Part shown: one piece after another, positions 1 through 64,000 of the stretch
Layout of the letters: each line of letters opens with the position of its first letter
How positions within the stretch are numbered: the first letter of the stretch is position 1
NCBI RefSeq assembly: GCF_900312745.1
Contig: NZ_OMPD01000013.1
Span: 62,001-126,000, forward strand
Direction: 5' to 3'
DNA length: 64,000 nucleotides
DNA from: Aquimarina sp. AU58
GTDB taxonomy: Bacteria > Bacteroidota > Bacteroidia > Flavobacteriales > Flavobacteriaceae
Position numbers and translations under genes: made by a program
The notes under the pieces: generated by a model
Told to the model about the DNA's origin: nothing
What the model saw: only the letters and a program-made list of their open reading frames with translations
Databases searched by the model: none

Positions 1-1
1 G

Positions 2-979
2 GAACAGCATGGGGATATCCCTTGGGACAAATGGATGCTTAAGATAGAGGAAACACGTCAAAAATTAGCTTTGTCTATAAATGCAGATGTAGATGAAGTT
101 GCATTTCTCTCGACAGCTACACAGGCCACTAATTTGGTTTCCCGAATGCTTCCTAAGGGAAGAGTACTTATGTTACATAAAGAGTTTCCTTCTACCAGTT
201 TACCCTGGCTACATCAAAACTATCCGGTAACTTTTATTGACATCCCAAATAATCAAGATGAATTATATACCAATTTAAAAAAAGCAATACAACCAGGTAC
301 TCGTTATCTGGTAACTAGTCATACCCATTACATTACTGGTTTTAGGTTTGACCTAAAAGAACTTTCGGCATTTTGCAGAGAGCATCATCTAAAACTTATA
401 CTAGACGCTACACAATCTTTTGGCTCTATACCTATTGACGTAAAAAGCGATTGTATTGATATTCTATGGTTTAGCGGATACAAATATGCACTTGCAGGAT
501 ATGGGATTGCCGCTTTATATATCAACCATTCTCTTCTAAACGATATGGAAATTTCTGAAGTAGGTTGGCGTAATGTAGAAGATCATGGAGAGATGTGGTA
601 TGATCGTATAGCCATAAAAAAAGGAGCTGCTGCACTAGAAACAGGACATCCTCCCTTTGCCGGAATCTTTGCCCTAAATCAAGGTCTTGATATCTTGGCT
701 GAAATATCTATAGAAGCCATTCACAAACGGTTAACAGAACTTACAGATTATTTATTATCCTGTTTGGTTAAAAACGAAATGGAAATAGCCTCACCAATAT
801 CAGAAAAATATCGATCACCAATTGTCATAATAAAGGTAAAAGATGCCAATCAAATTGAAAAGAAGCTTATACAGCATAATATATTTGTAGGAAAACACAG
901 CAACCAATTAAGAGTTTCTTTGAATTTCTATACTACTCAAAAAGACATCGATCACTTTATAGCGATTTTAAAAAAATAA
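2..979 (+). CDS. Class-V aminotransferase (PLP-dependent), 5' truncated by the window edge
   Basis: The frame is open from base 2, so the gene begins outside the window; an internal Met at 35 is unlikely to be the true start because the 11 residues before it read as normal protein. Fold-type-I PLP enzyme of the cysteine desulfurase / isopenicillin-N epimerase group. Counting from the Met at 35, Asp124 in LILDATQS fits the residue pairing with the PLP ring nitrogen, and Lys150 in SGYKYALAGYG fits the Schiff-base lysine. No desulfurase active-site Cys loop is evident, so amino-acid lyase, epimerase or transaminase activity is more likely than sulfur transfer. It is followed after 4 bases by a PhzF gene, and heads an apparent five-gene operon (PhzF, PhzF, RidA, M29 peptidase) suggesting amino-acid or peptide catabolism. 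The exact substrate cannot be told. Confidence 0.85.
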   Translation, partial: EQHGDIPWDKWMLKIEETRQKLALSINADVDEVAFLSTATQATNLVSRMLPKGRVLMLHKEFPSTSLPWLHQNYPVTFIDIPNNQDELYTNLKKAIQPGTRYLVTSHTHYITGFRFDLKELSAFCREHHLKLILDATQSFGSIPIDVKSDCIDILWFSGYKYALAGYGIAALYINHSLLNDMEISEVGWRNVEDHGEMWYDRIAIKKGAAALETGHPPFAGIFALNQGLDILAEISIEAIHKRLTELTDYLLSCLVKNEMEIASPISEKYRSPIVIIKVKDANQIEKKLIQHNIFVGKHSNQLRVSLNFYTTQKDIDHFIAILKK

Positions 980-983
980 GAGC

Positions 984-1886
984 ATGAAAAAATTTACTGT
1001 ATATCAAATAGATGCTTTCACCAAAGAAAAATTTAAAGGAAATCCTGCAGGAGTTATAATTAACGCAACAGGATTAGATGATACTCAAATGCTGGCTATC
1101 GCACGAGAATTAAACAACTCTGAAACAGCATTTATCTTTCCTTCTGATAACAAAGACAATGATGGTGTTATACGATATTTTACACCTACTGTAGAGGTTC
1201 CTATTTGTGGTCACGCAACTATTGCTGCTATGTATGCCAAAGCTATATCCGAAAATCTTAATTCTTGCGTATTAAGGATGAAAACCAAAGTAGGGGTTTT
1301 ACCATTTACTATCTATAAAAAAGATGATGATTATAAAATAGAAATGACACAAGGCTCTATCAGTTTTGAGCCACCTTTTAGTAAAGAAATTCAACATCAA
1401 ATTATAGCTGCACTTGGGCTAAAAAGTGCTGATATAGATGAAAAATGTCCTATTCAAATTGCTTCTACAGGACATTCTAAAGTAATGATAGGCATCAAAA
1501 ACAATAAAACACTTAATTCTCTTAAACCCAATAATAGCAAGCTTAGTGAACTCAGCAAAATAATTGGATGTAATGGGTATTATGTTTTTACGTTTGATTC
1601 TACCGATAAGGATTGTTTGATCGATGGGCGCATGTTTGCTCCGGCTATAGGCATAAATGAAGACCCCGTTACTGGTAATGCTAATGGTCCTTTAGGCGCT
1701 TATTTAATTCATCATGAATTGGTTACATATAACGGTAAAGAATTTACGTTTAAAATCAAACAAGGTGAAAAAATAGGTCGCACAGGCTATATGAATGTTC
1801 ATGTGACCTGTGTACATAATCAACCAAAACAAGTACAAATTACAGGTAATGCAGTAGTAATATTTAAAACCACAATAACCATATGA
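984..1886 (+). CDS. PhzF-family isomerase/epimerase, copy 1
   Basis: A 300-residue member of the PhzF / diaminopimelate-epimerase fold. Visible family marks are the N-terminal GNPAGV motif (about residues 19-24), the catalytic-type Glu47 in NNSETAF, the GHAT loop near residues 76-79 and the C-terminal EDPVTGNANG segment that closes the second half of the active site. PhzF enzymes do proton shuffling without metal or cofactor. Its stop overlaps the ATG of a second PhzF gene (ATGA), so the two are translationally coupled. Two different PhzF proteins side by side could be a heterodimer or successive steps. Its substrate is unknown; the neighbours (aminotransferase, RidA, aminopeptidase) point to amino-acid chemistry. 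Confidence 0.9.
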   Translation: MKKFTVYQIDAFTKEKFKGNPAGVIINATGLDDTQMLAIARELNNSETAFIFPSDNKDNDGVIRYFTPTVEVPICGHATIAAMYAKAISENLNSCVLRMKTKVGVLPFTIYKKDDDYKIEMTQGSISFEPPFSKEIQHQIIAALGLKSADIDEKCPIQIASTGHSKVMIGIKNNKTLNSLKPNNSKLSELSKIIGCNGYYVFTFDSTDKDCLIDGRMFAPAIGINEDPVTGNANGPLGAYLIHHELVTYNGKEFTFKIKQGEKIGRTGYMNVHVTCVHNQPKQVQITGNAVVIFKTTITI

Positions 1887-2722
1887 AAACAACAAAAATT
1901 CAAAAAATAGCAGCTTTCTCTTATAACAATACAGGAGGAAATCCTGCAGGTGTTGTAATAACAGATAAAATGCCGAAAGAAGAAGAAATGTTTAGCATTG
2001 CTAAAGAAGTGGGATTCTCTGAAACTGCTTTTTTACACCCTAAAGATAACGGATGGCGTATTCGGTATTTTTCTCCTGAAATAGAAGTTGATTTTTGTGG
2101 TCATGCTACTATTGCCACAGGAGCTGGTTTGGGGCAAAGTCATGGAGAAGGAACATACAAACTGTTTTTAAACAATGGAGAAATTAGTGTTGCCGTTAAA
2201 AAAACTACAGGAAACGATTTTAAAGTAACATTGCAATCGCCCGAAACTTGGTCAAAACCAGCACCGCAATCGGTTATAGATGATGTTCTTAGTTTATTTA
2301 ACCTTCCTATTACGGCACTTCATACAGATTTCCCGATTCGATATGCTTTTGCAGGAGCCAAACACCTTATTCTTGTAGTAAATGATCGAAAAACGATAGC
2401 CGATATGAAGTATGAATTCGAAAAAACCAAAACTCTTATGCTTAAAGAAAGCCTGGTCACTATAAGCTTACTGTGGTTAGATGACAATAATGTATTTCAT
2501 TCCAGAAACGCATTTGCTTCAGGAGGAGTATATGAAGATCCCGCTACGGGAGCTGCCGCTGCCGCCCTAGCTGGCTATTTGCGTGATATACATTGGAAAG
2601 GAAATAATAAATTCGAAATCATCCAGGGAGAAGATATGGGATCTCCATCACGACTAATAGTAGAATACACTCCTGTTATCGGATCTAGCATAAAAATATC
2701 AGGAAGTACACGGGATATTTAG
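1883..2722 (+). CDS. PhzF-family isomerase/epimerase, copy 2
   Basis: A 279-residue PhzF protein, clearly paralogous to the gene before it but well diverged. It keeps GGNPAGV (about 18-24), Glu47 in GFSETAF, a CGHATIATG loop, and YEDPATGAAAAALAGY near the C terminus. All expected active-site positions are present, so it is probably active rather than a scaffold. It starts inside the stop codon of copy 1 (4-base ATGA overlap). A RidA gene follows after 34 bases. Function within the family is not resolved by sequence alone. Confidence 0.9.
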   Translation: MKTTKIQKIAAFSYNNTGGNPAGVVITDKMPKEEEMFSIAKEVGFSETAFLHPKDNGWRIRYFSPEIEVDFCGHATIATGAGLGQSHGEGTYKLFLNNGEISVAVKKTTGNDFKVTLQSPETWSKPAPQSVIDDVLSLFNLPITALHTDFPIRYAFAGAKHLILVVNDRKTIADMKYEFEKTKTLMLKESLVTISLLWLDDNNVFHSRNAFASGGVYEDPATGAAAAALAGYLRDIHWKGNNKFEIIQGEDMGSPSRLIVEYTPVIGSSIKISGSTRDI

Positions 2723-2756
2723 ACAAAAATCTGAACAACCAGCTCAAATAAAAAAT

Positions 2757-3134
2757 ATGAAGACAAATGAAGCATTAAACATACCCAAAAGTAATGGACA
2801 CTATGCTATGTGGGTAGAACATAAAGGCACTCTTTACTTAAGTGGCCAATTACCAATACATCCAATCACCAAAGAAGTGCCTGTAGGTATCGAAGCACAA
2901 ACAAAATTGTTATTACAGAATATAGAACTCACGCTAAAAAAAGCCGGAAGCAGTAAAAATCATATCATTAGAAATGAGATTTTTATTAATGATGTTGCAC
3001 ATTGGTCAACAATAGATAAAGTATATGCTGATTTTTTTGGAGATCATAAACCCGCTCGAGCAGTGGTTGGCAATGCCGAATTACATCTTGGTTGCCTCAT
3101 TGAAATCGTAACAACAGCAGCAATAATCGAATAA
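2757..3134 (+). CDS. RidA/YjgF/UK114 family protein
   Basis: A 125-residue single-domain RidA protein, normal length for the family. RidA proteins hydrolyse reactive enamine/imine intermediates released by PLP enzymes. The signature region KPARAVVGNAELHLGCLIEI holds Arg101, the carboxylate-binding residue of active RidA proteins, and Glu116. Its position behind a PLP aminotransferase fits: it would clear 2-aminoacrylate-like products. A deaminase role for a specific intermediate is also possible. Confidence 0.9.
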   Translation: MKTNEALNIPKSNGHYAMWVEHKGTLYLSGQLPIHPITKEVPVGIEAQTKLLLQNIELTLKKAGSSKNHIIRNEIFINDVAHWSTIDKVYADFFGDHKPARAVVGNAELHLGCLIEIVTTAAIIE

Positions 3135-3148
3135 TTAATACTAAAAAA

Positions 3149-4249
3149 ATGAATTCATCCATATTAAAAAAATACGCAGATCTATTGGTACATTACTCCC
3201 TTGATATACAACCAGGAGATAAATTATTTATTCAAACTACAACACTTGCAGAACCATTAGTGCGAGAAGTTTTTAGAACTGCTATCAAAGCCGGAGCACA
3301 TGTAGAATACCAATTGGAGTTTAGTGAAGCTCATAAAATTAAAATTGATAATTCTGAAGAAAAGCAATTAAACCAACCTCCTGTATTATACGCACATGCG
3401 ATGGAGCATTTTGATGCTTATCTTAAAATTATGGCTCCTCATAATCTTATCGAAAATCAAAATATAGATGCTCAAAAACAACGAAAGCACAAAGAAACTT
3501 TAAAACCAATAACAGAACATTATTATAAAAGAACTGCCAATGGCAGCTTAAAACGAACTTTGTGCTTATATCCAACACAAGCCGGTGCACAAATGGCAGG
3601 CATGTCACTAGAAGAGTATTCTCATTTTGTCTTTAACGCTTGCCACCTATTTAATGAAGATCCTAAAACATCCTGGCTGCACATACGAAACGAGCAACAA
3701 AATATTGTTGATTATTTAAACAAGGTAGATAAGATACAGTATATCACCAAAGGAACCGACATACAGTTTAGTGTTAAAGGACGAAAATGGATAAACTCTG
3801 ACGGGCGAACAAATATGCCCAGCGGAGAAGTATTTACCGGACCAATCGAGGATAGTGTAAACGGAACAGTATATTTTAGCTTACCTTCTGTCTTTGAAGG
3901 TCATATCGTAAAAGGAATTACACTAAGGGTTAAAGATGGTAAAATTATAGACTGGAAAGCAGAAGAAGGACAAGAATTATTAGACGACATATTTAAAGTT
4001 CCGGGAGCTAATTATTTTGGAGAAGTCGCTATCGGAACCAATTACAATATACAGCAAGCCACAAAAAACATTTTATTTGATGAAAAAATAGGAGGCACTA
4101 TACATATGGCAGTAGGGCAATCGTATTTTCAAACTGGTGCTAAAAACAAATCTATTATCCATTGGGATATGATAACAGATATGACACAAGGAGGTCAGAT
4201 ATTAGCAGATGGAAAACTGATCTATGAAAATGGAAAATTTCTTATATAA
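3149..4249 (+). CDS. M29-family aminopeptidase
   Basis: A 366-residue protein of the thermophilic aminopeptidase family M29 (AmpS/PepS type), leucyl-type metallo-aminopeptidases acting in the cytoplasm. Recognisable parts are the N-terminal LVHYSLDIQPGDKLFIQTTTLAEPL segment, read here as its two halves around Gly21, the TNMPSGEVFTGP motif that supplies a metal-ligating Glu, the EVAIGTNYNIQ stretch and the GGTIHMAVGQSY motif with a ligand His. No signal peptide. It is the last gene of the 5' operon, 14 bases after RidA, suggesting that peptides or amide-linked amino acids feed the pathway. Confidence 0.88.
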   Translation: MNSSILKKYADLLVHYSLDIQPGDKLFIQTTTLAEPLVREVFRTAIKAGAHVEYQLEFSEAHKIKIDNSEEKQLNQPPVLYAHAMEHFDAYLKIMAPHNLIENQNIDAQKQRKHKETLKPITEHYYKRTANGSLKRTLCLYPTQAGAQMAGMSLEEYSHFVFNACHLFNEDPKTSWLHIRNEQQNIVDYLNKVDKIQYITKGTDIQFSVKGRKWINSDGRTNMPSGEVFTGPIEDSVNGTVYFSLPSVFEGHIVKGITLRVKDGKIIDWKAEEGQELLDDIFKVPGANYFGEVAIGTNYNIQQATKNILFDEKIGGTIHMAVGQSYFQTGAKNKSIIHWDMITDMTQGGQILADGKLIYENGKFLI

Positions 4250-4313
4250 TACATAAATGATTAACAAAACAAACCTTAGAAGTTTTTTTATCCACGTTTC
4301 AGAAGAAAGAAAA

Positions 4314-4652
4314 CTATACCAATTTAATGTCCTCCTTAAATAACATATGAATATATTCAGCATGCACTTCTGCATGGTGTTGATTTTCTAGGCAATGAAA
4401 TAGTAGATGAATCAATCCATAATCACCCAAACTATCCCTATACTCATATCTGGCCTTATTTTTTACCCATAAAATAAAACAACATAAATGACCTATCTCC
4501 CCCAACTTTTGAGGATCTTTTAAGCATTCTCTAAATTCATCTAATGTCATATGAGCATATTCATCATACTTCTTTTTGCAGAAGTCATAATCAAAAGTAT
4601 GCTTATACGATTGTAATTTTCGGTTTTGTATTTCGTAGTTAATACCACTCAT
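4314..4652 (-). CDS. Hypothetical protein, 112 residues
   Basis: Not recognised. The predicted product is soluble, rich in His, Cys, Tyr and charged residues, with no signal peptide or membrane segment. The central part (EIGHLCCFILWVKNKAR) is amphipathic and the C-terminal third, HLLFHCLENQHHAEVHAEYIH, has clustered histidines (quoted in two parts around Glu91) that could bind a metal, which is only an inference. It converges on the M29 gene and lies alone, with no obvious operon partner. Confidence 0.6.
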   Translation of the reverse strand: MSGINYEIQNRKLQSYKHTFDYDFCKKKYDEYAHMTLDEFRECLKDPQKLGEIGHLCCFILWVKNKARYEYRDSLGDYGLIHLLFHCLENQHHAEVHAEYIHMLFKEDIKLV

Positions 4653-5028
4653 AACATAAGAGTAATTTACACCAGGTTAAGTATTCATATCCTCATAAAT
4701 ATACGATTTGAAGCTATCTCTGTTTTTACAAAACGTATGCCAGGACTTTAAAAAATTAACCCAAAAAGCTTAAGTAAATCTTAAAGTTTTAATTAATGGT
4801 TTATATTTTTATTATTTGGAATAATTCCAATACAAAAATACAAAAATAGGAATGATTCCAATATACATATTTCACTTTTGTGCGTTTATTTTTCAACTTA
4901 TTATTAGAAAAAGCAAAAATACAAGGAAGATCTACCAATACACAACTTGTTGTTTTACAGGTTTTTAAACCTAAATGTCTATAGGTTTTGTTAATAAAAC
5001 CTGATAAGTTTATTTTAAAAAATCAAAC
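4653..5028. other. 376-base intergenic region with operator-like palindromes
   Basis: Very AT-rich region without a convincing reading frame. It contains the two palindromes listed separately. Nothing else recognisable was found, and no clear TAnnTTTG box on either strand next to a gene start. Confidence 0.5.
4816..4859. promoter_or_regulatory. Tandem palindromic operator candidate
   Basis: TTGGAATAATTCCAA at 4816-4830 is a perfect 7+1+7 palindrome. GGAATGATTCC at 4849-4859 repeats its core as a 5+1+5 palindrome. The centres are 31 bases apart, close to three helical turns, so two dimers would bind the same DNA face. Which gene is controlled is uncertain: the minus-strand 112-residue gene at 4652 or the small plus-strand frames from 5029. 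Confidence 0.5.
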
Positions 5029-5145
5029 ATGTCTATTAAATTTACTTTTGAATTTGATACGATATGGTATGTTTTTTGGGGAAAGAACTACTATAATGAA
5101 AATTGGGAAAATAAATCAAATCTAGAATTATGCAGTATAAAGTAA
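5029..5145 (+). CDS. Possible small protein, 38 residues
   Basis: A short frame from ATG at 5029 encodes MSIKFTFEFDTIWYVFWGKN and 18 more residues, rich in aromatic and acidic residues. There is no homology that I recognise. It overlaps the next small frame by 16 bases in another register, as coupled genes often do. Coding status is uncertain. Confidence 0.3.
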   Translation: MSIKFTFEFDTIWYVFWGKNYYNENWENKSNLELCSIK

Positions 5146-5285
5146 TTGATGCAAAAAGCCAGTATTTTGGTAAAGTATTGGATTTCGAATCCTGCTCCAC
5201 TTTAAGCGATCTGGGAGGAGTACTCTTAAAGATCGAAAGAAACAGGGTTTCACTTTTTAAATTTAACGAAGTAGAACTGGTATAA
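5130..5285 (+). CDS. Small hypothetical protein, 51 residues
   Basis: Starts MQYKVIDAKSQYFGKVLDFE and ends KFNEVELV. The pattern, short beta-like strands with alternating hydrophobic and charged residues, looks like a small beta-rich domain rather than random translation. No signal peptide or membrane segment is present. It lies downstream of the palindrome pair and overlaps the preceding 38-residue frame. Function unknown. Confidence 0.5.
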   Translation: MQYKVIDAKSQYFGKVLDFESCSTLSDLGGVLLKIERNRVSLFKFNEVELV

Positions 5286-5352
5286 TTACCATTCTACTTC
5301 TTTCTACTTTCCTTACTTATTTACTACACCCTTAAAATGCTTATAAGTTAAG

Positions 5353-5940
5353 TTATCTTAGTTCTGTAATTCGTTTTACATATTTGCCAATTACATCAAA
5401 CTCAAGGTTAACAACACTTCCCTCTTTAAAAGTGTTAAAGTTTGTATGCTCATAAGTATATGGAATAATAGCAACACTAAATTCGTTCTTTTTAGAATTA
5501 ACTACAGTTAAACTAACTCCATTAACTGTTATCGATCCTTTTTCTATAGTGATATTATTTAGTGAAGGATTATAATCAAAAGTAAAATACCAACTTCCAT
5601 CAGCCTCTGTGATTGCCGTGCAAATTGCAGTTTGATCTACATGACCTTGTACAATATGCCCATCTAACCTATCGCCTAATTTCATTCCCCTTTCCAGGTT
5701 TACTACAGCATCAACCGCAAGGGTATTAAGATTAGTCTTATCCAGCGTTTCTTTGATCGCTGTAACCGTATACATATCTTCATTAATAGATACCACTGTT
5801 AAACAAACCCCATTATGCGCTATACTTTGATCAATTTTCAATTCAGAAGTAAAATTCGCACGTACTGTAATATCCAGATTTTCTTTATTAGTTTGTAAAG
5901 AAGTAACAATTCCTAATTCTTCGATGATTCCTGTAAACAT
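5353..5940 (-). CDS. ribE: Riboflavin synthase, alpha subunit
   Basis: Dismutates two 6,7-dimethyl-8-ribityllumazine molecules to riboflavin, in the cytoplasm. The 195-residue protein has the expected N terminus MFTGIIEELG and two lumazine-binding barrels: the first includes HNGVCLTVV (about 42-50), the second KGSITVNGVSLTVV (about 135-148), with GHIVQGHVDQ at the junction. Normal family length. It stands alone on the minus strand, divergent from pdxA with 87 bases between. I saw no FMN riboswitch fold in that short gap. Confidence 0.97.
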   Translation of the reverse strand: MFTGIIEELGIVTSLQTNKENLDITVRANFTSELKIDQSIAHNGVCLTVVSINEDMYTVTAIKETLDKTNLNTLAVDAVVNLERGMKLGDRLDGHIVQGHVDQTAICTAITEADGSWYFTFDYNPSLNNITIEKGSITVNGVSLTVVNSKKNEFSVAIIPYTYEHTNFNTFKEGSVVNLEFDVIGKYVKRITELR

Positions 5941-5958
5941 AAATGCAAATTATTTAAT

Positions 5959-5966
5959 TAAATTTG
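5959..5966 (+). promoter_or_regulatory. Candidate -7 promoter box for pdxA
   Basis: TAAATTTG matches the Bacteroidota -7 consensus TAnnTTTG and lies about 60 bases before the pdxA start. No clear -33 TTG was found. Confidence 0.4.
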
Positions 5967-6027
5967 TGACCTTGAAGTTTGAAGTCTGATTTTAGATTTC
6001 AAAAATACTGATAAAGTAGTTTATATA

Positions 6028-7086
6028 ATGAAGAAAGAAGAAAAAATAAGATTAGGGATTTCTATTGGCGATCTTAACGGAATAGGAAGTGAAGTTATCC
6101 TTAAAACTTTTGAAGATTCGCGAATGTTAGATTTTTGTACTCCGGTAATTTTTGCCTCGGTAAAAATTCTTTCTTTCTTAAAAAAACAATATAAAAGCAA
6201 CATAAACCTTCATGGTATAGATAAGACATCTCAGATTCTGGATGGTAAAATAAATGTTCTTAATGTTTGGAAAGAAGCCGTTAGTATTAATTTTGGGCAA
6301 GAAGATGAAAAAGTAGGAAGCTATGCGATCAAATCACTTAAATCTGCAACCGAAGCTTTAAAAAATGATCAAATTGATGTGCTGGTCACCGCACCTATTA
6401 ATAAACACAGTATTCAATCTGAAGAATTTAAATTCCCTGGACATACTGATTATCTGGATCAGGAACTAGAAGGAAATAGTCTTATGTTTATGATTACCGA
6501 TGATTTAAAAGTTGGATTACTTACCGATCATGTAGCCGTTAAGGATATAGCCGATACCATTACACCAGAATTGATTGAACAAAAAATAGATACTATTCAT
6601 CATGCGCTTAAACAAGATTTTGGTATCTCAAAACCAAAAATTGCGGTACTAGGAATTAATCCACATAGTGGAGACAACGGCGTAATTGGTAAAGAAGATG
6701 AAGATGTATTAAAGCCAACGATCCAAAAAATTAATGAATCTGGCATATTAGTATATGGACCCTACGCAGCAGATAGTTTTTTTGGTTCTAATAATTATAA
6801 AGCTTTTGATGCTGTTGTAGCTTCATATCATGATCAGGGATTAATTCCTTTTAAAACACTCTCTTTTGGCAAAGGAGTAAATTATACTGCAGGCCTACAT
6901 AAAGTTCGTACTTCTCCAGATCATGGTACTGCTTTTGAAATTGCAGGAAAAGACCTAGCCGATAATAGTTCATTTAAAGAAGCTGTTTTTGCGGCATTAA
7001 AAATTTTTAAAAATAGAAATGAATATAATGAATTAACTAAAAACCCTCTAAAAAAACAACCTCGTAAACCGCAAAATAAGTCATGA
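6028..7086 (+). CDS. pdxA: 4-hydroxythreonine-4-phosphate dehydrogenase PdxA
   Basis: NAD-dependent oxidation of 4-phosphohydroxy-L-threonine in the DXP-dependent pyridoxal phosphate pathway. The 352-residue protein shows the N-terminal SIGDLNGIGSEV motif, VTAPINKHSIQ, the metal-ligand region FPGHTDYL, SYHDQGLIPFK and the C-terminal SPDHGTAFEIAG; the His residues in the last three bind the divalent metal. Length is normal, with a short basic tail (KKQPRKPQNKS) that is probably dispensable. Not obviously in an operon. Confidence 0.97.
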   Translation: MKKEEKIRLGISIGDLNGIGSEVILKTFEDSRMLDFCTPVIFASVKILSFLKKQYKSNINLHGIDKTSQILDGKINVLNVWKEAVSINFGQEDEKVGSYAIKSLKSATEALKNDQIDVLVTAPINKHSIQSEEFKFPGHTDYLDQELEGNSLMFMITDDLKVGLLTDHVAVKDIADTITPELIEQKIDTIHHALKQDFGISKPKIAVLGINPHSGDNGVIGKEDEDVLKPTIQKINESGILVYGPYAADSFFGSNNYKAFDAVVASYHDQGLIPFKTLSFGKGVNYTAGLHKVRTSPDHGTAFEIAGKDLADNSSFKEAVFAALKIFKNRNEYNELTKNPLKKQPRKPQNKS

Positions 7087-7208
7087 GAGGTTAGGAATTA
7101 AGTATAAAAATGATCCTCAAACCTATTACCTTAATCCTTAAACCTAATTAATCACTAACAATCTGATATAATTTTGTTTACAAAAATACTTTCATAACGA
7201 ATTTTTAT

Positions 7209-7216
7209 TATCTTTG
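7209..7216 (+). promoter_or_regulatory. -7 promoter box upstream of yceD-rpmF
   Basis: TATCTTTG fits TAnnTTTG exactly and is followed by CACCCG, 46 bases before the yceD-like start. No good -33 TTG is spaced correctly. Confidence 0.6.
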
Positions 7217-7261
7217 CACCCGCCTTTATCAAATTGATAGGCACTTGAAACTGATGATGAA

Positions 7262-7804
7262 ATGATACAACTTAAAGAGTATACTATTCCTTTTGTTGGG
7301 CTGAAGCAAGGATTACACCAGTTTGAGTATCAAATTGACAATACGTTCTTTGAACATTTTGAGTATGATGAGTTTAATTCATCTGCAGTAAAAGTTGATA
7401 TGGAGTTTAATAAAAAAACAACTTTATTAGAACTTCAATTTAAAGCAACCGGAACTGTAAATGTAAATTGTGATCTCACCAATGAACCTTTTGACTTACC
7501 TATTAAAAATGAATTCTTTTTGGTAGTGAAGTTTGGAGACGAATATAATGATGAAAATGAAGAGCTTCTTATTATTCCTCACGGGGACTATGAAGTAAAC
7601 GTTCAACAATATATTTATGAGCTTATTGTTTTGGCTATGCCATCCAAAAGAGTTCATCCAGGTGTTGAAAACGGAACATTAGAATCAGACATACTTGAAA
7701 AATTAGAAGAATTAAGTCCGAAAGAAAAAACAATAGTAAACAACAATGAGGAGACAGATCCTCGCTGGGATAAATTAAAAAACTTATTAAACGATAAACA
7801 ATAG
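7262..7804 (+). CDS. DUF177 / YceD-like protein
   Basis: A 180-residue acidic, soluble protein of the DUF177 (YceD) family, whose members are encoded just before rpmF in most bacteria and are linked to 23S rRNA/large-subunit metabolism. It shows the family order: a beta-rich N-terminal half ending in VNCDLTNEPFDLPI, FFLVVKFG, then a helical C-terminal part VHPGV...DPRWDKLKNLL. The paired Cys motif of some family members is reduced to a single Cys here. rpmF follows after 7 bases, so the two are co-transcribed. Confidence 0.88.
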   Translation: MIQLKEYTIPFVGLKQGLHQFEYQIDNTFFEHFEYDEFNSSAVKVDMEFNKKTTLLELQFKATGTVNVNCDLTNEPFDLPIKNEFFLVVKFGDEYNDENEELLIIPHGDYEVNVQQYIYELIVLAMPSKRVHPGVENGTLESDILEKLEELSPKEKTIVNNNEETDPRWDKLKNLLNDKQ

Positions 7805-7811
7805 CTAAGCA

Positions 7812-8009
7812 ATGGCACATCCTAAGAGAAAAATATCGAAAACAAGAAGAGATAAAAGAAGAACGCATTATAAAGCTTCTGTACCACAAATAGCTACTGA
7901 TCCAACTACTGGAGAGGCGCATTTATATCATAGAGCACACTGGCATGAAGGTAAATTATACTATCGTGGTCAAATTGTTATCGACAATACTGAAGAAGAA
8001 GTAGCGTAA
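7812..8009 (+). CDS. rpmF: 50S ribosomal protein L32
   Basis: A 65-residue L32 starting [20 protein letters not shown], the standard N terminus. The zinc-binding cysteines found in many L32 proteins are absent, as in other Bacteroidota. The tail is acidic (DNTEEEVA). The gene is followed by a strong terminator at 8036-8060, which separates it from fabH. Confidence 0.97.
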
Positions 8010-8035
8010 GGATACTGTTAAAATTTTAAAGAGAG

Positions 8036-8060
8036 CTCTCACAAATGTGAGAGTTTTTTT
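8036..8060 (+). terminator. Intrinsic terminator after rpmF
   Basis: CTCTCAC and GTGAGAG form a 7-bp stem around AAAT, followed by seven T. Confidence 0.85.
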
Positions 8061-8182
8061 GTTTTTAGTTGAATATGTGTCAAAATCCCGTTATTTTGCG
8101 CCATATTTGTGTATAATTTAGTAATTTCGACAACTTTTTGAGCGCATTTTTATGCTATAGTTTGTGAAACTAAAACTAAGAT

Positions 8183-9178
8183 ATGAGTAAAATCACAGCC
8201 GCTATCACCGCTGTAGGTGCATACGTGCCAGACTATGTGTTATCTAATGATATATTAGCAACAATGGTCGAAACTAACGACGAATGGATAACTAGTCGTA
8301 CAGGTATCAAAGAACGCAGGATACTAAAAGATAAAGATAAGGGAACATCTTTCTTAGGTATAAAAGCGGCAGAAGATCTAATCGCTAAAAAAAATCTCGA
8401 CCCTAAAGAGATTGACATGGTGATTTTTGCAACTGCAACTCCAGATCTTCCAGTTGCTGCAACTGCAGCATATACAGCTTCGAAGATTGGAGCCGTTAAT
8501 GCTTTTTCCTACGACTTACAGGCAGCTTGTTCCAGTTTTTTATATGGAATGTCTACTGCCGCCAGTTATATAGAATCAGGAAGATATAAAAAAGTGTTAG
8601 TAATAGGAGCCGATAAAATGTCCTCTATTATTGATTATACCGATCGTACCACTTGCATCATTTTTGGTGACGGTGGTGGTGCAGCTCTTTTTGAACCCAA
8701 CGATGAAGGTTTAGGTCTTCAAGACGAATACCTGCGTACCGATGGTATCGGAAGAGAGTTCTTAAAAATTGAAGCCGGAGGATCTATTCTACCTCCATCA
8801 GAAGAAACTGTAGCCAAAAGGCAGCACTTTGTTCAACAAGACGGAAAAACTGTATTTAAATATGCAGTTTCTAATATGGCAGATGCCAGTTCTAAGATTA
8901 TGGAACGTAATAGTTTAACAGGACAGGATGTAAATTGGCTTATTGCACATCAAGCCAATAAACGTATCATCGACGCTACAGCCAAAAGAATGGAGCTAGA
9001 TGAAAGTAAAGTTCTTATGAATATCCAACGATATGGTAATACAACCTCAGCCACCTTACCATTATTGTTACACGATTACGAGAAACAACTCAAAAAAGGA
9101 GACAACATAGTATTTGCCTCATTCGGTGGAGGCTTTACTTGGGGATCCATTTATCTTAAATGGGCCTATAATTCCTAA
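8183..9178 (+). CDS. fabH: Beta-ketoacyl-ACP synthase III
   Basis: Condenses acetyl-CoA (or a branched acyl-CoA primer) with malonyl-ACP to start fatty acid synthesis. The 331-residue protein carries the catalytic triad: Cys116 in LQAACSSFLYGM, His in WLIAHQANKRI and Asn in RYGNTTSATLP. N-terminal TSRTGIKERRI and C-terminal ASFGGGFTWGS are also typical. It is followed by accB and accC, forming a fatty-acid initiation cluster. Confidence 0.97.
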   Translation: MSKITAAITAVGAYVPDYVLSNDILATMVETNDEWITSRTGIKERRILKDKDKGTSFLGIKAAEDLIAKKNLDPKEIDMVIFATATPDLPVAATAAYTASKIGAVNAFSYDLQAACSSFLYGMSTAASYIESGRYKKVLVIGADKMSSIIDYTDRTTCIIFGDGGGAALFEPNDEGLGLQDEYLRTDGIGREFLKIEAGGSILPPSEETVAKRQHFVQQDGKTVFKYAVSNMADASSKIMERNSLTGQDVNWLIAHQANKRIIDATAKRMELDESKVLMNIQRYGNTTSATLPLLLHDYEKQLKKGDNIVFASFGGGFTWGSIYLKWAYNS

Positions 9179-9205
9179 ACAACTAAAACACACAATACCC
9201 ACATT

Positions 9206-9697
9206 ATGGATTTAAAAGAAATTCAGAATTTAATTAAATTCGTAGCCAAATCAGGGGCTAGCGAAGTAAAGTTAGAAATGGATGACATTAAAATCACCAT
9301 TAAAACTGCATCAGAAGATGGTAAAGAAACGACAATTGTACAACAACTACCAGTAACCCCTCAGGTGGTAGCTCCTGTACAATCACAACCAACACCTACT
9401 GCAATTACTCCTGCAGCAGTTGTAGAAGAAAAAAGTGCTTCTGACGATAATTCAAAATACATAACTATCAAATCACCTATAATAGGTACTTTATACAGAA
9501 AACCATCACCAGACAAACCTACATTTGTTGAAGTTGGTGATTCTATAAAAGAAGGAGATGTACTTTGTATTATTGAAGCAATGAAACTCTTTAATGAGAT
9601 CGAAAGTGAAGTTTCTGGTAAAATTGTAAAAGTATTAGTTGATGACTCTTCTCCAGTAGAATTTGATCAACCACTATTCTTAGTAGACCCATCATAA
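9206..9697 (+). CDS. accB: Biotin carboxyl carrier protein of acetyl-CoA carboxylase
   Basis: A 163-residue carrier subunit. An N-terminal dimerising helix region (1-45) and a Pro/Ala/Val-rich linker (about 47-75) lead to the biotinyl domain (85-163), with Lys127 in the canonical IIEAMKLFNE motif as the biotinylation site. Lies 27 bases after fabH and 88 before accC. Confidence 0.97.
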   Translation: MDLKEIQNLIKFVAKSGASEVKLEMDDIKITIKTASEDGKETTIVQQLPVTPQVVAPVQSQPTPTAITPAAVVEEKSASDDNSKYITIKSPIIGTLYRKPSPDKPTFVEVGDSIKEGDVLCIIEAMKLFNEIESEVSGKIVKVLVDDSSPVEFDQPLFLVDPS

Positions 9698-9785
9698 TTA
9701 ATCCCATAATTTCAAACCTTTAAATTTCAAATCGCATATCAAGAATTGAAATTTGTTGTTTGAATATTGTAATTTCTAAGAAGTT

Positions 9786-11135
9786 ATGTTTAAAAAAATT
9801 CTAATTGCAAATAGAGGTGAGATTGCATTGCGTGTAATCAGAACCTGCAAAGAAATGGGGATAAAATCTGTTGCGGTATACTCTACAGCAGATGCAGAAA
9901 GTTTACATGTACGTTTCGCAGATGAAGCCGTTTGTATCGGACCTGCACCCAGTAACGAATCCTACCTTAAAATGTCTAATATTATTGCTGCCGCAGAAAT
10001 CACAAATGCAGATGCAATACATCCAGGTTATGGTTTCCTTTCTGAGAACGCTAAGTTCTCTAAAATTTGTGAAGAGCACGAAATAAAGTTTATTGGTGCC
10101 AGTGCCGAAATGATTGATCAAATGGGTGATAAAGCCTCTGCAAAAGCTACTATGAAAGCAGCAGGAGTGCCTACAATCCCAGGTAGCGAAGGTATCTTGG
10201 ATTCTTTTGAAGAAACCGAAAAGCTTGCCGATGAAATGGGATACCCTGTAATGCTAAAAGCTACGGCTGGTGGTGGTGGAAAAGGTATGCGAGCTGTATG
10301 GGAAAAAGAAGACTTGAGAAAATCATGGGATAGTGCCCGCCAGGAAGCAGCAGCCTCATTTGGTAATGATGGTATGTATATGGAAAAACTCATCGAAGAA
10401 CCACGCCATATAGAAATTCAGATTGTAGGAGATAGTAACGGAAGAGCTTGTCATTTATCTGAAAGAGATTGCTCGGTACAACGTAGACACCAAAAGCTTA
10501 CAGAAGAAACTCCTTCGCCATTCATGACAGATGAATTGCGAAAAAAAATGGGAGAAGCTGCAGTAAAAGCTTCAGAATTCATCAAATATGAAGGTGCAGG
10601 AACAGTAGAGTTTTTGGTTGATAAACACCGTAATTTCTACTTTATGGAAATGAATACCCGTATCCAGGTAGAACACCCTATCACAGAACAAGTAGTTGAC
10701 TATGATCTAATTAGAGAACAAATTCTTGTTGCTGCAGGAGTGCCAATTTCGGGTAAAAACTATTTTCCACAATTACACTCTATAGAATGTAGGATCAATG
10801 CAGAAGATCCATATAAAGATTTTCGACCTTCACCAGGTAAAATCACCAATTTGCATATACCTGGAGGCCATGGTGTGCGAGTAGATACTCACGTATATAG
10901 TGGTTATATTATTCCGCCTAACTATGATTCTATGATTGCCAAATTAATAACCACTGCACAAACACGTGAAGAGGCGATTAATAAAATGAAGAGAGCATTA
11001 GATGAATTCGTAGTAGAAGGTATAAAAACTACCGTTCCCTTTCATAGACAACTTATGGATCATCCAGAATATATAGCTGGAAATTACACCACTAAGTTTA
11101 TGGAAGATTTTGAAATGGAAGACCCAACTGAATAA
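9786..11135 (+). CDS. accC: Acetyl-CoA carboxylase biotin carboxylase subunit
   Basis: ATP-dependent carboxylation of biotin on AccB. The 449-residue ATP-grasp enzyme begins [20 protein letters not shown] and shows the glycine-rich loop [33 protein letters not shown] and [14 protein letters not shown], all catalytic or nucleotide-binding segments of the family. Length and motif order are normal. A terminator follows directly. Confidence 0.98.
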
Positions 11136-11144
11136 CAACCAATT

Positions 11145-11170
11145 AAGCCTCAGCAATGAGGCTTTTTTTT
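11145..11170 (+). terminator. Intrinsic terminator after accC
   Basis: AAGCCTCA and TGAGGCTT pair around GCAA and run into a T tract. Confidence 0.85.
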
Positions 11171-11312
11171 GGCTTTTACTTACCATCAAAAATTACATTT
11201 TCAAAATAACAAGATTCTACCCCCCTAATCACTTTTAAGAACTCTTTCTTAGAAAATGTATTTTCTACTATTGTAACTACATAAGAAATCGTAAAATCTC
11301 TTTAGGAACGAC

Positions 11313-11320
11313 TATATTTG
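11313..11320 (+). promoter_or_regulatory. -7 promoter box before the FAD oxidoreductase
   Basis: TATATTTG matches TAnnTTTG, 29 bases before the TTG start at 11350, and so supports that start. Confidence 0.5.
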
Positions 11321-11349
11321 TTTTTCTAACAAATAATACCTGTTGTACT

Positions 11350-12462
11350 TTGAATTTTAGCTATTGGGAGCATAAAACTTGGTTATCTAATATCGATTTT
11401 ACTATTATCGGAAGTGGAATTGTAGGACTTACTTGTGCATTAAGATTACAAAACAATTTTCCGAAAGCCAAAATTCTTATTCTGGAGCGTGGTATACTAC
11501 CAAACGGAGCTAGTACCAAGAATGCAGGCTTTGCTTGTTTTGGAAGCCTCTCTGAAATTCTGGATGATTTAAATTCGCACAGTGAAGAAGAAGTACTGCA
11601 GCTTGTTAAAAAAAGACACAATGGACTTCAGTTATTAAGAAAACACTTAGGAGACCAGACCATCGGCTATTTTCAAAATGGCGGTTATGAACTTTTTACC
11701 AAAAATGATCAAGCTCTTTATGAAGACTGTTTTTCAAAAAGAGAGCAAATAAATACGTTATTAAAACCAATTTTTGAAGATGATGTTTTTAGTACAAGCT
11801 CTAATATTTTCAATTTTGGAAATATCCAACCTCAATACATCATTAACCAATTTGAAGGGCAAATCGATACCGGAAAAATGATGGAAGCATTACTAAAAAA
11901 GGTTCAAAATTCTGGGATTAAGATTCTAAATAATTGTACCGTCGAAACTTTTGATGATGACAACACTGCTGTTAAAATAAAAACCGATCAATTTACGTTC
12001 TCTACACATAAAGTATTGATTGCTACAAATGGTTTTGCTTCTCAATTAGGAATTCAGGAAGTAAAACCTGCTCGTGCTCAGGTTTTGATTACCCAACCCA
12101 TAGATAATTTACATATTAAAGGAACATTTCATCTAGATAAAGGATATTATTATTTTAGAAATATTGATAACAGAATCCTATTTGGCGGAGGTCGAAATCT
12201 AGATTTTAAAGCTGAAGAAACTACAGATTTGGCTCAAACAGAATTGATACAACAAAAATTAGAAGAAATTTTACGGGATGTAATTTTACCCGATATTAAT
12301 TTTGAAATCAATCATCGCTGGAGCGGAATTATGGGAGTAGGAAATCAAAAACAATCTATCGTTAAACAATTATCCCAAAACGTATTTTGTGGCGTGCGAC
12401 AGGGCGGAATGGGCGTTGCTATAGGAAGTCTGGTAGGTGCAGAATTAGCTGATCTTTTATAA
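11350..12462 (+). CDS. FAD-dependent oxidoreductase (DAO family)
   Basis: A 370-residue flavoprotein of the D-amino-acid oxidase / glycine oxidase fold. The dinucleotide-binding motif TIIGSGIVGLTCALRL is near residues 18-33, the sequence then shows LILERG and STKNAGFACFG, and the C-terminal GVRQGGMGVAIGS closes the FAD site. The apparent start is TTG: no ATG lies upstream in frame, and the FAD motif would lose its lead-in if a later ATG were used. The promoter box at 11313-11320 supports this. Next gene mtgA follows after 17 bases. Substrate unknown; secondary amines or D-amino acids are typical. Confidence 0.88.
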   Translation: MNFSYWEHKTWLSNIDFTIIGSGIVGLTCALRLQNNFPKAKILILERGILPNGASTKNAGFACFGSLSEILDDLNSHSEEEVLQLVKKRHNGLQLLRKHLGDQTIGYFQNGGYELFTKNDQALYEDCFSKREQINTLLKPIFEDDVFSTSSNIFNFGNIQPQYIINQFEGQIDTGKMMEALLKKVQNSGIKILNNCTVETFDDDNTAVKIKTDQFTFSTHKVLIATNGFASQLGIQEVKPARAQVLITQPIDNLHIKGTFHLDKGYYYFRNIDNRILFGGGRNLDFKAEETTDLAQTELIQQKLEEILRDVILPDINFEINHRWSGIMGVGNQKQSIVKQLSQNVFCGVRQGGMGVAIGSLVGAELADLL

Positions 12463-12479
12463 GTCATTCCTGTTGAATT

Positions 12480-13157
12480 ATGAAAAAATACTTCCGTTTT
12501 ATACTTAAAAGCTGCATCGCATTTATCATACTAAGTGTGCTGTGGGTACTCATATATACATGGGTTAATGTTCCTGCTACCCCGTTAATGGGAATTCGAA
12601 AATTACAATCTAAAAATAAATATACCATTCGCCATCAATGGGTACCATTATCCAAGATTTCTAAGAACCTACAACTAGCAGTTATTTGCAGCGAAGATCA
12701 ACGATTTATTGACCATAATGGTTTTGACAAAGAAGCTATCGAAAAAGCAATGGCAGAATATAAATCTGGTAAACGATTGCGAGGCGCAAGTACTATTTCT
12801 CAACAAACTGCCAAAAATATTTTTTTATGGCCTCATCGTAGCTGGATACGAAAAGGATTTGAAACCTATTTTACATTTTTGATAGAGACTTTCTGGAGTA
12901 AAGAACGTATTCTCGAAATTTATCTGAACAGCATAGAAATGGGAGATGGGATCTATGGAGCCGAAGCTGCTGCCCAGTTTTGGTTTAATACCTCTGCCGC
13001 TGCACTCAATAAGGACGAAGCTGCAGCTATTGCGGCAATACTTCCTAATCCCATACGCTTTTTGGCAAATCCACCTTCTGCATACACCAAAAAAAGAAAA
13101 AAATGGATTATGATACAAATGCGTAATTACGGTACTTTAGTATTTGATAAGAAATAG
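12480..13157 (+). CDS. mtgA: Monofunctional peptidoglycan glycosyltransferase
   Basis: Polymerises lipid II into glycan strands at the outer face of the inner membrane. The 225-residue protein has one N-terminal membrane helix (about 8-28) and a GT51 domain. Motifs are SEDQRFIDHNGFD with catalytic Glu72, GASTISQQTAKNIFL, and RILEIYLNSIEMGDGIYG. There is no transpeptidase domain, so it is the stand-alone type. It sits between the oxidoreductase and a small coiled-coil gene. Confidence 0.95.
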   Translation: MKKYFRFILKSCIAFIILSVLWVLIYTWVNVPATPLMGIRKLQSKNKYTIRHQWVPLSKISKNLQLAVICSEDQRFIDHNGFDKEAIEKAMAEYKSGKRLRGASTISQQTAKNIFLWPHRSWIRKGFETYFTFLIETFWSKERILEIYLNSIEMGDGIYGAEAAAQFWFNTSAAALNKDEAAAIAAILPNPIRFLANPPSAYTKKRKKWIMIQMRNYGTLVFDKK

Positions 13158-13161
13158 CAAT

Positions 13162-13617
13162 ATGAATCCACAAAAAATCAAAGAAGAAATCCTAAATCAA
13201 TGTCAAAATTATGTGGATCAAAGATTGCAAAGAATTCAAAATACTATTAGTGGTATTCAAGAATCTTTAACTTCTGAAACCAAAAGCTCTGCTGGAGACA
13301 AACATGAAACCGGGCGAGCTATGTTACAATTAGAACGTGAAAAGGCAGGAAAACAATTAGCCGAGGTACAGAAATTGCAGGAAATTCTAGCGAAGATTAA
13401 TATTTCTCCTTCAGAACATATTCACCTTGGTAGTCTGGTGATTACCTCACAAGGTCATTACTTTATTAGTATCTCTGTCGGTAAACTCTCTATAGGAGAT
13501 AAATCCTATTTTGCTATAGCTGCTAATTCTCCTATTGGTAAATTACTATTAGGAAAAACTACTGGTGATTCTTTTAGCTTTAATGGAAATGAAATTGTAA
13601 TCAAACAAGTTTCTTAA
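13162..13617 (+). CDS. GreA/GreB-like small coiled-coil protein
   Basis: A 151-residue protein starting MNPQKIKEEIL at ATG 13162; an upstream TTG at 13144 would overlap mtgA and is less likely. It has an N-terminal alpha-helical coiled coil (about 1-85) with the segment SSAGDKHETGRAMLQLEREK, and a beta-rich C-terminal domain (LGSLVITSQGHYFISISVG, SPIGKLLLGKTTGD) reminiscent of transcript cleavage factors. The GD-K-ETGRAM segment resembles the acidic tip of GreA-like proteins. It may modulate RNA polymerase, which is an inference from fold resemblance. Proteins like this are often given a doubtful 3-oxoacyl-ACP synthase label. Confidence 0.7.
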   Translation: MNPQKIKEEILNQCQNYVDQRLQRIQNTISGIQESLTSETKSSAGDKHETGRAMLQLEREKAGKQLAEVQKLQEILAKINISPSEHIHLGSLVITSQGHYFISISVGKLSIGDKSYFAIAANSPIGKLLLGKTTGDSFSFNGNEIVIKQVS

Positions 13618-13656
13618 CTAATACCTTTTGAACATGATGGTCTTTTGTTAGCCTAT

Positions 13657-14736
13657 TTAGTTTTTTAAAAATTCTTGAAAACTGTAGTATTTAATTGCTT
13701 TTTGTTTTAATGGGTTTAGACTCCAATCTTCCCATTTATTTTTATATGGATCATAACCACACTTTAAAGGTTTGGAATATAGATCTTCTGGATTATCTAC
13801 ATATGCTCTGCAATCAGTACAAACCCTACGATACTCACAATCTTTACAAGTGTCTATCAAATCTTTATGTATGTTCCAGTTTTTTTGAAAATTTAATGAT
13901 TTTGCAATCGTTTCTATATCATGCGTTTTAATATTTCCAAAAACATTTGACATAGAAGGGCAATTTTTGATATTTCCATTACTATCAATACTTAATTTTT
14001 TATTCAAACATGAATTAAATTTAAGGGATTCTGTAAAAACAGGTATTTTAATTGAAAATAATTTAGGATCAATAATCCCACAATGATCTTGATGATCTAT
14101 AACACGAGAAATCATCTGGATTTTAGGAGTATCAGTCTTTATTGTGGCGTTTTTTTCTTTGACAGAATGTACTATAAAAAGAACGATCCTAGGGTATTTA
14201 ATTGACAATCTCTCGATCTCTTTAGTATCTAATTCACTAGTGAAGGGTAAAAAAACGGTTATGCTTCTAATCACAGATTTAGCACAATGCCCTGCAAAAA
14301 ATGCCAGTTTATCCAAATCTATTGTCTTATAAAATCGGATTTCTACAAATTTGCATAATAAATTGGTTAGAGCAGTAGTTATTTTTTGTAAATCATCATT
14401 ATTCAACTGCTCCATTTCTATAATAGCATTATTGATATGTTCTGGTGATTTCCATTGTAGATTCAAATCAGGAAATCTATCTGGTTCATCTGTCCAAAAA
14501 CCAAGTTCATTTTTTTCAAGATATTCTAAATATTCCTGTACAGTCTCCCGATCTTCCTGCGAGAATTTTTTAATATCTTCTGGGGTATCACTATTCTTAG
14601 TTTTTTCAAGAAATTCTGCCAAGGGGAGTGGAATAGAATACACTTTACCTCGATGAAGATCACAAATCGTTGCCAAAGAAGCCCCTTTAACAATGATGCA
14701 ATTAGCAAATAACTTAAAACTCTTTTTGTTCATCAA
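13657..14736 (-). CDS. gwsS: Grasp-with-spasm system SPASM-domain peptide maturase
   Basis: A 359-residue protein with a C-terminal SPASM domain, the auxiliary Fe-S domain usually attached to radical-SAM peptide-modifying enzymes. Visible cysteines are Cys243, 259, 297, 300, 306, 309 and 326, with CKDCEYRRVCTDC as the core cluster motif and IDSNGNIKNCPSM before it. The N-terminal part (DLHRGKVYSIP, then an acidic helical stretch about 50-85) resembles the wHTH-like leader-binding segment of such enzymes. No CxxxCxxC radical-SAM motif exists anywhere upstream of the SPASM domain, so classical SAM chemistry is not expected. Last gene of the RiPP operon; its start overlaps the 77-residue gene by 23 bases. 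Confidence 0.88.
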   Translation of the reverse strand: MMNKKSFKLFANCIIVKGASLATICDLHRGKVYSIPLPLAEFLEKTKNSDTPEDIKKFSQEDRETVQEYLEYLEKNELGFWTDEPDRFPDLNLQWKSPEHINNAIIEMEQLNNDDLQKITTALTNLLCKFVEIRFYKTIDLDKLAFFAGHCAKSVIRSITVFLPFTSELDTKEIERLSIKYPRIVLFIVHSVKEKNATIKTDTPKIQMISRVIDHQDHCGIIDPKLFSIKIPVFTESLKFNSCLNKKLSIDSNGNIKNCPSMSNVFGNIKTHDIETIAKSLNFQKNWNIHKDLIDTCKDCEYRRVCTDCRAYVDNPEDLYSKPLKCGYDPYKNKWEDWSLNPLKQKAIKYYSFQEFLKN

Positions 14737-14947
14737 ATGTTAATAGTTTTGAAATTGGTTTTTGAGATAGTTTACATTCTACAAACTCTGAATGGTACAC
14801 CGGGATATGATCAAAAGATACTATACTAGAAGTCTCAGAAATATCTTCTGATATTTGTAATTCCTTTATCGTATGATTTCTAAGAAAAAAAGGTAATTTA
14901 TCTAGGTGTTTTTGAAAAAATATTTCTGTTTTATCCATCATTTTCAA
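14714..14947 (-). CDS. Small unknown protein of the RiPP operon, 77 residues
   Basis: Not recognised. The gene overlaps gwsG (17 bases at its start) and gwsS (23 bases at its end), so all three are translationally coupled. The product is soluble, with an amphipathic N-terminal helix (EIFFQKHLDKLPFFLRNHTI) and a C-terminal half rich in Ser, Glu and Ile. The start could be ATG at 14947 or an internal Met at residues 3 or 4. Position suggests a partner of the maturases, such as a leader-binding or chaperone subunit. It lacks a Gly-Gly leader site, so it is unlikely to be a second precursor. Confidence 0.7.
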   Translation of the reverse strand: MKMMDKTEIFFQKHLDKLPFFLRNHTIKELQISEDISETSSIVSFDHIPVYHSEFVECKLSQKPISKLLTFDEQKEF

Positions 14948-15920
14948 TTAAAGTTTTTGCAATCTCGTCCTCTAGGTAATAATTACAGGGTTTTGATGTA
15001 AAACCAAATTGCCCTGTAGGGTTTACCTCTAAGAACACGTATTTCTTATCTGGTGTTTTTATTAAATCGATAGAACCTGTATTTAGCTTCAACTCAGTCA
15101 TAAATTTTATTATTTTTTCTTCTATCTCCTTTGGTAGTAAATAAGGAACTCTTCTGTTTGGTCTTTCGTCATTATAATTTCTAAAATCAGTTTTGGTTTG
15201 CGAGTCTAATTGGGAAAACATAGCCATAGTATAAAACTTTCCTTCTAAATAAAAGACCCTGAGTTCGATATCCTTTTCGACATATGCTTGAAAAAAAGAT
15301 GGAAAAAAGATGGATGGTAATTCTTGTAACTGTTCAGGATTTACTTTTTCTGTTAGAAAATCAATTACACAATCTTTTTCCTGAAAAGAGATACCCTCAT
15401 ATAGTGGTTTTGCTATTATTTCTTTATGTTTTTCAACAAAAGACAGTAATTCTTTCTTTGAGTTTGTAAGTAAAGAATCGGGAATTTCTAATCCTATTTT
15501 TTTTGCCAAACGAAGGTTCGCAAACTTATCTACTTTTATGGCTTCAGGACTAGGGAGTTGATACGAATTTTTAAAATTATAAAAAATTTGTGCATTGATT
15601 TTTCCTATTTCTTGACTAAGACACCATCGCAACTCAATAAGGTTAATATTAGTGCAATTAATATCTTCAAATATTGGAGAAAACTGAGTTTTATGTTTTA
15701 AAAAGCCTTGAAACCATACACTTTTATATATATGTGTTTTATGTAAAGAATTAACCTGAGAATTACCCAACTGCATAGACCAATCATTACCTGAATCATA
15801 AAAGTCTTCTCCTGAAAAAAAATCAAATTTAGCATTATTATAAAGTAGCCAATCTATGACTTCTTCATAACTTTCGTTTTCTTCTTTGTAATTTTTGCAA
15901 ATTAATATCATAACAATCAA
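14931..15920 (-). CDS. gwsG: Grasp-with-spasm system ATP-grasp peptide ligase
   Basis: A 329-residue ATP-grasp ligase of the graspetide (MdnC/MvdD-like) group, which links Ser/Thr or Lys side chains to Asp/Glu side chains in a precursor peptide. Marks in order are the substrate-lobe region with WFQGFL (about 69-74), NLRLAKKIGLEIPDSL (136-150), the ATP-binding Lys171 in IIAKPL, IELRVFYLEG (218-227), the DFRNYN segment (245-250) and the metal-binding FLEVNPTGQFGF with Glu298 and Asn300. These residues are those expected in an active ligase. It follows the lipoprotein gene by 9 bases. Substrate is most likely the peptide at 16642-16806. Confidence 0.9.
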   Translation of the reverse strand: MIVMILICKNYKEENESYEEVIDWLLYNNAKFDFFSGEDFYDSGNDWSMQLGNSQVNSLHKTHIYKSVWFQGFLKHKTQFSPIFEDINCTNINLIELRWCLSQEIGKINAQIFYNFKNSYQLPSPEAIKVDKFANLRLAKKIGLEIPDSLLTNSKKELLSFVEKHKEIIAKPLYEGISFQEKDCVIDFLTEKVNPEQLQELPSIFFPSFFQAYVEKDIELRVFYLEGKFYTMAMFSQLDSQTKTDFRNYNDERPNRRVPYLLPKEIEEKIIKFMTELKLNTGSIDLIKTPDKKYVFLEVNPTGQFGFTSKPCNYYLEDEIAKTLIENDG

Positions 15921-15929
15921 AAAAGATTT

Positions 15930-16532
15930 CTATTGAGATTCGAATTCTCCTAACTCTAGTATTTCTAATAATTGTTTAATGTTCTCTTCATTACTAATGG
16001 CATGTGGATGACTTTTATCAAATTTATGCCGATGCATGTTATTAAGTAAAAAAGAAAAGTTGTCAGCAGTAATAAGGTTGTCTTTATAAGCTTGATATAG
16101 ATAAGGGAATAACTCTAATTGTTTTTCATAAGTGGGTTGATGCATACAAATTAACTCTATTGCCCCACTAATTCTATAATCATCAAGTTTAAACGTTGGA
16201 TATCCATGTGTTTCCAGATATTTTTTAGCTTTAATAAAGTTAATACTGTCAACATATATCATTCTATCCATATGCTCCTGATATTCATAAGAATTCATGT
16301 CATAATTATTTCTCTTTAAAATCTCATGCTCTCTATCAGAATTTCTTACATCTTGATCTTCATCGTATAAATCAATAAGAAACTGTTCTTTCTTTTCTTG
16401 GGTATCTAATGATAGCATTAAAGAATCCAAATCTTCTGTTTGGGGCTCATTAACCTTTAGTTTTGATTCTTTATTACAAGATAGCGTTACTACAATCACA
16501 AGTATAGTAAATAAGGTGCTCTTTGGTAGCAT
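15930..16532 (-). CDS. Lipoprotein of the RiPP operon, possibly DUF6624-like
   Basis: A 200-residue secreted lipoprotein: a short signal peptide ends at Cys19 in LVIVVTLSCNKES. The mature part is mostly helical and acidic, with conserved-looking TFKLDDYRISGAIELICMH and the closing segments NNMHRHKFDKSHP. I recall similar proteins under the DUF6624 name, but cannot confirm it. It lies between the precursor gene (109 bases upstream) and gwsG. A role in export, sensing or self-protection is conceivable, not shown. Confidence 0.7.
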   Translation of the reverse strand: MLPKSTLFTILVIVVTLSCNKESKLKVNEPQTEDLDSLMLSLDTQEKKEQFLIDLYDEDQDVRNSDREHEILKRNNYDMNSYEYQEHMDRMIYVDSINFIKAKKYLETHGYPTFKLDDYRISGAIELICMHQPTYEKQLELFPYLYQAYKDNLITADNFSFLLNNMHRHKFDKSHPHAISNEENIKQLLEILELGEFESQ

Positions 16533-16641
16533 AAGGACATGGTTTTAGTTTTACACTTTATATTACCTAATATTATAATTAAGTAAAGGCAATAGAGCTA
16601 AATACTATAGGATAGAATTAGCTCCAAGCCTTTTTAACTAT

Positions 16642-16806
16642 TTAACAACAACCTGTGTCCCTCCAATCACCATATTCTCGCGGTATGCTAAAAATCCAAC
16701 CTGGTTCAGTTTTCCAATGTCTTGTTTCTTGACCACATCCACCTTTAATCGTTAACGCATTGTTATCTTCAATAACATGTACATCTAAATCTTTAAGTTT
16801 TTTCAT
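16642..16806 (-). CDS. Grasp-with-spasm RiPP precursor peptide, 54 residues
   Basis: A short frame that starts MKKLKDLDVHVIEDNNALTI, continues to a Gly22-Gly23 processing site and ends in TGCC. It is the first gene of the minus-strand operon with the lipoprotein, gwsG and gwsS. The 31-residue core (24-54) contains possible ring donors Thr28, Thr33, Ser40, Thr51 and Lys32 and acceptors Glu27, Glu34, Glu44, Asp47 and Asp50, plus Cys24, 53 and 54 and three Trp. Ester or amide crosslinks between such pairs are the known product of graspetide ligases. The core has three Trp, unusual for a peptide this small. Assignment rests on context and the GG leader; no other candidate precursor lies near. Confidence 0.75.
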   Translation of the reverse strand: MKKLKDLDVHVIEDNNALTIKGGCGQETRHWKTEPGWIFSIPREYGDWRDTGCC

Positions 16807-17354
16807 TTATGAAAATTTTAATTAGTATTACCTACTCTATCAAGGCTTTTCGGTTTCCGCCATAAAATATAAGTCAATAGTATTGCATCGCTTTAAAAAA
16901 GCTTAACTAAAAAAATTATGTTTATGTAAGAAAATTCAATAGAATAGGGTAGGAATAATTCTATCGTCTTAAAATCAATACTAATATATAAAAAAAAAAT
17001 TATCACCTCATAATAACTTTTAAGATAATTTAATTCTTTTTGCAATGGGTATATAAAAAGAATATACATATCTGTTGTGCATTTCGAGTTAAAACAGTTT
17101 TCAAAATGTCTTATTCGAGTGATTTTTTGATAAAAAAATTGTACTTCGACTTCGCTCTGTAGGGCTATCGAGAACCTTTTAAAAGTTAAAATTCTTATTC
17201 TCGATACAAATTTTACTCATTTCAATCGTAAAATTTACTCGAATTGACAGAATTTTATCTAAATACACAACGGGTATACATTTAAATTTTCAACCTATAT
17301 AGCATACAAAAATGATTTTAAGTAAATTGCCAGTTCATAAATCATCTTTTTACC
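16807..17354. other. 548-base intergenic region with a repetitive element
   Basis: No reading frame that looks coding. It separates the RiPP operon (minus) from the hydrolase gene (plus) and contains the repeat-like block at 17063-17279. A possible but imperfect box, TATATTTT on the minus strand, lies upstream of the precursor; I do not call a promoter there. Confidence 0.5.
17063..17279. repeat. Candidate miniature inverted-repeat element
   Basis: The ends are imperfect inverted repeats: 17063-17084 includes CTGTTGTGCATTT and 17261-17279 includes AAATACACAACGGG (14 of 19 positions pair). Within it TATCGAGAA at 17166-17174 pairs with TTCTCGATA at 17198-17206. Such sequences with TCTCGATAC and TTACTCGAA strings are widespread between flavobacterial genes, in my recollection. 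Confidence 0.35.
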
Positions 17355-18296
17355 ATGAAGAAATTTTTTGTGCTTACCCTAATAGGGGTATTGCTCTTTT
17401 CGTGTAAACCATACGAGAATACCAAAATCAGAAAAAACCAAATTACTTACGAAGATTTTAGATCTGATCAAAGATTATATCCTACAGATGATGGTTTACT
17501 AAAATATATAGATAAAGGAAAAGGGCCAGCAATTGTATTATTACATGGTGTACCTACCTCGGGATGGTTATATCGTAAAATGATCGATCCTTTGGTCGCA
17601 AATGGATTTAGAGTGATTGTACCCGATATGTTGGGGTATGGTTCTAGTGATTCTCCCGAAGGTTTTGAAATCTACAATGCAGAAAATCATGCCAAACGCT
17701 TGTTAGAACTTATGGAAGCATTAGGGATCGATACCTGGTCTCATGTAATGCATGATGCTGGTGGACTATGGACCTGGGAGCTTATGAAACAAGCGCCCGA
17801 TAAAATTGAAAAACTTATTGTATTAAATACCATTATTTATGACGATGGATTTTACCCTCCTGTACGTATGAAACCAGGAGGTCTTGCCAAGACAGCAATG
17901 TGGGGCTATAGAAATGGTGTTACAACCAATACTTTGCTTAAAAGCCTATTTAATCAGGGACTTAAAGAAAATGTTTTAAATTCTCTTGATGTAGAAGGAT
18001 ATAAAACTCCTTTATTAGAAGGTAAAACACATGCCATGTATTATTTCTATAGTCAAACCTGTAATGAATTACCTGACTACTCACCCGTTTTTGAAAATAT
18101 CAATATCCCTGTTACTGTTATATGGGGCATACATGACACTATGCTACAATGGCCTCCGCAACAAGTTCGTGCAGCTAATGCACTAAAGGTTAAAAATGAA
18201 GATATTCATTTTATAGATGAGAAACATTTTTTGCAGGAAACAAAAGCAAAAGAAATCACGTATAAAATTGTTGAGTTTTTATATAAAAAAGAGTAA
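17355..18296 (+). CDS. Alpha/beta hydrolase, haloalkane dehalogenase-like lipoprotein
   Basis: A 313-residue alpha/beta-hydrolase with a lipoprotein signal peptide ending at Cys17 (LIGVLLFSCKPY). The oxyanion motif LLHGVPTSGWLYR is near 62-74. The nucleophile elbow is HDAGG with Asp134, where esterases have Ser, as in haloalkane dehalogenases and epoxide hydrolases. His291 in EKHFLQE would be the catalytic base. Asp nucleophile plus the surrounding pattern favours the dehalogenase-like group, but the substrate is unknown. Being a lipoprotein is unusual for this group; it would act in the periplasm. Single gene. Confidence 0.85.
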   Translation: MKKFFVLTLIGVLLFSCKPYENTKIRKNQITYEDFRSDQRLYPTDDGLLKYIDKGKGPAIVLLHGVPTSGWLYRKMIDPLVANGFRVIVPDMLGYGSSDSPEGFEIYNAENHAKRLLELMEALGIDTWSHVMHDAGGLWTWELMKQAPDKIEKLIVLNTIIYDDGFYPPVRMKPGGLAKTAMWGYRNGVTTNTLLKSLFNQGLKENVLNSLDVEGYKTPLLEGKTHAMYYFYSQTCNELPDYSPVFENINIPVTVIWGIHDTMLQWPPQQVRAANALKVKNEDIHFIDEKHFLQETKAKEITYKIVEFLYKKE

Positions 18297-18385
18297 AACC
18301 ATTTCTCACATGAAATAGATTTTCTAATGCATAAATCCGGGTAATGACTTTAAGTTAAGAGTAGGGTTTAAAATCTCTTGTCACA

Positions 18386-18442
18386 CTGAGCCTGTCGAAG
18401 TGCTTTCAAATATGGGTTTTCAAATGTCTTCGACAGGCTCAG
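18386..18442. repeat. Dispersed inverted repeat
   Basis: CTGAGCCTGTCGAAG (18386-18400) and CTTCGACAGGCTCAG (18428-18442) are perfect 15-bp arms around a 27-base loop. This motif is a familiar flavobacterial intergenic repeat and may act as a bidirectional terminator between the convergent genes here. Confidence 0.7.
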
Positions 18443-18474
18443 ACTGACAATTAAAACCTTATCTACGTACGGGT

Positions 18475-18828
18475 TCAATTAAGAGATAGATTCTTTACCC
18501 AATCTTTTAACTCTACTCTAAAAATAGTACCCTTGATTAGTTCCTGAATTTGATGAACCTCTTCTCTACTTACTGCTAAATCTATCTTATCAGAAGGTGT
18601 TCTCAATAATAATGATTTACACTGTTGTGAATTTTTGCATTGCCTACAGCATTGAGATTCTATAGTGGTAGTACAAGAATTTGAAAAATCCTTTAATTCA
18701 TTTAAAGTAAGTAAAAATCCAATATCTCTAAATACTAACTGAACTCTAGGTGTTGAAATATGTTTTTCTTGTTTCCAAAAGAAAGAAATACCTAATTCGT
18801 TACTGTATATTTTATCTATAGCGCTCAT
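18475..18828 (-). CDS. Hypothetical protein with a Cys cluster, 117 residues
   Basis: Not firmly recognised; it resembles a small flavobacterial family I recall as DUF6686. It is soluble, without signal peptide. Residues about 50-70 hold a dense Cys group (CTTTIESQCCRQCKNSQQC) that could bind zinc or an Fe-S cluster. The flanking parts look like a mixed beta/alpha domain ending LKDWVKNLSLN. The promoter box at 18848-18855 fits its start. Single gene, downstream (on the minus strand) of recJ's far end. Confidence 0.65.
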   Translation of the reverse strand: MSAIDKIYSNELGISFFWKQEKHISTPRVQLVFRDIGFLLTLNELKDFSNSCTTTIESQCCRQCKNSQQCKSLLLRTPSDKIDLAVSREEVHQIQELIKGTIFRVELKDWVKNLSLN

Positions 18829-18847
18829 CCTGAATACATATTTGAAT

Positions 18848-18855
18848 CAAAAATA
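18848..18855 (-). promoter_or_regulatory. -7 promoter box for the 117-residue gene
   Basis: On the minus strand the sequence reads TATTTTTG, matching TAnnTTTG, 20 bases before the ATG. Confidence 0.45.
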
Positions 18856-18889
18856 ATAACTATTTATAATAAATCTAAATAAAAATAAG

Positions 18890-20575
18890 TTAATTTATAT
18901 CTTTCAACTTTAATTGAAGTGATACTACTCCATTCCATTCGTTTTCATCGATAGTATACGTGGCTTTAAAATATTGCCCTTCGGTTATCAAATTGTATTT
19001 AGGACCAAGGTTAAAGCCAATAGTACCAATAGCAACTCCATTTTTTTGCACTCTACATTTTAAATGTTTCTCATCGGCCCCTACACATTTTCCGTACCCG
19101 GTATCATTTAATCCTTCTGTCATAAAAACCGGAGCCATATTTCCTGGGCCATATGGAGCGAATTGTTTTAAAATACGATAAAATTTAGGAGTGATTTGAT
19201 CTAGTTCTAGAGAGGCATCAATAGATATTTCGGGAATAAGCATTTTTTTATCAATAGTAGCAGATACTATTTCTTCAAACTTTTGCTTAAACGGCAGGTA
19301 TTGCTTTTCTTCTAATGTTAACCCTGCAGCATATTTATGGCCTCCGAACTGTTCTATATGCTCTGAGCAGGCTTCTAATGCATTATAAACATCAAACCCT
19401 TTTACAGATCGTGCAGAAGCTGCTAGTTTCGAACCACTTTTTGTAAAAACCAAAGTCGGGCGATAATACGTCTCTATTAATCGTGATGCGACAATACCTA
19501 TTACTCCTTTATGCCAATTCTCTTCATACACCACTGTGGTATATCTATCCTCTTCTTTATTCTGAAGTATCTGTTCCAATGCTTCCTGAGTTATGCTTTT
19601 ATCAGCATCTTTTCTATTGCTGTTGTAAAGTTCTATTTCTGCAGCATATTGCAGTGCAATATCAAGATTTTCTTCTGTCAACAAATTAACAGCGTGTAAT
19701 CCATGTTTCATTCTTCCGGCTGCATTAATCCTGGGTGCAATGATAAACACCAGATCTGTTATCGTTAAAGTTTCTTTTTTTACTTCAGACAACATTGCTC
19801 TAAATCCAATTCTGGGATTTGCATTAATAACCTGCAAACCATAATGTGCCAATACACGGTTCTCACCTGTTATTGGTACAATATCTGCTCCAATTGCCGT
19901 AGCCACCAGATCCAAATATGGCAATAAATCCTCTATAGTTTGATTTTGATGAACGGCCAGTCCCTGGATCAATTTAAACCCTACTCCACAACCGCATAAT
20001 TCTTTATATGGGTATTCACAATCTTTTCGTTTTGGATCCAAAACTGCAACTGCATCAGGAATCTTATCTCCCGGTCTATGGTGATCACAAATAATAAAAT
20101 CGATTCCTTTTTCTTTGGCATACGCTATTTTCTCTATAGCTTTAATTCCACAATCTAAAGCAACAATAAGAGAAATATCATTGTCATGAGCATAATCAAT
20201 TCCCATATACGATATCCCATATCCTTCATTATATCGATCAGGAATATACGTAGCAATTTGATGAGATAACGTTTTTAAATAAGAAGATAGTAACGCCACA
20301 GATGTGGTGCCATCTACATCATAATCTCCGTATACCATTATGTTTTCGCCATCAGTAATTGCCTTTAGGATTCTGGCAGTTGCCTTATCCATATCTTTCA
20401 TCAAAAAAGGATCATGTATATCATCTAAAGACGGTCTAAAGAACTTTTTGGCCTGATCAAAAGTCGTTATCCCTCTTTGCACTAATAACGAAGCAATTAT
20501 TGTATCTACATTAAGAGTTTTTGCCAAATTTTCTATTGTTGAAATATCAGGCTTTGGTTGTAGTGTCCATCTCAT
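18890..20575 (-). CDS. recJ: Single-stranded-DNA-specific exonuclease RecJ
   Basis: 5'-3' ssDNA exonuclease of recombination and mismatch repair. The 561-residue protein has the DHH core with MVYGDYDVDGTTS (about 78-90), VALDCG, ICDHHRPGD and the DHHA1 domain with FGGHKYAAGLTL; the Asp and His residues in the first three bind Mn. A C-terminal OB-like part contains CRVQKNG and IGFNLG. Length is typical. Transcribed alone. Confidence 0.96.
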   Translation of the reverse strand: MRWTLQPKPDISTIENLAKTLNVDTIIASLLVQRGITTFDQAKKFFRPSLDDIHDPFLMKDMDKATARILKAITDGENIMVYGDYDVDGTTSVALLSSYLKTLSHQIATYIPDRYNEGYGISYMGIDYAHDNDISLIVALDCGIKAIEKIAYAKEKGIDFIICDHHRPGDKIPDAVAVLDPKRKDCEYPYKELCGCGVGFKLIQGLAVHQNQTIEDLLPYLDLVATAIGADIVPITGENRVLAHYGLQVINANPRIGFRAMLSEVKKETLTITDLVFIIAPRINAAGRMKHGLHAVNLLTEENLDIALQYAAEIELYNSNRKDADKSITQEALEQILQNKEEDRYTTVVYEENWHKGVIGIVASRLIETYYRPTLVFTKSGSKLAASARSVKGFDVYNALEACSEHIEQFGGHKYAAGLTLEEKQYLPFKQKFEEIVSATIDKKMLIPEISIDASLELDQITPKFYRILKQFAPYGPGNMAPVFMTEGLNDTGYGKCVGADEKHLKCRVQKNGVAIGTIGFNLGPKYNLITEGQYFKATYTIDENEWNGVVSLQLKLKDIN

Positions 20576-20702
20576 TCGTGCGGTAAATTCCTATATTAAA
20601 AAATCCAAAGTACAAAAAACATCCTGACCTCTCTTGATTTGACATTAGTTTTGTATTTTGCTTTGCTAAAAATTATACGTTTAAACTAAAAAAATATATA
20701 CT

Positions 20703-21293
20703 ATGGCATTAGTCACTCCATTATCGGCTGATCATGATCCGGAAACCAGAGAATTAGCAGAATTCTTTAATGAAACTTTAGGATTTTGTCCTAATTCTGT
20801 ACTTACCATGCAAAGAAGGCCAGCTATTTCTAAGGCATTTATTAATCTTAACAAAGCCGTAATGGCAAATGAAGGTCGAGTAACCTCTGCATTAAAACGT
20901 ATGATTGCCTGGGTGAGTAGTAATGCTACAGGGTGTAGATATTGCCAGGCACATGCCATTCGCGCAGCCGAACGATATGGTGCAGAACAAGAGCAATTAG
21001 ATAATATATGGGAGTATAAAACACATCCCGCTTTTAGTGATGCAGAACGTGCAGCACTTGATTTTTCTCTTGCTGCATCAGTAGTCCCTAATGCTGTAGA
21101 CGATACGATCAAAGAAGAATTATATAAATACTGGAATGAAGGAGAAATTGTAGAAATGTTAGGAGTAATTTCTTTATTCGGGTATCTAAATCGCTGGAAT
21201 GATTCTATGGGTACAATGGTAGAGGAAGGAGCTATTGAATCTGGTGAAAAATACCTGGGGAAACACGGTTGGGAGAAAGGAAAGCATATTTAA
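20703..21293 (+). CDS. Carboxymuconolactone decarboxylase / AhpD-like protein
   Basis: A 196-residue helical protein of the CMD/AhpD family. The diagnostic motif TGCRYCQAHAIRAAERYG (near residues 79-96) carries the CxxC redox pair and downstream His of alkylhydroperoxidase-type members. An AhpD-like peroxidase role is suggested but not proved. No signal peptide. A long perfect palindrome follows, which probably terminates it. Confidence 0.88.
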   Translation: MALVTPLSADHDPETRELAEFFNETLGFCPNSVLTMQRRPAISKAFINLNKAVMANEGRVTSALKRMIAWVSSNATGCRYCQAHAIRAAERYGAEQEQLDNIWEYKTHPAFSDAERAALDFSLAASVVPNAVDDTIKEELYKYWNEGEIVEMLGVISLFGYLNRWNDSMGTMVEEGAIESGEKYLGKHGWEKGKHI

Positions 21294-21336
21294 TATTTTC
21301 TGAAGCTAGAGATTATAATAGAATATTTCGTACTAT

Positions 21337-21370
21337 AAACCTGTCAGGATTTTAAAATCCTGACAGGTTT
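21337..21370. terminator. Perfect 34-base palindrome (terminator / dispersed repeat)
   Basis: Two 17-base arms, beginning AAACCTGTCAGGA and ending TCCTGACAGGTTT, are exact reverse complements with no loop bases. It lies 43 bases past the CMD gene and is a common type of Bacteroidota intergenic repeat. Confidence 0.75.
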
Positions 21371-21401
21371 ATTTTTACTTTCCTAAATGATTTAGCCCGC
21401 T

Positions 21402-21556
21402 TTATGCATTAGAAAATTTATTCCATCTTCCAACTACTGCAAATACTGACGCTTTGCTTTATTTTTTAATTTAACCATAGCGATGCTATGCTAAAATCAA
21501 GAAAATACCCGTATTTATAGTATTTGAAAGCTTCATAACAAAGTTCTAATGCATAA
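21402..21556. repeat. Intergenic repeat, copy A
   Basis: Bounded by the perfect 13-bp inverted repeat TTATGCATTAGAA (21402-21414) / TTCTAATGCATAA (21544-21556). The interior contains GCTTTGCTT and GCTATGCTAAAA. A diverged second copy is at 25871-26042 and an end fragment at 18320-18341. Confidence 0.65.
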
Positions 21557-21563
21557 TCCAGGT

Positions 21564-22217
21564 TTAAACCGAAATGATCTTCTCCTTAACTGCTTTAATA
21601 ACTAAACCAGCAGTATTCTTCACACCTAATTTACCCATTAAATTTTTGCGATGTCCTTCAATTGTTCTTACGCTTAGAAAAAGTTGTTCTGCAATTTCTG
21701 CAGTTGTAAACTCTTGAGTAATCCCTTCTAATACTTCGAGTTCTCTAGAGGTAAGATGATAATCTTTTCGTATCGCAGGAGGTTTTGAGGTTTTATGCTT
21801 CAACCCTTTTAATAACGCTTCTGATACAAAGGAATTAAAATAAAATCCATTTTCGTATGTAGATCGTATTGCTATTTCTAACTCATGCTGGGTCGTATCT
21901 TTTAATAGATATCCATTAGCTCCCGCTTCCATCAAATAAGAGATCATTCTTTCTTCTGTATGCATTGTTAGAATAATAATTTTTAGATCAGGGTACAATT
22001 CTTGTAATTTTAGAGTTGTATCCACACCGTTCATATCTCCCATCTCTAAATCCAAAAGGATTACATCCGGAACCACATTATTCAACTGTGCTAATAGGTC
22101 TTTACCACTCACCGCTTCTAATACCAAAGAAATATTGGCCATTCTTTTTAACAGTGACTTTATACCTTCGCGAAATAAGTTATGATCATCAATCAGTCCT
22201 AGTTTTATAGTTTCCAT
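21564..22217 (-). CDS. LuxR/NarL-family response regulator
   Basis: A 217-residue two-component regulator. Receiver domain 1-120 with the acidic pocket Asp10-Asp11 and phosphoacceptor Asp56 in VILLDLEM; ILTMHTEER and GYLLKDT give the conserved Thr and Lys. The C-terminal GerE-type HTH (about 155-210) contains LTSRELEVLEGI and FLSVRTIEGHRKNLMGKLGV. The sensor kinase gene is 64 bases upstream on the same strand, so the two form one system. Its targets are not evident. Confidence 0.95.
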   Translation of the reverse strand: METIKLGLIDDHNLFREGIKSLLKRMANISLVLEAVSGKDLLAQLNNVVPDVILLDLEMGDMNGVDTTLKLQELYPDLKIIILTMHTEERMISYLMEAGANGYLLKDTTQHELEIAIRSTYENGFYFNSFVSEALLKGLKHKTSKPPAIRKDYHLTSRELEVLEGITQEFTTAEIAEQLFLSVRTIEGHRKNLMGKLGVKNTAGLVIKAVKEKIISV

Positions 22218-22281
22218 GATTAATTGTGATTAAAATTGTTAATGCTTCTTTTTACTTAGGGGTTTTTTTACTGTTTTATAG

Positions 22282-23064
22282 TCAAACTGGTATTGCAATT
22301 TTCACTTTCATACCAGAGCTCTTTTTAAAAAAATGTATCTTTCCTGAAAGTACCGATAATCTACTTTCTATATTTTTGAGCCCTAGCCCTTTTTTATGCA
22401 AAAGATTTTTTTGTTTCAAACCCTTTCCATCATCTTCATAAAGTATAATTAACGAATTTTCTTCATTTTTTAACTCAACATATATTGCAGAAGCTTCTGC
22501 ATGTTTAAGCGTATTCGTAATTAATTCCTGAATAATTCTATACAGGTTAAGTTCTTTTGATTTGGCTATTGTTTTTATCGTATTATTCTTAAAACGTACT
22601 TTAATCTTTCCCGAGTCATTTATAGTTTGCACCAAACTTTGTGTTGCCTCTATCAGTCCTAATTTTTCCAGAACCACTGGTCTTAGATCTTGAGAAATAC
22701 TACGTACACTTTGTATCATATCATCGAAAAAAGAGCTCATTTTTTTAGCAATGCCTTTAAGCTCTTCTGGAGGCAATTCTGGTGTAATTTGCCCAAAATA
22801 CAATTTGGTTGTGGTTAGCATAGCTCCCACATCATCATGCAATTCTTTGGCAATCCTACTTCGTTCTTCTTCCTGACTAATAATCGAGGTTTTTAGTAAT
22901 TCTTTCTGATAATCTGATTCTATTTTTTGATGTTTCTCTTGTTGTGCCAACAATCTGCGCTGATAAAGAATAAAAAATATAATTACCGATAATGATAGCA
23001 AAAAAATCACCACCATACCAATGATTATAACCTTTAACGCAACAGCTTCTTCGGGTTCACCCAT
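22282..23064 (-). CDS. Sensor histidine kinase (HisKA_3 type)
   Basis: A 260-residue membrane kinase: one N-terminal membrane segment (about 11-34), a short coiled coil, a HisKA_3 dimerisation domain with phospho-accepting His76 in AKELHDDVG, and a HATPase domain with ELITNTLKHAEA (N box), EDDGKGL (G1) and GLGLKNIESRL (G2). No periplasmic sensing domain of any size, so it may sense the membrane or a partner protein. Paired with the response regulator just downstream. Confidence 0.95.
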   Translation of the reverse strand: MGEPEEAVALKVIIIGMVVIFLLSLSVIIFFILYQRRLLAQQEKHQKIESDYQKELLKTSIISQEEERSRIAKELHDDVGAMLTTTKLYFGQITPELPPEELKGIAKKMSSFFDDMIQSVRSISQDLRPVVLEKLGLIEATQSLVQTINDSGKIKVRFKNNTIKTIAKSKELNLYRIIQELITNTLKHAEASAIYVELKNEENSLIILYEDDGKGLKQKNLLHKKGLGLKNIESRLSVLSGKIHFFKKSSGMKVKIAIPV

Positions 23065-23289
23065 AAAACAAATAGTATAAAAAACAGTAAAGAGTTACAT
23101 AAAATACAATAGTTATACTTCTTGTTTTTTATTCGTAACATGCTATATTCTATAGCGCTTTACTTTTTAATTAATTATCTTTTCCAGACTAGTCTATTAT
23201 CTGTGGGGTACAAGATTTTGAATGCTCATAAATAAACGGTCCTGTTTTAGTCTAATTCTAATAAAAACCAAACATCATGACTTCTGGGT

Positions 23290-23406
23290 TTACTTTTTTC
23301 CAATTAAGTATTGGTTTTTTTGTTCACTATTATCTGGAGGTGCTTCTTGCTGTCTAGCAATAAATGAATTCAATGAGGTTAAAAATAATAAACGAATTGT
23401 TTTCAT
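23290..23406 (-). CDS. Possible small secreted peptide, 38 residues
   Basis: A short minus-strand frame MKTIRLLFLTSLNSFIARQQ followed by EAPPDNSEQKNQYLIGKK. The start looks like a signal peptide and the tail is charged. It is upstream of the kinase on the same strand. No family recognised; coding status is uncertain. Confidence 0.3.
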   Translation of the reverse strand: MKTIRLLFLTSLNSFIARQQEAPPDNSEQKNQYLIGKK

Positions 23407-23476
23407 GATTTTAGGTTTTAAAAGTTTACATAAATATAGCTCAAAAAAACAGTAAAACCAGCACTTCGGGACAAAA

Positions 23477-24157
23477 TCATTCGATCAAAAAATCATTATT
23501 TTCACTAGTCTCCTTTTTGGGTTTTACCCATATAGCCACCGTATAAAAAATAGTTAATACAATATTTATCACAGCATGTAGTCCCCAGACCAAATAACTA
23601 GCTTCTGTTGATCCTTTAAACATGCTATTATTAATATAAAACAAGATTAAGTTACTAGAAAAATAAATCAAGAACCCTGAATTGATCCAAAACATAGGAT
23701 TCGTTTCCAGGGCACTATATTTTACTTCCTTAAGCAATGCATAAAAATAACTTAGGGACAAAAAAATAACTATCGCTCCCATAAGTGTTGTCGCATTAGA
23801 ATTAAAAGTAAACAAATCTTGAAAAAACATGATATTGACAACAGCAAATACCATAAAGCCAATACCTAAACTAGTAAAGAAATATTTTGAAAATGTTTGA
23901 GATAAGGCCCTTTTATAAATATTAACAATCAATAAAAACTGAATTACCGTAAAAAAATGATATACTGGTAAATTATTTATTTTTTGATACCAAAGTACAT
24001 TTGATATAAATTCTACAATTAGAGTTACTAAAAGTAAGTATCCAAGTCTTAACTGTATTTTATTTAGTGATTTAAATTTCAATACAGATAATAGTAAAGG
24101 TACTAATATTATAAAAGATGAAATATTACCTAAAATTTCAAAAAAATCTATACTCAT
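23477..24157 (-). CDS. Multi-pass membrane protein, 226 residues
   Basis: Not recognised. The ATG at 24157 (MSIDFFEILGNISSF) is chosen; a longer frame to 24226 would overlap the upstream gene by 59 bases and its extra residues are not membrane-like. About seven hydrophobic segments follow, such as FIILVPLLLSVLKF and MGAIVIFLSLSYFYALL, and the C terminus is charged (KPKKETSENNDFLIE). It lies 10 bases after the 249-residue gene, so the pair is likely co-transcribed. It could be a sensor-associated integral protein. Confidence 0.7.
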   Translation of the reverse strand: MSIDFFEILGNISSFIILVPLLLSVLKFKSLNKIQLRLGYLLLVTLIVEFISNVLWYQKINNLPVYHFFTVIQFLLIVNIYKRALSQTFSKYFFTSLGIGFMVFAVVNIMFFQDLFTFNSNATTLMGAIVIFLSLSYFYALLKEVKYSALETNPMFWINSGFLIYFSSNLILFYINNSMFKGSTEASYLVWGLHAVINIVLTIFYTVAIWVKPKKETSENNDFLIE

Positions 24158-24167
24158 TATTATTTGA

Positions 24168-24917
24168 TTATAACTGAGGGGGACATGTAGGTGGACAAGG
24201 TTTGGAGTATTCAATAAACACTTCATTATCGCTATATTCGATGAGACCGGCTCGTTGCATTATGTTTTCTACTGGCTCTTTGGGTGTGATCCCAATAACA
24301 GGAGTAAACGATATCATATCCTTATACTGAAACTTGTTCATATCTAATCCGGGATAAAACTTTATTTTTTCGATACCATTTGGCAGATAAGGATTAATCA
24401 AATCTGCTGTTACCGTATAAAAAAGTACTCTCTCCATTGGTTTTTTCTTTTCCTTTACGGTAAACAAGTCATCAACCAGGCTCATATCTACCTCTTCCCA
24501 ATTATCATGAATCATTTGCTTAAAGGTAAGAGGGACAATTTCTGATCCCAGTTCGGTTTCTTTATTTTGTGGTTCTTTGATATTAGGTTTTTGAAAAGCT
24601 TCCAGGCCAAAGTACTGTATATTTCCTTCTATATCAACAATCTTAAAAATTGGAAAAAATGTAAACTTTTCTTTATATCCACGTTTCAAAGCCATGTACA
24701 TAGTAAAAGTTTTAATCTCTTGTATAGCATTAAAACGTTTAACATCATCTTTGCTCATACTAAAATAATACACTCGTTCATATTGCCCTACAACAGGATC
24801 TAGTTTATGAAAATGATGTGTTAATTGTAGTACATCTGCATTTCTCCACAGCGTGGTAGATTCTTTAAAAATTTCTTCTGTAATTAGGGTGTTTTCTTGT
24901 GTGATTACGTTTTCCAT
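24168..24917 (-). CDS. Hypothetical protein with a Pro-Cys tail, 249 residues
   Basis: Not recognised. A soluble, acidic protein without signal peptide; residues about 10-105 look like one alpha/beta domain (FTMYMALKRGYKEKFTFFPI), and about 155-235 a second one. The very end is SKPCPPTCPPQL, an odd Pro-rich stretch with two Cys. It is the upstream partner of the membrane protein. No family assigned. Confidence 0.65.
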   Translation of the reverse strand: MENVITQENTLITEEIFKESTTLWRNADVLQLTHHFHKLDPVVGQYERVYYFSMSKDDVKRFNAIQEIKTFTMYMALKRGYKEKFTFFPIFKIVDIEGNIQYFGLEAFQKPNIKEPQNKETELGSEIVPLTFKQMIHDNWEEVDMSLVDDLFTVKEKKKPMERVLFYTVTADLINPYLPNGIEKIKFYPGLDMNKFQYKDMISFTPVIGITPKEPVENIMQRAGLIEYSDNEVFIEYSKPCPPTCPPQL

Positions 24918-25151
24918 TGGATGATATATTTATAAGTTAATAATTAGTATTAAAGTTAATCAAAAAAAACCTGCATGCTTTGTTACAAAAGGAATTTACA
25001 GGTAATTACCATATAAAAACACGTATTTACCACGTATTTTAATTTCTGGTTTTTTTTCGATTTTTTATATGTCTTTTTTAAGAAAACATCCAGACACTAC
25101 TAACTATGTAAAACGTAAGTGATTTACACAAAAACAAGGTTTGCTACAACA

Positions 25152-25850
25152 TCATTTTCTTAGATAATATCGATAACTTTTATACAGCAGGTACATGGAA
25201 ATTAGTAGAATACATATGGCCCACATCCAATAGGTGCCAGGTAAATGAGCTGCAATCATTTGCGTATCAGAATATTGTATTTTCCCATCTCGTTCGAATT
25301 GTTTTGTAAATAGATATCCTATTTGTAGATATGAGCTTAATACACATTGAGTTCCTAAAAACAAGAGTGTAAAAGCTTCGAGTTTTCTTACTCTAAGAAT
25401 TGCAATAAAAAAGAGAAGTGCAGCAAAAACGCTTAGGATAATTAATGCCAGCAGTTCATGAATCCACAAGCATAGTGATAGTACCATTATTATAATTAGT
25501 GACCATAGTGCGATTTTAGAGCTTATTTTATTTCTGGCCGAAGCTATAAGTATAGCTCCCGAAATTGCCGGACCCAACAAACCTCCCGCTGCAGTAATAC
25601 TTCTGGCGATACTAAAAGGTAAGTAACTGGCCGAAACATTAGAGTACGCTACACCTCCGCCGTTTTCGTATATTTCGAGGTAGATAAACTTACCTCCCAC
25701 CAATATTGCTGTTAAGCCATGGCCCATTTCATGAAACCAGGTACCTAATAGTAATAACGGGTATTGTATAAATCCAAAATAGGGTAGTTGCCACAATAAA
25801 AAAACAAGCAGACTAATTCCTAGTATAGAGAGCAAGGGGTAGTTTTTCAT
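25152..25850 (-). CDS. M50-type membrane metallopeptidase
   Basis: A 232-residue integral membrane protein of the peptidase M50B-like family. The zinc motif is WFHEMGHGL (HExxH, near residues 39-46) in a hydrophobic segment, and further membrane helices include ITAAGGLLGPAISGAILI and LLFFIAILRV. Such proteins are related to site-2 proteases. The second metal-ligand NPDG motif is not clear, so activity is uncertain. Single gene, followed by a dispersed intergenic repeat. Confidence 0.8.
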   Translation of the reverse strand: MKNYPLLSILGISLLVFLLWQLPYFGFIQYPLLLLGTWFHEMGHGLTAILVGGKFIYLEIYENGGGVAYSNVSASYLPFSIARSITAAGGLLGPAISGAILIASARNKISSKIALWSLIIIMVLSLCLWIHELLALIILSVFAALLFFIAILRVRKLEAFTLLFLGTQCVLSSYLQIGYLFTKQFERDGKIQYSDTQMIAAHLPGTYWMWAICILLISMYLLYKSYRYYLRK

Positions 25851-25870
25851 GCAATCAAAGTTTTACACTT

Positions 25871-26042
25871 AAACCCATATTACGCATAAGAAAATCTATT
25901 ACAACTTAAAACTACTTCAAAACCTATCGCTTTGCTATATTTTTAAGTTTCACCAGAGCCGTGCTATGCTAAAACTTAGAAAACATCAGGTTTTATTGCA
26001 TTTTCAACTTTCATAACGAAGTTCTAATACATAATCTGGGCT
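25871..26042. repeat. Intergenic repeat, copy B
   Basis: Diverged copy of the element at 21402-21556: outer ends ACCCATATTACGCATAAGAA and (reverse) CCCAGATTATGTATTAGAAC, interior ATCGCTTTGCTAT and GTGCTATGCTAAAA. Confidence 0.55.
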
Positions 26043-26082
26043 AAAATACATAACGATTTTTATCCTTAAAAATTGAAGTACT

Positions 26083-26754
26083 CTATTTCTTACCTTTTAC
26101 AATAATTACAATTTCGCCTTTTGGAGGCTTATTTTCAAAATGCTTTATGACTTCTGCTGTGGTTCCTCGTATAGTTTCTTCGTGAAGTTTACTTAGTTCT
26201 CGTGATACCGAAACTTGTCGATCTGCATCAAAATAGGTTGCAAAATCTCTTAATGTCTTAATCAATTTGTGAGGAGATTCATAAAACACCATCGTTCTGG
26301 ATTCTTCGGATAAAAATTTTAATCTGGTTTGCCTTCCTTTTTTTACGGGTAGAAACCCTTCAAAGATAAATTTATCATTAGGTAAACCACTATTAACTAA
26401 AGCCGGCACAAAAGCCGTTGCTCCGGGAAGACATTCCACCGCTACTCCTTGCTCTACACATGCTCTGGTGAGTAAAAATCCAGGGTCACTTATTGCAGGA
26501 GTACCGGCATCACTTATTAAGGCAATAGTTTCTCCAGCACTTAATTTTTGAATAATACGATCCACCATTTTATGCTCATTATGCATATGGTGACTTTGCA
26601 TAGGAGTTGTTATCTCAAAATGCTTCAACAATTTTCCACTGGTTCGGGTATCTTCGGCTAATATCAAATCTGCCGCCTTAAGAACTTTTATAGCTCTAAA
26701 AGTCATATCATCAAGATTCCCAATTGGTGTAGGTACGAGGTATAATTTTGACAT
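26083..26754 (-). CDS. rsmI: 16S rRNA (cytidine(1402)-2'-O)-methyltransferase
   Basis: Methylates the ribose of C1402 in 16S rRNA. The 223-residue SAM-binding methyltransferase of the tetrapyrrole fold begins MSKLYLVPTPIGNLDDMTFRA, then AEDTRTSGKLL, LISDAGTPAISDPG, ECLPGATAFVPALVNSGLPNDKFI read as two halves, FYESPHKLIKTL, and PPKGEIVIIVKGK. Shorter than E. coli RsmI (about 286 residues) because the C-terminal extension is missing, usual in this phylum. It starts in the stop codon of the DoxX gene (1-base overlap). Confidence 0.95.
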   Translation of the reverse strand: MSKLYLVPTPIGNLDDMTFRAIKVLKAADLILAEDTRTSGKLLKHFEITTPMQSHHMHNEHKMVDRIIQKLSAGETIALISDAGTPAISDPGFLLTRACVEQGVAVECLPGATAFVPALVNSGLPNDKFIFEGFLPVKKGRQTRLKFLSEESRTMVFYESPHKLIKTLRDFATYFDADRQVSVSRELSKLHEETIRGTTAEVIKHFENKPPKGEIVIIVKGKK

Positions 26755-27098
26755 TAAGGTCTTATTTTTTTACCAATAGCGTAGGAAACGATAAGGATTA
26801 AAATTGCATATACCGATAATCCTATGGGGTGCTCTGCATGATAATGTGCTAAAGTAGCCAATACCAAATCAAAGAAGAAGCCTGCATATGCCCACTCTTT
26901 GAGCCATTTTATTTTATTTGTTAGAATAGCTGTTATCCCTAATACTTTTGCTACTGCCAGTGGGATTACGATATATGTAGGGTAATTAAAACTTTCGAAA
27001 AAACCTTTTACCATTTCAGTTTTAAAAAAATACATCTGGGCAGAATACAGCATTATAACGCATAAAGCAATCGTGGCAATCCAATATATAATTTTCAT
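26754..27098 (-). CDS. DoxX-like membrane protein, 114 residues
   Basis: A four-helix membrane protein of the DoxX family. Hydrophobic segments are near residues 3-19, 40-58, 69-86 and 93-110. The sequence YPTYIVIPLAVAKVLGITAI is typical. Role poorly known. Overlaps rsmI's ATG by one base and follows the 275-residue gene by 9 bases, so the three are an operon. A second DoxX-like gene is at 34348. Confidence 0.8.
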   Translation of the reverse strand: MKIIYWIATIALCVIMLYSAQMYFFKTEMVKGFFESFNYPTYIVIPLAVAKVLGITAILTNKIKWLKEWAYAGFFFDLVLATLAHYHAEHPIGLSVYAILILIVSYAIGKKIRP

Positions 27099-27107
27099 AA
27101 TCTTTAT

Positions 27108-27935
27108 TTAGTGATCAAATTTACTAAGAACAATATCCATAAAACGCTCTTCATACTCTTCTTTACCTTCCCAATTTTGATAATCGGGCTTTATCATAGT
27201 TGTGATAAATTCTTCTGCTTCACTTTTACCTCTTAATGTATTTAATTGGGATAATACACGATTATAATCGGGAGCACTCCCTCCAAAAAGGTATTTTATA
27301 AATGCTAAACGATCATTAAGACCAATATGAATTTCTTTTCTTAATTGATCATTAAGAGATTTAGGTCGATCATTGGCATCTGATATATCTTCTACAGTTG
27401 GAGTAACATTCTCCTTATCATTTTTTTCATATGTTGATTGAGGAGGGATCGAATCTGAAAAAGAAACCGGTTCTTCTGTTACTTTACTACTTGCAGGTAC
27501 AAAAAGATCTTCGGTAACTCTCGCATTAATTTCTTCAATAATAATCTCGGGCTTATTTTCTATAGTATCAACACTATCCTCTTTTTGTTCCTGATCACTC
27601 TTTGGCGAAGAAAATTGTTCGGGGATAGATTCTTGTTTTTTATCAGAAATTGGTTTGGGATCAATAATCGCTTTGATTTTTTGCCTTACTTTTTTTAATT
27701 CGTCTGATTCATTTGATGTATCAGAGGTATCTGGTTCATTAGTATCCAGGGCTTCTTTAATCTGACCAATAGTAGGCTGTGGCCCTGCAAAATGAGATTC
27801 AGAAAAATTAAGAATAGTTAACTTTTCATATAACTCACGGGCTTCTTCCTGTAACTGAGATAAGGTAGTCTTATCCTTAAGTTGTAATATTCTATGGGCA
27901 ATACTTATAAGTTCCGCTTCCAATTTCTTCTTCAT
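27108..27935 (-). CDS. Hypothetical cytoplasmic protein, 275 residues
   Basis: Not recognised beyond being a flavobacterial type of protein. It has an N-terminal helical domain (1-75, AELISIAHRILQLKDKTTLS), a long acidic, low-complexity middle (about 80-185, rich in Glu, Asp, Ser, Pro) and a well-folded C-terminal domain (190-275) with LRKEIHIGLNDRLAFIKYLF and PDYQNWEGKEEYEERFM. The disordered linker between two folded ends suggests an adaptor. First gene of the rsmI operon. Confidence 0.7.
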   Translation of the reverse strand: MKKKLEAELISIAHRILQLKDKTTLSQLQEEARELYEKLTILNFSESHFAGPQPTIGQIKEALDTNEPDTSDTSNESDELKKVRQKIKAIIDPKPISDKKQESIPEQFSSPKSDQEQKEDSVDTIENKPEIIIEEINARVTEDLFVPASSKVTEEPVSFSDSIPPQSTYEKNDKENVTPTVEDISDANDRPKSLNDQLRKEIHIGLNDRLAFIKYLFGGSAPDYNRVLSQLNTLRGKSEAEEFITTMIKPDYQNWEGKEEYEERFMDIVLSKFDH

Positions 27936-28040
27936 AACTTTCTTATTCGTTTACAATACTGCTTTTTGTTTTTTAATAAATTTACCTCATCTTTAGAGTA
28001 AGGAGAAGGGATTTCTTTAATTGATGCTGAAAAATACAAA

Positions 28041-28688
28041 ATGTTTCTCGAAAATACGGTAAATCATAAAGAGCAATTTGGGTGGATAGAAGTAATCTGT
28101 GGTTCTATGTTTTCGGGTAAAACCGAAGAATTGATTCGCAGATTAAAACGTGCACAATTTGCCAAACAAAATGTTGAAATTTTTAAACCTGCAATTGATG
28201 TTAGGTATAACGATGAAATGGTAGTCTCTCATGACGCTAATGAGATTCGTTCTACTCCTGTTCCTGCAGCAGCTAATATTAGAATTCTTGCCGATACCTG
28301 TGATGTTGTTGGCATCGATGAAGCACAATTCTTTGATGATGAAATTGTATCGGTCTGCAATGATTTGGCGAATAAAGGAATTCGCGTTATCGTTGCTGGA
28401 TTAGATATGGATTTTAAAGGAAATCCTTTTGGGCCAATGCCCGCATTGATGGCTACAGCAGAATATGTAACCAAAGTACATGCTGTTTGTACCAGGACAG
28501 GAAATCTTGCTCAGTTTAGTTATAGAAAATCGACTAAAGATGATTTGGTTTTATTAGGAGAAACAGATGAGTATGAACCTTTAAGTCGAGCTGCATATTA
28601 TAAAGCCATGCTGAAAGAAAAAGTAAATCAAATGGAGGTTAAAGATCCTAAAGAAGTATCAAAAAAAACTGAAAAAACTGATGAGTAG
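28041..28688 (+). CDS. tdk: Thymidine kinase
   Basis: Phosphorylates thymidine for DNA synthesis salvage. The 215-residue protein has the P-loop [15 protein letters not shown] (about 20-34), DEAQFFDDE with the general-base Glu, and the lasso region [18 protein letters not shown]. The zinc-binding Cys pairs of E. coli Tdk are missing: one Cys only in the lasso, and none partner it. This suggests a zinc-free lasso. Its last 8 bases overlap alr. Confidence 0.95.
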
Positions 28689-29793
28689 CGTAAAAGAAAC
28701 CGTTTTGCAGATCAACCTGGCTCATCTTACTCATAATTTTAATTATTTAAAAAGCAAGGTTAACTCTAATGTTAAAATCTTAGCTGTAGTAAAAGCTTCG
28801 GGATATGGTAGTGATGCTTCTGTAATTGCAAAACACTTAGAAAAAATAGGAGCCGATTATTTTGCCGTTGCTTATGTATCAGAAGGTATTGCACTTCGAG
28901 AATCAGGAATAAAAACTCCTATTCTGGTATTGCACCCACAGCCTATAAATTTTCAAAAATTAATCGAATATCAATTAGAGCCTAGTCTATATAGCTTAAG
29001 AGTTCTCAAAACATTTATAACAACAGCTACTACTTTGGGTCAAAAAGAGTATCCGGTTCATATCAAATTCAATACAGGGTTAAACCGAATCGGTTTTTGG
29101 GAAAATGATATTGACCATATTATTGAAAATCTCAATACAACTGAAGCAATTAAAGTAGTTGCTCTTCTTTCTCATTTGGCGGCTAGTGAAGATGCTTCAG
29201 AAAGAGATTTTACGATACAACAGATCAATTCTTTTAATGAAATTGCTAATCATATGATTGATAAGTTAGGGTACACGCCCATACTTCATCAATCTAATAC
29301 CTCTGGGATTCTTAATTATCCCGAAGCACATTTTGGTATGGTAAGAGCCGGGATAGGATTGTATGGATACGGAAACGATGCAAAATACGATGCTGCATTA
29401 AAACCTGTGGCAGGATTAAAATCGGTAATCTCGCAAATTCATGAGTTAGAACCCGGAGAATCATTAGGGTATAACCGAGCATTCATTGCTTCAGAATTTA
29501 CAAAAACCGCTACCATACCTATCGGGCACGCCGATGGGATTAGCAGACAGTATGGAAATAAAAAAGGATTTGTAACCATACATAATAAAAAAGCTTATGT
29601 TATTGGTAATGTATGTATGGATATGATCATGGTAGACGTTACCCATATTGATTGTAAAGAAGGAGATGAAGTGGTTATTTTTGATGCAGATTCGAGTGCA
29701 GCCACAGTAGCCGAAAATTCTGGAACAATCTCTTATGAACTACTTACTGCAATTTCTCCTAGGGTAAAACGTGTTGTTGTCGACGATAATTGA
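28681..29793 (+). CDS. alr: Alanine racemase
   Basis: Makes D-alanine for peptidoglycan. The 370-residue PLP enzyme has Lys38 in [11 protein letters not shown] as the Schiff-base residue (usual motif VKANAYGHG, so the asparagine is Ser here), [13 protein letters not shown], a GYNRAFIA stretch for the second catalytic Tyr region, and PIGHADGI. Overlaps tdk by 8 bases and so is translationally coupled with it. Confidence 0.95.
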
Positions 29794-29894
29794 TTTTTAA
29801 CGAAAAACGAAATGTATTAGACAGAACCATTCTTATAATTATTTTAATTTTTCGTTAAATTAGTGCATTACTAACTATCTAAATAAAATTAATT

Positions 29895-30311
29895 ATGGGG
29901 TTTTTTAAAGATTTTAAATCTTTCTTACTAAAAGGAGACATCGTTGCGCTAGCTACTGCTGTTGTAATCGGCGGTGCATTTAATAAAATTGTTGGTTCTG
30001 CAGTAGCAGATATCATAATGCCTATTGTTGGTGTTATAACTGGTGGAACAGATTTTACTCAAAAGTTTATTGCTCTCGATGGTGGAGAATATGCTACTCT
30101 TGCTGCTGCTCAAGAAGCAGGTGCTGCTGTTATGACCTATGGTAACCTGATACAGGCAATAATTAATTTTATTATTGTAGGTTTATTTATCTTTATGGTA
30201 CTTAAAGCATATGAAAAATCTAAAAAGAAAGAAGAAGAAGCTCCCGCAGCACCAGCCGGACCAACTCAAGAAGAGTTATTAGCAGAGATACGAGATTTAT
30301 TAAAAAAATAA
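29895..30311 (+). CDS. mscL: Large-conductance mechanosensitive channel
   Basis: Stretch-gated channel that releases solutes in hypo-osmotic shock. The 138-residue protein has [20 protein letters not shown] (TM1, about 12-31), [15 protein letters not shown], a second helix [15 protein letters not shown], and a charged C-terminal helix ending [13 protein letters not shown]. The periplasmic loop contains an Ala-rich stretch. Followed by a terminator. Confidence 0.96.
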
Positions 30312-30373
30312 AATGCTCAATAATATACCGAATTATCTATAGCTACCGCTATACTACATATTCTAACACACTA

Positions 30374-30403
30374 AACCGCCCAAATTAAGGGCGGTTCTTT
30401 TTT
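30374..30403 (+). terminator. Intrinsic terminator after mscL
   Basis: AACCGCCC and GGGCGGTT form an 8-bp stem around AAATTAA, then C and a run of T. Confidence 0.85.
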
Positions 30404-30548
30404 ACACGTTGTTATATAATAAACAAATAGTATAAATTTCTACATTTTCGACATAAATGCTTGTCGTCTAGGAAATATTCCTCAAATTTGTATGAAATTA
30501 AAAAGTGTATGACTTTCGCTATGCGAAAATGAAAACAAATATAAACTG

Positions 30549-31541
30549 ATGAAAGTAGCTGTAGTAGGTGCTACCGGTCTGGTAGGAACCGTAATGTTAA
30601 AAGTATTAGAAGAAAGAAATTTTCCGGTAACAGAATTAATTCCTGTAGCGTCAGAACGATCTATTGGGAAACAAATTTCATATAAAGGCAAGGAGTTTTC
30701 TGTAGTAGGACTTGCTACTGCCATAGAAATGAAACCAGATGTTGCCTTATTCTCTGCTGGAGGAAGTACTTCTCAAGAATGGGCTCCAAAATTTGCAGAA
30801 GCAGGAATAACTGTTATCGATAACTCGTCTGCATGGAGAATGGATCCTACAAAAAAACTAGTTGTTCCAGAAATCAATGCTAAATCATTGACCAAAGAAG
30901 ATAAAATTATTGCTAATCCTAATTGTTCTACTATACAATTGGTTATGGCTTTGGGTCCATTACATGATAAATATAAGATAAACCGTGCTGTGATTTCTAC
31001 GTACCAATCTATAACAGGTACCGGAGTAAAAGCAGTACAGCAATTAGAAAATGAATATGCTGGTGAAAAAGGAGAAATGGCATATCCATATCCTATTCAC
31101 CGTAATGCCATCCCGCACTGTGATGTGTTTCAGGAAAACGGATATACCAAAGAAGAGATGAAATTGGTAAACGAAACTCAAAAAATTCTTGATGACCGTA
31201 CTATTGCAGTAACAGCAACAGCAATTCGTATTCCTGTAGTTGGTGGGCATAGTGAGAGTGTAAATCTCGAATTTGATAGTGATTTCAATGAAAACGAAAT
31301 ACGACAACTTCTAAACGAAACCTCTGGAGTTACTGTACAGGATAATCCTGATACCAATACGTATCCTATGCCAATCTATGCCGAAGGCAAAAACGATGTT
31401 TTTGTAGGTAGAATTAGAAGAGATCACTCTAGGGAGAATGCTCTTAATATGTGGATAGTATCAGATAATCTACGTAAAGGAGCTGCTACTAATGCAGTGC
31501 AGATAGGAGAATACCTAGTTGAAAATGAACTTATAGGGTAG
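30549..31541 (+). CDS. asd: Aspartate-semialdehyde dehydrogenase
   Basis: NADPH-dependent step from aspartyl phosphate to the semialdehyde, feeding lysine/diaminopimelate, threonine and methionine. The 330-residue protein has AVVGATGLVGTVMLKVL (nucleotide binding), FSAGGSTSQEW, the active-site Cys126 in NPNCSTIQLVMALGPLH, and VGGHSESVNLEF with the base His. Length is normal. A convergent terminator follows. Confidence 0.97.
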   Translation: MKVAVVGATGLVGTVMLKVLEERNFPVTELIPVASERSIGKQISYKGKEFSVVGLATAIEMKPDVALFSAGGSTSQEWAPKFAEAGITVIDNSSAWRMDPTKKLVVPEINAKSLTKEDKIIANPNCSTIQLVMALGPLHDKYKINRAVISTYQSITGTGVKAVQQLENEYAGEKGEMAYPYPIHRNAIPHCDVFQENGYTKEEMKLVNETQKILDDRTIAVTATAIRIPVVGGHSESVNLEFDSDFNENEIRQLLNETSGVTVQDNPDTNTYPMPIYAEGKNDVFVGRIRRDHSRENALNMWIVSDNLRKGAATNAVQIGEYLVENELIG

Positions 31542-31561
31542 TCTATCCTAACAATAGTATT

Positions 31562-31600
31562 AAAAAACCCTTGCTTTCTGAATATAAGCAAGGGTTTTTT
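31562..31600. terminator. Bidirectional terminator between asd and the M14 gene
   Basis: AAAAAACCCTTGCT and AGCAAGGGTTTTTT are perfect arms with poly-T on both sides of a short loop, placed between convergent genes. Confidence 0.85.
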
Positions 31601-31620
31601 TAGTTAATCATGATAATTTT

Positions 31621-34167
31621 TCATTCTCTTACTTTAGGCACAGATATATGATTTCCTAAAAACAATGCATTCAAAAACAGACGATTGGTGCCATACCAAG
31701 AACCTCTAAAATTGGGATTATCAGCAAATAGAATTACACGTCCACTACCTAATTTACTTACAATTAACGAAGCCGAAGGTTTTAAGTAATTTTCATAGTT
31801 ATCAGCAGAAATATAACCATCTATATGTGCGTTTTCTGTATACTTGGCAATCGTAGAATATGGATTTTTACTGGGGGCAATAAACACCTCATTATTTTTA
31901 TATACCGGAAGAGAAGTATCACGATACCCAAAACCTAAAGGATGAGTGATATCCAGATCAACTTCAAAAATAGCACCTCCCAGACGCTCACGACCAATAT
32001 GCTCTCCTGCATCAACATAAGGTAATCGTTTTATTTCTTTACTTTTTATTGTATCCTTTGGTTTTTTGGTAAGTTTCTCTTTTACAATTTTCTTATCAAT
32101 CGCCCATTTTGAAGCTCTAGCAATAGTAACCAAGGTATTTCCTTGTGATACCCAATCTTTTATTTTTTTCTGACGAAGAGAATCTAATGTATTATATCTT
32201 CCCGAAACCATAACCAATACATTATATTTTTTTAAAGGTACATTGCCAAAATCACTAATTTGTAATTTTGTTATAGGCATATGCACTCGTGTGTCCAGCA
32301 AATGCCATACCTCTCCCGCTTCATAAGAACTAACGCCTTTACCAACCAATAATAATGCTTTTGGTTTATCCAACTTCTGAAAATTCCTGCTCCCTAAATC
32401 AATTCCTGATACGCTAAAACCAGAATCTACTGAATATATGGGCACATCATATGTATCCTGTGCTTCTTTAATGATTGCATAAACCTCGTCATTGGTTTTC
32501 TTCTGCTTACTTACCGGTACCATCACACTACCATAATTAAAGCTTTTATTTCCTTCTGAAGTTATACTACTAAAAGGTTTAAATGCTGAAGCTACTTTTA
32601 ATCCTTTAGACTGCATAAAATATAAAGCTGCCGGGGCATTATAATCATCCCAATCCATGATATATGCATAGTCAGATTTTGATACTTTTGAAACATTCAC
32701 CAGTCCATCTGTTGAGAGAATTTCCTCGCTTATATCAGCAGATTTTAAGCCTTTATATTTCATATTATAAAAATTGGCTATACTCCAGGCCGACGCATCA
32801 TAAAACACACTATCACGATACTTATTATAGGTTTCAAAAATCGTTTGTACCATACGCTGTTGAGGCTGCTTTACAGGCACAACAAAACGCGATCCTTTTT
32901 TATAAACCTTTATATGATGAAGTAATAGTTTATCTATAAAAGCTTTATTTCTATTATGATCATATGCATCACCAAACTCATACGCCTCATTTCCTTTTTT
33001 GAAAGTACCACTAACCGCCGATTTAAAAAAGTCTTGTTGATATTTACGAAGTTTGCTCTTATTATCAACCGCAGCTTTAACAGTAGCAATACTAGATATA
33101 TACTGATTACGAATCGTAAATGGAAACGATATGGTTCCATAATCTGTATCCTGTAAATGCCCGCGAGAGCTAGCTTGCTCAAACAATAGTGCTAATGCTC
33201 CTTGTAAATCGGGATACGAAGAACCATATCCAGGATAGGTGCCATCAAAAGCTTCTTTGGTAAAATAAAATGAGCCAATATTATCCAAAGCTTTAGAAAA
33301 ATACGGAGCAAACAAATTGTTTAGATCCTCATAATTCTCTTTAGGCATAATAGGATCCTGAGAACCAATGGGTTTCATAGGTTCAAAAAAATAGGTGCTA
33401 TTCGTTCCCATTTCATGAAAGTCGGTCACCACATTAGGATACCACTCATGATACCATTGTAATTTTCCTCGACTCTCTGGATTAATCCCTAGCAACCAAT
33501 CACGATTAAGATCAAACCAATAATGGTTAGTACGTCCCCGAGGCCACATTTCGTTATGCTCTGCATCATAATTATCACTTACCAAAGGAGTTCCTCTAAA
33601 TTGGTTTGCCCATTGCGTATGTCTGTCACGCCCATCTGGATTGATTGTCGGATCAATAAATATTACAGCATTTTCTATATAATTTTTCACTTCTGCACTA
33701 GTAGATGCCACCAATGTATATGCTGTTAACATAGCAGCTTCTGAACTAGAAGGTTCATTACCATGTACATTATATCCTAATTGAACAAAAATTGGTACTG
33801 CATCATAGTTAGTAGGTGTCTCAAAAGGATTGGTAAATGCCAAATGCTGTTGTTTTAGTACAGAAAGCTTATTTAGGTTTTCTGGAGTAGAAATAGTAAG
33901 TATTACTAATTTTCTGTTTTCATGAGTTTTTCCATAGCTAGTGATCGTTGCCCGATCAGAAGTTTGTGCAAGTTTAATAAAATATGCTACAATTTGATCA
34001 TGGCGCGTATGCTGCTGTCCAATAGGATATCCAAGAAATTCTTCGGGTGAAGGGATTTCTGAATTAAAAGGTGCTTTGTCTTTAAGAAAATAATCCTGCG
34101 CAGTAGCAGAAAAAACAGAGAATACACAAACCAAAAAGTTGATTTTTAGCAAGTTAATTAGTTTCAT
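31621..34167 (-). CDS. M14-family zinc carboxypeptidase, secreted
   Basis: An 848-residue exported peptidase: signal peptide MKLINLLKINFLVCVFSVFS-ATA. The M14 domain (about 45-375) has HGNEPSSSE with zinc ligands His135 and Glu138, and TDFHEMG with His251 as third ligand. The family's catalytic Glu is expected further on, near the FEQASSRGH stretch, where Glu is visible. The C-terminal half (about 400-848) looks like the extra domain of large Bacteroidota members, with a glutamine-amidotransferase-like strand pattern (YNVLVMVSGRY). It would act in the periplasm or outside on peptides. Confidence 0.9.
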   Translation of the reverse strand: MKLINLLKINFLVCVFSVFSATAQDYFLKDKAPFNSEIPSPEEFLGYPIGQQHTRHDQIVAYFIKLAQTSDRATITSYGKTHENRKLVILTISTPENLNKLSVLKQQHLAFTNPFETPTNYDAVPIFVQLGYNVHGNEPSSSEAAMLTAYTLVASTSAEVKNYIENAVIFIDPTINPDGRDRHTQWANQFRGTPLVSDNYDAEHNEMWPRGRTNHYWFDLNRDWLLGINPESRGKLQWYHEWYPNVVTDFHEMGTNSTYFFEPMKPIGSQDPIMPKENYEDLNNLFAPYFSKALDNIGSFYFTKEAFDGTYPGYGSSYPDLQGALALLFEQASSRGHLQDTDYGTISFPFTIRNQYISSIATVKAAVDNKSKLRKYQQDFFKSAVSGTFKKGNEAYEFGDAYDHNRNKAFIDKLLLHHIKVYKKGSRFVVPVKQPQQRMVQTIFETYNKYRDSVFYDASAWSIANFYNMKYKGLKSADISEEILSTDGLVNVSKVSKSDYAYIMDWDDYNAPAALYFMQSKGLKVASAFKPFSSITSEGNKSFNYGSVMVPVSKQKKTNDEVYAIIKEAQDTYDVPIYSVDSGFSVSGIDLGSRNFQKLDKPKALLLVGKGVSSYEAGEVWHLLDTRVHMPITKLQISDFGNVPLKKYNVLVMVSGRYNTLDSLRQKKIKDWVSQGNTLVTIARASKWAIDKKIVKEKLTKKPKDTIKSKEIKRLPYVDAGEHIGRERLGGAIFEVDLDITHPLGFGYRDTSLPVYKNNEVFIAPSKNPYSTIAKYTENAHIDGYISADNYENYLKPSASLIVSKLGSGRVILFADNPNFRGSWYGTNRLFLNALFLGNHISVPKVRE

Positions 34168-34347
34168 TAGTTTTTAGATTAAATAGATTAGCCACATAAA
34201 AATAATTGAAGTCACTTATAATAAAGAGACAGATCAATGTATAATCTCGAAAGGTATTTTTTTAACTCTGGTTTTCCTTGATATTTGTAAGGTTTTTAAC
34301 ATTTCTCCCTCTAATACAGCAATTTAATCCCTTAAAAAATATTAAAA

Positions 34348-34716
34348 ATGAATAAATTGATTTTAATCTTAAGAATACTATTGGGAGCAATGTTAGTCGT
34401 TTTTGGAAGTAATAAATTTTTTGAATTCATGCCTGCTTTTGAATTTGCCAATCCCAATGCTGGTATTTTTTTTGGTGCATTAGCCAATAGTTATGTACTA
34501 AAAGTAGTAGGAATCATCGAAGTGATTGTTGGACTTTTGCTTCTTACAAATAAAGCCATTCCCTTTGCCTTGATATTATTAGCCCCTATTTCTGTAAATA
34601 TTATTTTGTTTCATGCCACATTAGATCCTGCCAACATTGGTCCCGGAGCGTTAGTTTTCCTTATAAATGCTTTTTTAATATTTAAATATTGGGACAAGTA
34701 TAAAACACTTTTCTAA
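34348..34716 (+). CDS. DoxX-like membrane protein, 122 residues
   Basis: Four hydrophobic segments: ILRILLGAMLVVFGSNKFFEF at the start (read as two parts), YVLKVVGIIEVIVGLLLL, IPFALILLAPISVNIILF and GALVFLINAFLIFKYW. Conserved-looking motif GSNKFF fits DoxX members. Function poorly known. It precedes a structured intergenic region and the prolyl oligopeptidase. Confidence 0.8.
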   Translation: MNKLILILRILLGAMLVVFGSNKFFEFMPAFEFANPNAGIFFGALANSYVLKVVGIIEVIVGLLLLTNKAIPFALILLAPISVNIILFHATLDPANIGPGALVFLINAFLIFKYWDKYKTLF

Positions 34717-34749
34717 AACCAAAATTTTTCGTTTCTTACAGAAAATTCT

Positions 34750-34848
34750 GACTGCTCCTACATATTAATCCTACATAGTGCTATACCCCAAAGCAATATG
34801 GTAGAAACCTTACTTTCTTTACAGGTTAATTGCGGAGCAGTCTTTTTT
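34750..34848 (+). ncRNA. Candidate structured RNA or long-loop terminator
   Basis: GACTGCTCC (34750-34758) pairs perfectly with GGAGCAGTC (34834-34842), closing a 75-base loop, and six T follow. Inside, CTATACC / GGTAG and AACCT / AGGTT could form two more stems, giving a three-way junction. It ends before the promoter box of the next gene. Confidence 0.35.
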
Positions 34849-34883
34849 ATATTTTCTTTAGCATTTATACCCACATCTTTTGA

Positions 34884-34891
34884 TAGATTTG
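34884..34891 (+). promoter_or_regulatory. -7 promoter box of the prolyl oligopeptidase gene
   Basis: TAGATTTG fits TAnnTTTG and lies 20 bases before the chosen ATG. Confidence 0.6.
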
Positions 34892-34911
34892 TGAATCTAA
34901 CGCATTACATC

Positions 34912-37080
34912 ATGAAAAAAGCAATCCTTGTATTATCCATCATTACAGTAATGGTGGCTTGCAAAAACGAAACTAAAGAAGAAACCTCTAAAACTACCAT
35001 TGCATTGAACTACCCTGAAACTAAAACAGTAGATACAGTAGATACGTATTTTGGTACTCAAGTAGAAGATCCATATCGGTGGTTAGAAGATGATCGTAGC
35101 AAAGAGACCGAAGACTGGGTCGCTACACAAAACAAAACCACTTTTGGGTATTTAGAAAATATTCCTTTTAGAAAAGATCTAAAAAAACGTTTATCAGACC
35201 TTTGGAATTATGAGAAAGTTGGCTCTCCTTTTAAAGAAGGAGATTATAGCTACTTTTATAAGAATGACGGACTTCAAAACCAATATGTTATCTATCGTTT
35301 TAAGAATGAAGGTGATGAGCCCGAAGTTTTTCTAGACCCTAACACCTTTAGTAAAGATGGTACGACATCTCTGGGTGGAGTATCTTTTTCTAAAAATGGA
35401 AAACTTGTAGCCTATTCTATTTCTGAAGGAGGTAGTGACTGGCGTAAAGTAATTGTTAAAAATGCTGAAACCAAAGAGATCATAGAAGATACTATTGTTG
35501 ATGTTAAGTTTTCTGGGATATCCTGGAAAGGTAACGAAGGCTTTTACTACTCTAGCTACGATAAGCCTGAAGGAAGTGAGCTTTCTGCCAAAACAGATCA
35601 ACATAAGGTATACTACCATACTCTGGGTACTTCTCAAAAAGACGATGCCTTAATTTTTGGCGGTACCCCAGAAGAAAAGCATAGATATATTGGTGCAAGT
35701 GTTACCGAGGATGACCAATATCTTATTATTTCTGCAAGTGTTTCTACATCAGGAAATAAGCTATTTATCAAAGATCTTACAAATCCAAATAGTAAACTCG
35801 TTACTATTATGGGAACCACAGATAGTGATACTTATATTATAGAAAATGTAGGTTCTAAGCTCTACCTTGTTACCAATCTAAATGCTCCTAACCAGAAGAT
35901 TGTAACGGTAGACGCCTCTAATCCAACTCCAGAGAACTGGAAAGATTTTATTCCCGAAACCGAAAATGTATTAAGCCCTAATACAGGAGGAGGATACTTC
36001 TTTGCAGGATATATGGTTGATGCTGTTTCTAAAGTATTGCAGTATGATTATGATGGTAAATTGATTCGTGAAGTAGCATTACCCGGAGTAGGAAGCGCAA
36101 ATGGATTTGGCACTAAAAAGGAAGAAAAAGAATTATATTACTCCTTTACCAACTATAAAACACCTAGTAGTATTTATAAATACAATATTGCAAAAGGTAC
36201 TTCAGAATTATATCGTAAACCAAAAATCGACTTCAACCCAGAAAATTACGAAAGCAAACAAGTTTTTTATACTTCTAAGGATGGCACAAAAATCCCAATG
36301 ATTATCACCTATAAAAAAGGGATAGAGCTTAATGGTAAAAATCCAACCATCTTATATGGATACGGTGGGTTTAATATTAGCCTTACTCCTGCGTTTAGTA
36401 TTGCCAATGCGGTATGGATGGAGCAAGGCGGAGTATATGCAGTACCTAATCTAAGAGGTGGTGGTGAGTATGGTAAAAAATGGCACGTTGCCGGAACAAA
36501 AATGCAAAAGCAAAATGTATTTGATGATTTTATCGCTGCAGCAGAATATCTTATAGAAAATAAATATACATCTAGTGATTATTTGGCTATTCGCGGCGGA
36601 TCTAATGGAGGACTACTTGTTGGTGCTACAATGACACAACGACCAGATCTTATGAAAGTAGCACTACCAGCTGTTGGTGTTTTAGACATGCTACGCTATC
36701 ATACTTTTACTGCAGGAGCAGGATGGGCATATGACTATGGTACATCAGAAGAAAGTAAGGAAATGTTTGATTACATCAAAGGATATTCTCCTGTACATAA
36801 TGTAAAAGCAGATGTACAGTATCCTGCTACTCTAGTTACTACAGGAGATCATGATGACCGTGTTGTACCAGCACACTCGTTTAAGTTTGCAGCACAGCTA
36901 CAAGCAAAACAATCTGGTGATAATCCTACATTGATTAGAATTGAAACCAAAGCCGGTCATGGTGCAGGAACACCGGTAAGCAAAACTATAGAACAATATG
37001 CCGATATTTTTGGGTTTACTCTCTACAATATGGGATATGAAGTATTACCAGAAAAAGTTACCGACGAAGTAAAAGGGTAA
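34912..37080 (+). CDS. Prolyl oligopeptidase family serine peptidase, lipoprotein
   Basis: A 722-residue S9A peptidase cutting after proline in short peptides. ATG at 34912 is chosen because it gives a lipoprotein signal ([20 protein letters not shown], Cys17) and sits behind a promoter box; an upstream frame from 34798 crosses that promoter and structured region. N-terminal helical start with [18 protein letters not shown], then a seven-bladed propeller, and an alpha/beta-hydrolase domain with Ser564 in GGSNGG, Asp649 in HDDRV and His683 in AGHGAG. All catalytic residues present. Confidence 0.95.
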
Positions 37081-37102
37081 TCTTTTTAACTGAGAGTCGT
37101 AA

Positions 37103-37134
37103 ATATCTCCGCAAACTATAATTTGCGGAGATAT
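37103..37134. terminator. Bidirectional terminator
   Basis: ATATCTCCGCAAA and TTTGCGGAGATAT are perfect arms around a six-base loop, between convergent genes ending at 37080 and 37150. Confidence 0.85.
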
Positions 37135-37149
37135 TTTATTTTACATATG

Positions 37150-38856
37150 TTAGGGGTTTACTTTATGGGATTGTAATTGTTTTACAAAATAGGAAGGATA
37201 GATCCCTGTCTTTTTATAAAAAAACTTAGAAAATACTTCAGCAGAATTAAAACCAGCTTCAGCTGCTAATGCCTTAATCGTATAATTTTGAAATTTACTA
37301 TTTGTTTTTAACTCTTTTATAATATAGTTTACTCTAAGATCATTTATATAATGAGTAAAACTCTTTTTCCTGTAAAATTTGATCACCTTGGTTAAGTATT
37401 TAGAATTCGTCTTTAATTTGGAGGCTAAAACACCTGAAGTAAGATTAGGTTTTAAAAACCATTTATCAGACTCAAAAGTATCTAATCCTATCAAAATCAT
37501 TTCTACAACCTCATCAGCAATCCCAATTTCTTCTTTTTTAGGAATTATTTCTTTAAAAGACTCCTTCTTTTTCTCTTTCATTAGTTCTTCAAATCGAATC
37601 TTATACTTTTTGTTTTTCTGATAATGGATTATAAAAGAAATAATGATTATGCCTATAATAAATATTAAAATCAGCAGCCCATAATTCAATCGATCATTTC
37701 GAGTATCCAGTTCGTTGATGAGTTTTTCTTTTTCTTCAATTAAAATAGGAACTTCATAATCCTTATTTAATTTATCAGTGATATATCTATAATTACTATT
37801 AAATATACTATCATTATACAACAATCTATTGATATAGTACAATTGGTTATTTTTATCTCCTAGAGATTTATAATAGGCTATAATATCTAAGTAAGCCAAC
37901 CTGGTTTCTTGAATTAGATAATCAGATTTTTGAGCAAGGGAATCTATTTTTTTGTAGTACCTAATTGCTTCTTCTTTATTGGATAATCCAGCATAAGATT
38001 TTCCTAAAAAAAGATATGCATCAATTAGATCATGATTTTCAAGATATGATATTTTTTCTGGCTGCAATACTTCTGTTATACTATTAATAGCCCTAGTATA
38101 TTTTTGTTTATGATAATAAATTATTCCTTCATTCAACTTAAAAAAACGCATTACTTTTTTTCCTTCAGAAATTCTAAGCCCATCATTATTAATATTCTGA
38201 GCAGAATCTATATCTTTATTTTGAATATATGTATTTACTAATTCGGTAAGAGTAACAAGGTAACTTAATGAATCATTTGGTCCTTTGTCTAATTTTGTCT
38301 TTCTATAAGCTAATGCCTTTTTAAAAAGTGATTTTGCCTCCTTATATTTTCCAAATTTTCTTTTCAATAAAGCTATATTGTGATTTGAAATGGCTATATA
38401 ATGCAAGTTATTTGTTTCTTTGGCATACGTTAATCCTTCAAGATAATGATCAAGAGCTATAGTAAATCGACCTTGCTTATGGTATAAATACCCTTTATGC
38501 ATATAAAAAAAAACAGGAAATTTAGGGTGATTAATGTTTTTTGTTACATGTATACTACTATCGATAAAAACGATGCGCTTTTCTATATCATTTGGGTAAA
38601 GAGTAGATTTCAAAAAATAACCCATTCCTATTTCAACAATATTATTATTATTTCTAGCCTTTCGTAAGTAAGCTTTTGCATACATATCTGCTTTATCATG
38701 ACTTGTATCCGAGATATTATAAAACTTATTACTAAGTTGTTTAAAATCTAATTTCGTCAAAGAATCTATAATAGTAGATTTTTTATCCTGACCGTAGAGC
38801 AAATTTTGGCACAGTAATATGATACATAAATAAAAAAATACTTGATATTTACCCAT
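37150..38856 (-). CDS. TPR-containing AraC-family regulator, membrane-anchored
   Basis: A 568-residue regulator: signal peptide (MGKYQVFFYLCIILLC), about six TPR-like repeats in the periplasmic region (residues about 75-360, e.g. YIAISNHNIALLKRKFGKYK), one membrane helix about 394-412 (LLILIFIIGIIIISFII), a short coiled coil, and a C-terminal AraC DNA-binding domain (about 465-560) with TIKALAAEAGFNSAEVFSKFFYKKTG. This design is frequent in flavobacteria, where the TPR part likely receives a periplasmic signal. Adjacent to the oligopeptidase but convergent; target genes unknown. Confidence 0.9.
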   Translation of the reverse strand: MGKYQVFFYLCIILLCQNLLYGQDKKSTIIDSLTKLDFKQLSNKFYNISDTSHDKADMYAKAYLRKARNNNNIVEIGMGYFLKSTLYPNDIEKRIVFIDSSIHVTKNINHPKFPVFFYMHKGYLYHKQGRFTIALDHYLEGLTYAKETNNLHYIAISNHNIALLKRKFGKYKEAKSLFKKALAYRKTKLDKGPNDSLSYLVTLTELVNTYIQNKDIDSAQNINNDGLRISEGKKVMRFFKLNEGIIYYHKQKYTRAINSITEVLQPEKISYLENHDLIDAYLFLGKSYAGLSNKEEAIRYYKKIDSLAQKSDYLIQETRLAYLDIIAYYKSLGDKNNQLYYINRLLYNDSIFNSNYRYITDKLNKDYEVPILIEEKEKLINELDTRNDRLNYGLLILIFIIGIIIISFIIHYQKNKKYKIRFEELMKEKKKESFKEIIPKKEEIGIADEVVEMILIGLDTFESDKWFLKPNLTSGVLASKLKTNSKYLTKVIKFYRKKSFTHYINDLRVNYIIKELKTNSKFQNYTIKALAAEAGFNSAEVFSKFFYKKTGIYPSYFVKQLQSHKVNP

Positions 38857-38965
38857 TTTAATTTATTAGTTATCTCTTTAGATAAGTCTTATCTCCTCAA
38901 GATATTACCTTAAAAATTAGAAAAAAGTTTCTCTATTAACTTTTTACCTCGTTTTCTAAACAAAG

Positions 38966-38973
38966 CAAAGATA
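38966..38973 (-). promoter_or_regulatory. -7 promoter box for the AraC gene
   Basis: Minus strand TATCTTTG matches TAnnTTTG; it lies about 110 bases upstream of the ATG. Confidence 0.4.
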
Positions 38974-39132
38974 CATTTAATATTAGGCCCATAAAACATT
39001 AGTTAAATCCAATATAATCAAGGAGTCATAAAATATTTAGCTCCATAACGCTATAGTCTTAATTCTAGAATTTCTATCCAATGATTCTAGAATCTGGACT
39101 TACTTCTCTTGTAAACCTGTCACTCTTCCTCC

Positions 39133-39140
39133 TACATTTG
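39133..39140 (+). promoter_or_regulatory. -7 promoter box of the small-gene cluster
   Basis: TACATTTG fits TAnnTTTG; a TTG at 39109-39111 is 21 bases upstream as a -33 candidate. It is 12 bases before the ATG at 39153. Confidence 0.6.
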
Positions 39141-39152
39141 ACTCAACAAAAA

Positions 39153-39428
39153 ATGGAAATTATGCAAGCCGACTCACAATACGATAAAAATAAATTTATG
39201 TCTGATATCCTACAGGCATTACATCTTAAAATGGATACATTTATGTACAATCTGGTACATTATACCCCTTATGAAATCATATTGTATAGCTGGATAAATG
39301 CCTGTTATACCAAAGGAAAGACCAGTGATGAAACCATACAACTCATCTATAAAGCGCGTAATATACTATTGCTTAACCTAAAAAATGGTTTGTGTAATCC
39401 CCCAAAGCCTATCGATACCTCTTCTTAA
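39153..39428 (+). CDS. Hypothetical protein, 91 residues
   Basis: Not recognised. The start at 39153 (MEIMQADSQYDKNKF) is chosen because it follows a good promoter box; a longer frame from 39081 would read through that promoter. The product is helical and soluble, with DILQALHLKMDTFMYNLVHY and YEIILYSWINACY, and probably forms a small all-alpha domain. It leads a run of small unknown genes (39.1-40.3 kb). Confidence 0.6.
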   Translation: MEIMQADSQYDKNKFMSDILQALHLKMDTFMYNLVHYTPYEIILYSWINACYTKGKTSDETIQLIYKARNILLLNLKNGLCNPPKPIDTSS

Positions 39429-39440
39429 ACTTATCTACTT

Positions 39441-39662
39441 ATGTTTATGCATTATAATCAACTATGTACTACACAAAAAGCTTTGGTACATCGCAAATTA
39501 ATAGCAAGAACAAAAGCTCCCCAAGAGATCGTGCTTAAGGTACTCGCACATATTAACCCTGTATTAAAAATAATAGACCGGGATGTACTTATGATGTACT
39601 ATATGATGAGCAAAATAGAGCAGAGAATACAAGAAGAATTACGAATATCAAATACTGAATGA
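39441..39662 (+). CDS. Hypothetical protein, 73 residues
   Basis: Not recognised. Starts MFMHYNQLCTTQKALVHRKL; basic N-terminal half, helical C-terminal half ending EELRISNTE. It begins 12 bases after the previous gene, so co-transcription is likely. Could act with it as a small complex, which is a guess. Confidence 0.55.
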   Translation: MFMHYNQLCTTQKALVHRKLIARTKAPQEIVLKVLAHINPVLKIIDRDVLMMYYMMSKIEQRIQEELRISNTE

Positions 39663-39814
39663 TGAATATCGAAGTGTTGAAATGTAAAGCCGAAAAATTT
39701 AAAACAGCAAAATGTAAAAGTAAAAAACCCGATGTGAGGAGTCAGGAACCGGTAGTGGAAAATATCGAATACTGAATATAGAACTAACAATAAAATTTAT
39801 CTAAATACTAAACA

Positions 39815-40294
39815 ATGAGAAACATCATTCAAGATCTATTAACACAGGAAGAAAGAGATCAGGCCGAAAAATTAGTGGAACAGCTAGAAACTATGTTTAC
39901 CAATAAACTAGTAGCCCTGACAGAAAAAGAACGAGGGAGCTATAAGGCCATTAATGAGACCAATAAATTGTTTGTAAATAAGGTTTGGGATTATCGCCAA
40001 AACAGCAGTACGCTTAGTTCTCCTGATGTAGACTGGGAAGAGTTTGAAAAAGATTATAAAGCTCGTGTATTTGCAGAAAACCTATTGGGTCGTTTAGAAA
40101 GCCTGGCTTATCGATTAGAAAGTACCAAAATTCTGCATGATTATGATAATTACCAGGATTCTTTAAATGACTACGCCTATTCACAGTATAGTAAAGGAGC
40201 GGGGAAACCTGGTTTTACAGAAAAAGTAGCCGAACTGAAGCAGTTTTTTAATCGTACCAAAAGTATCCCAAAGTCAGACAATACAGAAAAATAG
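39815..40294 (+). CDS. Hypothetical protein, 159 residues
   Basis: Not recognised. A charged helical protein starting MRNIIQDLLTQEERDQAEKLVEQ (given in two parts around Ala16), with coiled-coil-like heptads and a Tyr-rich middle (ILHDYDNYQDSLNDYAYSQY). No signal peptide or membrane segment. It follows the 73-residue gene by 152 bases, and a structured non-coding stretch follows it. Confidence 0.6.
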   Translation: MRNIIQDLLTQEERDQAEKLVEQLETMFTNKLVALTEKERGSYKAINETNKLFVNKVWDYRQNSSTLSSPDVDWEEFEKDYKARVFAENLLGRLESLAYRLESTKILHDYDNYQDSLNDYAYSQYSKGAGKPGFTEKVAELKQFFNRTKSIPKSDNTEK

Positions 40295-40638
40295 GTGATA
40301 AAGACCTTCTGATGGATCAAAAAGACGTTCTGTTAGGCACCAAGCTCTCAAATTTAGGGATTGGGATCCCAAAATTGGATGTCGTACATCTAATTTTAGA
40401 GTACAGAGACTCAAATTTAGACTTATGACACCCAACGTTAAGCCTCAAAAGTCTAAATTTTCATCAAAAAGATCCAACAGAAGGTCAAAAAGACGAAATC
40501 ATTGATAAACAGTATACAAGTTTTAAGTAAAAGGGGGCAAATTTTGACCCAAGAGGTCGAAAATCCTACAGTAACCATCAAATTTTGACCTCAGGGCATT
40601 AAACAATTGCAAAAAATAAACTAAAGGGAAAACACATT
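40295..40638. other. 344-base non-coding region with repeats
   Basis: No coding frame: stops occur in all registers. It holds an inverted repeat, AAATTTAGACTT (40413-40424) / AAGTCTAAATTT (40449-40460), two nearby copies of CAAATTTTGACC (around 40538 and 40579), and repeated CAAAAAGA strings. The clustering suggests a regulatory RNA or the remains of a gene. Confidence 0.45.
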
Positions 40639-40902
40639 ATGAACATCATTATCAAACAGATTGAACTTATAGAGCGTATTGATCAACTTATTCGCTTACA
40701 AGCCACAGGATCACCAGAAGATCTTGCCTATCGATTAGGAATCTCTAAAACCAAATTGTATCGGGTAATTAATACTATGAAATCCCTGGGTGCCCCTATA
40801 GAATATGATATTACCACACAGAGTTTTGTTTATGCAGAAGCTGTAGGGTTTACATTTGGATTTTATAAAAGTAAAACAAGTACTCGCATAATTAATTATT
40901 AA
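40639..40902 (+). CDS. Small helix-turn-helix protein, 87 residues
   Basis: DNA-binding protein with an HTH_11-like domain: QLIRLQATGSPEDLAYRLGI then SKTKLYRVINTMKSLGAP is a clean helix-turn-helix pair (about 15-52), followed by a beta-wing (IEYDITTQSFVYAE). It likely regulates nearby genes. C-terminal basic tail (SKTSTRIINY). Neighbours are a one-helix membrane protein and a broken lipoprotein gene. Confidence 0.75.
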   Translation: MNIIIKQIELIERIDQLIRLQATGSPEDLAYRLGISKTKLYRVINTMKSLGAPIEYDITTQSFVYAEAVGFTFGFYKSKTSTRIINY

Positions 40903-41048
40903 CAAAAAGTGACCTTATAAGCATAGAAACCTAAATCCTACCCAAGGTTTGTATACCAGGTATATAAAACCTAAATGTACTAATTACTACAACGTATTTT
41001 TTTAGTACCCATTTCACAAATCTCTAATTAACTTTAAAACAAACAATT

Positions 41049-41192
41049 ATGTTTTTATCCTTTTCATTTTCAATACTGCTTTGGCAGATACTCAATGTCG
41101 TATTTTTTATTGGTATCATCTTTTTTATTTACAAGATATATAGCATGATAAAAAAAATTTACAAAAAAGTTGTTGAAGAAGATGACCTTTAA
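41049..41192 (+). CDS. One-helix membrane protein, 47 residues
   Basis: Encodes MFLSFSFSILLWQILNVVFF then a continued hydrophobic segment and a basic/acidic tail (SMIKKIYKKVVEEDDL). A single membrane span with positive residues after it. This is typical of small membrane peptides or toxin-like proteins, but no family is recognised. It follows the HTH gene and precedes the interrupted lipoprotein gene by 27 bases. Confidence 0.6.
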   Translation: MFLSFSFSILLWQILNVVFFIGIIFFIYKIYSMIKKIYKKVVEEDDL

Positions 41193-41219
41193 AAACATTT
41201 TATTAATATAATTAAACTC

Positions 41220-41960
41220 ATGAAAAAACTATTTTTTATGGCAATGGGCTTTGCCCTATTGCTAACCTCTTGTTCTAAAGATGACTCAATTTCTGACGAA
41301 AACTCTTTACGATCTGAGTTAGGTATTGACGATTAAAAATTAAGTTTAGCTCAAATTGAAGAAATAAGACAAAATACAGAACCCATTGAATTTAAAAACC
41401 TAGAAGAAGCTAAGAATTTCTTAAATGGAGATATAACGTATACAAAAGCTAATTTTTATGAAGCATTTAATTCTCAAAAAACTAAGTCTTCTAACACATA
41501 TCCTTTGCTTCTATTAAATGGTAATAATGAATTACTCATGACTTGCCCACCAATAATATTAGATCCAGTTGAAAGCTGTGATAATAATAATGGAAGTGGG
41601 CAAGGTAATGGATGTGGTTCTGGTACTGTAACACTTAGTATAAGACAAAACGGAACACTAAATTATAATGTAGACGTTTCTTATAACAGCAATGACACCG
41701 GGGTACAAGCTACTGGTGTAAACTCCTACATTTCTGGAGTTACATTAGGAGTGAGTTGGACGCAAAATAGCGTAAGTCAAAATGTTAATGGTAATACTAT
41801 TGAGTTTGAAGTAAACGGAACACTAAACTATAATATAGTATTTGAAGGAATTGGTACTGTTTATAAAAGAAGAACTACCTTGAAAGGTACATACGATCCT
41901 TGTGGAAATAATGGAGGAGGTTCTGGGGGTATAGAAGAGTTTTTACAAACGGCTAATTAG
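41220..41960 (+). pseudogene. Lipoprotein gene with an in-frame stop
   Basis: One frame begins MKKLFFMAMGFALLLTSCSK, a lipoprotein signal, but codon 39 is TAA (41334-41336). The same register continues with normal-looking protein (KLSLAQIEEIRQNTEPIEF) to the stop at 41958-41960. If read through, it would be 246 residues: signal, acidic stretch, a Gly/Asn-rich region with paired Cys (about 110-125) and a beta-rich C-terminal domain with GTLNYN repeated twice. Restart at a TTG (41505) is possible but leaves no signal peptide. A nonsense mutation or base-call error are the two main options. Confidence 0.7.
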
Positions 41961-41980
41961 TACTCCTAAAGCTTAAGATT

Positions 41981-42017
41981 AAAAAAATCCGTTTTCTGAA
42001 AAGAAGCGGATTTTTTT
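41981..42017 (+). terminator. Terminator after the interrupted lipoprotein gene
   Basis: AAAAAAATCCG and CGGATTTTTTT are perfect arms, ending in a T run. Confidence 0.8.
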
Positions 42018-42030
42018 AGTTAAAGTTCAA

Positions 42031-42038
42031 TATATTTG
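42031..42038 (+). promoter_or_regulatory. -7 box directly before the ABC ATPase ATG
   Basis: TATATTTG matches TAnnTTTG with only four bases to the ATG at 42043, implying a leaderless or nearly leaderless message. Confidence 0.55.
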
Positions 42039-42042
42039 AGTA

Positions 42043-43008
42043 ATGTTAAAAGTAGATAATATATCCTTCGCGTATGATAAACTTTCCGTTTTAAAAAACG
42101 TTAGTTTTACTATTGAAAAAGGGCAGCATATTGCCTTAATTGGTGCCAGTGGTTGCGGAAAAAGTACCTTGTTAAAAATCATTTATGGCCTTTTACAAGT
42201 ACAGCAAGGAGAACTATCCTGGAATGACACTAAAATATTAGGACCGCATTTTAACCTTGTTCCTGGTGAGGAAAACATGAAATACCTCTCACAAGGTTTT
42301 GAGCTACAATCCTATCGCAGTGTTTCAGAAAATATCGGGCAATATTTATCTAATTTTCAGCCAGAATTAAAACAAGGCCGGGTGGATGAGTTACTCGACA
42401 TTGTAGAAATGGCTGATTTTGCCAATACCAAAGTAGAGAACTTGAGTGGCGGTCAAAAACAAAGAGTAGCATTGGCAAAAGCATTAGCTAAAAGACCAGA
42501 ATTATTATTACTTGATGAACCTTTTGGGAATATCGACAACTTCAGACGTAGTTCTTTAAGAAGAAATCTATTTAGATATCTAAAACGTAATAAAATCACA
42601 AGTATCACCGCTACACATGATAAAACAGATATTCTCTCTTTTGCAGATCAGACCATTGTTATTCGACAGGGTGAAATTTTAACTCAAGAAGATACGATCG
42701 CTTTATATCAAAATCCTACTGACTATTATATTGCTTCTCTTTTTGGAGAAGTGAATGAAATACAACTTTCTTCATTTACAACATCTGATAGTCAGGATAC
42801 TATTCTTGTCTATCCCCATGAGATCGAAGTTAACCCTAATTCTATGACAAAGGTGCGAGTAAAAAATGCGTATTTCAATGGAGGGTATTACTTGATTGAA
42901 GCTGTACTCGACCATACCATTCTCTTTTTTAATCATCATAGTAAATTAACCGCTCCCAAAATGGTCGGGATTACAATTTCTGAAGAAATCATTGAGAAAA
43001 GAAAATGA
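42043..43008 (+). CDS. ABC transporter ATP-binding protein
   Basis: A 321-residue ATPase. Walker A GASGCGKST (about 34-42), Q loop LSQGFELQ, signature NLSGGQKQRVALA (about 131-143), Walker B LLLLDEPFGN and switch His in ATHDKTD. The C-terminal 100 residues (VHPHEIEVNPN-like TOBE region, here YPHEIEVNPNSMTKV) suggest an importer of the FbpC/PotA kind. No permease or binding-protein gene is next to it. Its promoter overlaps the start. Confidence 0.88.
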   Translation: MLKVDNISFAYDKLSVLKNVSFTIEKGQHIALIGASGCGKSTLLKIIYGLLQVQQGELSWNDTKILGPHFNLVPGEENMKYLSQGFELQSYRSVSENIGQYLSNFQPELKQGRVDELLDIVEMADFANTKVENLSGGQKQRVALAKALAKRPELLLLDEPFGNIDNFRRSSLRRNLFRYLKRNKITSITATHDKTDILSFADQTIVIRQGEILTQEDTIALYQNPTDYYIASLFGEVNEIQLSSFTTSDSQDTILVYPHEIEVNPNSMTKVRVKNAYFNGGYYLIEAVLDHTILFFNHHSKLTAPKMVGITISEEIIEKRK

Positions 43009-43010
43009 AT

Positions 43011-43769
43011 CTAGTTGCTGTAGTTTGCTAACTTAAGTTCATTTCCATCAAAAACACCATACGTATAATGAGTAATCCAGTCTCCTAAATTTATGTATTG
43101 AGATTGCTTGTTTAATTGTATTTCCATAGGAAGATGTCTATGTCCAAATACAAAATAATCTCTGTGCTTACTTTCTAATTTTCTTTTGCAATATTGTACC
43201 AGCCACTCGTTATCTTCTCCTAAAAAAGTCACATCTTCATCTCCCGAAATTAATTTATTTTTTACAGAAAGATACTGTGCCAGTTTTACTCCAAGATCTG
43301 GATGCAACCATCTAAAAAACCATTTTGCTACAGGATTGGTAAACACTTTTTTCATTCGTTTATACCCTTTGTCTCCAGGGCCTAAACCGTCCCCATGGCC
43401 AATAAAAAAAGTGGTGTTGTTAAAAGTAAACTCCTGGGGTTTATGATACACAGGAATATTTAATTCTTCTTCAAAATACCCGTTCATCCATAGGTCATGA
43501 TTTCCTACAAAATAATAAACTGGGATTCCAGAATCTGTAATTTCTGCTAATTTTCCCAATGTTCTGGTAAATCCTTTGGGAACCACAGTTTTATATTCGA
43601 ACCAAAAGTCAAAAAGATCTCCTAACAAGAAGATAGCACCTGCATCTTTTTTAACTTCGTCTAACCATTTTACAAATTTTTGTTCTCTGGGAAAACTCTT
43701 TTCTGATGTTGGAGCCCCCAAGTGATTATCACTTGCAAAATATATTTTTTTCCCTTCAGGAAGGTTCAT
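43011..43769 (-). CDS. lpxH: UDP-2,3-diacylglucosamine diphosphatase
   Basis: Hydrolyses UDP-diacylglucosamine in lipid A synthesis at the membrane surface. The 252-residue calcineurin-like phosphoesterase has FASDNHLGAPTS with Asp14 and His16, LLGDLFDFW, FVGNHDLWM and FIGHGDGLGPGDKGYKRM and VFGHRHLPM, giving all metal ligands. Length is usual. Convergent with the ABC gene, 2 bases apart. Confidence 0.95.
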   Translation of the reverse strand: MNLPEGKKIYFASDNHLGAPTSEKSFPREQKFVKWLDEVKKDAGAIFLLGDLFDFWFEYKTVVPKGFTRTLGKLAEITDSGIPVYYFVGNHDLWMNGYFEEELNIPVYHKPQEFTFNNTTFFIGHGDGLGPGDKGYKRMKKVFTNPVAKWFFRWLHPDLGVKLAQYLSVKNKLISGDEDVTFLGEDNEWLVQYCKRKLESKHRDYFVFGHRHLPMEIQLNKQSQYINLGDWITHYTYGVFDGNELKLANYSN

Positions 43770-43820
43770 AGGTATAATTTAAAAGGTAAAGGTAAGAAAA
43801 GGACCTAAGATTTAAATGAT

Positions 43821-44273
43821 CTATTCATTATCTGATGCATACCACTCTGCAAATGATGTTTCGGTTTCTTGAAGTTTTAAAGAAAATAACGTAATACCTT
43901 CGGGCAATCGAGAGGTAATCTTTTTAGCAAAATCAATTACCATATTCTCACTGGTAGGTTGATAATCTACCAAAATTACATTATGCCCTCTGTCTTTTAA
44001 TTCTTTTGCAAGTTCTATATGTGGTGTGTTTTTGTTAAATACTGTTGCATGGTCAAAAACATCTTCAATATCTTCTTTTACAATTCTTTTAAGATCCCCA
44101 AAATCAATCACCATTCCTAATTTTACATGCGAAGTATCTGTAATCGGTGTTCCAATTACAGTCACACTTAGTTTATAGCTATGACCATGAACATTTCTAC
44201 ATTTACCATCATACCCATATAAAGCATGTCCGGTTTCGAAAGAAAATTGTTTCGTGATACGAATTTTACTCAT
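43821..44273 (-). CDS. queD: 6-carboxy-tetrahydropterin synthase (QueD/PTPS)
   Basis: Converts dihydroneopterin triphosphate to 6-carboxytetrahydropterin for queuosine. The 150-residue protein has SFETGHALYGYDGKCRNVHGHSYKL: His16 and the two His in VHGHSYKL bind zinc, and the Cys in GKCRNVHGH is the nucleophile. The first helix region and KRIVKEDIEDVFDHATVF follow. A promoter box lies 22 bases upstream. No other queuosine genes are near. Confidence 0.93.
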   Translation of the reverse strand: MSKIRITKQFSFETGHALYGYDGKCRNVHGHSYKLSVTVIGTPITDTSHVKLGMVIDFGDLKRIVKEDIEDVFDHATVFNKNTPHIELAKELKDRGHNVILVDYQPTSENMVIDFAKKITSRLPEGITLFSLKLQETETSFAEWYASDNE

Positions 44274-44294
44274 CGTTTACTTTGTGATTTTTGA

Positions 44295-44302
44295 CAAAGT
44301 TA
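44295..44302 (-). promoter_or_regulatory. -7 promoter box of queD
   Basis: Minus strand TAACTTTG matches TAnnTTTG, 22 bases from the ATG. Confidence 0.5.
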
Positions 44303-44309
44303 CGGAAGA

Positions 44310-44408
44310 TTATCGTCTCTTTCTCTTATTTATAAAGTAAACCACAACCAGAACAATTCCTAATAACAGGAACAATCCATTACCTCCTAAAAAGTTTAGT
44401 ATATCCAT
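44310..44408 (-). CDS. One-helix small membrane protein, 32 residues
   Basis: Reads MDILNFLGGNGLFLLLGIVL then VVVYFINKRKRR: one hydrophobic helix with a strongly positive tail. The frame sits in a gap where a tiny membrane peptide is plausible; the queD promoter box lies immediately downstream of its start region. No family known to me. Confidence 0.5.
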   Translation of the reverse strand: MDILNFLGGNGLFLLLGIVLVVVYFINKRKRR

Positions 44409-44492
44409 TATTTCTTTAGACTTTTATTTATAACTCAAGTTCTACATAAGAAAACAACGTCATTTTGAGTGTTTTCTTATAAAAAACTAATA

Positions 44493-44512
44493 AAAGCGGG
44501 CAAACCCGCTTT
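44493..44512 (-). terminator. Terminator after the six-Cys peptide gene 1
   Basis: AAAGCGGG CAAA CCCGCTTT is a perfect 8-bp stem-loop, with a T-rich stretch on the minus strand, 60 bases past the peptide stop. Confidence 0.75.
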
Positions 44513-44572
44513 ATAATCTAATACTGCTAGATGATATACGATCTAAAAAAGTAAATCACTATACATTATATA

Positions 44573-44752
44573 TTAACACATAGATTTACATGCAGCTAAA
44601 CTTGCCGCACAATGAGAATGACCGTCCTCTCTACAATCTACAAAGTCTTGTCTGCATTCACGCAAACAACTATTTGCTCCTCCATTAATACTTGATTGCT
44701 CCGTTTTGTTTAATGATTTAACATCATTACGATTTAAAATGTTTTTTAACAT
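44573..44752 (-). CDS. GG-leader peptide with symmetric six-Cys core, copy 1 (59 residues)
   Basis: A bacteriocin-type precursor. The 25-residue leader begins MLKNILNRNDVKSLNKTEQS and ends in Gly24-Gly25, the usual cleavage site of C39 peptidase transporters. The core holds six Cys with spacing C-x3-C-x6-C-x7-C-x6-C-x3-C, a mirror-image pattern; segments are CLRECRQDFVDC and CAASLAACKSMC on either side of REDGHSH. The true start is ATG 44752: a longer frame to 44995 reads into a repeat and is rejected. Leader is identical residue for residue to copy 2. No transporter gene of that type lies in the window. Confidence 0.8.
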   Translation of the reverse strand: MLKNILNRNDVKSLNKTEQSSINGGANSCLRECRQDFVDCREDGHSHCAASLAACKSMC

Positions 44753-45125
44753 GGTTATAGGTTTTAATTTGTAATCATGTAATGTAGGTAAAATATAGGT
44801 GTACAACAAATTTCTCTTTTCAATTGAAGCATGTTTTTCTATTGGTTTTTTGCGTGAGGGATAGTAGCGGTTACCCCACAGTCTGACAGAAAGGAAGTAC
44901 GAGGAGTAAAAGTGAATAGCCCGACCCTTTGGGTCACGCTCAAAAGACATAAAAGAAGATAATCCAGGTTTAATGATGAAAACTTTCCTTTTCATACGAG
45001 GCGAACCTCAAAGTATTAAATGAGTCATCCTAAAATAAGTTGACACAAATTCGACTTATTTTAGGACGAGACATTTAATGCTAAGTGAAATACAATCTAA
45101 AAAAGTAAATCACAATACACAATCA
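44753..45125. repeat. Region between the two peptide genes with a dispersed-type repeat and hairpin
   Basis: Bases 44753-45020 contain the strings GACCCAAAGGGTCGG (minus strand) and ACTATCCCTCACGCAAAAAA (minus strand), which I recall from a widespread flavobacterial intergenic element. Bases 45028-45066 form a strong hairpin, TCCTAAAATAAGTTGA / TCGACTTATTTTAGGA, flanked by TTAAATG / CATTTAA. The flanks next to each gene are also similar, showing duplication of the peptide unit around it. Confidence 0.5.
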
Positions 45126-45302
45126 TTAACACGTAGATCTACATGCAATATAATCTGCCAGACAGTTAGAACCTCCACTACCTAGACAACTAATATAGTC
45201 TTGTCTACAAGCAAGAAAACAACTACTTCCTCCATTAATACTTGATTGCTCTGTTTTGTTTAATGACTTAACATCATTACGGTTTAAAATGTTTTTTAAC
45301 AT
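45126..45302 (-). CDS. GG-leader peptide with symmetric six-Cys core, copy 2 (58 residues)
   Basis: Same 25-residue GG leader as copy 1, core diverged but with the identical Cys spacing: CFLACRQDYISC, LGSGGSN linker, then CLADYIACRSTC. Beside the Cys, only the stretch CRQD, an Ala-Cys near the end and a few others match, so the core has diverged far faster than the leader. A box TACCTTTG on the minus strand (45348-45355) is at the right distance for a promoter. Likely an exported, disulfide-rich or otherwise modified small peptide. Function unknown. Confidence 0.8.
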   Translation of the reverse strand: MLKNILNRNDVKSLNKTEQSSINGGSSCFLACRQDYISCLGSGGSNCLADYIACRSTC

Positions 45303-45347
45303 AATTAAAGGTTTTAAATTTGTAATGATGTAATGTAAAGAAAATAA

Positions 45348-45355
45348 CAAAGGTA
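45348..45355 (-). promoter_or_regulatory. -7 promoter box of peptide copy 2
   Basis: Minus strand TACCTTTG, exact TAnnTTTG match, about 46 bases from the ATG. The aligned region of copy 1 lacks this box because of a 13-base difference. Confidence 0.5.
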
Positions 45356-45380
45356 AAATTGAGGTTTACCGTAGACTCTG

Positions 45381-46145
45381 TTATTTTTTAAATTTTTCTA
45401 ATGCTTTTTTAGTAAATTCTGAAAGTACTAACTCTCCAGAAATCGCTGCTCTTTCTATAAGAAGTTCTTCCCAGTGTTCTGTTCCTCTCCAGTTTACTTT
45501 TTTCATTTGTTGTATTGCTTGTGGATTATAACCAGCAAGTTTTTCGGCAAATAGTTGTATTTCTTTATCCAACTCTGTTATAGTTTCAAAAACACGGGCA
45601 TACAATCCTTGTTCTTTTGCCCAATATGCATTTTTCCACTGTGATGCATCCCATGCAAGAGTTTCAAAAGCAGCTAATCCTATTTTTCTTGATACTGCCG
45701 GCTCTATTACAAAGGGGCCTATACCAATGGTTAATTCACTTAATTTAATCGATGCAGCTTCTGTAGCCAAGCAGTAATCACAAGCAGATGCTAATCCAAC
45801 TCCTCCTCCTACAGTTTTACCTTGTACTCTTCCTAGGATTGGTTTTTTGCATTTTCGCATGGCATTAATCACATTTGCAAACCCAGAAAAGAATTGTTTT
45901 CCTTCCTCGAGATTTGTTATTGCCATTAGTTCATCAAAAGAGGCTCCTGCACAAAATGCCCGGTCTCCTTCTGATTTAAGAATGATTACAGACACCGATG
46001 TATCCTTTGATAATTCATCAAAAGCTTTAGCTAATCTCGCTAATAATTCTGATGGAAAAGAATTACTGGCATGGTGGCCAAATTCTATCGTTGCAATGGT
46101 ATTTTCGATATGAGTATATAAACTTCCGTTAGATCTTGGTATCAT
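45381..46145 (-). CDS. Enoyl-CoA hydratase/isomerase family protein
   Basis: A 254-residue crotonase-fold protein. The start at 46145 (MIPRSNGSLYTHIE) is chosen; a longer frame to 46232 adds a non-family extension. Visible motifs are SEGDRAFCAGASFDEL (oxyanion hole) and GRVQGKTVGGGVGLASACDY (second oxyanion hole and active-site region), then SELTIGIGP. Catalytic Glu positions could not be confirmed, so hydratase, isomerase or other CoA chemistry is open. Single gene; the neighbours do not suggest a pathway. Confidence 0.88.
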   Translation of the reverse strand: MIPRSNGSLYTHIENTIATIEFGHHASNSFPSELLARLAKAFDELSKDTSVSVIILKSEGDRAFCAGASFDELMAITNLEEGKQFFSGFANVINAMRKCKKPILGRVQGKTVGGGVGLASACDYCLATEAASIKLSELTIGIGPFVIEPAVSRKIGLAAFETLAWDASQWKNAYWAKEQGLYARVFETITELDKEIQLFAEKLAGYNPQAIQQMKKVNWRGTEHWEELLIERAAISGELVLSEFTKKALEKFKK

Positions 46146-46248
46146 TATTGTTGTAACTTTTATAGTAAAAGTAACTAATACCAACTGAAGATTAAAATAC
46201 CACACATAATTATTTTGGCTGGTATCATTCACCCATCTGGTGACCCCT

Positions 46249-46281
46249 GTATTAAAATTGTTTAATGAACAATCTTAATAC
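46249..46281. repeat. Stem-loop in an intergenic region
   Basis: GTATTAAAATTGTT (46249-46262) and AACAATCTTAATAC (46268-46281) pair with one mismatch around TAATG. Confidence 0.5.
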
Positions 46282-46353
46282 AATCAAATGGCTTATTTCT
46301 TAGTAAAAATTAATTGTAATTATCTAAAATATAACACGTTTATATTTATAGAG

Positions 46354-46479
46354 ATGGTTCATAAAAAATATATAAAGAAGATGTTAGAAGAGTTTTTTGA
46401 AAAAAACAGATTACGAATAGGGATTTTATTAATCCTTATCTATGCTCCATTATTATTTGTCCTTATTTATCCTTTTTAA
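46354..46479 (+). CDS. Possible one-helix membrane protein, 41 residues
   Basis: ATG 46354 opens MVHKKYIKKMLEEFFEKNRL, followed by a strongly hydrophobic stretch RIGILLILIYAPLLFVLIYPF (given from Arg21, the span) that would be one membrane helix. Its last 4 bases overlap the MATE gene stop from the other strand. Looks real by amino-acid composition, but has no family I know. Confidence 0.45.
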   Translation: MVHKKYIKKMLEEFFEKNRLRIGILLILIYAPLLFVLIYPF

Positions 46480-47804
46480 GAGATCAAGGGCAAGAACTTA
46501 TTTCTAAACTTTATGACTAGTGCTACTCCTCTAAAAAGTGCCCAAACCGTAAATGCTATCCATATCCCATATAGCTTTAAATCAAAAAAGTTACATAAAT
46601 AAAGAGTAGGTATAAATCCTAAGAATGTTGCTCCTAATAATACATTTCTTAAATACTTCATTTCACCCAGGCCTTTAAAAATTCCATCAAAGACAAAAGC
46701 CAGACCATTAATGGGTTGTACAATCAAAACAATAAAAAAGACACTGTAAAATGTTTCTAACACTATGGTTTCACTGGTAAATACTTCTCCTATTGCATCA
46801 TAAAATATAAATCCAAATATTGCCAAAATCAAACTCACACCAACACCATAAGTGCTTACACGCTTACCTAATTTCCAGAGGGATTTATAATCTTTTGCCC
46901 CTAATAGTTTTCCGCCAAGAATATTACCTGCTCCTCCATAACCATCAATAAAAAAAGCAGTAAACATCCAGATATTCATTGCTATCGTATATGCAGCTAT
47001 ATATTCGTCTCCATATTCTGTAGCATTAGACGTTGCAAAATATAATGCTGTATTTAATGCAATAGATCGTACAAATAAATTAAGACTCATAGTAACCAGT
47101 CTACCCAATTCTTTATTTAATGGGAAACGTAACTTGAGACTTACATTGGTTTTGGTCAACAATAATATGAAAACGATGACCGCCATTAAGAATTGTGAAA
47201 TTAAACTTGCCCATGCTGCCCCGCTAATTCCCATTGGAGTAATAAAACCTTCAATCCCATAGACCAAAATAAAATCTAAAACAATATTGGCTACTGCACC
47301 GATTACGGCAACAATCATTGGCCAAAATGTATTTTGTAGTCCTCTAAAAATACCAAAAACAGCAAATGTGAATAATGTTAAAGGAAATCCCCAAACTCTG
47401 ATATCATAGTAAACCACGCAATATTCTAAAATTAAACCAGAAGCATTGTATAACTTAAAAATTTCTTCTACAAAGAAAACAGTAGAGATCAATACAAAAA
47501 TACTAAGGGCTACATTAAAGAAAATGGCTTGTGCAGGTAATGTTTTTACTTCTTCAATTTTTCCTGCTCCAAGGTATTGAGAAATAATAGCAGATATTGC
47601 ACTTCGGGTTTGCCCGAGAATCCAAATTAGTGCAGACAAAAACGACCCTACAATACCTACTGCCGCAAGGGATTCGGTGCCATATTCGGGAATATTACCC
47701 ACGATAGCGGTATCGGTTATCGATAATAATGGTTCTGCAATACCAGCAACAATAGCCGGGATTGCCAGTCGGTTTATATTTTTAAAACCAATTACCTTGC
47801 TCAT
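46476..47804 (-). CDS. MATE-family efflux transporter
   Basis: A 442-residue, twelve-helix transporter of the multidrug and toxic compound extrusion family (DinF/NorM-like). N-terminal LAIPAIVAGIAEPLLSITDT and YGTESLAAVGIVGSFLS are typical, with polar Gln-Thr and Asn positions in the first helices, and the second half begins near GYGGAGNILGGKLLG. Cation-coupled export of drugs or metabolites is expected. Its ATG overlaps the stop of the GNAT gene (4 bases). Confidence 0.93.
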   Translation of the reverse strand: MSKVIGFKNINRLAIPAIVAGIAEPLLSITDTAIVGNIPEYGTESLAAVGIVGSFLSALIWILGQTRSAISAIISQYLGAGKIEEVKTLPAQAIFFNVALSIFVLISTVFFVEEIFKLYNASGLILEYCVVYYDIRVWGFPLTLFTFAVFGIFRGLQNTFWPMIVAVIGAVANIVLDFILVYGIEGFITPMGISGAAWASLISQFLMAVIVFILLLTKTNVSLKLRFPLNKELGRLVTMSLNLFVRSIALNTALYFATSNATEYGDEYIAAYTIAMNIWMFTAFFIDGYGGAGNILGGKLLGAKDYKSLWKLGKRVSTYGVGVSLILAIFGFIFYDAIGEVFTSETIVLETFYSVFFIVLIVQPINGLAFVFDGIFKGLGEMKYLRNVLLGATFLGFIPTLYLCNFFDLKLYGIWIAFTVWALFRGVALVIKFRNKFLPLIS

Positions 47805-48301
47805 AGAATGAGTTCATAACAGTGAAATGGGTGTTCGCTTTGCTTTGGAAAATAGATATCTTCCAAACGTTGATACCCCCTGGTTTCATAAAATTTCTGA
47901 TTTCTTTTATTTTGACTAAAAGTGTCTAATCTTACCGATTGATATTGATTTTTTCGGGCATATTCTTCTCCAAAATCCATTAGTTTTTGAGCATATCCCT
48001 TTCCCCAATATTCTGGATCAACCGCTACGCGATGTATATAGAGATTATTGGTATTGGCCGTTAACCATGTTACGGGAATATATTCTTCATCTATTAGATC
48101 AGTAAGTACAATAATTCCTTTGATATGGTCTTCTTCTTCGAGGATATATAGTTCTTGTAACTCAACATCTTTTTGAAAACGTTCTTGGGTAGGATAGTGC
48201 TCATTCCATTGATAGATGCCATTAGCTATCATTGCTTTGGCACAAGCTCGAGTCAATGTGTAAATAGCATCCAGATCAGATAATACTGCTTTACGAATCA
48301 T
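47801..48301 (-). CDS. GNAT-family N-acetyltransferase
   Basis: A 166-residue acetyltransferase. The acetyl-CoA loop is VDPEYWGKGYAQKLMDF (motif A with Gly-x-Gly) and motif B follows with KNQYQSVRLDTFSQNKRNQKFYETRGY (read in two parts). N-terminal IRKAVLSDLDAIYTLTRAC fits the fold. Substrate unknown. It is co-transcribed with the MATE gene, a common pairing for resistance or metabolite handling. Confidence 0.9.
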   Translation of the reverse strand: MIRKAVLSDLDAIYTLTRACAKAMIANGIYQWNEHYPTQERFQKDVELQELYILEEEDHIKGIIVLTDLIDEEYIPVTWLTANTNNLYIHRVAVDPEYWGKGYAQKLMDFGEEYARKNQYQSVRLDTFSQNKRNQKFYETRGYQRLEDIYFPKQSEHPFHCYELIL

Positions 48302-48318
48302 ATTTTTTTGGAAAGCAG

Positions 48319-48326
48319 CAAAAATA
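48319..48326 (-). promoter_or_regulatory. -7 promoter box for the GNAT-MATE operon
   Basis: Minus strand TATTTTTG matches TAnnTTTG, 18 bases before the GNAT ATG. Confidence 0.4.
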
Positions 48327-48496
48327 CTAACTTTATATTGCAGTTAATAATCAATGGTTATATTTAAAAAAACTTTAAGAAAAAAGCTCTTTTAGATCAT
48401 TAGAAAAGCTTTAAAAATAATATTATATCAAGAAATGAGTTAGTAAAAGGTCTAAAATTGTAATTTTACACACTGAAACACAAATCATAATAATTA

Positions 48497-49297
48497 ATGA
48501 AGAATATATTGGTTCCTTTGGGCTTGTCTGAACCTTCAATTAGTATGGCCAGACTTCAATATGCTATAGATTTTGCAAAAGAACTCAAAGCAAAAGTTTA
48601 TGTAGTAGAGGTTTTTAAAGAATTACCCAGATCTGGTAGTCTTCCCTCTGTAAACAAAACGCTAAAGGAAATCACAGCTTCTTCTATAGAAGAAAAAATA
48701 GCAAAAATTGACAAAAAAGGAGTAGAAGTAATTGCCTTACCATTAGAAGGAGAACTTCTTGAGGCTATCCCTAAGTTTAATTTACAACACTCTATAAATT
48801 TACTCATTTTGGGGGCAGAGGTTAAGGATATTAAAGATCCTTATTTTCTTGGTCCAATTTCGGGTAGTCTTGTAAAAAACACAGAAATCCCCGTATTGAT
48901 TATTCCTCAAATGTATACTTTTTCGCCTATCAAAAAGATACTAATGGCGGTTAAATCTGGTATCGTAAAAAAGAAAAATGCGTTAACTCCCGTAAAGGAA
49001 ATTTTAAGTACTTTTGATGGTGATTTAAAATTGCTTCAGGTAAAAACAGCAAATTTCTTAGCTGAAGATTCTAAATTTGACAAAGATTTAGGAGAGATTA
49101 CCTCATCCTATAAATCGTCTGAAAATGCTACCTTATTTCAAGGAGTTTTAGAACATCTTAATGAGAATTATCCAGATCTTATTTGTGTTTTTAGACGGAA
49201 ACGAGGTTTCTTTGCAAAGCTTTGGGAAGAAGATGCTGTTCTCAAAAAAGACTTTGATAGTAGAATCCCTTTATTAGTTTTAAGAGGATCGGATTAA
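48497..49297 (+). CDS. Universal stress protein, tandem-domain
   Basis: A 266-residue UspA-type protein. First domain (1-143) with KNILVPLGLSEPSISMARLQ and NLLILGAEVKD...GSLVKNTEIPVLIIP; the second half (about 145-266, KKILMAVKSGIVKKKNALTP) repeats the fold but has lost the ATP-binding Gly-rich signature. Stress-induced regulator or nucleotide sensor. Single gene upstream of the tRNA. Confidence 0.88.
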   Translation: MKNILVPLGLSEPSISMARLQYAIDFAKELKAKVYVVEVFKELPRSGSLPSVNKTLKEITASSIEEKIAKIDKKGVEVIALPLEGELLEAIPKFNLQHSINLLILGAEVKDIKDPYFLGPISGSLVKNTEIPVLIIPQMYTFSPIKKILMAVKSGIVKKKNALTPVKEILSTFDGDLKLLQVKTANFLAEDSKFDKDLGEITSSYKSSENATLFQGVLEHLNENYPDLICVFRRKRGFFAKLWEEDAVLKKDFDSRIPLLVLRGSD

Positions 49298-49375
49298 AAA
49301 TATTAGGGATGTAGCTTCCCAAAAATGCTACGCTCATTGGGACAGGTACTTTGCCACTCCTCTGTGAGAAAAATT

Positions 49376-49449
49376 GGGGATGTAGCTCAGCTGGCTAGAG
49401 CGCTTGACTGGCAGTCAAGAGGTCGTGGGTTCGAGTCCCATCTTCTCCA
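49376..49449 (+). tRNA. tRNA-Ala (anticodon GGC)
   Basis: A complete 74-base cloverleaf: acceptor GGGGATG/CTTCTCC with the alanine identity pair G3:U70, D arm GCTC/GAGC, anticodon stem CTTGA/TCAAG around loop CTGGCAG (anticodon GGC), T arm with TTCGAGT and discriminator A. CCA is not encoded. The U6-U67 position does not pair. A terminator follows. Confidence 0.95.
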
Positions 49450-49464
49450 CAAAGAAACAGAGGT

Positions 49465-49493
49465 CTGCACAGTAGTGCAGGCTTTTTGTTTTT
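49465..49493 (+). terminator. Terminator after tRNA-Ala
   Basis: CTGCAC and GTGCAG form a stem around AGTA, followed by GC and a T-rich run. Confidence 0.75.
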
Positions 49494-49539
49494 CTAGAAA
49501 ACTCAGAAATAGTAAAAGACATTATACCTATATTAGAAT

Positions 49540-52500
49540 CTAGTGATTAGCTTCAATACATACTAATCCCTCATTATTTCTTCCAAAAAGAACCGCTTTC
49601 TTTCCTTTATATGTAAATGGTCGTATTACTTTTACATCTCCTTTAATTAAGATACCACTTTTAGCTGCCGGAACAGGAACAAAACTATGCCCTCCATTAT
49701 TTTTAAGTAACAATCCGTAACCGGCATCATTTCTCGGAGTTTCAATTTCTGATTGATATAAGTTTCCGGCAACAAGAATATCCTTTAATCCATCATCATC
49801 AAAATCATCAATATGAATATCGTTTATAGAAGATAGCTGTGCTTGTTTCGGAAGTTCTATAATGTTGAATTTTCCATCTCCTAAATTTTCTATAAAAACA
49901 GAAGCAAATGTATACGCTTTGGCATGTAAAGCCTTCTCTAATTTTTCTTGCCCATATACCTGAACCAGGTCGGCAGAACCAAAACCTTCATAGGTTGGAA
50001 ATTTTTCTTTTATAAATGGCATTTGAAGCGAGGTACATTCTCGACCACGAAGCGGAAACAAATCTCCATTGTTATAATATCCCAATACAATATCATTGGT
50101 CCCATTATCATCAAAATCATGTGCATAAATCTCGAAAGGTTCTTTGGCAGACGCTTTATATTTATAATTTAATCCTAAGTTACCTACTACATAATCCATA
50201 TCTCCATCCTGATCAAAATCAGCACTATTAATCGAATTCCACCAACCATTGGTATGCTCAAACAAGGTGGTATTTTTTTTAAAAGCTTGATCTGTATTTC
50301 TAAATACTGTTATAGGCATCCATTCTCCAACTATAACCAAATCAGATAAGCCATCCTGATCAATATCTGTCCATGATGCATCTGTGACCATACCGATTTC
50401 AGATAATTCTGGAGCAATCGTTTCGGTAATATCTTTAAAAACACCATTGTTGTTTTCTAATAGATAATTTGCTGCGGGATAAGGATATTTTTGTGGTGTA
50501 TGCCTACTCCCAACAAATAGATCCAGGTCTCCATCCTGATCATAATCAAATGGTTTTATACAGCTACCACTGGATGCTATCTTTGGTAATCTATTATTTT
50601 CTTTAACAAAATTTCCATTCGTATTTATATATAAACGATCCTGATACATCCTATGATTTGCTGGCCATTCATTCCCGCCACTTACCACGTATAAATCTAA
50701 ATCGTTATCACCATCCACATCAAAAAATTGGGCAGACACATCTTCAAAAACTTTTTCTTTTTCCCATAGCGTACCGCCCAAAGATTGAAAAGAACCATTA
50801 GGTTGTTGTGTATATAATGCTGCCGGGTGATCTTTTGCTCCGCCAATATAAAAATCATCCAATCCATCCATATTTATATCTCCAACAGCAAGTGCAGGAC
50901 CAAACTGAGACATTTTATGTGGTAATAAACTTTCTTTTGCAAAGTCATCATATTCATTTTCGATATGCTTATGGATTATATTTATGTCTTTTGTACTATT
51001 TGTAAATAGTGCTGCCACAGCATCTTTCTTTTTTTTATTTGTAAGAGTGGCATCGTTGTGATTAATAATGATTCTTTTGTTAATTTCTGGGTGGTTAATC
51101 ACCTCAACTTTGTTATCTGGCCAGGTTATCGTGACTTTCTGTACCTCGATATTATTATCCAATCCGACATGTATAACAGGTGCTACTGCAGATTGATATC
51201 CTCTTGTGGGATAGTTTTCGAATATTTGAGTTGTTTTTTCTGTTTGTATTGCAATACGCGTACCTATTCCAAAGGGGTTTTGGGAGTCTCCTTTAAACTG
51301 AAACTGAACATAATTCTTATTCCTGGTATTATTTTGTAGAATAGTGGCTTCCTGATCAATATTATTAATAACCAGATCTAGATCTCCATCGTTATCTAAA
51401 TCTGCATAAGCTGCACCATTAGAAAAAGTAGGACTATCAATTCCCCAGGATGTTGATGTTTTTGAAAAAGTTAAATCCCCGTTGTTTTTAAAAAAATAAT
51501 TTCGGGTTTTTCGTTGTGGCGTTTTACGAACTAATTCTTCGATTACTTTTTTTATGCTTTCTTTATTTTTCTTTGCTTGCTCTAATCGTTTTAGTTTATA
51601 TTTTCTAAAATCATTATTTCTAAAATCTCTCTTAAGGCCATTGGTAATAAACACATCTTTTAATCCATCATTATCAAAATCTGCAAATAGTGGTGCCCAA
51701 CTCCAATCGGTATTTGATATTCCTGCAAGGTGTGCGATTTCACTAAAACATTCATCAGAATTGTTAAGCTGTAATGCATTAAACATATATTGATAATGAA
51801 ATCCATTATCGACAGCATGGTTAAATGCTTTTGGGTTCATCCCACTCATACTGGTTTTGATGCCATAATTATCTTCGGCTACCATATCTAATGAAATGAT
51901 GTCTAACAGCCCATCATTATTAAAATCTGCAATATCGGTTCCCATCGAAAAATTAGAAGTATGCCCAATAGATGATTTTATTTTTTCTGTAAACGTGCCA
52001 TTTCCAGTATTAAAATAAAGGTAATCATGTTCGATATAATCATTTGCTACATATATATCGGGCCACCCATCTTGATTAAGATCTCCAATAGAAACTCCTA
52101 AACCAAAGCCTAGAGAATTTTGTATGATTCCTACCTGATCAGAAACATCGGTAAATTTTCCTAAATTATTTTGATACAATCGATCTCCTACCAAGTCATT
52201 CTTTTCACTTTTATAGTCTTCTGGAGTATTGGTGTTAATAGGAGATACATTATGGTTTAATAAAAACATGTCGAGATCACCATCTTTATCATAATCAAAA
52301 AATGCAGCTTGTGTACTATATCCCGAAAAATTAAGCCCATATTGGGTCGCTGCTTCTGTAAATGTCCCATTTTGATTATTTATAAAAAGCTCATTTTCCC
52401 GATTTTCAGCCTTTCCTTTGCCCGACTTGCACACATAAATATCTAACCAACCATCGGCATTGATATCTACCATGGTGACTCCTGTTGTCCATCCAAAAGA

Positions 52501-52848
52501 ACCTTTTACTTTTGCTTGTTTTGTATGGTCTTCGAATCTAAAATCACCCTTATTGATATAGAGCTTGTTTTCTTTAAGATTGGAAGTAAAATAAATATCG
52601 GATAATCCATCATTATTAATATCTCCTATAGCAACGCCTCCACCATTATAGAAATATTCATATACCATACTATTCATAGCACTACTCTCGGGTATTTGGT
52701 TTATGAAATGAATCCCCGAATGATCTGATAAAACCGAAGTAAATAATGGTTTACTTATTTCAGAATGCGAATTTTGTTGAGAAGTCTCTTTGTCGTGGCA
52801 TGACACCATTAGGAATATGCTTATTATAACTTTAAGTATCCTTATCAT
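49540..52848 (-). CDS. VCBS/FG-GAP repeat lipoprotein with ASPIC/UnbV domain
   Basis: A 1102-residue exported lipoprotein. The start at 52848 gives MIRILKVIISIFLMVSCHDK with Cys17; 6 upstream residues are probably not translated. It contains at least a dozen DxNxDGxxD calcium-type repeats (e.g. DINNDGLSDIYF, DYDKDGDLDMFL, DFNNDGLLDIIS, DFDDDGLKDILV), which fold as beta-propeller blades, and an ASPIC/UnbV domain with GTRIAIQTE and NYPTRGYQSA near the centre. Such proteins often sit next to SusCD pairs and may bind glycans at the outer surface. Downstream of susD. Confidence 0.93.
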   Translation of the reverse strand: MIRILKVIISIFLMVSCHDKETSQQNSHSEISKPLFTSVLSDHSGIHFINQIPESSAMNSMVYEYFYNGGGVAIGDINNDGLSDIYFTSNLKENKLYINKGDFRFEDHTKQAKVKGSFGWTTGVTMVDINADGWLDIYVCKSGKGKAENRENELFINNQNGTFTEAATQYGLNFSGYSTQAAFFDYDKDGDLDMFLLNHNVSPINTNTPEDYKSEKNDLVGDRLYQNNLGKFTDVSDQVGIIQNSLGFGLGVSIGDLNQDGWPDIYVANDYIEHDYLYFNTGNGTFTEKIKSSIGHTSNFSMGTDIADFNNDGLLDIISLDMVAEDNYGIKTSMSGMNPKAFNHAVDNGFHYQYMFNALQLNNSDECFSEIAHLAGISNTDWSWAPLFADFDNDGLKDVFITNGLKRDFRNNDFRKYKLKRLEQAKKNKESIKKVIEELVRKTPQRKTRNYFFKNNGDLTFSKTSTSWGIDSPTFSNGAAYADLDNDGDLDLVINNIDQEATILQNNTRNKNYVQFQFKGDSQNPFGIGTRIAIQTEKTTQIFENYPTRGYQSAVAPVIHVGLDNNIEVQKVTITWPDNKVEVINHPEINKRIIINHNDATLTNKKKKDAVAALFTNSTKDINIIHKHIENEYDDFAKESLLPHKMSQFGPALAVGDINMDGLDDFYIGGAKDHPAALYTQQPNGSFQSLGGTLWEKEKVFEDVSAQFFDVDGDNDLDLYVVSGGNEWPANHRMYQDRLYINTNGNFVKENNRLPKIASSGSCIKPFDYDQDGDLDLFVGSRHTPQKYPYPAANYLLENNNGVFKDITETIAPELSEIGMVTDASWTDIDQDGLSDLVIVGEWMPITVFRNTDQAFKKNTTLFEHTNGWWNSINSADFDQDGDMDYVVGNLGLNYKYKASAKEPFEIYAHDFDDNGTNDIVLGYYNNGDLFPLRGRECTSLQMPFIKEKFPTYEGFGSADLVQVYGQEKLEKALHAKAYTFASVFIENLGDGKFNIIELPKQAQLSSINDIHIDDFDDDGLKDILVAGNLYQSEIETPRNDAGYGLLLKNNGGHSFVPVPAAKSGILIKGDVKVIRPFTYKGKKAVLFGRNNEGLVCIEANH

Positions 52849-52960
52849 TTTACTGTTTGTGACCATAATTATATAGTGTATAATAGCATAAACACCTAAA
52901 AATAATAAAATTCTTAGGTGCTTACTAGTTCTAATAACTAACTCAACTTTCGGTTTTTTT

Positions 52961-54481
52961 TTACCATCCAGGATTTGGTTTAAGATTGGTATTAATATTT
53001 ATTTCCTGTAATGGTATGGGGTATAAAATATGTTTATCCTGAAAATTCTCTGCAAATGGTTTATTGTGATTTTCTAGTGTTGTTTTTATCGATTCTGTGG
53101 CTGTACTTCCTCTTTGCCATCTATAAAGATCAAACCAACGAATACCAAATTCCATGGCTAACTCAACTGGGCGTTCATGATGTCGAATTTGATCTCTTAG
53201 TTGGCTTTGAGTCATTGTTCCTAATGGAGCAGCTTTGCCTCGCTCTCTAACTTTATTGATCTCTACTATCGCTTGATCTGTTTTCCCATTTTCATTCAAA
53301 GCTTCGGCATACATTAGTAAAACATCGGCATATCGAATTAAAGCAATGTTTGTTCCATTATAAAAACTTACATCTTGATTAAAAGCATACTTTTTGAAGT
53401 ATTTAGGGTGGTTAAGATCACCAGATACAGCGCTATATGCAACAACTGCATCTGCGTCTCTACTATACATTTCAGAATTAGGATCGTCAAAGAAAATACT
53501 TTCGTATACTCTTTCACTAATTTCTCCTCCGGTAGTTAAATCTGTTTTCATTTCTTCAACCAACCAATCAGAAGGGTAGAATAATTCCCACCCACCAAAG
53601 GCATAAGGAGAAACCTGAAAGTTAAAAACCTGTCGTTCGTCATTCCCATTAGCACGATCTCCAGAAAACTGAATCTCAAATATACTTTCATTTCCATTTT
53701 CGGCAGCCCCATTAAAATTATCTGCATAATTCGTTAATAAAGAATATCCCATACCGGTTACTTCTCCTAATTTGACTTCTGCCTGGCTCCATTTTTCTTG
53801 AAACAAATATGCTTTACCCAATAATGCTTTTGCAGCACCTTGTGTAGCTCTTCCTTTCCATTCTGATGAATGTTCTGTCAATAAATTTGGTTCTGCTTCT
53901 GTAAGATCTTTTTCTATCTGCTCCCATATTTTATCTGGAGTTACCTGAGACACAAAAAGACGATCTAATTCTGTTTCATAAGTGGTTACCAAAGGCACAT
54001 TTTCAAAACCGGTTACCAGCCAAAAATAGTATAGTGCTCTTAAGAATTTTGCTTCGGCTACAATCGTATTCTTATCTTCCTGAGATAGCGCTTGCATTTC
54101 TGGAATTCTTTGTATGATCTGATTGGTACGCCCTATACCTGCATAGCTACTTTGCCATATATTGTATGGACCCGTATCTTCTGTGGTATTAGAGAAACTT
54201 GCAAGGGATCGGCTATATGTTTCTGCTGTATTATTGGTCACATCATCGGCTCGGTATGCCATTGCAGTATACACTTCTTCGAAGAAAGCCCATTTACTCC
54301 CACTCGCGCTATGCATTGCTCCATAAGCAGTCGTTAGAGCCTGTAACGCATGTTCTTCTGTCTGCCAAAAACTAGAATCGGTTAAATTCTCCTTATTAGC
54401 AACATCTAAAAAATCATCACTACAAGAATGTAGTATTCCTATACCTAGAACTATAATTAATAAATAACTAATTTTTTTCAT
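52961..54481 (-). CDS. RagB/SusD-family surface glycan-binding lipoprotein
   Basis: A 506-residue SusD homologue with a lipoprotein signal (Cys20 in LGIGILHSCSDDF). It caps the SusC barrel and binds oligosaccharide. The TPR-like helical core is seen in ALLGKAYLFQEKWSQAE and ADVLLMYAEALNENGKTDQA; the C-terminal segment FGIRWFDLYRWQRGS and KHILYPIPLQEININ are family hallmarks. Gene order SusC-SusD-VCBS on the minus strand with short gaps suggests one operon. Confidence 0.95.
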   Translation of the reverse strand: MKKISYLLIIVLGIGILHSCSDDFLDVANKENLTDSSFWQTEEHALQALTTAYGAMHSASGSKWAFFEEVYTAMAYRADDVTNNTAETYSRSLASFSNTTEDTGPYNIWQSSYAGIGRTNQIIQRIPEMQALSQEDKNTIVAEAKFLRALYYFWLVTGFENVPLVTTYETELDRLFVSQVTPDKIWEQIEKDLTEAEPNLLTEHSSEWKGRATQGAAKALLGKAYLFQEKWSQAEVKLGEVTGMGYSLLTNYADNFNGAAENGNESIFEIQFSGDRANGNDERQVFNFQVSPYAFGGWELFYPSDWLVEEMKTDLTTGGEISERVYESIFFDDPNSEMYSRDADAVVAYSAVSGDLNHPKYFKKYAFNQDVSFYNGTNIALIRYADVLLMYAEALNENGKTDQAIVEINKVRERGKAAPLGTMTQSQLRDQIRHHERPVELAMEFGIRWFDLYRWQRGSTATESIKTTLENHNKPFAENFQDKHILYPIPLQEININTNLKPNPGW

Positions 54482-54511
54482 TGTTCTGTTTTTTAATTTT
54501 TTTTCTAACTA

Positions 54512-57500
54512 TTACATCGATACGTTAATACCGAAAATAAAGGATCTGGTTAGTGGGTAGAACCCTCTGTCAACACCTCTATTAAATGTTCCTCCATTTC
54601 CCAGACCTGGATCAAAACCTGAATAATCTGTAATGGTAAATAGATTATTGGCAGTTGCATAAACTCTGATTCTCGAAACAGGAATCTTACTTATTGCAGA
54701 TTCTGGAATCGAATATCCTATTTGTAAGTTCTTTAATCTTAAGTATGATCCATCTTCTAGAAAATAACTAGAAGGTCTAATGTTATTATTAGGATCACCA
54801 AATGCATTTCTTGGAATATTGGTATTTGTATTCTGTGGTGTCCAGGCATTAACTAAATCAGAAGACACATTATTCCTATCTGTTCTATACAACCACATTT
54901 TTACACCATTGTAGATTTTATTTCCCTGGGTTCCCTGAAAGAATACACTAATATCAAAGTTTTTATATTTCGCATTAAGAGTTAATCCATATTCAAAATC
55001 AGGAAGTCCACTTCCCATATATTTTTTATCATCATCGTTTAATTCACCATCTCCATTTACATCGGTAAATCGTAAATCTCCCGGAGCAGCATCTGGTTGA
55101 ACTCCATGTGCATCAATTTCTGCTTGATTTTGAAATATTCCATTGGCTTCATATAAATAAAATCGACCGATTTCTCCTCCTACTTCGGTACGAGTGGTAG
55201 GGAAATTATTAAATTCTATAAAACCATCAGTACGAGCTTCGCCCTCTACTCCAAGCTTTGTAATTTTATTTTTTGAAGTACTTAGGTTTGCGGTAACATC
55301 AAAAGAAAAATCTTTGTATTGTTTACTACTATAGGTAGCAGAAAACTCCCATCCTTTATTTTCTAAATCTCCTGCATTAGTCAAAGGGTCTGTGGTAATT
55401 CCTGAAGTACCAGGAACTTTAGTAAACACCAACATGTCTGTAGTCTTGGCATTAAAGTAATCAAAAGAAGCTTTGATTCTATTATCTAATAAACCAAGGT
55501 CAATACCGACATTGGTAGTTGCCGTTTCTTCCCATCTAATATCGGGTGTTGGTAGCGAAGTAGCAATTGCACCAGATAATATCGCTTGTGTTACATCCTC
55601 TCCAAATGGATAGTTTAATTGCTGTCCTCCAGAACCAATCCTTGCCAAAAATAAATGATTAGGGATAAGTTGATTTCCTAATGTACCATAGCTAAAACGA
55701 GGTTTTAGTTGAGTAAACAAATCCGACTTAAAAAAGTTTTCGTTATGAACTGCCCAACCCAATGAAACCGAATAGAAAGTACCATATTGATTCTTAGAAC
55801 TAAAGCGTGACGAACCATCTCTTCTGGCACTGGCCTGCACATAATATCTATTGGCATAATCATAACTTAGACGACCAAAAATAGATTGTAATGTACTAGA
55901 AAAATTTCGACCAAAAGAAGAAGCATCTCCTATCCCGGCGCTTAGCGCTTGTATTGCATCAGATGGTAATCTATTATTGCTACCTCCCGCCGAGTTAAAC
56001 ACATTTTCTTCTTTAGAACCACCGACAAGGACATCAAAATCATGATCTCCAAATGTTTTGACATAATTTAACGTATTGTTTAATGTCCAACTAGTAGTCC
56101 TTGATCTGGTTTCAGATAAAAAAGGATCTTCATTAATAGACTGTGGTCCAAAATTATATGCTGGCTGAAAGAAAAAGAAGTGCTCGTTTTCTACATTTAA
56201 TCCATATTGAAATTGATAACTTAAACCATCAAATAATTTTAAGTTGGCTGCAATATTAAATTGAGTGTATTCATCACGATCAATACGATCGGTTAATTCT
56301 CCCTGACCTATTGGATTTCCCGAACCTAAACCAGTTGCTGGTGTAGCAAATCCATTTAAAGAATTTGCATCATAAATTGCTTTATGAGGTAATTGCGAAT
56401 AGATGTTTAGAAATGGAGAAAAGCTAGCGTTACCTCCATCAAGGGGTTCAAAAATACTTCGTCTTTTTTCTTTGGCATAGGCCAAACCAGGAGAAATCTT
56501 CAAACGGTTATCCAACAATTTGATATCCATATTTAATCGGGTATTAAACCTATTGAAATCTGTATTAATCACAGTTCCTGAATTGGCAAAATAACCTGCA
56601 GAAAAATTATAAGTTGTATTTTCAGAACCTCCAGAAATTCCAATATCATGTTTCTGCTCAAAAGCGTTTTTATAATAAGCATCAGCCCAATCAGAGTCTG
56701 CATACTGTTCTCCATTGGTAAGATATGGAGCAGGAGTTTCTCCTACATTAGCATATGCTTGGAGTTTTATCTGATCGTGTTGAGCTCTATTTGCTACCTC
56801 TATATTATCATTAATAGAATGTGTACTTATATATGAGTTTACTACAACCTGTGGGTCTCCTCTTTTTCCTCTTTTTGTAGTAACAATAACTACTCCATTA
56901 GAGGCTCTAGAACCATAAATAGTAGCAGCAGACGCATCTCTAAGAATACTTATATTTTGGATATCGGCAGGGTTTACATAGGATAAATCTCCCGGAACCC
57001 CATCAATTACAAATAAAGGATCATTATTATTTACGGTACCCATACCACGAATCCTAATTACCGGAGCACTCCCCGGAGCACCACTGGCTATTGCTACATT
57101 AAGCCCAGCTACTTGCCCTTGCAAAGATGTTGCTATATCGGCAGTAGGTATTTTTTGTATCTCTTCTATATTTACCGAAGTAATGGCAGCGGTTAATTCT
57201 GATTTTTTTTGTGTTCCATAACCTACCAAAACTACCTCTCCCAAGCTCTGGGCGTCTTCTTCAAGGCTAATGTTGATTATTGTTTGATTTCCGACCAGAA
57301 CTTCTTTAGTTACAAATCCTAAATATCTATATACTAATGTTGTTTGCGAATCGGAAACTTCAATTGAATAATTTCCATCGAAATCAGTTTGTGTTCCCTG
57401 AGTTTCGTTTCCTTTAATTGTAATTGTAACTCCTGGTAAAGGAGAACCGCTACTATTTTCTGAAACATTACCTGTTATTACTGCATTTTGCGCATAAGTA

Positions 57501-57580
57501 TTAGCGAATCCAAATAGAGTAAGCCCAAGAAGAGTTAAAAGAAATGAATAGCATTGGTTTTTCTTTTTTTTTGCTTCCAT
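54512..57580 (-). CDS. SusC/RagA TonB-linked outer-membrane receptor
   Basis: About 1022 residues. The ATG at 57580 is chosen; a GTG two codons upstream is an alternative. Signal peptide (LLTLLGLTLFGFANTYAQ), a CarboxypepD_reg beta domain (VITGNVSENSSGSPLPGVTI), the plug with TSLQGQVAGLNVAI and IRIRGMGTVNNNDPLFVIDG, then a large beta-barrel; the C-terminal beta strand ends RSFIFGINVSM. Imports an oligosaccharide through the outer membrane with TonB energy. Divergent from the GntR gene. Confidence 0.97.
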   Translation of the reverse strand: MEAKKKKNQCYSFLLTLLGLTLFGFANTYAQNAVITGNVSENSSGSPLPGVTITIKGNETQGTQTDFDGNYSIEVSDSQTTLVYRYLGFVTKEVLVGNQTIINISLEEDAQSLGEVVLVGYGTQKKSELTAAITSVNIEEIQKIPTADIATSLQGQVAGLNVAIASGAPGSAPVIRIRGMGTVNNNDPLFVIDGVPGDLSYVNPADIQNISILRDASAATIYGSRASNGVVIVTTKRGKRGDPQVVVNSYISTHSINDNIEVANRAQHDQIKLQAYANVGETPAPYLTNGEQYADSDWADAYYKNAFEQKHDIGISGGSENTTYNFSAGYFANSGTVINTDFNRFNTRLNMDIKLLDNRLKISPGLAYAKEKRRSIFEPLDGGNASFSPFLNIYSQLPHKAIYDANSLNGFATPATGLGSGNPIGQGELTDRIDRDEYTQFNIAANLKLFDGLSYQFQYGLNVENEHFFFFQPAYNFGPQSINEDPFLSETRSRTTSWTLNNTLNYVKTFGDHDFDVLVGGSKEENVFNSAGGSNNRLPSDAIQALSAGIGDASSFGRNFSSTLQSIFGRLSYDYANRYYVQASARRDGSSRFSSKNQYGTFYSVSLGWAVHNENFFKSDLFTQLKPRFSYGTLGNQLIPNHLFLARIGSGGQQLNYPFGEDVTQAILSGAIATSLPTPDIRWEETATTNVGIDLGLLDNRIKASFDYFNAKTTDMLVFTKVPGTSGITTDPLTNAGDLENKGWEFSATYSSKQYKDFSFDVTANLSTSKNKITKLGVEGEARTDGFIEFNNFPTTRTEVGGEIGRFYLYEANGIFQNQAEIDAHGVQPDAAPGDLRFTDVNGDGELNDDDKKYMGSGLPDFEYGLTLNAKYKNFDISVFFQGTQGNKIYNGVKMWLYRTDRNNVSSDLVNAWTPQNTNTNIPRNAFGDPNNNIRPSSYFLEDGSYLRLKNLQIGYSIPESAISKIPVSRIRVYATANNLFTITDYSGFDPGLGNGGTFNRGVDRGFYPLTRSFIFGINVSM

Positions 57581-57672
57581 AATCACATTGTTTTTTGGTG
57601 ATAATCCCCCATTTTACGAGGGTTTTAACGTAAAATATTGGCGCAATATAGAATTTTAGTTTTTAAAAAGGC

Positions 57673-57690
57673 AACTAGTACCTACCAGTT
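57673..57690. promoter_or_regulatory. Candidate GntR operator
   Basis: AACTAGTACCTACCAGTT is an 18-base near-palindrome (7 of 8 pairs) between the divergent SusC and GntR genes, upstream of the regulator's own -7 box. This is what an autoregulated PUL regulator would bind. Confidence 0.6.
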
Positions 57691-57710
57691 TTTTAAAAGA
57701 AAAAATATGA

Positions 57711-57718
57711 TATATTTG
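57711..57718 (+). promoter_or_regulatory. -7 box directly before the GntR ATG
   Basis: TATATTTG fits TAnnTTTG and is 4 bases before ATG 57723, the same spacing as in the ABC ATPase gene at 42031-42043. Confidence 0.55.
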
Positions 57719-57722
57719 TAGC

Positions 57723-58721
57723 ATGAAAACAATTAATGTAGTAGATAATATAGGTGTCCCTAAATACAAACAGATCATTTCATCAATTGAAAGTGCCATT
57801 TTATCTGGGGAGTATAAACGTGGAGATAAACTACCATCAATTAACAGTGTAAAGCTTCGGTTCTCCCTTTCGAGAGATACCGTATTACTCGCCTATAATG
57901 ATTTAAAAGTAAGAGGAATTGTAAATTCTGTTCCTGGTAAAGGGTATTATGTAAAAAGTGAAAGTATTGAAATTGCCCAAAAGATTTTTTTACTGTTTGA
58001 TGAATTAAATGCCTTTAAAGAAGATTTGTATAATTCTTTTTTAAAAAGCTTAAATAATAATGTAGAAGTAGACATTTATTTTCATCATTTCAATTATGAT
58101 GTATTTAGCAAATTGATTTATGACAATATTGGTAACTATAATTATTATGTTATCATGCCTGCCAATCTAAATGATATTCCTTCTGTTTTAGATATACTCC
58201 CTCAAGACAAAGTGTACATACTGGATCAAACTCGTCCCGAGCTTGCTCAATACCCTGCTATTCATCAAAATTTTAAGAAAGATATTCTAACTGGTTTGGT
58301 AAAGGGGCTTCATCTCTTAAAAAAATATCAAAAATTAGTACTCCTTTTTCAGGAACAGAAACAACCTTCGGGAATGTTTGAAGGTTTTGAAATGTTTTGC
58401 AATACGTATCACTTTAACAGTGAAGTAATTGATTCTCTTGAAGAAAGAACATTAACCAAGGGAGAAGTTTACATAATTCCAGACGATAGAAGCCTTATTC
58501 GTATCATAAAAAAAATCAAAGAGGTAGAGTTTACTCTTGCAAAAGATATTGGTATCATATCCTATAATGATACACTTCTTAAAGAAATTGTAGAAGGAGG
58601 TATAACCACTATTTCTACCGATTTCAATAAAATGGGAGAGCGCTTAGCCGAAATGATCATGAATAAAGAACAAATTAGAATCGAAAACATAAATAATCTA
58701 ATCTTAAGAAACTCTCTTTAG
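57723..58721 (+). CDS. GntR-type regulator with sugar-binding domain
   Basis: A 332-residue regulator of the SusCD locus. N-terminal GntR wHTH (about 10-80) with LPSINSVKLRFSLSRDTVLLAYNDL and GKGYYV; C-terminal periplasmic-binding-like domain (about 85-330) as in LacI regulators, with VIMPANLND, IPDDRSLI and IISYNDTLLKEI. Such proteins respond to a sugar ligand and repress divergent uptake genes. It is 3 bases from the epimerase gene, so they form an operon. Confidence 0.93.
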   Translation: MKTINVVDNIGVPKYKQIISSIESAILSGEYKRGDKLPSINSVKLRFSLSRDTVLLAYNDLKVRGIVNSVPGKGYYVKSESIEIAQKIFLLFDELNAFKEDLYNSFLKSLNNNVEVDIYFHHFNYDVFSKLIYDNIGNYNYYVIMPANLNDIPSVLDILPQDKVYILDQTRPELAQYPAIHQNFKKDILTGLVKGLHLLKKYQKLVLLFQEQKQPSGMFEGFEMFCNTYHFNSEVIDSLEERTLTKGEVYIIPDDRSLIRIIKKIKEVEFTLAKDIGIISYNDTLLKEIVEGGITTISTDFNKMGERLAEMIMNKEQIRIENINNLILRNSL

Positions 58722-58724
58722 CTT

Positions 58725-59630
58725 TTGTATCAAATAAATCACATAAAACAACAAATACATCCTAAGCATCATATTGAACTTTTAACTGCAGATCAAAGTT
58801 CGAGCGCTATAATAGCTTTAAATTTAGGAGGAAGCGTACAAAGACTATCCATTAAAGGCAAAAGTATAATAGCTGGGTTAGAATTATTAGATTATAATAC
58901 TACCTATGCTTCTGCTGTTTTATTTCCTTTTGCCAATAGAGTAAAGAATGGAAAATATAGTTTTGAAGACAAACAGTACACCTTAGACTTAAATGTAAAA
59001 GAAGAAAACAATGCTTTACATGGCCTAATATATAATAAAACCTTTCAATTTATAAAGGAAGAAACTTGTGTTGATCATGCCACCGTAACCATTGGGTATG
59101 AAGAAACTAAAAGAGTAAAAGGATTTCCTTTTAAATACACTATATATTTAACATACACTTTATCTGCCAATGCCTTAGAGCTCTCTGTAGCCGTAATCAA
59201 TACGGATCAAACCCCTTTTCCTTTTACTATTGGCTGGCATCCATATTTTTTAAGCAGTGATTTACATGAGAGTTTTCTTACGGTTGAAAGCAATAAAAAG
59301 CTAGTATTCGACAAGGATATGATCCCTATGAAGATTAAGGATATTACTATTAAAGAGCCTATCCAGATCAAAGACAGGCTTTTTGATGATTGCTATATTC
59401 TTAATACTAATACAGCAAAATTTAATACCCCTGACTATTGTTTGATGCTTGAGTCTTCTTCTGAAGAAAATTATCTGCAAGTATTTACACCTGAAAAAAG
59501 AAATATAATTGCCCTTGAACCCAAAACTGGACCGTCTAATAGTTTTAATAATAAACTCGGATTAAGCACCCTAAATCCAAAAGAAACCTATACGATAAAT
59601 TGGAAAATTAAACTTCAAAACAATGAATAA
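58725..59630 (+). CDS. Aldose 1-epimerase family protein (TTG start)
   Basis: A 301-residue galactose-mutarotase-like fold. The beta-sandwich marks are FPFANRVKNGKYSF, ENNALHGLIYNK with a catalytic-type His, and PFTIGWHPYFL with the second His. The start is TTG at 58725 (3 bases after the GntR stop); no ATG occurs until well inside the domain. It probably interconverts anomers of the imported sugar. A GH63-like hydrolase follows with an 8-base overlap. Confidence 0.88.
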   Translation: MYQINHIKQQIHPKHHIELLTADQSSSAIIALNLGGSVQRLSIKGKSIIAGLELLDYNTTYASAVLFPFANRVKNGKYSFEDKQYTLDLNVKEENNALHGLIYNKTFQFIKEETCVDHATVTIGYEETKRVKGFPFKYTIYLTYTLSANALELSVAVINTDQTPFPFTIGWHPYFLSSDLHESFLTVESNKKLVFDKDMIPMKIKDITIKEPIQIKDRLFDDCYILNTNTAKFNTPDYCLMLESSSEENYLQVFTPEKRNIIALEPKTGPSNSFNNKLGLSTLNPKETYTINWKIKLQNNE

Positions 59631-61626
59631 AAATGTTCTATTTATACTAATTTCGGTTCTCATATCGTGTTTTGGTTGCAAAAAACAAACAAAAGTAACA
59701 CCAGCTGTCGTTACTCAAAAAAAATACCTTTCGTATAGTAAAAACATCCTAAACTATAGCGTTACTCCAAAAGATTCTATAGATAAGTCTGGTTTAATGT
59801 TTTCTGATCAGGGAGCATGGTTTGCTTATAGTTTTCCTGATTCAACTCACCCTTCTCCCGGGTTCTCTGGTCCATTTTTAATGACGCAACAAAATGGAAT
59901 TTGGAGCAGCAAAATGCTTGTAAAATTAAATATTGAAGGCATTTCATGGAGTGCATATAAAACAACCGCATATAACAGTCATTTAGAACAGACCTTTACA
60001 AACAATGATCTAATATTAAAACAAAAACTGGTATTTGCCTCTGGACATTCGGCATTAATACAGTATACGCTTACCAACAAGACCGATAGAACCATCGACT
60101 TGACGTATAATTGGAAAAACCAGCAGCTTTTAACAAAAACCGTAAGGTTAGAAGCGGCAGAAAATAAAATTACTATACGCTCCTCAAAATCAAATGCTAT
60201 GGGGTATATTGTATTTCCTGATGAAACAAAAATCACAAGTACCGATAGTTCTTATGTTACCAATAATCAACAACTACAATTAAAACCAAAAACCAGTAAA
60301 GAGATTGTGGTTTCTCAGACTTTTATTTTTCCCGAATACTCCTGGGAAGAAGAGCAAAAAACGATCACCTCTATTGATTTTGATACTACCTTACGCAAGC
60401 GCAGTATAGAAAAAGAAACACAGTTAACATCTTTGATCGACGCAAGAAAAGAAAAATATCAAGAGGATAAATATGCCAAATTAATGGCCAAAGCGCACCT
60501 TACCTTACAAAACAATTGGCGTATTGCTGCAGGAGAAATACAACACGAAGGATTATTCCCTAGTTATCACTACAAGTGGTTTAATGGGTTTTGGTCATGG
60601 GATTCGTGGAAACACGCTGTTGGATTATCTTATTACAATACAGAATTAGCCAAAAAACAGATGCGGTTAATGTTCGAATTTCAGAATGAAGATGGTTTTG
60701 TAGCAGATTGTGTATACAGAGATACAAGCATAGAAGATCATAACTATCGAGATACAAAACCACCATTATCTGCATGGGCGGTAGTTAAAATTTATGAAAA
60801 AGATCATGATCTTGATTTCGTAAAAGAATTGTATCCTAAGCTTAAAAAATATCATTATTGGTGGTATCAAAAACGAGATCATGATAAAGACGGACTATGC
60901 GAATATGGATCTACCGATGGAAGTCTTGTTGCTGCCAAGTGGGAAAGTGGTATGGATAATGCCATTCGGTTTGACGATTCAAAAATTCTTAAAAACGAAG
61001 AAGGAGCCTATTCTTTGGATCAGGAAAGTGTTGATCTTAATGCATATCTCTATGCAGAAAAACTGTATTTAGAAAAACTGGCAGAAGCTATTCAAAAAAA
61101 TGATGATGTAAAACAATATCTGGCAGAAGCAAAAAAACTAAAAGAAACAATTCAGAACCAATTCTATGACCCTGTAGATGGTTGGTTTTATGATACAAAC
61201 CTAGACGGAACAACATTTATAAAAGGAGAAGGTAGCGAAGGATGGACACCTCTTTGGGCAAATGTAGCAACCCAAAAACAAGCAGAAGCCGTAAAAAACA
61301 AGATGATGAACCCCAATAAATTTTATACCAAAATGCCTTTTCAGACCATGTCTGCAGATCATCCAAAGTTTGATCCCTTAAAAGGGTATTGGAGAGGCCC
61401 TAATTGGCTGGATCAATCTTATTTTGGTGTAAAAGGATTACGCAATTATGGATTCGATAAAGAAGCAGATCAGGCTACTGCGCAAATCATCGAAGGAGCA
61501 GAAGGATTATTGGAGAAAGGAAAAGCAATTCGAGAAAATTATCACCCATTAACAGGCCAAGGCTTACATGCACAAAATTTTAGCTGGAGTGCAGCACATA
61601 TTATAATGCTATTAATAAAAGAATAG
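59623..61626 (+). CDS. GH63-like glycoside hydrolase, lipoprotein
   Basis: A 667-residue exported hydrolase of the MGH1/GH63 (clan GH-G) kind, with lipoprotein signal (Cys19 in LISCFGCKKQ). An N-terminal beta-domain (about 30-280) precedes the alpha6/alpha6 barrel (290-667). Motifs: WFNGFWSWDSWKHAVGL with the probable acid Asp327, KWESGMDN, RGPNWLDQSYFGVKGL, and RENYHPLTG with the probable base Glu638. Closest in motif to YgjK-type alpha-glucosidases rather than GH37 trehalases. Acts at the cell envelope on the SusCD substrate. Confidence 0.9.
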   Translation: MNKNVLFILISVLISCFGCKKQTKVTPAVVTQKKYLSYSKNILNYSVTPKDSIDKSGLMFSDQGAWFAYSFPDSTHPSPGFSGPFLMTQQNGIWSSKMLVKLNIEGISWSAYKTTAYNSHLEQTFTNNDLILKQKLVFASGHSALIQYTLTNKTDRTIDLTYNWKNQQLLTKTVRLEAAENKITIRSSKSNAMGYIVFPDETKITSTDSSYVTNNQQLQLKPKTSKEIVVSQTFIFPEYSWEEEQKTITSIDFDTTLRKRSIEKETQLTSLIDARKEKYQEDKYAKLMAKAHLTLQNNWRIAAGEIQHEGLFPSYHYKWFNGFWSWDSWKHAVGLSYYNTELAKKQMRLMFEFQNEDGFVADCVYRDTSIEDHNYRDTKPPLSAWAVVKIYEKDHDLDFVKELYPKLKKYHYWWYQKRDHDKDGLCEYGSTDGSLVAAKWESGMDNAIRFDDSKILKNEEGAYSLDQESVDLNAYLYAEKLYLEKLAEAIQKNDDVKQYLAEAKKLKETIQNQFYDPVDGWFYDTNLDGTTFIKGEGSEGWTPLWANVATQKQAEAVKNKMMNPNKFYTKMPFQTMSADHPKFDPLKGYWRGPNWLDQSYFGVKGLRNYGFDKEADQATAQIIEGAEGLLEKGKAIRENYHPLTGQGLHAQNFSWSAAHIIMLLIKE

Positions 61627-64000
61627 ATGATGAAATATTCCACCTTACAGGTAACTACAAATCAGGCAGAACAAATACTACAACAATTATTCGGCATTAC
61701 AGGAAAAGCCTCTTCTCTTCCTGGAGAAATTGATTTTAATTTTAGGATCAAAACTGAACATGGAGATGGATATATTCTAAAAATATCAAGACCTGACGAA
61801 CATATTCATTATCTGGAGTATCAACAACAACTATTAGAATATGTAGAGAAAAATGGAAAAGACCTTATAGCACCCAGAGTAATTAGAGATAAAGAGGGAA
61901 ATGACATATCCGAAATTATAGATGAAAATAATGCGGTTAGAAAAGTACGTCTATTATCCTGGATAAGTGGTAGAGTGTGGAGCAGTGTAAATCCGCAATT
62001 AGATACGTTGCGATACAGTTTAGGAGAACAATGTGGCTTACTAACAAGTGCTTTACAAGGGTTTGATCACCCCGAAGCACATCGGGAATTTGTTTGGGAC
62101 ATCGCACAATCTTTATGGACCAAAGAACATGTACACCTGTTTGAGGGAGAAGAAAAGGATATCATTTCTTTCTTTCAAGATAGATTTGAAGCTATTCAGG
62201 ATTCATATGGTACACTAAGAAAATCGGTAGTTCACAATGATGCTAACGATAATAATGTTATTGTTTCAGAAGACTTGATTCATCCCAAGGTTAAAGCTGC
62301 AATCGATTATGGAGATGCTATACATACTCAGATCATTAATGATGTGGCTATTGCCTGTGCGTATGCTATAATGAATCATAACGATCCGCTAGAAGCGGCT
62401 TTACCAATACTGCAAGGATACCATGCTACTTTTCCGTTAAAAGAAGATGAAATCAAGTATCTATATGTAGCAATAGCTATGCGCCTGGTAATTTCTGTTA
62501 CAAAATCAGCTATTAATAAAATCAAGGAGCCCGATAATACATACTTACTAATTAGTGAAAAACCAGCTTGGGAAGTACTAAAAAAATGGAGGCAAATTAG
62601 CGAAGAGTATGCTCATTATAGTTTTAGGCATACCTGTGGATACTCTGCACATCCCAGTGAGAAAGCCTTTAGCGTTTGGGTAGAAAATAATAACTACTCC
62701 TTATCAGAACTGTTTCCTACGGTTCAAAAAAACGAGGTGTGCCTTTTAGATTTGAGCGTATCCAGCAAATGGGTTGGGCATCAACAAGAATTTAATGATT
62801 TAGACATATTTCAGTTTAAAGTAGATCGTCTTCAAAAGGAAAATACAGATAAGATTATTGCAGGCGGGTATTTAGAACCCAGAGCGCTATACACATCAAC
62901 CACCTATGATAAAACAGGAAATAGCGGACAAGAAAGTAGAACGGTACATCTTGGGGTAGATTTCTGGTTCCCTGCCAATACTCCGGTTCATGCAGTATTA
63001 GACGGAGAAGTTGTTACAGCATTTAACCATGCCGGAGACAAAAACTACGGAGGGTTAATTATACTTAAACATCAAACAGATTCATTAGAATTCTATACAC
63101 TATATGGGCATTTAACTGTTGATAGTACGACACAAAAACAGCCCGGAGATAATATAAAAAAAGGAGAGTGTATTGGATACCTTGGTGATCCGACTCAAAA
63201 CGGAAATTGGGCTCCACATCTACATTTTCAGATTATGCTTTCTATGCTGGATTATACAGTAGATTTTCCTGGAGTAGCCTATTACAATCAAATAGAAGTG
63301 TGGAAAGGACTATGCCCGGATCCAAACTTGTTATTCAAATTAGAAAGTCTGAATTCTCAAAGTGATACCACTAATGAAGAATTGATCACGTACCGAAAAA
63401 AACACCTTGGTAAAAGCCTGAGTTTACAGTATAAGGTACCCATTAAAATGGTACGTGGATCTGGGCAATACCTAATAGATCAATATGGTAAAAAGTATTT
63501 AGATACGGTAAATAATGTAGCTCATGTAGGGCATGAAAATTATGCTGTAGTCAAAGCAGGACAAGAACAAATGGCCTTGATTAATACTAATTCTCGTTAT
63601 CTACACGACAATATAAATCAATTAGCCAAGGAATTGATAGAAACTTTACCTCCAGAGCTAAATGTATTGCATTTTGTTAATTCTGGAAGTGAAGCTAATG
63701 AACTAGCCATTAGAATGGTTAAAGCTGTAACAGGAGAACGTGATATCATAGCTTCAGAAGTTGGGTATCATGGAAATGCCAATATGTGCATCGATATTAG
63801 TTCATATAAATTTGATGGTAATGGTGGTCACGGAGCCCCAGAGCACACCCATATATTCCCCTTACCCGATGCGTATAGAGGAAAATACAGGGGAGAAAAC
63901 ACAGGAGAACACTACGCTTTAGAGGTTCAGAATTGTATTGATGATGTACATAAAAAAGGAAGAGGAATTGGTGCTTTCATCATAGAACCCATTATAAGTT
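61627..64000 (+). CDS. Fusion: phosphotransferase, M23 peptidase and class-III aminotransferase (3' truncated)
   Basis: An open frame from ATG 61627 with no stop to the window end (791 codons seen). Three parts: an aminoglycoside phosphotransferase / choline-kinase-like domain (1-430) with HNDANDNN (His203, Asp205, Asn210) and DYGD (227-230); an M23 metallopeptidase domain (about 430-560) with His441, Asp445, YGHL and HLHF (His531, His533); and a class-III aminotransferase (from about 590) with FVNSGSEANELAIRM. All key residues of each domain are present. Starts in the stop region of the GH63 gene. Likely acts on an amino-alcohol or phospho-amino compound. Such fusions are known but rare. Confidence 0.9.
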   Translation, partial: MMKYSTLQVTTNQAEQILQQLFGITGKASSLPGEIDFNFRIKTEHGDGYILKISRPDEHIHYLEYQQQLLEYVEKNGKDLIAPRVIRDKEGNDISEIIDENNAVRKVRLLSWISGRVWSSVNPQLDTLRYSLGEQCGLLTSALQGFDHPEAHREFVWDIAQSLWTKEHVHLFEGEEKDIISFFQDRFEAIQDSYGTLRKSVVHNDANDNNVIVSEDLIHPKVKAAIDYGDAIHTQIINDVAIACAYAIMNHNDPLEAALPILQGYHATFPLKEDEIKYLYVAIAMRLVISVTKSAINKIKEPDNTYLLISEKPAWEVLKKWRQISEEYAHYSFRHTCGYSAHPSEKAFSVWVENNNYSLSELFPTVQKNEVCLLDLSVSSKWVGHQQEFNDLDIFQFKVDRLQKENTDKIIAGGYLEPRALYTSTTYDKTGNSGQESRTVHLGVDFWFPANTPVHAVLDGEVVTAFNHAGDKNYGGLIILKHQTDSLEFYTLYGHLTVDSTTQKQPGDNIKKGECIGYLGDPTQNGNWAPHLHFQIMLSMLDYTVDFPGVAYYNQIEVWKGLCPDPNLLFKLESLNSQSDTTNEELITYRKKHLGKSLSLQYKVPIKMVRGSGQYLIDQYGKKYLDTVNNVAHVGHENYAVVKAGQEQMALINTNSRYLHDNINQLAKELIETLPPELNVLHFVNSGSEANELAIRMVKAVTGERDIIASEVGYHGNANMCIDISSYKFDGNGGHGAPEHTHIFPLPDAYRGKYRGENTGEHYALEVQNCIDDVHKKGRGIGAFIIEPIIS

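Follow-up and report, generated by a model that had tools for sequence, protein, structure and literature searches.

An Aquimarina grasp-with-spasm operon with a predicted 54-residue graspetide precursor and an upstream DUF805b RNA element

We analysed a 64,000-nucleotide stretch of the Aquimarina sp. AU58 genome (hereafter the window) and found that an operon on its minus strand very probably makes a ring-tied (graspetide) peptide out of a predicted 54-residue precursor. The ORF coordinates confirmed the gene order given in a preliminary description of this DNA, namely precursor, lipoprotein, ATP-grasp ligase, small protein and SPASM protein, as well as the tight packing claimed there, with gaps of 109 and 18 nt followed by overlaps of 11 and 20 nt. 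When compared with NCBIfam models, the ligase (14931-15911) scored 253.4 bits against TIGR04192 (cut-off 230) and the adjacent SPASM protein (13657-14733) 343.8 bits against TIGR04193 (cut-off 175), which upheld the assignment as a grasp-with-spasm operon. Judged by its proteins, the locus is a further member of this known graspetide kind, branch 5 in the consulted part of PMC8939145, and probably corresponds to group 14 in that of PMC13097080. It shares with such systems the ligase, a small protein encoded directly ahead of the SPASM gene, a cluster-23-like lipoprotein and an upstream precursor with a GG site. A characterised product of any grasp-with-spasm operon did not turn up in our literature search. 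The RNA element, the absence of a radical SAM motif and the RRE-like domain in the SPASM protein, all described below, are not mentioned in the portions of PMC8939145 and PMC13097080 consulted. The missing motif and the RNA, like the likely kinship of the small protein with the published LPL family, also go beyond the preliminary description.

Concerning the precursor gene (16642-16806, minus strand), alignment revealed conservation and shared motifs in its product. The leader (16738-16806) ends in Gly22-Gly23 and is followed by a 31-residue core, CGQETRHWKTEPGWIFSIPREYGDWRDTGCC (16645-16737), and the stop codon (16642-16644). A residue count of the core gave 3 Thr, 1 Ser, 1 Lys, 2 Asp, 3 Glu and 3 Trp, as the preliminary description had outlined. 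The double Cys noted there at the end is present, but the account was incomplete, since the peptide has three Cys in total. The additional one is core residue 1, and all three are invariant in 7 aligned peptides; among the three Trp, only Trp48 is. The precursor had been called unlisted, and indeed gave no match to the family models of NCBIfam, Pfam and PHROGs. In fitting no NCBIfam or Pfam model, and in having no transporter gene within the operon, the locus differs from other grasp-with-spasm systems.

Full-length relatives of the precursor were found in 5 other genomes (E ≤ 1.2e-7) among the 66 Aquimarina genomes searched. In 4 of the 5, the precursor shares a contig with both enzymes, and in G177 the relative lies next to the initial portion of the ligase, where the contig breaks off. 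Within the clade, a peptide of this same family, and not a different one, adjoins the same enzymes at 8 of 9 contiguous loci, as expected if it is their conserved partner; no precursor was found at the ninth, L098. Among 12,142 small ORFs from 182 partly overlapping loci, only members of the precursor family carried DWx[DE] and, after it, CC. Because relatives occur in 5 of 66 genomes and the motif is confined to its family, the precursor ORF is more than chance, and a chance ORF was ruled out. In a family-wide search with a profile built from 7 precursors, 3 of 397 genomes were matched at E ≤ 0.01: the window's own, G177 and, weakly, G320 (E 0.0098). A second match in the window's genome (C2:1410682, E 0.27) was put down to chance; on visual inspection it follows a gene resembling EF-Tu and overlaps a tRNA-like sequence. 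Comparable weak matches, covering query residues 7 or 8 to 37, turn up again in sister genomes. PMC8939145, in the part consulted, mentions, besides an MKKL leader, a cluster 1071 in which three Cys are conserved, and these peptides might be the family described here.

The sequences of solved structures nearest to the ligase were AMdnB (E 1.2e-29) and CdnC (E 3.9e-25), and the window system thus resembles those of the microviridins and chryseoviridin in having a homologous ATP-grasp ligase. It differs from them in its additional SPASM and LPL-like proteins and its three Cys. The microviridin leader motif also differs from the leader of the window precursor. Pairs of Thr/Ser with Asp/Glu are common to the precursor and the microviridins, whose ring chemistry is given in the consulted part of PMC8939145. 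We compared 12 related precursors, which have the motifs C(x)G..[T/S] and DWxD in common; all 12 have a Thr/Ser at Gly+3 and the two Asp of DWxD. Two further positions vary together: a Thr/Ser at Gly+1 and a Glu at Asp+4 are both there in 9 peptides and both missing in 3, the window peptide being one without the pair, while L094 carries Asp at Asp+4. The p value for the pairing (0.0045) overstates it, because the 12 peptides, one from a decayed locus, are related and may represent only two or three evolutionary events. Taken from sequence, the joint presence or absence of the two residues, observed here for the first time, suggests that they are ring partners.

Two other readings of the enzymes were considered, the first being that the substrate is the small protein (14714-14941, minus strand). 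The length of 77 residues previously given holds when counting from an upstream TTG; from its own ATG the protein has only 75. It is small, with acidic and hydroxyl residues, and a small ORF occupies this position between the two enzymes at 70 of 80 loci, with a KPISK-like motif in 43 of these. On the other hand, the protein has no GG site, and its LP and KPISK motifs are common far outside the genus, whereas a core ought to vary. In an alignment of 12 sequences, the window protein (LPFFL ... KPISK) has LPF where its G177 relative has LPL, and its gene directly precedes the SPASM gene, as in the LPL family described, and read as auxiliary, in the consulted text of PMC8939145. It probably belongs to that published family. 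We ruled it out as the substrate, a role that we regard as highly improbable; it may instead serve as an adaptor that connects the ligase with the SPASM protein. The other reading, that the SPASM protein acts as a functional radical SAM maturase forming thioether or C-C crosslinks at Cys/Trp, with the ligase secondary, draws on the invariance of its eight SPASM cysteines and of the three precursor Cys, and on PMC8939145, which, where consulted, describes the members of the family as radical SAM enzymes and proposes thioethers. We aligned the window protein with 62 homologues from the 80 named loci (18 omitted, 12 by choice and 6 more later). Eight Cys lie within residues 218-325 in all 63 proteins and PF13186 was matched by 56, but neither CxxxCxxC nor a PF04055 match at E ≤ 0.01 occurs in any. 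Trp48 being the only invariant Trp also speaks against this reading, which we regard as improbable. A structural model of the protein (pLDDT 90) displayed an RRE-like domain (residues 4-80), then a barrel and the SPASM cysteines; the family profile found no matches among PDB sequences. The modelled overall fold, N-terminal domain, barrel and SPASM, resembles that of the radical SAM/SPASM maturases CteB and SuiB, which differ in possessing CxxxCxxC. Rosaritide MirB/MirC, as far as described in the part of PMC13097080 consulted, likewise combines a graspetide ligase with a second protein that has weak similarity to an RRE in its N-domain, but that second protein is PPIase-like rather than a SPASM protein. 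A leader-binding-like domain joined to a barrel lacking the radical SAM motif, as the model indicates, is newly described here, and the protein could perform some other chemistry through its clusters.

The lipoprotein (15930-16532, minus strand) and the part of the operon that differs with it raise further alternatives. The protein is of the 'cluster 23' kind and distantly DUF6624-like: against PF20329 it reached 15.2 bits, below the cut-off of 27, and 8 of its 25 relatives matched at E ≤ 0.1. An all-helical model compared with the PDB gave a best E of 0.57, and no fold was assigned. It is a candidate immunity or cognate surface protein, but might instead be a tailoring enzyme: D59, Q60, R63, D95 and H131 are invariant in all 7 aligned lipoproteins, and the consulted parts of PMC13097080 (DUF6624 as a possible biosynthetic enzyme) and PMC8939145 (some enzymatic activity suggested for such lipoproteins) both point that way. 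The lipobox Cys19 is equally invariant, which would place the protein outside the cytoplasm, and it ranks with the operon's most divergent proteins, differing jointly with the core; an enzymatic role thus seems a real but lesser possibility. When the window was compared with A. atlantica at the same site, a single genome pair, one block (14762-16737, unstranded, edges approximate) differed as a unit, made up of the core, the lipoprotein and the ligase together with most of the small protein. Inside the block, but not outside it, synonymous sites approach or have reached saturation. Its edges are not sharp, because the dS of the leader (0.70, from only 13 sites) lies above the level in the flanks, and within the ligase the two ends (0.78 and 0.64) have diverged less than the central part. 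These graded edges and the high dN of the core (0.82) would suit fast evolution by diversifying selection, with no recombination. The restriction of synonymous saturation to the block makes that very unlikely, as do the closest lipoproteins, which differ: L094 for the window (66%) and G453 for A. atlantica (76%). In G458, labelled as the same species, the whole cassette (13622-17279, unstranded) is absent, with 33 bases between the flanks. These sequence comparisons suggest that the core-making part is swapped as a block between relatives, which is new here. That core, ligase and lipoprotein change jointly while the flanks stay constant would suit a peptide signal (pherotype) with the lipoprotein as receptor just as well as a bacteriocin with its immunity protein. 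The operon contains no evident gene for a receptor or regulator, and we consider the signal unlikely.

Upstream of the precursor we identified a DUF805b RNA (RF02914; 16829-16863, minus strand) with 46.2 bits (gathering 35.6, E 4.8e-11), 22 nt from the precursor ATG. A like element is present in all 8 rows of the upstream-region alignment, that of G453 scoring below the Rfam cut-off. In 80 related loci, 26 of 27 model matches, at 23 loci, lead into a precursor-like ORF. The window element resembles the family in its score above gathering and its covarying stem: in 29 sequences, 5 of 5 stem pairs change on both sides, and covariation was 0.448 against 0.183 when shuffled (0 of 500 shuffles as high, kinship between sequences not removed). 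Under the same conditions the result was less clear for how many such pairs there are (23 of 500 shuffles) and for the pair types (167 of 500), and 10 of 25 form the outermost pair. Of 50 SPASM matches (taken from 53), at least 15 have a DUF805b element within 5 kb; the 15 DUF805b positions had been chosen for lying near a SPASM match, so that all of them pair and the figure is a lower bound rather than a test. The rule used to class ORFs at 43 loci was coarse and made evident errors, and many of these loci are mutual orthologues. NCBIfam gave no matches for 8 proteins behind DUF805b elements, including the precursor of the genome's second own locus, and an association of DUF805b with RiPP precursors was not found in our literature search. 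The element is a candidate cis-regulatory RNA, newly proposed here.

Starting from the observed anatomy, conservation, residue co-variation, block difference and RNA, we propose a scheme of chemistry, protein contacts, immunity and export that, as a whole, is probably the best explanation of the operon as a grasp-with-spasm graspetide system. The SPASM protein, with its RRE-like N-domain and without the cluster motif, would hold the leader MKKLKDL...ALTIKGG, and the LPL-like protein would connect it to the ligase. The ligase would activate Asp/Glu near the C-terminus and esterify Thr/Ser near the N-terminus of the core. We predict that in every member Thr28 (core Thr5) is linked to Asp47 or Asp50; 9 of the 12 would have a second ester, between the Thr/Ser at Gly+1 and the Glu at Asp+4, which is absent from the window peptide. 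The three Cys probably yield a disulfide. A C39 transporter encoded elsewhere (the genome has four C39 matches) would cleave at Gly-Gly and export the peptide. The lipoprotein, differing along with core and ligase, would be a cognate surface partner, most likely for immunity, and the DUF805b RNA would sit ahead of the precursor gene. Taking into account that our search found no characterised product, the specific, co-varying ring prediction for this precursor family, itself new, offers a direct test. More tentatively, DUF805b may be a dedicated control element for exported-peptide/lipoprotein genes in Bacteroidota. The grasp-with-spasm operons under it would then be an allele-swapping peptide/immunity (or pherotype) system, in which a radical-SAM-derived protein that has lost its catalytic cluster retains the leader, and the core, ligase and lipoprotein are traded together as one unit. 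If our reading of the operon is right, a radical SAM fold has been recruited as a non-catalytic leader holder, a route to fast core diversification at such loci is suggested, and DUF805b, an RNA without an assigned role, gains a coherent target set.

As for other transcript features, scans for sigma-70 promoters (20 against 21.6 shuffled) and terminators (1 against 1.5) did not exceed shuffled sequences, and an Rfam match to AaHKsRNA41 at 18326-18455 was disregarded as far below its cut-off. The consensus terminator scan missed a hairpin separating the precursor and lipoprotein genes (16575-16641, minus strand). Its folding z score was -2.55 in the window and ranged from -2.55 to -6.06 over 6 folded loci with at least 3 different stem sequences, and the hairpin is perhaps a partial terminator or processing site.

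The preliminary description had placed five genes on the minus strand, and this order was recovered: the gene of a 54-residue precursor peptide (16642-16806, minus strand) is followed by those of a lipoprotein, an ATP-grasp ligase and a small protein, with the SPASM protein last. They are separated by gaps of 109 nt and 18 nt followed by overlaps of 11 nt and 20 nt. Both enzymes passed the curated cut-offs of the NCBIfam models for grasp-with-spasm ligases (TIGR04192) and their SPASM proteins (TIGR04193). The nearest named SPASM protein found was that of A. atlantica 22II-S11-z7, with 94% identity. The operon contains no transporter. Four C39 matches are present in the AU58 genome. One belongs to a complete second grasp-with-spasm locus (C2:1528209), and another lies close to a third SPASM match, an incomplete one on C14. 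This genome yielded no more than two TIGR04192 ligases, with none at the third locus (L090; G000:C14:286257-286943), which is grasp-with-spasm-like, with a DUF805b RNA element upstream and the C39 match downstream. An interspersed repeat lies at about 17068-17258 of the window, with ten more partial matches in the sister genome G458.

The precursor had been regarded as unlisted, and we obtained no credible match to it in NCBIfam, Pfam or PHROGs. Searched at the protein level, 66 Aquimarina genomes, that of AU58 among them, gave five more full-length relatives (E <= 1.2e-7) and one decayed relative (E 0.003). Reading of neighbourhoods added three loci, two from Aquimarina (L094 and L097) and one with two copies from a Dokdonia MAG (L112), bringing the family to 12 peptides in ten loci. 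As to whether a different peptide is conserved with the enzymes, we considered the clade of nine contiguous loci with SPASM proteins at least 49% identical to that of the window. The same peptide family adjoins both enzymes in eight of them (the window, A. atlantica (G405), G407, G400, G454, L094, L097 and L112); at the ninth, L098, enzymes and lipoprotein are present and no precursor peptide was found. The G177 locus is divided between two contigs. That of G453 is a decayed copy (L088; G453:C8:90500-97500), in which the peptide frame is without its usual start, the lipoprotein is intact, and the ligase and SPASM genes have shrunk to a 69-aa remnant. Conservation of the family shows the 54-residue precursor to be real.

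Leaders are conserved and cores variable, with 96% and 39% identity, respectively, between the window and A. atlantica. In all 12 peptides the core opens with C(x)G-x-x-[T/S] and carries DWxD close to its end, followed by CC. Thr/Ser occupies the position after the C(x)G Gly (Gly+1) in nine peptides, and the same nine carry Glu four residues after the DWxD Asp (Asp+4). The remaining three have neither (Gly+1/Asp+4: Q/T in the window, R/D in L094, E/T in L097; Fisher p 0.0045 for 12 peptides, uncorrected for kinship). As the two residues are both present or both absent, we infer that the core rings may be two esters, one of them optional; a single ester is predicted for the window peptide. Beyond anatomy and evolution, the crosslinks, the role of the lipoprotein, the SPASM protein's part as a partner and the action of the RNA are inferred.

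The A. atlantica operon occupies the same genomic site as that of the window. Between the two, dS was 0.27-0.41 for the SPASM gene and flanks, 1.30 for the small-protein (LPL) gene and 1.36 for the ligase, and was saturated for the lipoprotein and core, a pattern that we read as probable exchange of core, lipoprotein, ligase and most of the LPL gene together as a block. Identity drops close to the Gly-Gly codons; over the final 48 nt of the LPL gene the two sequences once more agree fully. A leader dS of 0.70 (13 sites) and a ligase middle more divergent than its two ends count against sharp block edges. The nearest lipoprotein to that of the window is in L094 (66%) and to that of A. atlantica in G453 (76%), indicating that both types are present in the genus. 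The second AU58 locus served as a control; it and its relative L110 were 93.9% and 95.0% identical across stretches of 5.5 and 5.0 kb. In G458, labelled as the same species, the cassette is absent, with 33 bases between the flanks, and there was no TIGR04193 match at E <= 0.001. In G407, G400, G177, G453 and L097 the cassette is found at another site, adjoining the same two genes, which by eye we take to be RNase H-like and purN-like. The loci L098 (396-4146) and L112 (3027-4289) adjoin phage-type integrases, L098 also HTH and Rep_1 genes, and are probably mobile elements. Directly downstream of the L098 SPASM gene, a C39 peptidase is fused to a VKOR domain (7237-8757), a hint that thiols of the product are oxidised.

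The small protein resembles the LPL family, as outlined in section 6 of PMC8939145, in position and LP[LF] head; the KPISK tail of such proteins is an observation of this analysis. Among 80 named loci, classified by our own rules from the surrounding DNA and some ending at contig ends, the ligase was close upstream in 79, and a small ORF lay between ligase and SPASM genes in 70, with a KPISK-like motif in 43 of those. A GG peptide was present in 59, a cluster-23-like protein in 41 and a C39-type protein in 30 of the 80. The window lipoprotein is a distant DUF6624 relative, and a hairpin was found between the precursor and lipoprotein genes in all six loci folded. The LPL-like proteins of L117 and L119, from MAGs labelled Phycisphaerales and Chitinophagaceae, are identical, probably through a binning error. 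Of 141 small ORFs with GG at grasp-with-spasm loci, 17 contain an EF-hand/dockerin-like loop, DxNxDGxxxxxE, compared to 0.2 in shuffles; precursor ORFs bearing it are found at L100, L101, L103, L106, L115, L122, L125, L131, L162 and L169, and one might guess from the motif that they bind calcium.

A DUF805b RNA (16829-16863; Rfam match, 46.2 bits) was also found. To our knowledge this RNA has no known role, and in the open-licence literature we found neither a published link to RiPP precursors nor a characterised grasp-with-spasm product. Covariation is present in its stem. The element exceeded the cut-off in eight of 14 further loci scanned, including the second AU58 locus, and not in L088, L098, L112, L102, L107 or L129. 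A strict core pattern gave 19 matches in 18 of the 80 loci (shuffles: mean 0.4, n=5). A model trained partly on these matches gave 27 at E < 1e-3 in 23 loci, 17 of the 27 belonging to the training set; the other 57 loci had none, and the element is therefore not universal. With the exception of L104, the model matches (26 of 27) lie 15-49 nt ahead of a small precursor-like ORF, 22 with strict GG. Of the ten outside the training set, nine are likewise followed by such an ORF, with strict GG in seven; one of these, L110, is nearly identical to a training sequence. The AU58 genome yields 14 DUF805b matches, of which 12 exceed the cut-off. At 43 DUF805b loci in this and sister genomes, an ORF was found by rule in 37, classed by rule as 17 GG peptides, 11 lipoproteins, three other exported proteins and six others; by eye, three of these six are GG/GA-peptide-like and one is lipoprotein-like. 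Eight proteins behind the elements had no NCBIfam match. At L189, L192, L196 and other Aquimarina loci, DUF805b lies upstream of further GG-leader peptides and lipoproteins of no assigned role.
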